Shown here: piece after piece, positions 1-36,307 of the stretch
Layout of the letters: each line of letters begins with the position of its first letter
Numbering within the stretch: position 1 is the stretch's first letter
Assembly (NCBI GenBank): GCA_027450225.1
Contig: DAIDJK010000129.1
Location: 1-36,307 of the forward strand
Source: Bryobacterales bacterium
GTDB lineage: Bacteria; Acidobacteriota; Terriglobia; Bryobacterales; Bryobacteraceae
Direction: 5' to 3'
Length of the DNA: 36,307 nt
Program-made: the position numbers and the translations under genes
The notes under the pieces: generated by a model
Database searches by the model: none
What the model was told of the DNA's origin: nothing
Seen by the model: only the letters and a program-made list of their open reading frames with translations

Positions 1-2
1 CA

Positions 3-857
3 GGCGCGCGGCTCGGCGTTTTGGGGGCGAACGGAACGGGCAAGACGACGCTGCTGCGGATATTGACGGGCGAGATGGAACCCGATGCCGGCGAGGTGCG
101 GCGCGCGGAAGGATTGCGGATCGCGTATTTCGATCAGAATCGCGACCGGCTGGATCCGGAGCAATCGCTGCGGCGCGCGCTGGCGCCGGAGGGCGATACG
201 GTGCTGTTCCGGGATCGTCCGATTCACGTGGCGGGGTGGGCGGCGCGGTTTATGTTTCCGGCGGAACATCTGGACCTGCCGATCAACCGGCTATCCGGGG
301 GCGAGCGGGCGCGCGTGCACATTGCGCGGCTGATGCTGCAGCCGGCGGACATTCTGCTGCTCGATGAACCGACCAACGATCTGGACATTCCGACGCTGGA
401 AGTGCTGGAAAGCAATCTGACCGATTTTCCGGGCGCGATTGTGCTGATTACGCACGACCGCTATCTGCTGGACCGGATTTCGACGCTGCTGCTGTCGCTC
501 GATGGCGATGGCGGAGTGGGGTACTTCGCGGAGCTTTCGCAATGGGAGCAGGCGATCGCGGCGAAGAAGACAGCGGCAAGGAGTGCGGAAGCGAAGCCGG
601 CGCAGGCGCGGACGGCGGCGGTATTCGACGCGAAGAAGAAGCTGTCCTATAACGAGACGCGCGAGTGGGAGCAGATCGAGGCGAAGATTCAGGACGCGGA
701 GGCGGCGCTCGAAAATCGCAAGGCGCTGCTGGGCGATGCGTCAGTGGTTTCCGATCCGGCGAAGCTCAGGAAAGCGGCGGCGGACATCGATGAGGCGCAG
801 GCGGAAGTGGATCGCTTGTATGAACGCTGGGCGGAACTGGAGGCGAAGCGCGCGTGA
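3..857 (+). CDS. ABC-F family ATPase, Uup-like (5' end outside window)
   Basis: C-terminal part of a soluble two-domain ABC-F ATPase; the frame is open to the window edge, so the first nucleotide-binding domain lies upstream. One complete ATPase domain is visible: Walker A GANGTGKTT, Q-loop region YFDQN, signature LSGGE, Walker B ILLLDEPTNDLD and the H-switch ITHDR. After it comes an Ala/Lys-rich linker and then a charged coiled-coil tail starting at KKKLSYNE and ending AELEAKRA, which is the layout of the Uup subgroup. ABC-F proteins have no membrane segments and act on ribosomes (translation-factor or ribosome-protection roles); Uup has also been linked to DNA transposition and branched-intermediate phenotypes. 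The exact role here is inference. The gene ends with TGA two bases before the end of the convergent response regulator. An in-frame TTG at 21 is inside the P-loop strand and is not a credible start. Confidence 0.93.
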   Translation, partial: GARLGVLGANGTGKTTLLRILTGEMEPDAGEVRRAEGLRIAYFDQNRDRLDPEQSLRRALAPEGDTVLFRDRPIHVAGWAARFMFPAEHLDLPINRLSGGERARVHIARLMLQPADILLLDEPTNDLDIPTLEVLESNLTDFPGAIVLITHDRYLLDRISTLLLSLDGDGGVGYFAELSQWEQAIAAKKTAARSAEAKPAQARTAAVFDAKKKLSYNETREWEQIEAKIQDAEAALENRKALLGDASVVSDPAKLRKAAADIDEAQAEVDRLYERWAELEAKRA

Positions 858-859
858 GG

Positions 860-1324
860 TCAGTTCGATGCGGCGCCGCCACTGGTGCGGGCCTGCGAGT
901 CTTCGCTTCCGCCCAGAATCTCCCGCACCTTGCCGACGAGCTGCGAGGGAGTGAAGGGCTTCTGGATGAAGGATGCGAAGTCGGTGACGCCAGTCTCGGC
1001 GGCGACGTCGCGGGTGAAACCGGACATGAACAATGTCTTTGGCGCGAAGCCGAGCTGGCGAATGGCTTCAACCAGCTCGCGGCCGTTGAGGCCCGGCATC
1101 ACAACGTCGGTGAGAATAAGATCGATGACGTGGCCGCGATCCCGGCAGAGGCGGAGCGCCTGTGCGCCGGATTCGGCCTGCACCACGCGATAGCCATAGC
1201 GTGACAGGGTGCCGGTGAGGAAGCTGAGCACCATCGGCTCATCGTCGACAACGAGAATTGTGGCCTGAGCGAGTGGGTCCGTCACGGCTGTACAAAGTTT
1301 AGCGCCGGGAGAGAAAGAGTACAT
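860..1324 (-). CDS. Single-domain (CheY-like) response regulator
   Basis: Encodes a stand-alone receiver domain of about 120 residues with no output domain. With the ATG at 1324 the acidic pocket is D27-D28, the phosphoacceptor is D73 in LTDVVMPG, the Ser switch sits in LFMSGF, and the conserved Lys is in IQKPF. The sequence resembles receivers found at the ends of hybrid histidine kinases, so it may work as a diffusible phosphorelay partner; no kinase gene lies nearby. The start is uncertain: the frame stays open to an ATG at 1396 that would overlap the queA start, and a GTG at 1285 (141 aa) begins just before the receiver. None has a clear ribosome binding site. A TGTATTAT sequence just upstream of the ATG could be an extended -10 element, which would favour the GTG. 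Confidence 0.85.
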   Translation of the reverse strand: MYSFSPGAKLCTAVTDPLAQATILVVDDEPMVLSFLTGTLSRYGYRVVQAESGAQALRLCRDRGHVIDLILTDVVMPGLNGRELVEAIRQLGFAPKTLFMSGFTRDVAAETGVTDFASFIQKPFTPSQLVGKVREILGGSEDSQARTSGGAASN

Positions 1325-1394
1325 CGGTCCGGAGTTGTGAATAATACATGGGCGGACGAGTGCTGATTTCCCGCGTTCGATTGCATCGTCCGCC

Positions 1395-2453
1395 ATGCAT
1401 TTATCGGATTTCGATTACCATTTACCCGAACAACTGATTGCGCAGGAGCCGCCCGCTGAACGCGATGCGGCGCGAATGCTGGTGCTGGACCGCGCGGCGC
1501 AGCAATGGAATGACGGGATATTTCGCGATTTGCCGGAGTTTATCCGGCCGGGAGATTGTATTGTCCTGAACGATTCGCGCGTGCTGCCTTCGCGGCTTTT
1601 CGGGCATCGCGCGGGTGTGCATTCGTTGCCGGTGGGGAAGCACAACCCGAAGCGGCAGGAAAACCTGAGCGGCGCGGTGGAAGTGCTGCTGCTGGAACCG
1701 GCGACCGAAGACGCGCGCGAGTGGCGCGCGCTGGTGCGGCCGGGGAGAAAGATGCGGACCGGCGAGATCGTGCGGTTCGACGATTCGCTGGCGGCGGAAA
1801 TTGTCGGGCGCGGCGAACGGGGTGAACGGACCATTCGCTTCGCGGGCGATGCGGATGTGTACGCCGGGCTCGACCGGCTGGGGCACATGCCGCTGCCGCC
1901 TTACATCAGGCGGGCGGACGCTGCGGCGGACAAGGAACGATACCAGACGGTGTATGCGCGGGAGCGCGGGTCAGTGGCCGCGCCGACGGCGGGATTGCAT
2001 TTCACGCCGGAAGTGCTTGCGCGGTGCGAGGCCGCGGGGGCGAAGATCGCGCGGGTGACGCTGCACGTGGGGCTGGGGACGTTCCAGCCGATCGATCGCG
2101 AAGATTTCGAGCGGCATCATCTGCACCACGAGCGGTATTCGATTGCGCCGGAAGTTTGGGAGACGATTCAGGCGGCGCAACGCGTGATTGCTGTGGGCAC
2201 CACCAGCGTGCGGACCGTGGAATCGGCGGCGGCGACAGGAAAGCTGAGCGGATCGACCGACCTTTTCATCTATCCCGGCTACGAATTCCGGCGTGTGAAC
2301 GCGATGCTGACGAATTTCCATCTGCCGAAGACCAGCCTGCTGCTGCTGGTGTGCGCGTTCGCGGGAACGGACTTCGCGCTGGCGGCTTACCGGCATGCTG
2401 TGGAGCAGGGCTACCGGTTCTTCTCCTATGGCGACTGCATGTTGATCCTGTAA
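1395..2453 (+). CDS. queA: S-adenosylmethionine:tRNA ribosyltransferase-isomerase
   Basis: QueA transfers and isomerises the ribosyl group of SAM onto 7-aminomethyl-7-deazaguanine at the wobble base of tRNA, giving epoxyqueuosine. The 352-residue protein has the usual length and hallmarks: N-terminal DFDYHLPEQLIAQEP, the segment DAARMLVLDR, VLNDSRVLPSRLFG, the block SVAAPTAGLHFT, HVGLGTFQP, and the C-terminal MLTNFHLPKTSLLLLV and FFSYGDCMLI. The SAM-dependent step links it functionally to metK further along the window, though they are not in one operon. It is followed after 24 bp by prfB on the same strand and the two are probably co-transcribed. No strong Shine-Dalgarno sequence precedes the ATG. 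Confidence 0.96.
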   Translation: MHLSDFDYHLPEQLIAQEPPAERDAARMLVLDRAAQQWNDGIFRDLPEFIRPGDCIVLNDSRVLPSRLFGHRAGVHSLPVGKHNPKRQENLSGAVEVLLLEPATEDAREWRALVRPGRKMRTGEIVRFDDSLAAEIVGRGERGERTIRFAGDADVYAGLDRLGHMPLPPYIRRADAAADKERYQTVYARERGSVAAPTAGLHFTPEVLARCEAAGAKIARVTLHVGLGTFQPIDREDFERHHLHHERYSIAPEVWETIQAAQRVIAVGTTSVRTVESAAATGKLSGSTDLFIYPGYEFRRVNAMLTNFHLPKTSLLLLVCAFAGTDFALAAYRHAVEQGYRFFSYGDCMLIL

Positions 2454-2477
2454 AATGAAAGTTCCCTTACATTTCCT

Positions 2478-3615
2478 ATGACGCTCGACGAACTCGAACG
2501 CGAATATTCGCCGCTCCGCGAACAGGCATCTGCCGTGCGGAGCTATCTTTGACGCCGCCGGTAAAAAGCAGGAATTAGAACGCCTCGAACAGCAGATTTC
2601 CGCGCCGGATTTCTGGTCTCAGCCTGAGAAAAGCCAGAAAGTGATGCAGGAGCGGAAGCGCGTGGAGGAATCGATCGAGAACGACGCCCGGCTGGCGGGG
2701 TTCACGGACGATCCCGACACGCTTTTCGAACTTGCGCGCGAAGGCGAAAGCGTGGACGGCGATATCGAACGGGAACTGCGCCGGTTCTCGGATACGATCG
2801 CGCAGCTCGAAACCGAGATGCTGCTTTCGGGCGAGAACGACGCCCGCAGCGCGATCGTGACCATTCATCCCGGCGCCGGCGGAACCGAATCCCAGGACTG
2901 GGCCGAGATGCTGCTCCGAATGTACCTGCGCTGGGCCGAGCGCAAGGGCATGCAGACGGTGATTACGGATCGCCTGGAAGGCGAAGGCGCGGGCATCAAG
3001 TCCGCCACATTCGAAGTGAATGGCGTGAACGCGTACGGGCTGCTGCAATCCGAGATTGGCGTGCACCGGCTGGTGCGGATTTCGCCGTTCGATGCAAACG
3101 CGCGGCGGCATACGTCGTTCGCGTCGGTGTTCGTGTATCCGCAGGTGGATGAGGAGATCAAGATCGACATCCGGCAGGACGATCTGCGCATCGATACGTT
3201 CCGTTCGAGCGGCGCGGGCGGCCAGCACGTGAACATGACGGATTCGGCGGTACGCATCACGCACTTCCCCACGGGAATCGTGGTGCAGTGCCAGAACGAG
3301 CGCTCGCAGCACAAGAATCGCGACAGCGCGTTCAAGCAGTTGCGCGCGAGGCTCTATGAGTTCGAGATGGAGAAGAAGCGCGAGGAGACGCGGAAGACTG
3401 AAGCGTCGAAGCTGGATATCAATTTTGGCAGCCAGATCCGGAATTACGTGCTCGCGCCGTACCGCATGGTGAAGGATCTGCGCACAAGGCTTTCGGCGGG
3501 CGACGTGGACCGCGTGCTGGATGGCGATCTCGACGACTTCATCCACGCCTGGCTGGTGTGGCGCAAGACCGGCAAAACGGCCGGGCCTTCGGGTGGTCCC
3601 GACGAAGCGGAATAA
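2478..3615 (+). CDS. prfB: Peptide chain release factor 2 (programmed +1 frameshift)
   Basis: RF2 terminates translation at UGA and UAA. Synthesis starts at ATG 2478 and reads 24 codons (MTLDELERE... ending SYL) to an in-frame TGA at 2550-2552; a +1 shift at CTT resumes at GAC 2551 and continues to TAA 3613-3615, giving about 378 residues. The post-shift frame opens with DAAGKKQEL and the family block SAPDFW. The UGA-reading tripeptide SPF is at about residues 202-204 and the catalytic GGQ is at 247-249, near the E. coli positions 205-207 and 250-252. The last dozen or so residues are a Gly/Pro/Lys tail. The 3' end overlaps the start of the sua5-like gene by 23 bases. A gene finder that ignores frameshifting would start this gene too late, near 2641. 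Confidence 0.96.
2539..2555 (+). promoter_or_regulatory. prfB autoregulatory +1 frameshift site
   Basis: The core reads TAT CTT TGA C with the in-frame stop at 2550-2552. Just before it, GGAG at 2539-2542 gives an internal Shine-Dalgarno-like element close to the slip codon, as in E. coli prfB where the element is AGGGGG. Low RF2 leaves the UGA unread and favours slippage of the P-site tRNA from CUU to UUU, so RF2 controls its own synthesis. The mechanism is established for prfB; its use here is inferred from the sequence match and from the open reading frame continuing in +1. Confidence 0.93.
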
Positions 3616-4555
3616 CATTCCGGATGCGCACCTGATTTCGCGCGCGGCCGAGCTGATTCGCGCGGGGCGGCTGGTGGCTTTTCCGACGGAGACGGTGTAC
3701 GGGTTGGGGGCGAATGCGCTCGACGCAGAGGCGGTGCGCCGGATCTTCGAGGCGAAGGGGCGGCCGCTGACGAGCCCACTGATCGTGCATGTGGCGTCGG
3801 TGGCCGCGGCGCGCGAACTTGCGGCGCGATGGCCTGAAGAAGCGGAGAAACTGGCGGGCGCGTTCTGGCCGGGACCGCTCACGCTGGTGGCGCCGAAATC
3901 CTCGCGCGTTCCGGACATCGTAACCGCCGGGCTGCCGAGCGTGGGTTTGCGAATGCCGGCCCATCCGGCCGCTCTCGCGCTGCTTGAAGCCGCCGGCGTA
4001 CCGATCGCCGCGCCCAGCGCAAACCGCTTCACGAAGCTTTCACCCACAACGGCCGCGCATGTGCGCGAGGCGCTCGGAAACCAGGTCGACCTGATTCTGG
4101 ACGGTGGCGCGTGTCAGGTGGGAATCGAGAGCACTGTGCTTTCGTTCGCCGGCGAGACGCCTAAAATCCTGCGGCCCGGTATGGTTTCGCGCACGGCGAT
4201 CGAATCGGTGATCGGTCCGGTGGATGTGGGCGGGGGCGCGGAATCGCCGGGACAGCATCCGAAGCATTACAGCCCGCGAACGCCGCTGCTGCTGGGGGCG
4301 TCACCCAACCCGGAAGGCGCACCGGCGCCTGCCGGCGGCCGCGGATACCGGCTGGATTTCACGACGATGCCGCGCGATCCGCACGCTTACGCCGAACAAC
4401 TCTACCGGACGCTGCACGATCTGGACGGGTTGAAGTACGACTGGATCTCGGTCGAAATGCCGCCGGATACGCCGGAATGGGCAGGCGTGCGGGATCGTCT
4501 GGAACGCGCCGCCGCTTACCAGTACGACAATCACCTGGACGACAATACGATCTGA
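3593..4555 (+). CDS. Threonylcarbamoyl-AMP synthase, Sua5-type (long form)
   Basis: Makes L-threonylcarbamoyladenylate from threonine, bicarbonate and ATP, the first step of the tRNA t6A37 modification. The YrdC/TsaC domain shows VAFPTETVYGLGANA (about residues 27-41), KGRP, FWPGPLTLV, the block APSANRFTKLSPT and ESTVLSF. It is followed by a PGQHPKHYSPRTPL linker and a Sua5 C-terminal domain, so this is the long form of about 320 residues. The frame is open further upstream inside prfB; GTG at 3593 is the first start that leaves a sensible N-terminus ([10 protein letters not shown]...), overlapping prfB by 23 bases and implying translational coupling. The 3' end overlaps the convergent glyoxalase-like gene by 25 bases. 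A second, shorter TsaC-like protein is encoded at 24651. Confidence 0.93.
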   Translation: MVPTKRNNIPDAHLISRAAELIRAGRLVAFPTETVYGLGANALDAEAVRRIFEAKGRPLTSPLIVHVASVAAARELAARWPEEAEKLAGAFWPGPLTLVAPKSSRVPDIVTAGLPSVGLRMPAHPAALALLEAAGVPIAAPSANRFTKLSPTTAAHVREALGNQVDLILDGGACQVGIESTVLSFAGETPKILRPGMVSRTAIESVIGPVDVGGGAESPGQHPKHYSPRTPLLLGASPNPEGAPAPAGGRGYRLDFTTMPRDPHAYAEQLYRTLHDLDGLKYDWISVEMPPDTPEWAGVRDRLERAAAYQYDNHLDDNTI

Positions 4556-4896
4556 TTGCCTTCGGAATCCTTCATTTTGAGGAATGAGCCCCAGGGCTGT
4601 TTCTGCGGGGGCCCGTCGAACTCGACGCCTTTGGCGCGGAGTTCGTCGTAGGTCCGGTCGATGTGATCGACTTCCCAGGACGTATGGACGAACGTGCCGA
4701 TGCGGTCTTCGTGACCCTCCGGCGTGAACAGCACGATGCCGGTTTCAGCGCCGGGAATCGAGAGCTCGATCCATCGCTGCGTGTCGGAGAAATGCTGGTC
4801 GGTGAGCACGCGGAAGCCGAGCTTACCGGTGTAGAAAGCGAGCGCGCGATCCTGATCCCGCACCGGGATGCCGAGGAATTTGATTCGCCGGATCAT
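4531..4896 (-). CDS. Glyoxalase/bleomycin-resistance (VOC) superfamily protein
   Basis: A 121-residue single-module VOC protein. The start at 4896 gives MIRRIKFLGIPVRDQDRALAFY, the classical first strand and helix of the fold, followed by LGFRVL, WIELSIPGAETGIVLFTP and the C-terminal strand EGNQIVLSSR preceded by GSFLKMKDS. VOC proteins are usually metal-dependent dimers acting in aldehyde or epoxide detoxification or drug binding; the substrate cannot be told from the sequence. The open frame runs further upstream to 4986 but that part is Ala-rich, has no domain character and would overlap the divergent regulator gene. The end overlaps the convergent sua5-like gene by 25 bases. Confidence 0.85.
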   Translation of the reverse strand: MIRRIKFLGIPVRDQDRALAFYTGKLGFRVLTDQHFSDTQRWIELSIPGAETGIVLFTPEGHEDRIGTFVHTSWEVDHIDRTYDELRAKGVEFDGPPQKQPWGSFLKMKDSEGNQIVLSSR

Positions 4897-4958
4897 GTTT
4901 CGAGCATGCCGCGCGGTGGCGGGGAAAGCAATCGTGGCGCGCGGATTGTGCGCAGGCC

Positions 4959-4982
4959 CTGCTACAGTAACCGCTGCTACAG
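4959..4982 (+). repeat. 9-bp direct repeat before the winged-helix gene
   Basis: CTGCTACAG occurs at 4959-4967 and again at 4974-4982, a 15-bp period, ending two bases before the ATG of the small regulator. A repeat so close to the start of a DNA-binding protein gene could be its own operator; that is inference. Confidence 0.5.
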
Positions 4983-4984
4983 GC

Positions 4985-5281
4985 ATGAAAATCGATCCCT
5001 ATGTGCTGGATACGCTGATGCGGGATCTGGTAGCGCACGACCGTTCGAGCGCGGCGTTCCTGGTGTATCTGCAGCTTTACCGGCACACGCACGGGGAGGG
5101 CGGCGCGTCCGCGCGGATGAGCCATGCGGCGCTCGCCGAACTGGTGGGGATTTCGAAGCGGTCGGTGCAGATGGCGATCACCCGGCTGATTGCGCGGCGG
5201 CTGATCCGGCAGCGTAAAGCCCGGCCTACGTCGATTCCTGTTTATACGGTACTGACGCCGTGGGCGCGGCGTGGCGCGTGA
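4985..5281 (+). CDS. Small winged helix-turn-helix regulator
   Basis: A 98-residue basic protein. The N-terminal half (MKIDPYVLDTLMRDLVAHDRS) is a helix, and residues about 40-75 form a typical HTH: MSHAALAELVGISKRSVQMAI followed by TRLIARRLIRQ and a wing (RPTSIPVYTVL). Its closest resemblance is to helix-turn-helix domains of replication-initiator-like or GntR/MarR-like regulators; no ligand domain is present. The start at 4985 is chosen because everything before it in the frame reads as shadow of the divergent VOC gene. It is divergent from the VOC gene with 88 bp between, and both may share the region holding the 9-bp repeat. Confidence 0.78.
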   Translation: MKIDPYVLDTLMRDLVAHDRSSAAFLVYLQLYRHTHGEGGASARMSHAALAELVGISKRSVQMAITRLIARRLIRQRKARPTSIPVYTVLTPWARRGA

Positions 5282-5325
5282 TACCAGTGCGGCGTCACGC
5301 GCCTGCCCACGTTGGTGCGGGGTAA

Positions 5326-6495
<1,170 letters not shown>

Positions 6496-6535
6496 GAATG
6501 CTCCGAGTTGGGGTGAGGACCGGACCGTGTTGAAG

Positions 6536-6574
6536 CCGCACGGGCACACCCGGGCGGCCGGCTCCGCCAGCCGG
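6536..6574 (-). promoter_or_regulatory. Two adjacent hairpins in the metK leader
   Basis: On the minus strand the metK leader would carry CCGGCT-ggcgg-AGCCGG (6558-6574) directly followed by a second hairpin (6536-6557) with nested arms CCGC/GCGG and CGGG/CCCG. They lie about 40-80 bases before the start codon. No conserved core of a known SAM riboswitch class was recognised. A cis-regulatory RNA is possible but unproven; GC-rich DNA also makes chance hairpins common. Confidence 0.4.
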
Positions 6575-6620
6575 TACAAACTCCAAGTTTACCTCGCGCA
6601 GCCAGAGCGGCGGGTAATAA

Positions 6621-6654
6621 CGGTTCTGGAACCGGAATGGCGGTTCTGGAACCG
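6621..6654. repeat. Two identical palindromes, 20-bp period, in metK/ftsK divergent region
   Basis: CGGTTCTGGAACCG occurs exactly at 6621-6634 and 6641-6654. Each copy is an inverted repeat with arms CGGTTC/GAACCG around two central bases. Centre-to-centre spacing is 20 bp, about two helical turns, so two dimers could bind on one face of DNA. It lies between metK (-) and ftsK (+), about 125 bp from the former and 110 bp from the latter. A tandem operator is the likeliest meaning; the regulator is unknown. Confidence 0.7.
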
Positions 6655-6764
6655 AACGAATCCGATTCAGCCGGGAGTGTGCCGCGATTGCGCGGAACGC
6701 TTTCGCCCCGTTCCGTTTTCTGCGATACTGATCTTGCTCTGGCTTTCTTCCGTCCGCCAGCCGG

Positions 6765-9230
6765 ATGAAGCTTTTAACGCCGTCTCCATCAAAACGCCTC
6801 AACGAGGTGAGCGGATTTCTGTTCCTCGCGGCAGGGCTTCTGCTTCTCCTCAGCTTCGCCTCGTTCCAGCCTGCTGATCCTTCGTGGGATACGGTAGCCG
6901 GGGCTGCGGAAACACGCAATCTCATCGGTCCGGTGGGCGCGTGGATGGCCGACTTTTTCCTGCAGGCCTTCGGGCTTGCCTCTTTTCTTTTCCCGCTGCT
7001 CTTTTTCGGCCTTGGATGGAAATGGATTCGCTCGGAAGCTCTGGAAGCGCCGCTGATCCGTTTTCTCGGGAGCGTGATGCTGGTCGCCTCAGCCTGTGGC
7101 GCGGCGGCGCTGCTTCCTGACTGGCGGCTGTTCGGCCGGGCGATCCTGCCGGGCGGCGTCGCAGGCTACCTTCTGGCGGATTCGCTGAAGCATGCGCTCA
7201 ACGTCGCGGGAACCGCGGTGGTGCTGCTGACCGCCATGGTTATTTCCACATATCTGGTTTCGAGCTTCACGCTCGACAAGCTGCAGGGCTGGCTTACGCC
7301 CGTAATCGCGTTCTTTGCTCAAATCCGGGACCACTTCCGCCGCTCGATGGAGCGAAGGCGTGAAGAGGCGCTTGAACGGGCCGAGCAGCGCCGCGCCGAG
7401 AAGGAAGAGAAACGCCGGAACAGGGAAGCCTTCGCCGAGGCGGCAACGGAATCGGCGGAGTCCGTTGCCATGCGGGTGGAAACCATTGCGCCCGATCCGG
7501 CCATCACCCGCCGGACGCGCACTGCCCCGCAGCCCGTCTCCGACACGCTGCCGTGGGAAGACCCGGCTCGGACGCCCGAAACCCAGACCATTGAAAGCCA
7601 GCCCATCGAAGCCCAGCCCGATTCTCCCGCTTCCGGAGACATTCCGATCTGTGTGCTCGAAGACGCCGAAACTCCGCGCAACGAGAATCTTCTGGAGTTT
7701 CCGTTCAACGCGCCGGCTCGCAGGAAGCCGGAGCACCGTGCGCCCACGCTGTTCCGTTTGCCGGCGACCGAACTGCTGAACGAAGTTCCCGTCCGTTCGG
7801 CTTTCGATGAGCAGGAACTCAAATCGACCGCGTCGGCCATCAAGGCGAAGTTCGAAGAGTTCAACGTTCTCGGTTCGGTGGTTCAGATCAACCCCGGCCC
7901 GGTGGTGACGACCTTCGAATTCAAGCCCGAAGCCGGAATCAAATACAGCCGCATCACGACGCTGACCGAAGATCTCTGTCTTGGATTGCAGGCCGAATCC
8001 ATTCTGATCGAGCGCATACCGGGCAAGCCGACGGTCGGGATCGAAGTGCCGAACACCAAACGCGAAGTGATCAGCCTGCGCGCGGTGCTGGAATCGGAAG
8101 AATTCGAGGCATCGCAGTCGCACCTCACCATTTCGATGGGCAAGGACATCAACGGGCGCATCAAGGTGGCCTCGCTCGAGACGATGCCGCACCTTCTGAT
8201 CGCCGGTTCCACCGGATCAGGCAAGTCCGTGATGATCAACTCGCTGATCATGTCGATCCTGTACAAGTCGACGCCCGATGAAGTGCGGATGATCATGGTG
8301 GACCCGAAGCGCGTCGAGCTGGGAATCTATGAAGGCATTCCACACCTGCTGACGCCCGTCATCACAGATCCGCGCAAGGCCACCAATGCGCTGAAGAACG
8401 CCGTGCTCGAAATGGAGCGGCGGCTGCGGCTTCTGGCCGAGCAGGGCGTTCGCAACATCGATCAGTACAACAAGAAGATCCGCAAACTCGGCTCCGAGCC
8501 GCGCAATCTGTTCGAAGATGAAGCCGGAAAACCTGCCGACGAACTGAAGCCGCTGCCCTACGTGCTGATCCTGATCGACGAACTGGCCGATTTGATGATG
8601 CTCGAAGGGCGAAACGTGGAAGAATCCGTCACCCGGCTGGCCCAGATGGCGCGCGCGGTGGGCATGCACCTGGTGCTGGCGACGCAGCGGCCGTCGGTCG
8701 ACGTGATCACCGGCCTGATCAAGGCCAACTTCCCGGCGCGCATGAGTTTCCGTGTGGCGACGCGCGTGGACAGCCGGACGATTCTGGACGTGATGGGCGC
8801 CGAGCACCTGCTGGGCAAAGGCGACATGCTGTTTCTGCCGCCAGGCTCCTCGCGGCTGACGCGCGTGCATGGCGCGTTCGTCACGGAGACGGAGATCAAC
8901 AAGGTGGTCGATTTCTGGAAGGCGCAGGCGCAGCCGGAATACGATCAGTCCTATCTGATCGCGCCGCCGGGCGAGGAAGGCGAGCCGGATACGCAGGAAG
9001 CCGAATCGGGCGAGCAGGACCCGATGTACGAAGAGGCGTTGCGCGTCGTGCTCGAGATGGGCAAGGCTTCCACCTCCACGCTCCAGCGGCGTCTGCGGCT
9101 CGGCTACGGACGCGCCGCGCGCATTCTCGACGTGATGTACCGCGACGGCATTATCGGACCGCCGGACGGCAGCAAGCCGCGCGAGGTTCTGAAGCGCCCC
9201 GACTGGCTGCGCGAAGTGGACCACGTCTGA
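6765..9230 (+). CDS. ftsK: DNA translocase FtsK/SpoIIIE
   Basis: Septal DNA pump that clears and aligns chromosome termini during division. The 821-residue protein has about four membrane helices in residues 15-165, a charged, Pro/Glu-rich linker (about 190-330), the RecA-like motor with Walker A GSTGSGKSV near 481 and Walker B LILIDELADLMM near 600, and a C-terminal winged-helix gamma domain (about 750-815, DPMYEEALRVVLEMGKAS...) that reads polar KOPS-like sequences. The length matches SpoIIIE-type proteins with a short linker rather than E. coli FtsK. No clear ribosome binding site precedes the ATG. It is divergent from metK. Confidence 0.96.
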   Translation: MKLLTPSPSKRLNEVSGFLFLAAGLLLLLSFASFQPADPSWDTVAGAAETRNLIGPVGAWMADFFLQAFGLASFLFPLLFFGLGWKWIRSEALEAPLIRFLGSVMLVASACGAAALLPDWRLFGRAILPGGVAGYLLADSLKHALNVAGTAVVLLTAMVISTYLVSSFTLDKLQGWLTPVIAFFAQIRDHFRRSMERRREEALERAEQRRAEKEEKRRNREAFAEAATESAESVAMRVETIAPDPAITRRTRTAPQPVSDTLPWEDPARTPETQTIESQPIEAQPDSPASGDIPICVLEDAETPRNENLLEFPFNAPARRKPEHRAPTLFRLPATELLNEVPVRSAFDEQELKSTASAIKAKFEEFNVLGSVVQINPGPVVTTFEFKPEAGIKYSRITTLTEDLCLGLQAESILIERIPGKPTVGIEVPNTKREVISLRAVLESEEFEASQSHLTISMGKDINGRIKVASLETMPHLLIAGSTGSGKSVMINSLIMSILYKSTPDEVRMIMVDPKRVELGIYEGIPHLLTPVITDPRKATNALKNAVLEMERRLRLLAEQGVRNIDQYNKKIRKLGSEPRNLFEDEAGKPADELKPLPYVLILIDELADLMMLEGRNVEESVTRLAQMARAVGMHLVLATQRPSVDVITGLIKANFPARMSFRVATRVDSRTILDVMGAEHLLGKGDMLFLPPGSSRLTRVHGAFVTETEINKVVDFWKAQAQPEYDQSYLIAPPGEEGEPDTQEAESGEQDPMYEEALRVVLEMGKASTSTLQRRLRLGYGRAARILDVMYRDGIIGPPDGSKPREVLKRPDWLREVDHV

Positions 9231-9265
9231 ACCGTGGCGGAGCGGCAAGGCCAGTTTCGCGTTAC

Positions 9266-9296
9266 GCAACTGCAGCTATAGGCAACTGCAGCTATA
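9266..9296 (+). repeat. 15-bp tandem direct repeat before the FadR-type gene
   Basis: GCAACTGCAGCTATA is present at 9266-9280 and 9282-9296, a 16-bp period. Each unit contains the palindrome CTGCAG. It is about 40 bp before the regulator start, where an autoregulatory operator would be expected. Function is inference. Confidence 0.6.
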
Positions 9297-9336
9297 TCTG
9301 GCGTGGCCTAACTTTTGATATGCTTCTTGCACTTGC

Positions 9337-10032
9337 ATGGTTGTACGGAAGCCACGAGACCTGACTCACACGATAATCGGCGGCCTGCGTGACATGATCA
9401 CGGAAGGCAAACTCCAGCCGGGCAGCAGACTGCCACCGGAGCGCGAACTGGCGCGGCAATTTGGCGTGAACCGCGCCTCCGTGCGGCAGGCGCTGAAAGC
9501 GCTGGACGTGATGGGGATCGTTCACCAGCGGGTAGGCGATGGCACGTATCTGACGCATGACGCGTCAACCACGCTGCGGGCGCCGCTCGACTTTCTGATC
9601 CTGGTGGATGGCATCACCATCCAGGAACTGTTCGAGGCGCGCCGCATTGTGGAGCCGGAACTCGCCGCGCGCGCGGCCAAGCGGCGCTCCGACAAAGACA
9701 TGGAAGACCTCGGGGAAGCGCTCGACGCGATGCGGTTGAGCCTCGAAGCCGACAGCGTGGACGAGCTTGCCGAGCACGATCTGCGGTTCCACGAAATCAT
9801 CTGGCGCGCTTCGGGCAATCGCGTCTGCCACCGCATGTTCTCGTCCCTGCAGCGGATCATGTCCCGGAGCATTCAGGTAACGTCGCTGTTGCGGGATGGC
9901 GGCACGCCGCTCTCCGCGCACCAGGCGCTTTACTACGCAATCGAAGCCGGCGATCCGCTGAAGGCGCGGCAGATCATGACCGAGCATCTGATCCAGGGCG
10001 AAGGCACGCTGCAGAAGAGCGCCGTCGAGTAA
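9337..10032 (+). CDS. GntR-family transcriptional regulator, FadR/FCD subgroup
   Basis: A 231-residue regulator. The N-terminal GntR winged helix reads LRDMITEGKLQPGSRLPPER followed by ELARQFGVNRASVRQALKALDVMGIV. The C-terminal all-helical FCD domain starts near FEARRIVEPELAARAA and carries the metal-ligand pattern of the family (E/D...HDLRFHEIIWRASGN...SAHQALYYAIEAGDPLKARQIMTEHL). FCD regulators usually sense carboxylic acids or sugar acids and repress catabolic operons; the oxidoreductase operon at 11-14 kb and the enolase-superfamily gene at 33 kb are possible but unproven targets. Its 3' end overlaps the convergent SRPBCC-like gene by 59 bases. Confidence 0.92.
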   Translation: MVVRKPRDLTHTIIGGLRDMITEGKLQPGSRLPPERELARQFGVNRASVRQALKALDVMGIVHQRVGDGTYLTHDASTTLRAPLDFLILVDGITIQELFEARRIVEPELAARAAKRRSDKDMEDLGEALDAMRLSLEADSVDELAEHDLRFHEIIWRASGNRVCHRMFSSLQRIMSRSIQVTSLLRDGGTPLSAHQALYYAIEAGDPLKARQIMTEHLIQGEGTLQKSAVE

Positions 10033-10690
10033 GCCGCCGGGCTTCGTGGCGCACAGCCAGCAGCGCCGCTTTGCGAATCAGTTTCACGCCGGGCCATACG
10101 ATTGCCCAGTATCGGCGGAACCTGCGCCGCGCGCATTCGTCCGTGGCGGCCGCGCGGGTTTCGGTGAGCGCCACAGAGATTTGCCCGCCGACGGGTTTGG
10201 CCCGCAGAACCCAGGCGATTTTTACGAATCCGGGCTCGCGGAAGCCCGCAAACCGGGCCGGCGGAAGACTCCTGAATTGCGGGCTGGCCGTCCATGGCTG
10301 CGTCGCCGCTCCGAAGACGATGACGCGGCCGGGTTCTTCGGCCAGCACTCCCCAGCCCCACTGGCGGGCCTGTTCGACCAGAGGCAGGCCGGCGCTCGCC
10401 GGGCGCTCGAGCAGCGCAATCTGCCGGAGGCGAAAGATCGCGCGGATCAGCGCGGAACGCTCGAGCTCGAGACCGCACGCGGCCTGGTATGCGATCTCGG
10501 CGGGCGCATCAACCCGGATGGAATCGCGTTCGATCACATCGTAGTCCGGCATGTAAACTTCGAGCAGCGGATCGCCATCCGCAGCGGCGGTCTTCCGCCC
10601 GAAGCGGCGCCACCCGGTCGCCGCAACCACGCCGCAAACGCAGATTGCCGCTGCGCCGCCAATGGCGGCAGCCACCCGAAGCGCCCGCAT
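9974..10690 (-). CDS. Membrane-anchored SRPBCC-like protein
   Basis: A 238-residue protein with an N-terminal hydrophobic segment (about residues 5-25, VAAAIGGAAAICVCGVVAA), likely a signal anchor. The body reads like a START/SRPBCC lipid- or ligand-binding fold: DSIRVDAPAEIAYQAACG at the first strand and helix, RVIVFGAATQPW in the middle, and a C-terminal helix RRYWAIVWPGVKLIRKAAL. Ligand unknown. The opposite strand has a long open frame over the same bases, but it shows no domain character. The C-terminal 20 residues overlap the convergent FadR-type gene, so a slightly different end or a recent extension is possible. Confidence 0.72.
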   Translation of the reverse strand: MRALRVAAAIGGAAAICVCGVVAATGWRRFGRKTAAADGDPLLEVYMPDYDVIERDSIRVDAPAEIAYQAACGLELERSALIRAIFRLRQIALLERPASAGLPLVEQARQWGWGVLAEEPGRVIVFGAATQPWTASPQFRSLPPARFAGFREPGFVKIAWVLRAKPVGGQISVALTETRAAATDECARRRFRRYWAIVWPGVKLIRKAALLAVRHEARRLTRRRSSAACLRPGSDARS

Positions 10691-10771
10691 CGCTTTCGTC
10701 GCCGTGATGTCTGATTATTGCGAAACCCGCGCCTCCGCGGCTATTGGCATTCGGAACGCAATGATATTGAC

Positions 10772-11191
10772 ATGCGCACTCTTGCCTTTCTCCTCACCGC
10801 GGCGGTGGCGTGCTGTTCCGCTCAAACGTGGTCAGGCGACCTGATCGACCCCGGCTGTTTCGCCACCGAGCAGCACAACGTTCCGCCGACGGACACGATG
10901 ACGTCCGTCGATCAGGATGTGAATGCCGAAATCCGCTACTGCACGGCGAAGGCGAAGACGAAATCCTTCGCGCTGATCCTGCCGGACAACACGGTGCTCC
11001 CGTTTGATGCGGCCGGCAATGCCAAAGCGGCCGGGTTCGTCCGCACCCACCGCCGCAAAGAACCGCTCCGCGTCACCGTTACAGGCGCCCGGACCGGTCA
11101 ACTGCTTGCCGTGCAATCGATCGTTATGAATGCCCCAGCACGGGATGCGGCTGATACGGCTCCTCGAGCGACTGCATCTCCTCGGCCGTAA
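10772..11191 (+). CDS. Small exported protein of unknown function
   Basis: A 139-residue protein with a signal peptide (MRTLAFLLTAAVACCSAQ, probable cleavage after SAQ). The mature part has two cysteines (DPGCF and RYCTA) that could form a disulfide, and a small beta-rich region (SFALILPDNTVLPFDAAGN...LRVTVTGARTGQLLAVQSI). I do not recognise a named family. The ATG at 10772 is chosen over an in-frame start at 10718 because it begins the signal peptide. The last 23 codons overlap the convergent aldo/keto reductase gene and look like a run-on tail. Confidence 0.68.
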   Translation: MRTLAFLLTAAVACCSAQTWSGDLIDPGCFATEQHNVPPTDTMTSVDQDVNAEIRYCTAKAKTKSFALILPDNTVLPFDAAGNAKAAGFVRTHRRKEPLRVTVTGARTGQLLAVQSIVMNAPARDAADTAPRATASPRP

Positions 11192-12107
11192 GCTTCACGT
11201 CGAGCGCCGCCAGCGCTTCATCGAGGTGCTTCATCCTGCTTGCCCCGATGATCGGCGCCGTCACGCCCGGTTTGTGCAGAATCCACGCGAGCGCTACCTG
11301 TGCGTTCGAAAGCCCGCGTTTCCGAGCAATTTCGGTCAACCGGTCCACAACGGTGAAGTCCGATGGCCGGTAGTAGAGCTTGTGCGAGAAATCGTCCGTC
11401 TTCGCACGAGTGGTCTCGCCTTTCGAATCCGCGTTCCGGTTACCGGCCAGGAATCCGCGCGCGAGCGGGCTCCACGGAATCAGTCCGATTCCCTGATCGA
11501 GGCAAAGCGGAATCATTTCGCGCTCTTCTTCGCGATAGACCAGGTTGTAATGATCCTGCATGGTGACGAACCGCGTCAGGCCCATCGCATCGGCGGTGTA
11601 AAGCATCTTCGCGAACTGCCACGCATACATCGATGACGCGCCGATATAGAGCGCCTTGCCCTGCTTCACCACGTCATCGAGCGCTTCGAGCGTCTCCTCG
11701 ACCGGCGTATCTTTATCGAAGCGGTGAATCTGATAGAGATCCACATAGTCCATTCCCAGCCGTCGTAGACTGTTATCGATCGCATGGTGAATGTGTTTCT
11801 TCGACAGGCCGCGGTCGTTCGGCTGATCGCTCATCGGGCTGAATACCTTCGTCGCCACCACCAGCCGGTCCCGCGGGATACCGGAATCGCGCAGCGCCCG
11901 GCCGGTAATCTCTTCGCTCACGCCCAGCGAATACACATCGGCGGTGTCGACAAAGTTGATTCCCGCGTCGAGAGCGCGTTTGAAAAAAGGCTTCGATTCA
12001 GCCTCCTCGAGGACCCATTCGCGCCATTTCTTCGAGCCGTAGGTCATTGTGCCGAGGCAAAGGCGCGACACTTTGAGTCCGGTGGATCCCAGTCTTACGT
12101 ATTCCAT
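11124..12107 (-). CDS. Aldo/keto reductase
   Basis: A 327-residue NADPH-dependent (beta/alpha)8-barrel oxidoreductase. The catalytic tetrad is visible as D54 and Y59 (VDTADVYS), K87 (VVATKV) and H128 (LYQIHRF). The N-terminus MEYVRLGSTGLKVSRLCLGTM and the cofactor loop near GVTAPIIGAS are typical of the family. It is the last gene of a three-gene minus-strand operon: SDR, zinc alcohol dehydrogenase, then this gene after a 33-bp gap. The operon suggests interconversion of a polyol or sugar; the substrate cannot be read from sequence. Confidence 0.94.
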   Translation of the reverse strand: MEYVRLGSTGLKVSRLCLGTMTYGSKKWREWVLEEAESKPFFKRALDAGINFVDTADVYSLGVSEEITGRALRDSGIPRDRLVVATKVFSPMSDQPNDRGLSKKHIHHAIDNSLRRLGMDYVDLYQIHRFDKDTPVEETLEALDDVVKQGKALYIGASSMYAWQFAKMLYTADAMGLTRFVTMQDHYNLVYREEEREMIPLCLDQGIGLIPWSPLARGFLAGNRNADSKGETTRAKTDDFSHKLYYRPSDFTVVDRLTEIARKRGLSNAQVALAWILHKPGVTAPIIGASRMKHLDEALAALDVKLTAEEMQSLEEPYQPHPVLGHS

Positions 12108-12140
12108 GCGTATTCTTCCTCGCGTGCCTGTTGTTCAGGC

Positions 12141-13163
12141 CTATTCTTCGAGCGACACCTGTATCTTGACGAAGGCTCCCGGATCGTTGCTCCATTGCTC
12201 GATGGCGGCGCCCGCGTAATCGAGTGACGTCACGCGGGAGATAATCCGATCGACGGGGAAGCGTTCCTGCTGGAGCGCAGCAATTACCGCGCCGAACTCA
12301 TCGAGCGCATTGCGCGATCCCAGAATGTCGAGTTCCTTCAACAGGAAGAATCTGGTTTCGTACTCGACCGGCTCCTTCGCGTATCCAACGTAAACAACTC
12401 GTCCCGTATAAGCCACTTCTTCGATCGCCGCGCGGAACGTCGCCGCCGTCCCCACGGCTTCGATCACCACATCCGGCCCCAGACCATCCGTCAGTTCCGC
12501 GAGGGAGTTGTGCAAATCGTCTTTCGCGCTGTTGATCACATGCGCTGCGCCGGCTTCGGATGCGACGGCCAGCTTGCGGTCATCCACGTCAATCGCAATC
12601 GTCCGGGCGCCACGGAACGACGATGCGGAGATCGCCCCCAGGCCCACAACGCCGCAACCGATCACGGCCACTGTGTCTTCCCGGACCACGCGTCCGCGCG
12701 CCGCCGCATGGAATCCCACCGAAAGCGGCTCCACCACGCTCAGCTCGCGGATCGACAGCCCTTCCGCCACGTAGAGCTTCGACCATGGTGCGAGAAAATA
12801 CTCCGTCATCGCGCCTTCACGCTGCACGCCGAGCGTCTGGTTGAACTGGCACGCATTCGGCCGCCCGCGTTTGCAGGACGCGCACTTGCCGCAGTTGGTG
12901 TAGGGTGAGAGCGTCACGTTCATGCCCGGGCGGAAGCGCGCGGGCACGTTCTTTCCTGTCTCTTCGATGGTGGCCGCCACTTCATGGCCGGGAATTCGCG
13001 GATAGGAAACCAGTGGATTGCGGCCGCGAAACGTGCTCAGGTCCGTGCCGCACATGCCGACGCGGCGCGTCCGGAGCAGCACTTCGTCAGGGCCCGGAGC
13101 CGCCGGCCGCGGAATTTCGGCGACATGCGTTTTTCCGGGCGCCTCGATCACCAGCGCGCGCAT
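12141..13163 (-). CDS. Zinc-dependent alcohol dehydrogenase (MDR family)
   Basis: A 340-residue medium-chain dehydrogenase. C38 (MCGTD) and H60-E61 (PGHE) are catalytic-zinc ligands; the structural-zinc lobe has C91, C94, C97 and C105. The Rossmann motif VIGCGVVGLGAI binds NAD(P). It resembles sorbitol, threonine or galactitol-phosphate dehydrogenases more than ethanol dehydrogenases. Its ATG directly abuts the TAA of the upstream SDR gene (no intergenic base), so it is translationally coupled. It ends with TAG, one of several genuine amber stops in this window. Confidence 0.94.
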   Translation of the reverse strand: MRALVIEAPGKTHVAEIPRPAAPGPDEVLLRTRRVGMCGTDLSTFRGRNPLVSYPRIPGHEVAATIEETGKNVPARFRPGMNVTLSPYTNCGKCASCKRGRPNACQFNQTLGVQREGAMTEYFLAPWSKLYVAEGLSIRELSVVEPLSVGFHAAARGRVVREDTVAVIGCGVVGLGAISASSFRGARTIAIDVDDRKLAVASEAGAAHVINSAKDDLHNSLAELTDGLGPDVVIEAVGTAATFRAAIEEVAYTGRVVYVGYAKEPVEYETRFFLLKELDILGSRNALDEFGAVIAALQQERFPVDRIISRVTSLDYAGAAIEQWSNDPGAFVKIQVSLEE

Positions 13164-13943
13164 TTAAGTATTCACTCCCGAGGCAAGGAAGCCTCCATCC
13201 ACGGCGATCGCCTGCCCAGTGATGTAGCTGGCGGAATCCGAAGCAAGCAGGACAGCGGCGCCGATCAGCTCTTCCGTCTTTCCGAAGCGCCCCATCGGCG
13301 TACGCGCCAGAAATTCCCTGCCGCGCGCGGTACCGTCGAGCAGCGCGGCGTTGAGATCCGTGCGGAACACCCCGGGCGCGATGGCGTTCACGTTGATGCC
13401 TTCGCGGGACCATTCGACCGCCAGACTGCGCGTCAGCGAAAGCACCGCGGCTTTTGAGGCGCTGTAGGCCGCGACTTCATAGAGCGACACGAACGAGCTG
13501 AGCGACGCGATGTTGATGATGCGCCCGCGGCCGCTCGCCTTCAGCGGCTCATAAAAGGACTGGCAGCACCGCAGAATTCCCGTGAGATTCGTATCCAGGA
13601 TGCCGCCCCATTCCTCTTCCGAGAGGTTTTTGGTCGGCGTGCGTTTCGTGCGGCCGGCGGCGTTGAGCAAAATGTCCACGCGCCCGAACTTTGCCATCAC
13701 GGCATCGCGCAGCGCGTCGATCGATTTGCGATCCGCCACATCCACCGTGTGCGCCAGCGTTCGCCGGCTCTCCTCTTCGATGCGCGCGGCGACTTCGTTC
13801 ACCATCTCTTCGCGCCGTCCGGTGGCGACCACGTCGGCGCCAGCCTGCGCGAAACCTATGGCAAGCGTGCGTCCGATGCCGGACGTCCCCCCGACGACGA
13901 CCGCGACACGGCCGCTCAGGTCAGTAAAATTCTTCAGGCTCAT
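13164..13943 (-). CDS. Short-chain dehydrogenase/reductase
   Basis: A 259-residue classical SDR. The cofactor motif GGTSGIG is at 18-24, the motif LLNAAG follows, the catalytic Ser is in INIASLSSF and the Tyr/Lys pair in YSASK. The C-terminal region (ELIGAAVLLASDSASYITGQ, then AIAVDGG) is typical of 3-oxoacyl reductase or gluconate 5-dehydrogenase-like enzymes. The frame is open upstream to 14726 but that part reads as shadow of the opposite gene, so the ATG at 13943 is used. First gene of the SDR-ADH-AKR operon. Confidence 0.94.
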   Translation of the reverse strand: MSLKNFTDLSGRVAVVVGGTSGIGRTLAIGFAQAGADVVATGRREEMVNEVAARIEEESRRTLAHTVDVADRKSIDALRDAVMAKFGRVDILLNAAGRTKRTPTKNLSEEEWGGILDTNLTGILRCCQSFYEPLKASGRGRIINIASLSSFVSLYEVAAYSASKAAVLSLTRSLAVEWSREGINVNAIAPGVFRTDLNAALLDGTARGREFLARTPMGRFGKTEELIGAAVLLASDSASYITGQAIAVDGGFLASGVNT

Positions 13944-14114
13944 TCTCGGGAAGAGATTATCAGAGGCAAGATGACGCCCCCGGTCGCCTGCATCGCGCGG
14001 TAAAATCGTGCGCCATGGAATTCGCGGCGGGCCGGACATTGTGAAAACCCGGGCGAAGCCCGATCGCCAAATCGAGTGGATGGTCTGGCATGGCCGCCTG
14101 CTAGAATTCAGGCG

Positions 14115-14936
14115 ATGCGAAGATCGCGAATCGCCGCATGCTGGTTCGCGATCGCGCTGCCGGTTTGCGCGCAGGAGCAGGCCGCTGTTCTGGCGAATTC
14201 CGGCGACCCCATCCATGCGCCTTTCGCCTGCACCTCCGAAAATCTCGACTGGGCCGGGCTTGCCTGCTCGGAAGACGATCCCTGCGCCATCTACCTCGAA
14301 CTGAACGCCATCGCGGGGGTGGGGCAGAAGATTTTCCTCGCGGGCGATCTGCATGCGCAATCGGCCACCCTGTCCTCCATCCTGCTCTCGACCGACGACA
14401 ACGGCCTGACCTGGAAAGAACCGGCGGCCCGCGTGCGCGGCGCCTCTCTCGATCAGGCGCAGTTCCTCGATGCCGGACACGGATGGATCGCCGGCGAGAC
14501 CGTCAATCCGCTGGCGCGCGATCCTTTCTTTCTGATCACGAGCGATGGGGGCGCAAGCTGGCGCAACCGCGCAGTCACGGACGACGGCGGCCCCGGCTCC
14601 GTGCAGCGCTTCCGCTTCGATTCGCCACAGCATGGTGAACTTCTCATCGATTCGGGACCCGGCGCCGAAGGTGGCCGCTATCGCGAATACGAAACCGACA
14701 CCGCGGGCGATTCCTGGAGCCTTCACGCTTCCACTGCCGCGCCGCCGAAGCCCCTGGCTGCCCCGCAGGGCGATTCCGACTACCGGATCACGTCCGGCCG
14801 CGATTCCTATCGCATCGAGCGCCGTACGGGCGCGATGTGGGCGCCGGTCGCGTCCTTCGCCGTGATCGCCACGACCTGCAAATCCGCCCAGCCTTCCCCG
14901 GAGCCGGCGCCCGCCGCGCAGAAAGATCAGGATTGA
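14115..14936 (+). CDS. Exported BNR/photosystem-assembly-like repeat protein
   Basis: A 273-residue protein with a signal peptide (MRRSRIAACWFAIALPVCAQ). The body has sialidase/BNR-type Asp-box repeats: STDDNGLTWKEP, TSDGGASWRN and TDTAGDSWSL, plus AGHGWIAGE, the pattern of Ycf48-like beta-propellers. Two Cys-rich sites near the N-terminus (FACTSENLDWAGLACSEDDPC) may be disulfide bonded. It is too short for a full seven-bladed propeller. The stop codon overlaps the start of the next gene as TTGA, so the two are coupled; an unexpected pairing for an exported protein. Confidence 0.82.
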   Translation: MRRSRIAACWFAIALPVCAQEQAAVLANSGDPIHAPFACTSENLDWAGLACSEDDPCAIYLELNAIAGVGQKIFLAGDLHAQSATLSSILLSTDDNGLTWKEPAARVRGASLDQAQFLDAGHGWIAGETVNPLARDPFFLITSDGGASWRNRAVTDDGGPGSVQRFRFDSPQHGELLIDSGPGAEGGRYREYETDTAGDSWSLHASTAAPPKPLAAPQGDSDYRITSGRDSYRIERRTGAMWAPVASFAVIATTCKSAQPSPEPAPAAQKDQD

Positions 14937-16519
14937 AGCGGACCCAGGCCACTGCGGCGGACCTTGAGGTTTTCCGCAACATCTTCACCTCCATCGCCGA
15001 TGAGATGGGAACCGTTCTGCGGCGTACCGCCTTCAGCGTGAACATCAAGGAACGGCGCGATTATTCCTGCGCCGTTTACGACGCCGCAGGCGAAACCGTG
15101 GCCATGGGCGATCACATGCCCGTGCATCTCGGGGCCATGCCGCTTTCCGTGCGCGCGGCTCTCGATGCCTGCCGCATCACGCCGCGCGACGTGGTCATTC
15201 TGAACGATCCTTTTCGCGGCGGCACCCACCTGCCGGACATCACTGCCGTCTCCGGCGTGTTCGCCAAAGGCGACAAAAAACCGGATTTCTTCGTCGCCAG
15301 CCGCGCGCACCACGCCGACGTCGGCGGCATGAGTCCGGGGTCGATGCCGCTGGCCCGCGAGATCTATCAGGAAGGGCTTCGCATCCCGCCGGTTTACCTC
15401 ATGCGCAACGGCCTCGAAGATCGCGGCGTGATGGAAATGATCCTCGCCAACGTCCGCACCCCGGAGGAACGGCGCGGCGATCTTCTCGCGCAGGTGATGG
15501 CGAACCGGCGCGGCGAAGCGCGCCTCGGCGAAATCACCGCGCGCTACGGAGCCGCCCGGGTAAAGCGGAATGCGTCCGCTCTGATGGATTACACCGAGCG
15601 CCTCGCGCGCGCCGCCATCCGCGAAATTCCGGACGGCGAATATTCCTTCGAGGATTTTCTCGATAACGACGGCATCGGCGCCGCACCGGTGCGGATTCGC
15701 GTGCTGATCAGGATCGCGGGCGAGCGCGCTGATGTCGATTTTACGGGTTCGAGCCCGCAGTGCGCCGGATCGGTGAACGCGAATTACGCCATCGCCATGT
15801 CGGCCGTCATGTACTGCTTCCGCTGCCTGATTCGCGCCCGGGCGCCGTACAACGCGGGCCTGATGCGTCCCATTCGGGTGATCGCGCCCGAGCGTTCCGT
15901 CGTGAACGCCGGTCTGCCGGCGGCGATGGCTGCCGGCAACGTCGAAACCTCGCAGCGCATCACGGACACGGTGCTGGGCGCGCTCGCAAAGGCCTTGCCG
16001 GACCGCATTCCCGCGGCCAGTTCCGGCACCATGAACAACCTGAGCTTCGGCGGATGGGATACGCGGCGCGGCCGCCCGTTCGCTTATTACGAAACCATCG
16101 CGGGCGGTATGGGGGCGTCGGCTGCGGGGGCCGGACGTTCCGCCACCCACTCGCACATGACCAACAGCTGGAATTCGCCCATCGAAGCCTTCGAGCACGA
16201 ATACCCGGTGCGCATCCGCTCCTATCGCATCCGCGGCGGATCAGGCGGGGCAGGAACGCATGCGGGCGGCGATGGCATCGTGCGCGAATTCGAATTTCTC
16301 GAACCGGTCGAAGCCACCATCCTTTCCGACCGCCGCCTGCGCGGACCCTGGGGACTCGCTGGCGGCAACCCGGGAACCCCCGGCATGAATCAGATCGTTC
16401 GAGGCGAAGAAACTGTCTCCGTAGCGGCCAAAGCGCGGTTCGAAATCCGCGCCGGCGATGTGTTGCGGATCGAGTCGCCAGGCGGAGGCGGCTGGGGCGC
16501 GCCGCCAGATGCCCGCTGA
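14933..16519 (+). CDS. Hydantoinase B / oxoprolinase family protein
   Basis: A 528-residue HyuB-like protein. These form ATP-dependent complexes with HyuA that open hydantoin, 5-oxoproline or acetone-type substrates. Family features: EEMGT-like N-terminus (SIADEMGTVLRRTAFSVNIKER), YSCAVYDAAGE, DVVILNDPFRGGTHLPD, ASRAHHADVGGMSPGSMP, then NVETSQRITD, and the C-terminal GG-rich part ending SPGGGGWG. The chosen start is TTG 14933, which overlaps the upstream TGA as TTGA; the frame is open further back but inside the propeller gene. No HyuA partner is encoded within this window, which is unusual because hyuA and hyuB are normally adjacent or fused. Confidence 0.93.
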   Translation: MKRTQATAADLEVFRNIFTSIADEMGTVLRRTAFSVNIKERRDYSCAVYDAAGETVAMGDHMPVHLGAMPLSVRAALDACRITPRDVVILNDPFRGGTHLPDITAVSGVFAKGDKKPDFFVASRAHHADVGGMSPGSMPLAREIYQEGLRIPPVYLMRNGLEDRGVMEMILANVRTPEERRGDLLAQVMANRRGEARLGEITARYGAARVKRNASALMDYTERLARAAIREIPDGEYSFEDFLDNDGIGAAPVRIRVLIRIAGERADVDFTGSSPQCAGSVNANYAIAMSAVMYCFRCLIRARAPYNAGLMRPIRVIAPERSVVNAGLPAAMAAGNVETSQRITDTVLGALAKALPDRIPAASSGTMNNLSFGGWDTRRGRPFAYYETIAGGMGASAAGAGRSATHSHMTNSWNSPIEAFEHEYPVRIRSYRIRGGSGGAGTHAGGDGIVREFEFLEPVEATILSDRRLRGPWGLAGGNPGTPGMNQIVRGEETVSVAAKARFEIRAGDVLRIESPGGGGWGAPPDAR

Positions 16520-16586
16520 AAAATTTCCGGCCCTTTTTTCGCCTCTCTCGCGCTCCAACAACTGAAGAAATCTGGATCGTACATTT

Positions 16587-16636
16587 GCCGCCGGGCCGGA
16601 AGTTGTCCAGAGTATTCGGCGCGGCGGCGTTTTTTT
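16587..16636 (+). terminator. Intrinsic terminator of the propeller-hyuB operon
   Basis: Arms GCCGCCGGGCCG (16587-16598) and CGGCGCGGCGGC (16617-16628) pair at 11 of 12 positions around an 18-base loop and are followed after one base by seven T (16630-16636). It lies 68 bases after the hyuB-like stop. The T-run is only on the plus-strand side. Confidence 0.75.
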
Positions 16637-16715
16637 ATGCAGCGGTCATTCCAGGAAATTCCGCCATGCGCGTATCGCGCTCCTGCGCGAGAATCTCCCC
16701 GAAATCGATCGGCAA

Positions 16716-17057
16716 TCAGCGGAAAGCCGGCTTTGCCGCGGATGATGGCGACGAAGTCCGGGATCGTGCCGGTTTCTCGATCGGATCGCGCCGCGGTTTC
16801 GAATCCGCCCAGACCGGCCGCGACAACTTGTCCGCCGAATTCGTCCGGAACTCAGCGTGTTTCAGCATCTTTTGTGAAACCGCGCCGCTTGACTGGTCAT
16901 CCAGAAAAACGGGTTTGGGCCGCGTGTGAAACCACGGCAAACCCCACTCGACCGCTGCTGCCGTGCCCGGCGCAAATGCGGTGAGTATCACGCATGCGGC
17001 AAGTCGGGCACACGTCGCGCGGTGGGTCGGAAGAATCGTTATCAGGTGATCCATCAT
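16716..17057 (-). CDS. Possible exported protein, perhaps frameshifted
   Basis: A 113-codon minus-strand frame. It has a convincing GGAG six bases before the ATG at 17057 and a signal-peptide-like start (LAACVILTAFAPGTAAA, probable cleavage before VEWG). After about residue 70 the sequence becomes Ser/Arg/Pro-rich and non-descript. In another minus frame, beginning about where quality drops, an open stretch reads VPDEFGGQVVAAGLGG and then IPDFVAIIRGKAGFPLIADR, which looks more protein-like. This suggests a decayed gene with a frameshift. No family recognised. The gene may equally be spurious. Confidence 0.3.
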   Translation of the reverse strand: MMDHLITILPTHRATCARLAACVILTAFAPGTAAAVEWGLPWFHTRPKPVFLDDQSSGAVSQKMLKHAEFRTNSADKLSRPVWADSKPRRDPIEKPARSRTSSPSSAAKPAFR

Positions 17058-17342
17058 TGCGATCTCCACAACTGATCGGCGTCAGCCGCCGCCACGCGGA
17101 CGCTCGGCCGCAGCCGACGGGCGGGGACGTTCTTCGTCTCCGTGCCTCTACTTATGCCGAACGGTGACGCCGAATGCAAGCCCCTTCCGCGGGCGACTGT
17201 GGTGATTCTGCACACGCGTGGATTGCGAGTCGTCACACCAGGTACCATCCGGTCTCTCAACCGCTTGTTTTTTCAATCCGGGAACCTTTGGCGAGCCTCA
17301 TGCAAATCAGGCAGTACCGCGACTGCGGAATCGAGGTTTCGT
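17058..17342. other. Region without a supported gene
   Basis: Between the doubtful minus-strand frame and the small membrane protein I see no credible coding sequence. Open frames here have no domain or signal features. It holds a possible promoter for the divergent frame and the ribosome binding site GAGG (17333-17336) of the next gene; a six-T run occurs near 17268. Confidence 0.4.
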
Positions 17343-17579
17343 TTGCGATTTTTCGCGATTACGAAGGCAGGTCTGATCGCAATTGCGCTGGCGGTGTTCA
17401 CGCTCTGGACGTGCATTGCCATGGAACGGGTCACGGTGAAGCGCGCCAATCTGGAGGCCCGGCGCACGCTGGAGCGTCTGGAGCGCCTGCGCAGACCCGC
17501 CGTTTCTGCTCCCGCTGAAGGTCCCGCGGCCCTGCCGTCCGCGCCGTCGTCTGCGCCCTCCCGTCCCACTGCCGGTTAA
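17343..17579 (+). CDS. Small single-pass membrane protein, TTG start
   Basis: A 78-residue protein with one membrane helix (AGLIAIALAVFTLWTCIAM, about residues 9-27), then a short charged helix (ANLEARRTLERLERLRR) and a Pro/Ala/Ser tail. The TTG at 17343 is decided by GAGG six bases upstream (17333-17336); the frame remains open to 17142, but upstream residues have no coherent character. Topology with a cytoplasmic N-terminus and a periplasmic coiled coil would resemble small FtsL/FtsB-like or envelope-spacer proteins, but no real homology was recognised. Confidence 0.62.
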   Translation: MRFFAITKAGLIAIALAVFTLWTCIAMERVTVKRANLEARRTLERLERLRRPAVSAPAEGPAALPSAPSSAPSRPTAG

Positions 17580-17680
17580 GCTTGCCGCAAGGTTCGCGGA
17601 AGACGCGGCCGGCGGTTTACTTTGATTTACCCGCTGGAGGCCGAAAACGTTACCTCCGCGAATTTCAAACCGCCATACTG

Positions 17681-18910
17681 ATGTCAATGAGGAAAATCGC
17701 GTCGTTCTGCAGCATTGCGCTGATGGCAGCCCTTCCGATGGCTTACGCCCAGGAGGCGGGGCAGCCGAAGTCGCCTTACGTCAGCGTGATCGGTTCGGTC
17801 GAGAGTGTCGATTCGGCCGCTCATACCATCACGGTCAAGACCGAAAAGGGCGATGATGCGAAGGTCAAATACGACGACCGCACGCAGTTCCTGCAATTGC
17901 AGCCCGGCGAGACGGATCTCCGCAAGGCGACCCCCATCAAGCCTGACGAAGTCTCCGAGGGCGATCATCTGCTCGCGCGCGTCCGCGCCGCCGATCCCTC
18001 CGGCTTGCCGGCCCTTCGGTGCTTCATCAACAAGAAGACCGATATCGCCCAGCGCAACCAGCGCACACTCGAGGAATGGCAGACGCAGAGCGTCTCGGGC
18101 CTGGTCGAGTCCATCGATCCCGCGGCGAAGACGATTACTCTTCGCGTACGCGGCGCCGGGCCGGCCGCTTCACCCCACGACGTTATCGTCGATGCCGCCG
18201 GTAAGGTTGCTTTCGAGCAGTTCAGCGCCGATACCGGCAAATACGAGCCCGCCGATTTCGGCTCGATCGCGCAGGGCAACGTTCTCCGCGTGCTCGGCCA
18301 GAAGAACGAGGATGCGACGCGGGTAAAAGCGGATGCCATTCAGACCGGCGCCTTCCGCACCGTGCCCGCCATCGTGAAATCCGTCAGCGGTGACGTCATC
18401 TCCGCCACGGACCCGCAGACCAAAAAGCCGATCACCATCTCCATCAAGCCCTACACCACCATGAAGCGGCTCGACGACCAGACTGCGAACATGCTGGCGC
18501 GGCGTCTCAATCCCACTTTCCAGCAGGGTGGCCGCGGCGGCCGCGGACCAGGCGGCGGTGAAGCCGGTGGCGCGCCTGCAGGCGGAGCCGCTCCGGGCGC
18601 ACCCGGCGGAACCGGCATGATGGCCGGAATGCAGGGCTCGGGCGGGCGCGGCGGCTTCGGCGGTGGCCGCGGCGGTATGCGCATGGACTCCTCAAAACTC
18701 CTCGAACAACAGCAAACCATCACCGTTGCGGACCTGAAACCGAATGAACCCGTCATCCTGACCGGTATCAATGGTCGGGCCTCTGATAAAATCACTGCGA
18801 TCAGTCTGATTGCCGGGGTGGACCCGATTTTGCGCGCTGCGCCGAATCGCGGGCCGGATCCGCTCGGCGGCAGCTGGAATTTCGGTGACATCGGCGGCGG
18901 TGCGCAATAG
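17681..18910 (+). CDS. Exported DUF5666-like repeat protein with Gly/Met-rich insert
   Basis: A 409-residue exported protein (signal peptide MRKIASFCSIALMAALPMAYAQ). The body has three OB-fold-like repeats of the DUF5666 type, each with a strand pair such as GSVESVDSAAHTITVKTEKG, GLVESIDPAAKTITLRVRG and AIVKSVSGDVISATDP. Between about residues 282 and 336 there is a Gly/Arg/Met-rich low-complexity stretch (GGRGGRG ... GMMAGMQG ... GGGRGGMRM), followed by a C-terminal beta region with LKPNEPVILTG. ATG 17681 and 17687 are both possible. It precedes the TonB-dependent receptor gene by 138 bp and may work at the cell surface with it, which is inference. Ends with TAG. Confidence 0.82.
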   Translation: MSMRKIASFCSIALMAALPMAYAQEAGQPKSPYVSVIGSVESVDSAAHTITVKTEKGDDAKVKYDDRTQFLQLQPGETDLRKATPIKPDEVSEGDHLLARVRAADPSGLPALRCFINKKTDIAQRNQRTLEEWQTQSVSGLVESIDPAAKTITLRVRGAGPAASPHDVIVDAAGKVAFEQFSADTGKYEPADFGSIAQGNVLRVLGQKNEDATRVKADAIQTGAFRTVPAIVKSVSGDVISATDPQTKKPITISIKPYTTMKRLDDQTANMLARRLNPTFQQGGRGGRGPGGGEAGGAPAGGAAPGAPGGTGMMAGMQGSGGRGGFGGGRGGMRMDSSKLLEQQQTITVADLKPNEPVILTGINGRASDKITAISLIAGVDPILRAAPNRGPDPLGGSWNFGDIGGGAQ

Positions 18911-18934
18911 CGGGTCGCCGCAAACGCTGACAAA

Positions 18935-18960
18935 GCACGCTTCGTGCGTGGTTACTTTTT
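18935..18960 (+). terminator. Weak terminator-like hairpin after the DUF5666-like gene
   Basis: GCACG-CTT-CGTGC (18935-18947) is followed nine bases later by five T. The stem is short and the T-run displaced, so this may not terminate efficiently. Confidence 0.35.
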
Positions 18961-18984
18961 CGTTCGCGGTAAGGATCAGCCCAA

Positions 18985-19009
18985 CGGGCGATCCGACCTG
19001 AATCGCCCG
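18985..19009 (+). promoter_or_regulatory. Perfect 8-bp inverted repeat upstream of the TonB receptor gene
   Basis: CGGGCGAT (18985-18992) and ATCGCCCG (19002-19009) flank a nine-base loop, 40 bp before the receptor start. It may be an operator or a 5'-UTR hairpin. No T-run follows, so it is not an intrinsic terminator. Confidence 0.4.
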
Positions 19010-19048
19010 CTGTGTGCGGTTCGAACCTAAAAATTGAAGGATGGCGAT

Positions 19049-22036
19049 TTGAGGCTGAGGGGCTTTTTTTGTCTTTTTGCGTTGTTGTTCCTGTTTAATG
19101 CGTCTGCTTCAGCACAAAATACAGGCTCTATAAAGGGACAGCTCACCGATGAAACCGGCGCGGCGATTCCCGGCGCCACGGTCACACTTTCTGCCGGAAG
19201 CACAACCAGATCCGCCAGCACCGGCGCTGACGGTACCTTCTCCGCCGTGGGGCTTGCGCCGGGCGCCTGGACCGTCACCGCCAATGCTTTCGGTTTCCAG
19301 CCTCTGGTGAAGCAGGCGCAGGTGGCGCCGGGAAAAGCCGTCACGCTCGCCTTTCCCATGCAGTTGGCCGTGGCGAAGCAGGAAGTCACCGTTCAGGAAC
19401 AGACCACCGGGGCGCTCAGCGTGGATGCTTCCGAGAACGCCAACCAGCTGACGCTCTCGAAAACCGACCTGGACGCTCTCCCCGACGATCCGGACGACCT
19501 GCAGGCCGATCTCGAAGCCCTCGCCGGTCCCGCCGCCGGCCCGTCCGGCCCGCAAATCTACATCGACGGCTTTACCGGCGGCCGCATGCCGCCGAAGGAT
19601 TCCATCCGCGAGATCCGCATCAATCAGAATCCGTTTTCCGCGGAGTACAATCAGGTCGGCTTCGGCCGCATCGAGATCCTTACCAAGCCGGGCAGCGACA
19701 ATTTCCACGGCATGGCGCTCTTCGCCGACAGCGATTCCGCGCTCAATTCGCGCAATCCGTTCGTCACCAACAAGCCGGATTTCTACGCCCGCCAGTTCGA
19801 TGGCAACGTCAGCGGCCCCATGAACAAGCGTTCCTCGTTCTACCTGGATTTCGAGCGCCGCAATATTCAGGACAACGCGATCGTCAACACCACTCTCATC
19901 GACCCGACGACCTTCAGTCCCTACAACTTCCAGCAATCGTTCGTGGTCCCCAATACCCGCACCGAGTTCGGCCCGCGCATCGATTATCAGTTGAACGATT
20001 CCAATACGCTTTCGCTTCGGTATTACTACATGCGCCAGGACGAGCAGAACGCCGGCGTCGGCGGTCCGCAGTTCCTCACTCTGCCGTCCCAGGCTTACTC
20101 TTACCGCTATGACGAGAACAGCGCCGTCATCACCGAAACCGCCATTCTCAGCCCGAGGGTGGTGAATGAGGTTCGCGCCCGTTACATGAAGTGGGTCACC
20201 AAGGACTTCGCGGCCAGCACCGGCCCGTCAGTCGATGTCCTCAGCGAATTCAACGGCGGCGGCTCGCAGATCGGCCGCTCAATCGATGCCGAGACTCACT
20301 GGGAACTCCAGAACTTCACCACCTGGACCGCCGGATCGCATTCCTTCAAAGCCGGCTTCCGCGTCCGCGAGGCGCAGGAGGGTCTGGTTTCGCCGCAGAA
20401 TTTCGGCGGAACCTACACCTTTTCGGGCGGCGTCGGGCCCGTGCTCGGAGCGGGGAACCAGCCGGTCGGCAATCCCATGGACTGCCTCAATCTGCCGCAG
20501 GGCGCGATGGTGCCTTCCGGCTGCACCTCCATCAGCGCGCTCGAGCAATACCGCCGCACTCTGCTGTTTCAGTCGCTCGGCATGTCTCCACAGGCGGTTC
20601 AGCTTCTGGGCGGAATGCCTTCGCAGTTCACCATCGCCGCCGGCAATCCTCTCGCTCACCTCAGCATGACCGACGTGGGCATCTATATTCAGGACGACTG
20701 GCGGGTGAAACAGAATCTGACCGTCAATCTTGGCCTGCGTTACGAAAACCAGACCGATATTCGCGACTGGCGCGACGTCGCGCCCCGGCTCGGCTTCGCC
20801 TGGTCGCCGGGCAAGAACAACAAGACCGTTGTTCGCGGCGGCTTCGGCATCTTCTACGACCGCATTCCGGATACGCTGCTGCTCAACGCCATCAAGCTGA
20901 ACGGCACAAACCAGGTGCAGTACACGGTCGCCAATCCGCTGTTCTTCGGCGCGCCTCCGCCGGTCTCCACGCTGGGCGCGGCCTCAAACCCCACCATCCA
21001 GGAGCTGGTAAGGGACATCCGCGCGCCGTACCTTCTGCAGACCGCCTTCGGGGTCGAACGCCAGTTGCCCGGCAATACCACCGTCGCCGTGAACTACGCC
21101 AATTCCCACGGCGTTCATGAACTGCTCGACAACAACATCAACGCTCCGCTGCCTGGAACCTACACCGGCGCGCCGAACTCCGGCGTCCGCCCCTACGGCA
21201 CGCCCAACAACATCTACGCTTACCAGTCGGTCGGCATGTTCAATCAGAACCAGGTGATCGTGAGCGTGAATGGCCGCGTCAACTCGGCCCTGAGCCTCTT
21301 TTCGTACTACACGCTGAATTACGCCAAAAGCACCAGCGACGGAGCCGGCAGCTTCCCCGCCAATCCTTACAACGTCGCCGCCGATTACGGCCGCTCCCTC
21401 ATGGATGTGCGTCACCGCTTTGCCTTCGGCGGCTCCATCATCACGAAGTTCAACCTGCGCTTCAGCCCCTTCATCACCGCCCGCTCGGGCGTGCCCTTCA
21501 ATATCGTCACCGGCCAGGACGTGAACGGCGATTCCATCTTCAACGACCGCCCGGCTTTCGCGCCGGCCAATGTCAACTGCGCCGACGCCACCAATTACGC
21601 CTGCACCCGGTACGGCAATTTCCTGCTGCATCCCGGCCCCAACACCCCCGTCATCCCGCGCAATTACGCTACCGGCCCGTCCTATTTCGCCATCAACCTC
21701 CGGGTGAGCCGTACGTGGGGCTTCGGTCCGGAGACAGGTGGCGGCGCGGGCCCCAATGGCGGTCCCCACGGTCCGGTCGGCGGCGGTTTCGGTGGTTCGC
21801 GCGCCATGCGCGGCGGCTTCCACGGCTTCGGCGATCCATCCACCGGCCGCAAGTACAACCTCACCTTCTGGGCCGATGCCCGCAATCTCACCAACAGCGT
21901 CGATCCGGCCAATCCCATCAACATCCTCGAATCTTCCCGATTCGGCCAGTACACCGGTCTCGCCGGCGGTTACGGTCCCGCGGGCGGCACGGCCAACAAT
22001 CGCCGCCTCACGCTTGGCATCCGCTTCAGCTTCTGA
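19049..22036 (+). CDS. TonB-dependent receptor, Oar-like, with carboxypeptidase-regulatory-like domain
   Basis: A 995-residue outer-membrane protein. Signal peptide (RLRGFFCLFALLFLFNASASAQ); then a Cna-B/carboxypeptidase-regulatory-like domain (about residues 28-110: GSIKGQLTDETGAAIPGATV...), a plug-like region near 125-215 containing QIYIDGFTGGR, the motif SAEYNQVGFGRIEILTKPGS, and a long beta-barrel rich in alternating aromatic strands ending LTLGIRFSF with terminal Phe. A Gly/Pro-rich loop (GGGAGPNGGPHG...) sits near residue 895. Start TTG 19049 is preferred because AAGGA ends seven bases upstream and the signal peptide starts there; an alternative TTG is at 19034. These receptors are greatly expanded in Acidobacteria and probably import or bind large substrates. 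No TonB box was confidently located. Confidence 0.9.
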   Translation: MRLRGFFCLFALLFLFNASASAQNTGSIKGQLTDETGAAIPGATVTLSAGSTTRSASTGADGTFSAVGLAPGAWTVTANAFGFQPLVKQAQVAPGKAVTLAFPMQLAVAKQEVTVQEQTTGALSVDASENANQLTLSKTDLDALPDDPDDLQADLEALAGPAAGPSGPQIYIDGFTGGRMPPKDSIREIRINQNPFSAEYNQVGFGRIEILTKPGSDNFHGMALFADSDSALNSRNPFVTNKPDFYARQFDGNVSGPMNKRSSFYLDFERRNIQDNAIVNTTLIDPTTFSPYNFQQSFVVPNTRTEFGPRIDYQLNDSNTLSLRYYYMRQDEQNAGVGGPQFLTLPSQAYSYRYDENSAVITETAILSPRVVNEVRARYMKWVTKDFAASTGPSVDVLSEFNGGGSQIGRSIDAETHWELQNFTTWTAGSHSFKAGFRVREAQEGLVSPQNFGGTYTFSGGVGPVLGAGNQPVGNPMDCLNLPQGAMVPSGCTSISALEQYRRTLLFQSLGMSPQAVQLLGGMPSQFTIAAGNPLAHLSMTDVGIYIQDDWRVKQNLTVNLGLRYENQTDIRDWRDVAPRLGFAWSPGKNNKTVVRGGFGIFYDRIPDTLLLNAIKLNGTNQVQYTVANPLFFGAPPPVSTLGAASNPTIQELVRDIRAPYLLQTAFGVERQLPGNTTVAVNYANSHGVHELLDNNINAPLPGTYTGAPNSGVRPYGTPNNIYAYQSVGMFNQNQVIVSVNGRVNSALSLFSYYTLNYAKSTSDGAGSFPANPYNVAADYGRSLMDVRHRFAFGGSIITKFNLRFSPFITARSGVPFNIVTGQDVNGDSIFNDRPAFAPANVNCADATNYACTRYGNFLLHPGPNTPVIPRNYATGPSYFAINLRVSRTWGFGPETGGGAGPNGGPHGPVGGGFGGSRAMRGGFHGFGDPSTGRKYNLTFWADARNLTNSVDPANPINILESSRFGQYTGLAGGYGPAGGTANNRRLTLGIRFSF

Positions 22037-22104
22037 GCTCCATCGCGGCGGCTCCGCCTCCGCGCTCGGCCCGGCTGAGAAAATAGGGTCAGGTATCGCC
22101 ACAC

Positions 22105-23463
22105 ATGCTTCGTCCGCCGGGCCCGCGCGGTCTTGCCGCTTATGAATTTTTCAGCCGCGGAACCTCCGCCGGCACGCTGCGGTTCCTCGAAAAAACCGCC
22201 CGACGCTACGGCCCCATCTCCTATTTCCGCCTGCTCCAGCAGCGCATATTTCTCATCGATGACCCGGAGCTGATCCGCGACGTCCTCGTCACCCGGCAGC
22301 ACGTCTTCGAGCGCGACCTCGGCGCCCGCCTTCTCCGCGAACTGGTGGGCGACAGCGTCATCACCCGCAATGAGCCGTTGCACAAAGAGCGGCGGCGCAT
22401 TCTCCAGCCCGCCTTCCATCGCGACCAGATCGCGTCCTATGCCGATTCGATGGTCGATCTCTCCGTCCGCGCCATGAACGAATGGGGAAACCGCGAATCG
22501 GCCGGCGGCTCCGGCGAAATCAACGCCGGCATGGAGATGCGCAAACTCACTCTCTCCATCGTCGGCGCCAGCCTCTTCGGCGCGGATTTCACCACCAGCA
22601 CTCCCGCCATCGCCGCCGTCCTCATGCGCGTCTTCCTCAAAGCCCGCCGCGTGGCCCCTTTGCTGGGACCCCTGCGGCCGATCACCGTCGCTTACCGGCG
22701 CATGTTCCCGCGCGGCCGCAGTCTCTTCTTCGAATCCGAACGCCGGGACCTCGACCGCATCGTGATGCCGCTCATCGCGCAGCGCCGCAGGGAATCCTCG
22801 AAGGACATCGTCTCCCTGCTGCTCGCCATGGAGATGACCGATCGCGAAGCCAGCGACGAAATCGTCACCTTCGTCCTCGCCGGCCATGAGACCACGGCCA
22901 CCGCGCTCACCTGGGCCAGTTATCTTCTGGCCCAGCATCCTGAGGTGAGCGGCCGCATGGAAGCCGAAGTCGATGCCGTGCTCGGCAACCGCCGCCTCGT
23001 CTTCGACGATCTACCGAACCTCCGCTACACCTCCGCCGTCCTGATGGAGACCATGCGGCTCTATCCTCCCGCTCCCATGTTCGGCCGGCGCGCGTGCGAG
23101 GAAGTGAAGCTCGGCGATTTCACCGTCCCCAAAGGTTCCAGCGTCCTGATGAGCCCGTGGATCACGCACCGCAACCCCCGCTACTGGGAGCGGCCCGATT
23201 CCTTCGAGCCCGAACGCTGGGAGAACCTGACCGCGCCGAAGTTCGCTTACTTTCCCTTCGGCGGAGGCGCCATGATGTGCATTGGCGACGGTTTCGCGAA
23301 GCTCGAAGGCGTCGTCGTGCTGGCCGAACTGGCACGGCGCTTCCGGCCGCGTCTGGCTGAAGCGCCGGATATCGACATCAATCCCGGCGTCACACTGCAG
23401 CCCAGCCGGCCCGTCCGCGTCACTCTCGAACCGCGCAAAGTCCCCGCCGCCAGCGCGGTTTAA
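22105..23463 (+). CDS. Cytochrome P450
   Basis: A 452-residue class-type soluble P450 monooxygenase. I-helix oxygen motif LAGHETTATAL, the E315-x-x-R318 pair in ETMRLYPPAP, the PERF-like segment FEPERW and the heme loop FPFGGGAMMCIGDGF with C392 as the proximal ligand. The loop deviates from the FxxGxRxCxG consensus: Met replaces the Arg (or His) that normally contacts a heme propionate. It sits on the same strand 68 bp after the TonB receptor; no ferredoxin or reductase is nearby. Substrate unknown, probably a fatty acid or hydrophobic compound given similarity to CYP102/CYP4-like bacterial forms, which is inference. Confidence 0.95.
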   Translation: MLRPPGPRGLAAYEFFSRGTSAGTLRFLEKTARRYGPISYFRLLQQRIFLIDDPELIRDVLVTRQHVFERDLGARLLRELVGDSVITRNEPLHKERRRILQPAFHRDQIASYADSMVDLSVRAMNEWGNRESAGGSGEINAGMEMRKLTLSIVGASLFGADFTTSTPAIAAVLMRVFLKARRVAPLLGPLRPITVAYRRMFPRGRSLFFESERRDLDRIVMPLIAQRRRESSKDIVSLLLAMEMTDREASDEIVTFVLAGHETTATALTWASYLLAQHPEVSGRMEAEVDAVLGNRRLVFDDLPNLRYTSAVLMETMRLYPPAPMFGRRACEEVKLGDFTVPKGSSVLMSPWITHRNPRYWERPDSFEPERWENLTAPKFAYFPFGGGAMMCIGDGFAKLEGVVVLAELARRFRPRLAEAPDIDINPGVTLQPSRPVRVTLEPRKVPAASAV

Positions 23464-23628
23464 TTGGCATTTCCCGGCGCGCCGTTCAGCAGCGCGCTTT
23501 CGGAAATTCCGGGCGGCGGATCGCGCGTGAACGTCAGGGTGAATCCGCCCCGGATCTGCTTCGGCTCACCGGATACGCCACCATCAGCAGGAACCGGCGC
23601 GGCCGCGCTCGCTATCATCAAAGGGATT

Positions 23629-23820
23629 ATGCGAGATCCGTCGATCGTCGAAGAAGAACTTGTGAGCATCTCCGCCATGGCCGACGACGTGACTCGCTTC
23701 GACGCCATCGTCGCCTGGTGCGCCACTCACCCCGATGAAATTCCTCTCGCGCTCCACATGCTCATGCTGGGACGCCACAAGCACGCCGCCCCCTCCGGCG
23801 AAGCGGAACTTCATTCATAG
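23629..23820 (+). CDS. Small cytoplasmic protein of unknown function
   Basis: A 63-residue acidic, helical protein (MRDPSIVEEELVSISAMADD...HPDEIPLALHMLMLGRHKH). AAAGGG lies three bases upstream of the ATG at 23629, which is short spacing. The frame is open back to 23464 but that part overlaps a competing minus-strand frame and shows no structure. It ends with TAG at the edge of the Pho-box-like repeats before the response regulator. No family recognised. Confidence 0.5.
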   Translation: MRDPSIVEEELVSISAMADDVTRFDAIVAWCATHPDEIPLALHMLMLGRHKHAAPSGEAELHS

Positions 23821-23850
23821 TTCACAGCCTCTTAACCATCCCGTAACTCC
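23820..23850 (+). promoter_or_regulatory. Pho-box-like tandem half-sites upstream of the PhoB-like gene
   Basis: Three half-sites recur at exact 11-bp spacing: GTTCACAG (23820-23827), CTTAACCA (23831-23838) and CGTAACTC (23842-23849). The 11-bp direct-repeat layout is that of PhoB/PhoP/SphR-type boxes; CTTAACCA fits the cyanobacterial consensus and GTTCAC the actinobacterial one. They end 24 bp before the GTG of the regulator, so autoregulation is a natural reading, but binding is inferred. Confidence 0.6.
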
Positions 23851-23873
23851 GGCGCCGCTACGCTGGAGGTGTC

Positions 23874-24599
23874 GTGACGAAAAGAATTGTGCTGATCGAA
23901 GACGACAGCGATCTGTTTTCGTTGTTGAAGTACAACCTGGAAAAAGAGGGATTCAACCTCACCGGTTCGCAGACCGGCAAAGGCGCAATCGACCTCTGCA
24001 GACGCACGCGCCCGGACCTGATCCTGCTCGATATCATGCTCCCCGATTCCGACGGGCTCGATATCTGCAAGGGCATCCGCAACGATCCTGAACTGGCCCA
24101 TACCCCGGTCATCTTTCTCACCGCCCGCGCGTCGGAAACCGACCGTATCGTCGGTCTCGAACTCGGCGCCAACGATTACATCGTCAAGCCGTTCTTCATC
24201 CGCGAGCTCATTGCGCGCATCAAGCTGCAGTTCCGCACCCAGACCGCTCCGGCCCGCGTCCTCAAAGCCGGCGGCCTCGAACTCGACCGTTCCAGCTGCC
24301 AGGTGAAGCTGGAAAACGCGCCGCTCGCTCTCACCGCCACCGAATTCCGGCTGCTCGAGTTCCTCATGACCCGCCCCGGCGTGGTTTTCAGCCGGGAGCA
24401 GCTGCTGAACGCCGTCTGGGGCCAGGACCGCGCCATTACGGACCGCACCGTGGACGTCTACGTCCTCCGCCTGCGCCAGAAGATCGAGCGCGACGCCACC
24501 GCGCCGCGTCTCATCCACTCTGTGCGCGGGTTCGGCTATTCCTTCGAGCCCCGCGAATCGCCGCAGGAAGCGCCCGTCGCCGCCGAAGCCGCGGTCTGA
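23874..24599 (+). CDS. OmpR/PhoB-family two-component response regulator
   Basis: A 241-residue DNA-binding response regulator. Receiver residues: D10 and D11 acidic pocket, D53 phosphoacceptor (LLDIMLP), T83 (FLTAR) and K105 (IVKPF). The OmpR-type winged helix starts near residue 125 and contains LTATEFRLLEFLMTRPGVVFS and then RTVDVYVLRLRQKIE, close to PhoB; the C-terminus ends near GFGYSFEPRE. Start GTG 23874 has GGAGG five bases upstream. No sensor kinase is adjacent, which is unusual for a PhoB-like gene. The tandem 11-bp half-sites upstream support a Pho-type regulon role. Confidence 0.93.
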   Translation: MTKRIVLIEDDSDLFSLLKYNLEKEGFNLTGSQTGKGAIDLCRRTRPDLILLDIMLPDSDGLDICKGIRNDPELAHTPVIFLTARASETDRIVGLELGANDYIVKPFFIRELIARIKLQFRTQTAPARVLKAGGLELDRSSCQVKLENAPLALTATEFRLLEFLMTRPGVVFSREQLLNAVWGQDRAITDRTVDVYVLRLRQKIERDATAPRLIHSVRGFGYSFEPRESPQEAPVAAEAAV

Positions 24600-24650
24600 A
24601 GCGCCGGCGCCGAGCCGCCATTTTTCCGCCCATATGTTACGCTGGCCTGG

Positions 24651-25295
24651 GTGGCTACCGATCTCGTAGAGGTCAATCCTTCATCTCCGGCATCGGAAGC
24701 GCTCGAGCGGGCTGCGTCGCTCATCCGCCGCGGCCGCGTCATCGCCGTCCCGACCGATGCGCTCTACACCCTGGTAGCCGATCCCTTCAACCTCCGCGCC
24801 GTCCGCCAGGTCTATTACGCGAAAGGTCGGGAAATCCATCGCGCGTTGCCCATGCTCGTGCGCGACACCATGATGGTGGAAGACCTCGCCACCGAAATCC
24901 CGCCGCGCTTCCGCATGCTCGCGCGCCGCTTCTGGCCCGGGCCGCTCACCATCATTCTTCCGGCCTCGCCAAAAGTGCCTCTGCGCGCCACCGGCAATAC
25001 CGGCAGGCTCGCGGTGCGCCAGGCGAAGTCTGCCGTCTGCGACGAGCTTCTGGCGCGCCTCAACCAGCCCGTCATCGCCACCAGCGCCAACGTTTCGGGC
25101 AAGCCCACCTGCCGCAGCGGCATCGAAGTGTTCGGTGAAATGGATGGCCGCGTGGATCTCGTGCTGGATGGCGGACCCTGCGAAGGCATGGGCGCAAGCA
25201 CCGTCGATATCACCGAACCCGAATGGAAGATGATCCGCGAAGGCGCCATTACGGAGGCTGAAATCCGCGACTGCCTGCTCGCCGGCGAAGACTAG
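24651..25295 (+). CDS. TsaC/YrdC-like threonylcarbamoyl-AMP synthase domain protein (short form)
   Basis: A 214-residue single-domain protein of the YrdC/TsaC/YciO family. It keeps VIAVPTDALYTLVADP near residue 30, YAKGREIHRALPMLVRD, FWPGPLTIILPAS, the motif ATSANVSGKP and STVDIT, and has no Sua5 C-terminal domain. The PTD-x-x-Y-x-L pattern differs from PTE-x-x-Y-G-L of the long form at 3593, so it may be a TsaC isozyme or a YciO-like relative of uncertain activity. The start GTG 24651 lacks a strong ribosome binding site. It is 51 bp after the response regulator gene and ends 17 bp from a convergent gene. Confidence 0.87.
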   Translation: MATDLVEVNPSSPASEALERAASLIRRGRVIAVPTDALYTLVADPFNLRAVRQVYYAKGREIHRALPMLVRDTMMVEDLATEIPPRFRMLARRFWPGPLTIILPASPKVPLRATGNTGRLAVRQAKSAVCDELLARLNQPVIATSANVSGKPTCRSGIEVFGEMDGRVDLVLDGGPCEGMGASTVDITEPEWKMIREGAITEAEIRDCLLAGED

Positions 25296-25312
25296 CAGCC
25301 CAATTCGCCGAG

Positions 25313-25726
25313 CTACTGGAACAGCCCCGTCAGCGCCTTCACATCCGCAATCAGCGCCCGCAGATGTTCGTTGCCGCCATCGCCGCAGCTCAAATCCGGC
25401 GTCGTCTGTCCGTCGTATTCGATCGTCAGCCGGTACCGGAAAGATGCCGGTTTCATGCAATGCGGCGCGGGCAGGGAAGAGAAGGGCATGGCCGCCTGCA
25501 GATCTGCAAACAGCCGCTGCTTCACGTCCTCCGGAATATCCCGGCTCGCGTGCCGCGGCGCGGCCGCCGTTCCGCCGCGCGGCATGGCCGCATACTCCGC
25601 CTTCCCGGCCGGATCGACGGCAATATGGAACCCCGCCTGGTTCGTGGACCCGCTATGGACAATTGTCGCGACGTTCGTTTGCGCCATCACGCTCACCAGC
25701 GCAGGCAGCAGCGCGAGCACTCGCAT
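25313..25726 (-). CDS. Small exported protein of unknown function
   Basis: A 137-residue protein with a signal peptide (MRVLALLPALVSVMAQ). Two cysteines in the mature part (PHCMK and LSCGDG) could form a disulfide, in a region with YRLTIEYDGQTTPDL. The start ATG overlaps the MaoC-like stop by one base (TGATG), placing it last in the folD operon. No family recognised. Confidence 0.72.
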   Translation of the reverse strand: MRVLALLPALVSVMAQTNVATIVHSGSTNQAGFHIAVDPAGKAEYAAMPRGGTAAAPRHASRDIPEDVKQRLFADLQAAMPFSSLPAPHCMKPASFRYRLTIEYDGQTTPDLSCGDGGNEHLRALIADVKALTGLFQ

Positions 25727-26160
25727 CAGCGCCTTCTGATTACAAGTTTATCCGCATAAACCAGAACCGTCTCCCGTTTCTGGTTCAACACCGTGGTTTC
25801 AAATGTAACCAGCCCACTTTCGGCGGAGCGTTCCTGTTTCGCCACCACTTTCTTGGTCACCCGGATTGTGTCGCCGATGTAAACCGCCTTCGTGAACCGC
25901 ATCCGGTCGATGCCGTAAAACGCCAGCACCGAATCGTGCAGCGCGTCCAGTTGCGTCCAGAGGCCGGTCGAGATGCTGAAAATCAGCGCGCCATGTGCGA
26001 TCCTCGCCCCAAACATGCTGCGCTTCGCCGCTTCGTCATCCGTGTGAAACGGAATAAAGTCCCCTGAAACCCCGCAGAAATTCACGATGTCCGTCTCTGT
26101 GACCGTCCGCCCGCGGGATTCCAGAATCTCCCCTTCGGCGAAGTCTTCGTAGCACTTCAT
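25726..26160 (-). CDS. MaoC-like (R)-specific enoyl hydratase
   Basis: A 144-residue hot-dog-fold protein. The hydratase motif with catalytic Asp and His is visible as SGDFIPFHTD, preceded by VTETDIVNFCGV, and followed by ARIAHGALIFSISTGL and a strand region (GDTIRVTKKVVAKQE). Such proteins hydrate enoyl-CoA or act in ketone/acyl metabolism. It follows the protease gene by four bases on the minus strand. Confidence 0.92.
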   Translation of the reverse strand: MKCYEDFAEGEILESRGRTVTETDIVNFCGVSGDFIPFHTDDEAAKRSMFGARIAHGALIFSISTGLWTQLDALHDSVLAFYGIDRMRFTKAVYIGDTIRVTKKVVAKQERSAESGLVTFETTVLNQKRETVLVYADKLVIRRR

Positions 26161-26164
26161 CGGC

Positions 26165-27331
26165 TCATATCCGCGCCGGCGCCGACCCCAGTTTCACGTT
26201 CACCTTCATCGTCCGGTTATCCCGGAAAATGGTGAACTGCATCTCGTCTCCCGCGCGTTTGTTGTTCAGCGCGCGCCGCAGCGCGTCCTGGGATTCCACC
26301 GGCTTGCCGTCGATCGCCACAATCAGATCGCCGCCCACGCCGATCTCCGTCATCCCCGCAATCACGAACCGCTGCGGACGCCGCAGCCCGGCCTCGTCCG
26401 CCGGCGAACCCTCGTCGATGTCCTGAATCAGCAGCCCGCCCGTTTCCGGCAGGCGCAGCGCCACCGCCAGATCGCCCCGGACGAACAGCACCCGCGTGAT
26501 GCCCAGCACCGGCAGCGAGATATGCCCCGTCGTTCTCAGCTCTTCGAGCATCGTCTTCACCCGGTTGATCGGCATCGCGAATCCGATCCCGATGCTCCCC
26601 GCTTCGCCCGACGATGTCTGCGAACCGTAAATCGCCGTGTTGATTCCGATCACGTTGCCATGCGAATCGAGCAGCGGTCCTCCGCTGTTTCCCGGATTGA
26701 TCGCCGCATCCGTCTGAATCAGCCCTTCCAGACGCGTGCCGTCTTCGCGGTCGAGCGCGCGCCCCACCGAACTCACCACGCCCGTGGTCAGCGTGCCTTC
26801 CAGATTGAACGGATTGCCGATCGCAAGCACCTTCTGCCCCACCTGAATCGTGTCCGAATCCCCCAGGTGCACATACGGCAGCCTGCGCCCCGCTTCAATC
26901 TGCAGCACTGCAAGATCGTTCCGCGGATCGTACCCCACCACGCGCGCCGGATACTGCTTGTGATCGAGCAGCGAAACCGTGATGTTCCGCGAGCCCGAGA
27001 TCACGTGGTTGTTGGTCACGATCTCGCCGCCGTCGTTGATGATGAACCCGGACCCGGTCCCCTGCGCCGGAAACACCTGGAAGAAAATGTCCCGCTGATA
27101 CACCACGCTCGTGATGTTCACCGTGGCCATGCGGTTGGCCTTGTAGATATCGATGTTGTTCTGCTCGTCGGGCAGATACCCTTCGCCGTGCGCCGTCACC
27201 GGATCGGCCCACAGGTGCGTGCTGGTGGCCAGCGGCATCAGCACGCGCCGCAGATTCCAGTCCGAACGCTCGATCAGAAACCAGAATCCGGCGACGATCA
27301 GCAGCGTCCCCACCAGCGAGCGTAGTCTCAT
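26165..27331 (-). CDS. Membrane-anchored trypsin-like protease with PDZ domain (HtrA/Deg family)
   Basis: A 388-residue serine protease. An N-terminal hydrophobic segment (about residues 5-20) works as an uncleaved anchor. The catalytic triad is H109 (TNNHV), D139 (RNDLAVL) and S216 (NPGNSGGPL). One C-terminal PDZ domain (about 285-378: GLLIQDIDEGSPADEAGL ... ALRRALNNKRAGDEM) is present, as in DegS-like proteins. It probably degrades misfolded envelope proteins. The start overlaps the end of coaE as ATGA. Confidence 0.95.
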   Translation of the reverse strand: MRLRSLVGTLLIVAGFWFLIERSDWNLRRVLMPLATSTHLWADPVTAHGEGYLPDEQNNIDIYKANRMATVNITSVVYQRDIFFQVFPAQGTGSGFIINDGGEIVTNNHVISGSRNITVSLLDHKQYPARVVGYDPRNDLAVLQIEAGRRLPYVHLGDSDTIQVGQKVLAIGNPFNLEGTLTTGVVSSVGRALDREDGTRLEGLIQTDAAINPGNSGGPLLDSHGNVIGINTAIYGSQTSSGEAGSIGIGFAMPINRVKTMLEELRTTGHISLPVLGITRVLFVRGDLAVALRLPETGGLLIQDIDEGSPADEAGLRRPQRFVIAGMTEIGVGGDLIVAIDGKPVESQDALRRALNNKRAGDEMQFTIFRDNRTMKVNVKLGSAPARI

Positions 27332-27933
27332 TCCGCCAGTTTCCTCAATTCCTTGTACACTTCTTTAGTTTGCCGCAGCGTGTCGTCCTTCGTTCCATCC
27401 GTGTCGATCACGTAATCGGCGAACCGCAGTTTGGCCTCGAGCGGCATCTGCGTCGCGATCCGCGCCATCACATCCGCCTGAACCGCGCCCGGCCGCTGCA
27501 TCGCGCGCTCCATCTGGCTCTCTTTCGAGCACTTCACCACCACAATCTTCTGCACTTCCCTGTACGCGCCGGATTCGATCAGAATCGCCGCCACGTAGAT
27601 AATCACCGCGCGCGGGCTCTGCTCCCGTATATCTTCGAAAATCTGCCGCGCCCGCGCCCGTACCGCCGGATGCACAATGTTGTTCAGCTTTGAAAGCGCC
27701 GCCGGGTCCGTGAACACGCGCCGCGCCAGCGTTGCGCGGTCGATGTTTCCTTCTTCATCCACAATGTCGCGCCCGAAAATCTGCACCACGTTATGGAACG
27801 CGCCGCCGCCGGGCCGCATCACTTCGCGCCCCAGGTCGTCCGCTTCCACGATGTGGCATCCCAGATCGCCGAACGCCTCGGCGACAAAGCTCTTGCCGCA
27901 CGCCATCCCGCCCGTCAGGCCCGCGATCAGCAT
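27328..27933 (-). CDS. coaE: Dephospho-CoA kinase
   Basis: Phosphorylates the 3'-hydroxyl of dephospho-CoA, the last step of CoA synthesis. The 201-residue protein has the P-loop GLTGGMACGKS at residues 5-15, the block VEADDLGREVM and the family core VHPAVRARA. Typical length. The frame is open far upstream (to 28473) but only ATG 27933 gives a proper N-terminus. It overlaps folD by seven bases and the protease start by four. Confidence 0.96.
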   Translation of the reverse strand: MLIAGLTGGMACGKSFVAEAFGDLGCHIVEADDLGREVMRPGGGAFHNVVQIFGRDIVDEEGNIDRATLARRVFTDPAALSKLNNIVHPAVRARARQIFEDIREQSPRAVIIYVAAILIESGAYREVQKIVVVKCSKESQMERAMQRPGAVQADVMARIATQMPLEAKLRFADYVIDTDGTKDDTLRQTKEVYKELRKLAE

Positions 27934-28844
27934 AGGCCCGTTCGCCGTTCGGCCGATTCGATGGTATTCCGCATCAGCATCGCGATCGTCAGCGGCCCCA
28001 CGCCGCCCGGCACCGGCGTATAGGCCGAACTCACCCGCGCCATATCCTGCGGATTCACGTCGCCCACCAGCAGCGAGCCGCGTTTCTCGAAATCGGCCAG
28101 CCGCGCATCGGAAAAAATCCGCTCGGCCTCGCCGCGGTCCGTCACCCGATTCATCCCCACGTCGATCACCACCGCGCCCGCCCGCATGAAGTCGGCCGTA
28201 ATCATCGCCGCCCGTCCGATCGCCGCCACCAGAATGTCCGCCGTGCGGCAGACGCCCGGCAGATCGTGCGTGCGCGAATGGCAGATCGTCACCGTCGCGT
28301 TTTCCTGCAGCAGCAGCATCGACATCGGCTTGCCCACGATGTTGCTTCGCCCCACCACCACGGCATGCCTGCCCGCCATCGGAATCTGGTAGCGCTTCAG
28401 CAGTTCGATAATCCCTGCCGGAGTGCACGGCCGCAGCCCCGGCCGCCCCGTCGCCAGCAGCCCGACATTGCACGGATGGAACCCGTCCACATCCTTCTCC
28501 GGCGCCACCGCCAGCAGGATGCGCGCTTCATCGATCTGTTTCGGCAGCGGCAGCTGCACCAGAATGCCGTCGATCTCCGGACGCTCGTTCAGTTCGCGCA
28601 CGATCGCCAGCAGCTGATCCGTCGAAATGTTCGCGGGCGGCGCGATGGTTTCGTTGTAGATCCCGAGTTCGCCCGCCGTTTTCGTCTTGCTGCGAACGTA
28701 CACCTGCGACGCCGGATTCTCGCCCACCAGAACCACGGCCAGCCCCGGCGGCCGCCCCGCATGGTCGATCACGCGATCCACGCGCGGGCGGCACTCGGCT
28801 TTGATCTCGTCGCGTACGCGATTGCCATCGAGGATTTGCGGCAC
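27927..28844 (-). CDS. folD: Bifunctional methylenetetrahydrofolate dehydrogenase/cyclohydrolase
   Basis: Interconverts 5,10-methylene-, methenyl- and 10-formyl-tetrahydrofolate. The 305-residue protein shows YVRSKTKTAGELGI with the catalytic Lys, GILVQLPLP, the motif KDVDGFHPCNVG, PCTPAGIIELL, the cofactor motif VVGRSNIVGKPM and the C-terminal PVPGGVGPLTIAML. GTG 28844 is the chosen start (VPQILDGNRVRDEI); a TTG at 28862 is possible, and the open frame upstream to 29054 has no FolD character. First gene of the folD-coaE-protease-maoC operon. Confidence 0.95.
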   Translation of the reverse strand: MPQILDGNRVRDEIKAECRPRVDRVIDHAGRPPGLAVVLVGENPASQVYVRSKTKTAGELGIYNETIAPPANISTDQLLAIVRELNERPEIDGILVQLPLPKQIDEARILLAVAPEKDVDGFHPCNVGLLATGRPGLRPCTPAGIIELLKRYQIPMAGRHAVVVGRSNIVGKPMSMLLLQENATVTICHSRTHDLPGVCRTADILVAAIGRAAMITADFMRAGAVVIDVGMNRVTDRGEAERIFSDARLADFEKRGSLLVGDVNPQDMARVSSAYTPVPGGVGPLTIAMLMRNTIESAERRTGLC

Positions 28845-29180
28845 GAATTTCAGATTAACCAACTGACCCGGCTGAAGAAAACAGCGCCGCTTCCGGATGC
28901 GCCAATGGTGGAATCTACGGTCGCGTTCGCAGAGAAAACTCAGCGGGCCAGGTTTGCGATGAGCAGCAGGTGCGCAACAAACGGCAATTGCCGTGCTCCG
29001 CGAGTTGCACGAAAATGCCTCCGAAGCCACGGAAATCCTGGAATACTCGGCCACAGACCGAGGACGAGTTCTTCGCCGCGCTGAATCGCATCGCGCTTCC
29101 CGGCGGGAGCCAGCGAAAATTTCTCCGGGCGCACAGGGTATGACCGTCGCCGGTCACCTTCCCGCGATATCCTGGAACGG
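28845..29180. other. Divergent intergenic region, folD / VOC gene
   Basis: About 336 bp with no confident gene. It must hold the promoters of folD (minus) and the VOC gene (plus). A short plus-strand frame from ATG 29015 (or GTG 28970) to TGA 29143 encodes TEDEFFAALNRIALPGGSQR in its middle and looks somewhat protein-like, but lacks a ribosome binding site and family. Other frames are unconvincing. Confidence 0.4.
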
Positions 29181-29558
29181 ATGAGCGCGATTACCATCGA
29201 CCGCGTCGTTCCCGTGCTGCGCATGTTCGATGTCGCAAAAGCGCGCGAGTTCTACATCGACTGGCTCGGCTTCAAAATCGACTGGGAACACCGGTTCGAC
29301 GACAACGCGCCTCTCTATATGCAGGTGTCGCTCGGCGACCTGATCTTCCATCTCAGCGAACATCACGGCGATGGTTCGCCCGGCGCCACGGTTCGCGTCA
29401 ACGTGCGCGGACTCGAAGCCTGGAACCGGGAACTCCTCGCGAAGCGCTATAAGTACATGCGGCCCGGCATCGAGGAGCAACCCTGGAAGTGGAAAGAGAT
29501 GGGCGTCATCGATCCCTGCGGCAATCGAATTCTGTTCTGTGAGGAAATGAAAAGCTGA
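29181..29558 (+). CDS. Glyoxalase superfamily (bleomycin-resistance-like) protein
   Basis: A 125-residue VOC protein. [20 protein letters not shown] then [11 protein letters not shown] form the first module; [20 protein letters not shown] and [11 protein letters not shown] complete the fold. It resembles the bleomycin-resistance-like glyoxalase branch, with the conserved HLSEHHGD segment. Substrate unknown. The stop overlaps the ATG of the next SDR gene by one base (TGATG). A second VOC protein is encoded at 4531-4896 but the two are not close relatives. Confidence 0.88.
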
Positions 29559-30310
29559 TGGCAAATAAATTTGCGCTCGTCACGGGCGCGGGCAGCGGTA
29601 TCGGGCGCGCCTCCGCGCTCGCTCTTCATGCCGCGGGATGGTCCGTCGCGCTGGCCGGCCGCCGCGAAGCCGAACTCGAGGAAACAGCCCATCGCGCCGG
29701 CGCAAACGGGGGAAAAATGCTCCCCGTCGCCGCCGACGTCAGCCAGCCCGGGAACGTCAAGGCGCTCTTCGCAAAAGTCTCGCGCGAATTCGGACGCCTC
29801 GATCTTCTCTTCAACAACGCCGGCACCGGCGCGCCCGGCATCCCCATGGAAGACCTCACCTTCGACCAGTGGATGAAGGTCGTCGGCGTCAACCTCAACG
29901 GTCCGTTCCTCTGCGCGCAGGAAGCCATCCGCATCATGAAGGCGCAATCCCCGCGCGGCGGCCGCATCATCAACAACGGCTCCATCTCCGCGCACGCCCC
30001 GCGCCCGAATTCCGCGCCCTACACCGCCACCAAGCACGCCATCACGGGCCTCACGAAATCCCTCGCGCTCGATGGCCGCCCCTTCGACATCACCTGCGGC
30101 CAGATCGATATCGGCAATGCCGCCACCGAGATGACCGAGCGCATGTCCGGCGGCGTCCCGCAGGCCAACGGAACCATGATGCCCGAGCCACGCATGGACG
30201 TAAAATGCGTCGCCGACGCCGTCGTCTACATGGCCTCTCTGCCGCTCGACGCCAACGTCCTCTTCATGACCGTCATGGCCACGAAGATGCCCTTCGTCGG
30301 CCGCGGCTGA
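29558..30310 (+). CDS. Short-chain dehydrogenase/reductase
   Basis: A 250-residue classical [11 protein letters not shown] near the N-terminus binds NAD(P), NNAGTG follows, the catalytic Ser is in [10 protein letters not shown] and the Tyr/Lys in YTATK. It is coupled to the VOC gene through TGATG. The sequence is different from the SDR at 13164. Substrate not evident. Confidence 0.94.
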
Positions 30311-30311
30311 T

Positions 30312-30491
30312 CTAGCGCCCGAATCGAAACTGCATAATCGCCAGCATCGCGAACCCGAGCGCCACCACAATGCGCAGCACCACGCCCCAGAGCCTTGCGC
30401 CCTGCAGCGAATTCACGATCGCCAGCAGCAGAAACCCCACCCCGATGCTCAGGTACCACCAGCCCCAGTGTCTCGATTGAAAGCCGCGCAC
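30312..30491 (-). CDS. Small two-helix membrane protein
   Basis: A 59-residue frame, GTG start, TAG stop. The start reads RGFQSRHWGWWY, then a hydrophobic helix LSIGVGFLLLAIVNSL, a short loop with QGARLWG and a second helix VVLRIVVALGFAMLAIM, ending FRFGR. It begins 16 bases after the stop of the acyl-CoA synthetase on the same strand, suggesting an operon. No clear ribosome binding site was found before the GTG. It falls below the usual size cut-off for ORF calling. Function unknown. Confidence 0.6.
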   Translation of the reverse strand: MRGFQSRHWGWWYLSIGVGFLLLAIVNSLQGARLWGVVLRIVVALGFAMLAIMQFRFGR

Positions 30492-30507
30492 TTGAACTAT
30501 TTTCGAA

Positions 30508-32397
30508 TCACGCCCTCACCGGAATCGCATCCAGCGCCTCCGGGTTCGCCACGGTTGACACATCGCCGGCCGCTTCCCCCAGATAACGCCGGCGAATCAG
30601 CCTCCGCACGATCTTTCCGCTCTGCGTCTTCGGCAGCTCCGTAACCAGCTCCACCGCCGCCGGACGGAACGCCGATCCCATCGATTTCGCCACGTAATCC
30701 GCCAGCTCCGCCGCCGTCGCCCCGCAGCCCGCCTTCAGCACCGCGAAGCACACGATCGCCTCGCCCTTGATCTCATCCGGCACGCCGATCACCGCCGCTT
30801 CCGATACGCACGCGTGTTCCATCAGCGCATCTTCAATCTCCGCCGGACCCACCTTGCGCCCCGCCACGTTCATCGATTCATCCGCGCGCCCGTGCAGAAA
30901 CCAGTGCCCGTCTTCGTCCACCGAAGCCCAGTCGCCATGATTCCACCATCCCGGCCACCGCGACCAGTACGTCTCCACATACCGCTCCGGCGCGTTCCAG
31001 ATGCCGCGCGTCATCGAAGGCCCCGGCTTTTTGCACACCAGATAACCCATCCCGCCGCGCACCGGCTCCCCCGCATCGTCCACCACATCCGCCGCCATTC
31101 CCGGCGCCGGGCCGCCGAGCGAACACGGCTTCAGCGGCTGCACCGGCAGCGGCTGCAGAAAGCACCCGATAATCTCCGTGCCGCCCGAAATGTTGATGAT
31201 CGGGCATCTCCGTTTCCCCACCTTCTCGAAAAACCACCACCACGAAGATTCATCCCACGGCTCGCCGGTCGATCCCAGAATCCGCAGCCGCCGCATCGCG
31301 AACCGCTCCGGATCGCTCGTACGCATCAGCATCCGCACCGCGGTCGGCGATACCCCGAACGTCGTCACCCCGCGCCGCTCCACCATCTCCCACAGCCGGT
31401 TCGGCTCCGGAAAATCCGGCGCCCCGTCATACAGGAAAATCGTCCCGCCGAAATGATGATTGCCGACGATCGTCCACGGCCCCATCATCCAGCCGATGTC
31501 CGTCAGCCAGAAGAAAACGTCGTCGTCCCGGTGGTCGAACCCCAGCCAGATTTCCTTCGCCGTCTGCACCAGCGCGCCCGAATGCGTGTGGACCGTGCCC
31601 TTCGGCTTGCCCGTGGTGCCGGACGTGTAGAGCAGCATCGCCGTCGTCTCGGAATCGAGCGCCGCGCTCGCGCACGTATCCGGCTGCTCCGCGAGGCCAC
31701 GCCACCACTCCCCATCGCGCACCGCCAGCACGCGCGCCTTCGTCCCCGCCTTCTCCACCGCTTCTGCGATCTTCGGCGCCAGCGCCATCCGTTTGCCCCG
31801 CCGTTCGAGCGACGTCGCCGTAAACACCACCGGCGCGCCCGAATCCTCCAGCCGCGACGCAATCGCCCCCACGCCGAACCCCGCGAAAATTGGCGCCGCG
31901 ATCAGCCCCAGCTTGAAGCACGCGTAGAGAATCTCCACGATCTCCGGCCACATCGGCATCGCCAGCGCCACGCGGTCGCCCCGTTCGAGCCCCAGCTCCC
32001 GCAGCGCATTCGCCAGCCGGTTCGTCCGCCGCGCCAGTTCCCCGAACGTGATTTCGCCCGCCGCGCCGTTCTCGGATTCGTACTTGATCGCCACCCGCTC
32101 CGGCGTCCGTTCCGCATGCCGGTCCAGACAGTTGTACGCGATGTTCAGCCGTCCGCCTTCAAACCACCGCGCCCACTCCGGGCCGCGCGAATCGTCGAGC
32201 ACCCGCGAATACGGCTCGAACCATTCCACGCCCATCGCCCGCGAAACCGCATCCCAGAACGCCTCCGGCTGCTCGCAGGACCACGTGAGAAACGCCTCGC
32301 GGTCTTCAAACCCGAGCGACTGCATGAACCGCCAGACATTGGTCTGCTCAATCTGCTCGCGAGTCGGTTCCCAGGCCCATTTGCCGGCGGCGTCCAT
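30508..32397 (-). CDS. Acyl-CoA synthetase (AMP-forming), non-acetate-type pocket
   Basis: A 629-residue adenylate-forming enzyme of the Acs family. P-loop YTSGTTGKPKG at 257-267, LTDIGWMMGPW, the motif STGEPWDESSW at 376-386, the hinge GRADESMNVAGRKVGPAEIE at 503-522 and catalytic K595 in KTQSGK. The Trp that limits the acyl pocket in acetyl-CoA synthetase (W414 of the Salmonella enzyme, DTWWQTE) is replaced: here INISGGTE places G405 at that position, so a substrate larger than acetate is likely. It may supply acyl-CoA to central metabolism. The small membrane protein gene follows 16 bases downstream. Confidence 0.92.
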   Translation of the reverse strand: MDAAGKWAWEPTREQIEQTNVWRFMQSLGFEDREAFLTWSCEQPEAFWDAVSRAMGVEWFEPYSRVLDDSRGPEWARWFEGGRLNIAYNCLDRHAERTPERVAIKYESENGAAGEITFGELARRTNRLANALRELGLERGDRVALAMPMWPEIVEILYACFKLGLIAAPIFAGFGVGAIASRLEDSGAPVVFTATSLERRGKRMALAPKIAEAVEKAGTKARVLAVRDGEWWRGLAEQPDTCASAALDSETTAMLLYTSGTTGKPKGTVHTHSGALVQTAKEIWLGFDHRDDDVFFWLTDIGWMMGPWTIVGNHHFGGTIFLYDGAPDFPEPNRLWEMVERRGVTTFGVSPTAVRMLMRTSDPERFAMRRLRILGSTGEPWDESSWWWFFEKVGKRRCPIINISGGTEIIGCFLQPLPVQPLKPCSLGGPAPGMAADVVDDAGEPVRGGMGYLVCKKPGPSMTRGIWNAPERYVETYWSRWPGWWNHGDWASVDEDGHWFLHGRADESMNVAGRKVGPAEIEDALMEHACVSEAAVIGVPDEIKGEAIVCFAVLKAGCGATAAELADYVAKSMGSAFRPAAVELVTELPKTQSGKIVRRLIRRRYLGEAAGDVSTVANPEALDAIPVRA

Positions 32398-32448
32398 ACG
32401 ATCAAAAGCATAGCGGGGCTTCGCTCCACGCCGAAACCCGGCGCGCCT

Positions 32449-33567
32449 TCACGCCACCCGGAACTGCCGGATCGCCTCTTCGTCCAGCTCGATCCCCAGC
32501 CCCGGCGCATTCGGAATCGTCAGAAATCCACCATCCGCCCGCAGCTTCTGCTTCGTCACGGATTCCCGCAGATTCGTCTCTTCCTCCGCCACGAACTCGC
32601 AGATCAGCGCATTCGGAATACTGTTGAGCCAGTGCAGCGCCGCCGTCACGTTGATGTACGTCGTGAACCCGTGGTTCGCCACCGGCAGCCCGCGGTCCCA
32701 CGCCAGCGCCGCAATCTTCATTGCTTCCGTGAACCCGCCGCAGCGCGTCAGATCCACCTGCACCACATCCACGCGCCCGCGGTCCATCAGCTCGATAAAC
32801 GATTGCCGCCCGGATTCCTCTTCCCCCGCCGCAATCCGCACATCCGTCGCCTCCGCCAGTTTGCGGTAGCCGTCATAATCGTCCGGCCGCAGCGGCTCCT
32901 CCAGCCAGTAAATCCCGTAATGCGAAAACGCCTTCGCCCGCTGCAGCGCCGTCTTCGAATCCCACACGAGCCCCGCGTCGATCAGCAGCATCCCGTCCCC
33001 GCGCAGCCCCTTGCGCGCCTCGCGCACCAGCGCCACATCCGTTTTCTCGTCCTGTCCCATCGGGTCCCAGCCGAACTTCACCGCGTCGAAACCCTGGTCG
33101 CGATAGCGCCGCGCCAGCTCGCCCGTCTTCTCCGGCGTTTCGCCGAACAGCGAACTCGCATAGCAGTGGATCTTCTTGTGAAACCCGCCGCCCAGCAGCT
33201 TCCACACAGGCTGCCCCAGCGCTTTCCCCTTGATGTCCCACAGCGCGATGTCGATGCCGCTGATCGCGTGAAAGCCCGCCCCGCGCCGTCCCCCGTAGAT
33301 ATTCGCGCGATACATCTTGTGCCACAGCCGCTCCGTCTCGAAAGGATCTTCGCCGATAATCGCCTGCGCCAGTCCCGTCGCCGTCGTGTGCGAAAACGGC
33401 CCGTCGATCGCGCCCTTCACCGCCATCGGATTCGAGTCCACCTCGCCGATCCCCGTAATCCCCGCATCCGTTTCCACCCGGATAATCAGCGCATCCTGGC
33501 CGCTGTCGCAAAGCTCCTTTACGTTCTTTTGTCGAAGATAAATGGTTTCGACTTTCGTGATCTTCAT
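32449..33567 (-). CDS. Mandelate racemase/muconate lactonizing enzyme family protein
   Basis: A 372-residue enolase-superfamily enzyme, possibly an acid-sugar dehydratase or racemase. Metal ligands are D197 (LLIDAG), E223 or E224 (WLEEP) and E249 or E250 (AAGEEESG). The His-Asp dyad of the mandelate-racemase subgroup is present as D272 (VQVDLTRCGG) and H299 (VANHGF). The usual KxK motif reads K164-F-G166, so the second Lys is missing. Substrate unknown. The frame is open upstream to 33696, but MKITKVETIYL is the natural start. It is on the same strand as the acyl-CoA synthetase gene, 51 bp upstream of it. Confidence 0.93.
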   Translation of the reverse strand: MKITKVETIYLRQKNVKELCDSGQDALIIRVETDAGITGIGEVDSNPMAVKGAIDGPFSHTTATGLAQAIIGEDPFETERLWHKMYRANIYGGRRGAGFHAISGIDIALWDIKGKALGQPVWKLLGGGFHKKIHCYASSLFGETPEKTGELARRYRDQGFDAVKFGWDPMGQDEKTDVALVREARKGLRGDGMLLIDAGLVWDSKTALQRAKAFSHYGIYWLEEPLRPDDYDGYRKLAEATDVRIAAGEEESGRQSFIELMDRGRVDVVQVDLTRCGGFTEAMKIAALAWDRGLPVANHGFTTYINVTAALHWLNSIPNALICEFVAEEETNLRESVTKQKLRADGGFLTIPNAPGLGIELDEEAIRQFRVA

Positions 33568-33627
33568 GGGAAGGAAAATCCTATCAGGCCGCGCCCCGCG
33601 CCTGTCACTGTGCGAACACCGGCAGCG

Positions 33628-33688
33628 TGGCGCGTCTTCGCGCCAAAGCGTACTTCTGCCACCGCCGTCCCGTGCGCCAGAGCACGGG
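33628..33688 (+). promoter_or_regulatory. Two perfect hairpins in the leader of the SPW gene
   Basis: TGGCGCG-tctt-CGCGCCA (33628-33645) and CCCGTGC-gccaga-GCACGGG (33669-33688) lie 60-125 bases before the SPW start. Both are perfect 7-bp stems. They may structure the 5' leader or be a divergent regulatory region; no known RNA class was recognised. Confidence 0.4.
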
Positions 33689-33750
33689 CGCTGCAAGTTT
33701 TGGTCCCCCGGGAGGATGGATTGCTACATTCTCAGCGGAGGTAATTCCCA

Positions 33751-34128
33751 GTGACACCGACCACTACTGATACAAGCCCCGCCAGACCGGCAAGCATCGT
33801 CGCCCTTCTGGCGGGTATCTGGCTTTTTGTATCCCCGTGGGTCTACGGAGCCGCTGCCTCGCCGAATGCATGGAACAGCTGGATCGTTGGCGCGTTGATC
33901 TTCATCTTCGCCGCCACTCGCCTCAACCGACCGCTCCTCGCCGGCGTCAGCTGGCTCAACGTGATCCTCGCGATCTGGACCTTCGTTTCCCCGTGGGTCT
34001 ATGGTTACATCGGAAACACAGGCAGATTCATTAACAGCCTCTGTGTAGCCGTCATCGTGTTCGTAGCCGCCATGATCAGCGCCAATGCGCTCCCTCACGC
34101 CGGTATGCCGCGCCATCGGCACGTCTAG
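33751..34128 (+). CDS. SPW-repeat membrane protein
   Basis: A 125-residue inner-membrane protein with four hydrophobic segments. The two SPW repeats read WLFVSPWVYG (residues 24-33) and WTFVSPWVYG (76-85), the defining motif of this family. Start GTG 33751 is preceded by GGAGGT at 33737-33742, a strong site nearly ideal in sequence. SPW-repeat proteins are often found among stress- or envelope-associated genes but their function is not established. The gene is followed by a 14-bp inverted repeat and an AI-2E-type transporter gene. Confidence 0.9.
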   Translation: MTPTTTDTSPARPASIVALLAGIWLFVSPWVYGAAASPNAWNSWIVGALIFIFAATRLNRPLLAGVSWLNVILAIWTFVSPWVYGYIGNTGRFINSLCVAVIVFVAAMISANALPHAGMPRHRHV

Positions 34129-34139
34129 CCCGGTGATGC

Positions 34140-34187
34140 TCTCTCCGGGCCGGCGCAGCTTCTCTCCATCAGTCCGGCCCGGAGAGA
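34140..34187 (+). promoter_or_regulatory. Perfect 14-bp inverted repeat between SPW and transporter genes
   Basis: TCTCTCCGGGCCGG (34140-34153) and CCGGCCCGGAGAGA (34174-34187) pair perfectly around a 20-base loop, 11 bases after the SPW stop. Stem stability must be very high. There is no T-run, so a Rho-independent terminator is unlikely in the simple form; attenuation or mRNA stabilisation between the two genes is possible. Confidence 0.75.
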
Positions 34188-34210
34188 ACCTTCCGTCCAC
34201 TCCTTCTTCC

Positions 34211-35218
34211 ATGACCACCGCCGACTGGACCTTCCTCCGCCGCGTCCTCATCGTCCTCGTCCTGCTCGGCGCCGCCGCGCTGCTCTGTTACACCGCCCGT
34301 CTCCTGCTCCTCGTCTTCGCCGGCGTGCTCGGCGCCATCCTCATCCACTCCGCCGTCAGCTGGGTGTGCGGCAGGCTGCATCGCAGTTACCGTTTCTGTT
34401 ACCTCATCGTCCTCAGCGCCGCCGCCGCCGTCGTCGGCTCCGCCTGCTGGTTCCTCGTGCCGCGCGTCATCGTGCAGTTGAGCCAGCTCGGCTCCGCCAT
34501 TCCCAGAGGCGCCGAAGGCCTTCAGAACTGGCTCGATTCCACCGGCGCCGGCCGCATCCTCGCCGGGCACTCGTCGGTCGTCCTCAGCGGCATCGCGTCA
34601 AAACTCAGCGCCTATGGCTTTGACGCTCTCGATGCCCTCGTCGCGCTCGCCATCGCCGTCGTTCTCAGCGCCTATCTCGCCGCCACCCCGGAAGATTACG
34701 AACAGGGCGCGCTCAGCCTCATCCCCGCCGCCTGGCGCCGCCGAGCCGCTTCCATCTTCAGCGATGTCGCCCGCACCATGGGCTGGTGGATGATCGGCCA
34801 GCTCATTCCCATGACGGTCCTTGGCATCGTCAGCCTCATCGGTCTCCTCATCATCGGCGTGCCGCTCGCCATCACTATGGGCCTGTGCACCGGCCTCATG
34901 ATCTTCATCCCCTTCGTCGGCGCCATCATCGCCTTCATCGTCACCACCCTCGTCGCCATCTCGAGCGACCCCCATAAAGTGCCGCTCGTCGCCGTCGTCT
35001 TCGTCATCATCCACGTGCTCGAAGGCTACATCCTCACGCCGCTCGTGCAGAAGCGCGCCGTGCATCTGCCGCCCGCGCTCACCATCTTTGCCCAGGTCCT
35101 CATGACGGCGCTGTTCGGTTTCCTCGGCCTCGTGCTCGCCACTCCGGCCGCTGCCGGAGCTCTCGTCCTCGTCAAGCGCATGTATCTCGACGAAGCCGTC
35201 GAAAGTCCCGGTCTGTGA
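34211..35218 (+). CDS. AI-2E family (PerM/UPF0118-like) transporter
   Basis: A 335-residue integral membrane protein with about seven helices, including the paired helices VLIVLVLLGAAALLCY and YLIVLSAAAAVVG, and the C-terminal LEGYILTPLVQKRAVHLPP, a family signature. Members export small molecules or act in Na+/Li+ efflux; the AI-2 link is only historical. ATG 34211 is used; the leader (CCACTCCTTCTTCC) is pyrimidine-rich with no ribosome binding site, so translation may depend on the hairpin upstream. The open frame starts at 34085 but would include the inverted repeat. Confidence 0.9.
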   Translation: MTTADWTFLRRVLIVLVLLGAAALLCYTARLLLLVFAGVLGAILIHSAVSWVCGRLHRSYRFCYLIVLSAAAAVVGSACWFLVPRVIVQLSQLGSAIPRGAEGLQNWLDSTGAGRILAGHSSVVLSGIASKLSAYGFDALDALVALAIAVVLSAYLAATPEDYEQGALSLIPAAWRRRAASIFSDVARTMGWWMIGQLIPMTVLGIVSLIGLLIIGVPLAITMGLCTGLMIFIPFVGAIIAFIVTTLVAISSDPHKVPLVAVVFVIIHVLEGYILTPLVQKRAVHLPPALTIFAQVLMTALFGFLGLVLATPAAAGALVLVKRMYLDEAVESPGL

Positions 35219-35312
35219 ATTGCTTCACGCCCCCGCGCATTCTTCGCCCCGGACCTGCCTTACCTCATACAGGAACCAGAAGTGCAGTACTCACTCCGGG
35301 GAGGAAAAGCCA

Positions 35313-35666
35313 ATGCCACGAGGAGCCGGCCCGAAACGCGAACGTGAGTACGAGGAGCTGTAGCGCCGCTTCAAACGCTCCGGCCGCTATGGCAACCGCG
35401 CCGAAGAGGTCGCCGCCCGCATCGTCAACAAGCAGCGCGCCCAGTACGGCGAAACCAAAGGCGAGAAGCAGAAGGACCGCGCAGGCAAATCGCCGGATCG
35501 CAATCTGCCCATCAGCGGCTATCAGCACCTCACCATCGCGCAGATCAAAACCAAAATCGCCGGCCTGTCGAAGTCCGATCTCCGGAAAATCGAGACTTAC
35601 GAGAAAGCTCACAAGAACCGCAAAGGCGTCATGCAGGTGATCGGAAAGCAGCGGTCCGGCCGCTAA
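35313..35666 (+). pseudogene. Small basic protein gene with an in-frame amber codon
   Basis: From ATG 35313, with GGAGG at 35300-35304 upstream, the frame reads MPRGAGPKREREYEEL, then TAG at 35361-35363 (codon 17), then continues without further stops to TAA 35664-35666: RRFKRSGRYGNRAEEVAARIV, then NKQRAQYGETKGE, KSPDRNLPISGYQHLTIAQI and KAHKNRKGVMQVIG. Overall 117 codons. The N-terminus and the RAEEVAARIVNK block match a widespread family of small basic proteins (the MPRGAGPKRERE family) often annotated as plasmid stabilisation-like. A single base change from AAG, CAG or GAG would create the TAG. No alternative start codon lies between the TAG and the conserved block. Possible meanings: pseudogene, readthrough or sequencing error. 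Confidence 0.8.
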
Positions 35667-35668
35667 CC

Positions 35669-36307
35669 ATGCGCGCGCGGGACTGGCTGGGCGCCGCACT
35701 CGGCTGCGCCGTGGTGCTCGCCTTTGCCATGCTGGTGGATGCCAAAGCTCCCGCCGTCGCCGCCACGGCGGACAGCATCATCGCGCAATCCGTCGCCGCC
35801 AACCGGCGCGACTGGGATGCCGACCCCGAATACTCCTACACCGAGACCGACAACAATGGCCAGGGCTCGAAAACCTGGCAGGTCACCATGCTTTTCGGTT
35901 CGCCGTACAAGCAGCTCATCCGCGTCAACGGCAAACCCGTTTCAGCGTCCGAGCAGCAGAGCCAGCAGCAGAAATTCGAGCAGGCCGTCGCCGAGCGCAA
36001 AGCCGAATCGCCCTCCGACACGCAAAAGCGCATCGCCGATTACGAAAAGGGCCGCCGCCGGGATCATCTCCTGATGGAGCAGCTCACCAAAGCCTTCAAC
36101 TTCAAACTGCGCGGCGCGGGAACCATGAGCGGCCACAGCGTCTACATCCTGAGCGCCACCCCGAAACCCGGTTATCAGCCGCCCGTGATGGAAGCCCAGG
36201 TTCTCACCGGCATGCGCGGAACCCTGTGGATCGACCGCGCCACATCGCAATGGGTCCGCGTCCGCGCCGAAGTCATCTCACCGGTCAGCATCGAAGGTTT
36301 TCTCGCG
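35669..36307 (+). CDS. Exported protein of unknown function (3' end outside window)
   Basis: ATG 35669 starts two bases after the TAA of the amber-interrupted gene and runs open for 213 codons to the window edge. The N-terminus is a signal peptide or anchor (WLGAALGCAVVLAFAMLVDA). The body has a beta-rich region (SKTWQVTMLFGSPYKQLIRV), a helical charged stretch (QQKFEQAVAERKAES ... RIADYEKGRRRDHLLMEQL) and a LolA/LolB-like half-barrel end (GTLWIDRATSQWVRVRAEV). It resembles periplasmic lipoprotein-carrier-like proteins common in Acidobacteria. Function unproven. It was missed by stop-to-stop calls because no stop codon is inside the window. Confidence 0.8.
   Translation, partial: MRARDWLGAALGCAVVLAFAMLVDAKAPAVAATADSIIAQSVAANRRDWDADPEYSYTETDNNGQGSKTWQVTMLFGSPYKQLIRVNGKPVSASEQQSQQQKFEQAVAERKAESPSDTQKRIADYEKGRRRDHLLMEQLTKAFNFKLRGAGTMSGHSVYILSATPKPGYQPPVMEAQVLTGMRGTLWIDRATSQWVRVRAEVISPVSIEGFLA

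Follow-up and report, generated by a model that had tools for sequence, protein, structure and literature searches.

A lone in-frame TAG at codon 17 of a small basic protein gene in a Bryobacterales draft genome, probably a nonsense mutation in an accessory gene

Lone in-frame stops and the protein families nearest to this locus

Lone in-frame stop codons are a common and well-documented occurrence in bacterial genes, and most of them do not persist for long. Readthrough may happen at some, a regulatory role has been proposed where dN/dS is below 1, and a substantial fraction is expected to consist of artefacts (PMC7918605). In E. coli, reporters gave mean TAG readthrough levels of 0.01-0.8%, depending upon temperature, with a G after the stop raising readthrough and a T lowering it (PMC11126739). 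We describe an in-frame TAG within the frame 35313-35666 of a Bryobacterales contig (DAIDJK010000129.1), the window being the whole 36,307-nucleotide stretch that was analysed and the window protein being the product of this frame. The locus shares with the surveyed single nonsense mutations in otherwise intact bacterial genes (PMC7918605) a single in-frame stop that one substitution separates from the likely ancestral codon, a conserved body, and a sense codon in relatives; it differs from them in being known from one draft genome only. A lone nonsense stop of such kind is ordinary.

Several described families resemble portions of the window protein. The N-terminal ~50 residues form a widespread small domain, which occurs as 51-residue proteins in other Acidobacteriota. 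Entries named “plasmid stabilization protein” from actinobacterial plasmids (e.g., WP_121548832.1 from Streptomyces fungicidicus p1) were 43-57% identical to the window protein over the N-terminal 49-61 residues, and have in common with it the start MPRG..PKRER.YE..K and the block AAR.VNK.RA; whereas, at the C-terminus the actinobacterial proteins have a weak Rho_N-like segment (under the Pfam cut-off) and the window protein has a YEKAHKNRKGV segment. The “plasmid stabilization protein” annotation is no evidence of plasmid function. Window residues 25-108 aligned weakly with the C-terminal region of the Rv1109c-type proteins (NF033649, profile positions 106-188, E 3.2e-9); the score against this Rv1109c lipid droplet-associated protein profile was 37.1 bits compared to a curated cut-off of 110, which places the window protein below family membership, and the remainder of the Rv1109c-type protein is missing from it.

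No Pfam family matched the window protein or its closest relative, a PDB search with that relative returned no match, a phage search with the window gene likewise returned none, and a literature search by family name found nothing. A nucleic-acid-binding role for the window protein is a guess, for which the basic composition is the sole basis. The C-terminal part of the protein (GYQHLT...YEKAHKNRKGV) recurs at protein ends in several phyla. The YEKAHKNRK segment was seen at the ends of proteins with differing N-terminal parts in MAGs of Acidobacteriota, Myxococcota, Actinomycetota and Verrucomicrobiota (L006 2001-2348, and L008-L013), and no Pfam model for the segment was matched in the proteins scanned.

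The interrupted frame and its homologs

When the TAG is read as a residue the frame codes for 117 amino acids, with this one internal stop only, and closes with TAA at 35664-35666 (Table 1). The earlier note, made from the letters of the window, had described a lone TAG at codon 17 of an otherwise intact gene with a ribosome binding site, in full agreement with the GGAGG found before the ATG and with the lack of a second stop.

Table 1. Coordinates of the interrupted gene, its parts and its neighbours within the window
Feature	Position	Strand	Basis
Interrupted gene, 117-residue small basic protein	35313..35666	+	Homologs, profile match, sequence
Shine-Dalgarno GGAGG, 8 bases before ATG 35313	35300..35304	+	Sequence
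In-frame TAG, codon 17	35361..35363	+	Sequence and homolog alignment
Intact coding body 3' of the TAG	35364..35663	+	Third-position-biased divergence from closest relative (L006)
AI-2E family transporter (PF01594), upstream neighbour	34085..35218	+	Pfam
Downstream neighbour, open to contig end, starts 2 bases after TAA	35669..36307	+	No Pfam match

The closest relative (L006, from Acidobacteriota MAG clean356; L081 is the same sequence, repeated) was 69% identical over 113 residues (1-113). In the 96 codons that follow the TAG, base differences between the two numbered 29/17/53 at codon positions 1/2/3. The NG86 estimates for the same codons were dN 0.29 and dS 2.0, giving a ratio of about 0.14 which is only indicative because dS is saturated, and which comes from a single close relative. 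The genes around L006 differ from those of the window, so the two loci are not syntenic. We take the frame 35313-35666 to be a real gene, i.e., more than a chance open frame, and the earlier suggestion that it looks recently functional was upheld by the identity to L006, by the bias of the differences toward third positions, and by the lack of other damage.

Codon 17 was compared across the homologs, a check which the earlier note had proposed. The codon was lysine (AAG or AAA) in 20 of the 21 distinct homologs covering the position and valine in the remaining one, and a stop was present in none of the 21; the same alignment comprised 24 rows including three repeats, with lysine in 23. The codon most commonly used by the homologs was AAG, which is one base from TAG, and L006 has AAA at this position, without a stop. 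Since the lysine is near-invariant, the TAG replaces one of the most conserved residues of the family. Of the well-conserved N-terminal columns, the window differed from the family in that of codon 17 and in two others, and in these two L006 differs as well. AAG, CAG or GAG had each been named as the possible original codon: the homologs indicate lysine, with AAG as the one-step source, and do not point to CAG or GAG.

A stop at codon 17 would leave 16 of the 117 residues. No ATG, GTG or TTG occurs in frame 3' of the TAG before codon 107 (ATG), followed by codon 109 (GTG), in line with the earlier note, which had judged reinitiation unlikely for want of a start codon between the TAG and the conserved block. 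The only possible non-standard starts in this region are ATC and CTG codons, the first being the ATC at codon 37, and restart at such a codon would yield a shorter protein. In-frame ATC codons from codon 37 on would permit this; however, codon 37 is already within the conserved N-terminal domain, the homolog alignments begin at the equivalent of codons 1-4, and with the standard starts missing until codon 107 we find such a restart scarcely credible.

Decoding of TAG in the genome

We saw no sign that TAG is decoded in this genome, where it serves as an ordinary stop. Release factor 1 (RF1) is present, and TAG terminates five other window frames, i.e., the four which had been cited earlier as using TAG as a real stop (ADH, DUF5666-like, short TsaC and SPW) and the frame 25313-25726. 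Matches to pyrrolysyl-tRNA synthetase (PylS) scored 22 and 20 bits, compared to a cut-off of 178. A search for an amber suppressor tRNA, suggested by the earlier note, found the anticodon CTA in none of the 28 tRNA genes detected; the set is incomplete, with several amino acids missing, and the missing anticodon is therefore not proof. Genome-wide amber recoding, or a pyrrolysine or suppressor system, is barely conceivable: the one internal TAG is all that speaks for it, and a suppressor tRNA might sit in an unassembled part of the genome, but the sampled genes had no other internal TAG, and RF1, the five TAG-terminated frames and the low PylS scores all stand against it. The earlier judgement that amber recoding was not indicated is in agreement with these data.

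Functional leaky or regulated readthrough would have the UAG at codon 17 set a low level of full-length protein by way of near-cognate tRNAs. The body is preserved without a second stop, basal UAG readthrough is known in E. coli (PMC11126739), and a regulatory role has been put forward for in-frame stops whose dN/dS is below 1 (PMC7918605), all of which would fit; however, a young pseudogene equally predicts the preserved sequence, the stop is in no homolog, the gene is absent elsewhere in the genus, and neither a suppressor tRNA nor PylS was found. RNA folding of the 100 bases 3' of the TAG was no better than that of shuffles (-30.6 kcal/mol, vs -33.4 +/- 3.1, z +0.9) and is not beyond chance. 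The base directly 3' of the TAG is C. We regard functional readthrough as highly unlikely, and a maintained low-expression switch, in which basal misreading would supply a little of a basic protein that is costly at full expression, as more doubtful still. The earlier note had left three options, namely a fresh pseudogene, readthrough (programmed or leaky) and a base-call error. The first is favoured and the last stays as a rival; the programmed readthrough is disfavoured by the stop-free homologs, the near-invariant lysine, the lack of RNA structure, and the absence of a suppressor tRNA among those found.

Origin of the stop and its genomic setting

A single A-to-T nonsense mutation probably made a young pseudogene, or a segregating null allele, of an accessory gene. 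With lysine and AAG at codon 17 of the homologs, and with the rest of the gene apparently maintained, a single substitution in AAG is enough to account for the TAG. The near-invariant lysine codon (most likely AAG) would have become TAG in a functional accessory gene; RF1 would terminate at codon 17, releasing a peptide of 16 residues that has the body of neither domain, and the locus would be either a young pseudogene or a null allele that segregates within the population. Traces of full-length protein could arise from basal near-cognate misreading of UAG, with no dedicated mechanism being apparent. Three points are inferred here, namely that the organism itself carries the T, that the mutation arose recently, and that the gene has lost its function. 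The weights given here to mutation, assembly error and functional readthrough represent judgement, and were not computed.

The main rival to the mutation is an error at 35361 (from base calling, consensus building or the mixing of strains), in which case the gene of the organism would be intact with lysine at codon 17. The genome is a draft of 555 contigs at 91% completeness, the change is of a single base, there is no other damage, and a substantial fraction of in-frame stops is expected to be artefactual (PMC7918605). Against such an error, we examined 428 kb from this genome, a figure that includes the window, along with 943 kb from a sister species, and found no other genuine internal stop in 51 frames of this genome aligned to the sister species, spanning ~19,400 codons (an upper figure, because some of the aligned frames may be shadow frames). 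Assembly errors of such kind thus look infrequent, and only a few random errors would create a stop codon. An error at 35361 is unlikely on this evidence, though it should be taken seriously. Two further frames here showed apparent internal stops, both TGA; these were rejected, since what aligned there resembles shadow frames and not proteins. Several apparent internal stops were also seen in the sister-species frames.

None of the 18 other genomes of the genus has the interrupted gene, so its absence is tolerated; a second copy was not found in this genome, where the only match had an E value of 0.3. The upstream AI-2E neighbour likewise had no counterpart in those 18 genomes at a threshold of E <= 1e-40, and there is thus no syntenic empty site to compare. 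The distribution of both genes suggests that 34085-35666, near the right contig end, is an accessory stretch of a native contig. Loss of the gene within this accessory part is plausible, and the best reading is that the gene is dispensable and sporadically held.

Frame 35313-35666 should be recorded in annotation as an interrupted gene and not as a case of recoding. With the nonsense mutation as the preferred reading, it illustrates the loss of a rarely held accessory gene through one base change. Before further claims are built on a lone stop in a draft metagenome-type assembly, the base should be supported by reads.

Misbinning of the contig was considered and rejected. The RF2 gene, which is on the same contig, is single-copy and up to 85% identical to that of genus members, and the contig looks native at the RF2 end. 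This gene, prfB (2478-3615, + strand), has the programmed +1 frameshift site in its classic form: a short frame opens at ATG 2478 and ends in CTT TGA C (TGA at 2550-2552), and the long frame continues. This is a genuine and well-known recoding event.
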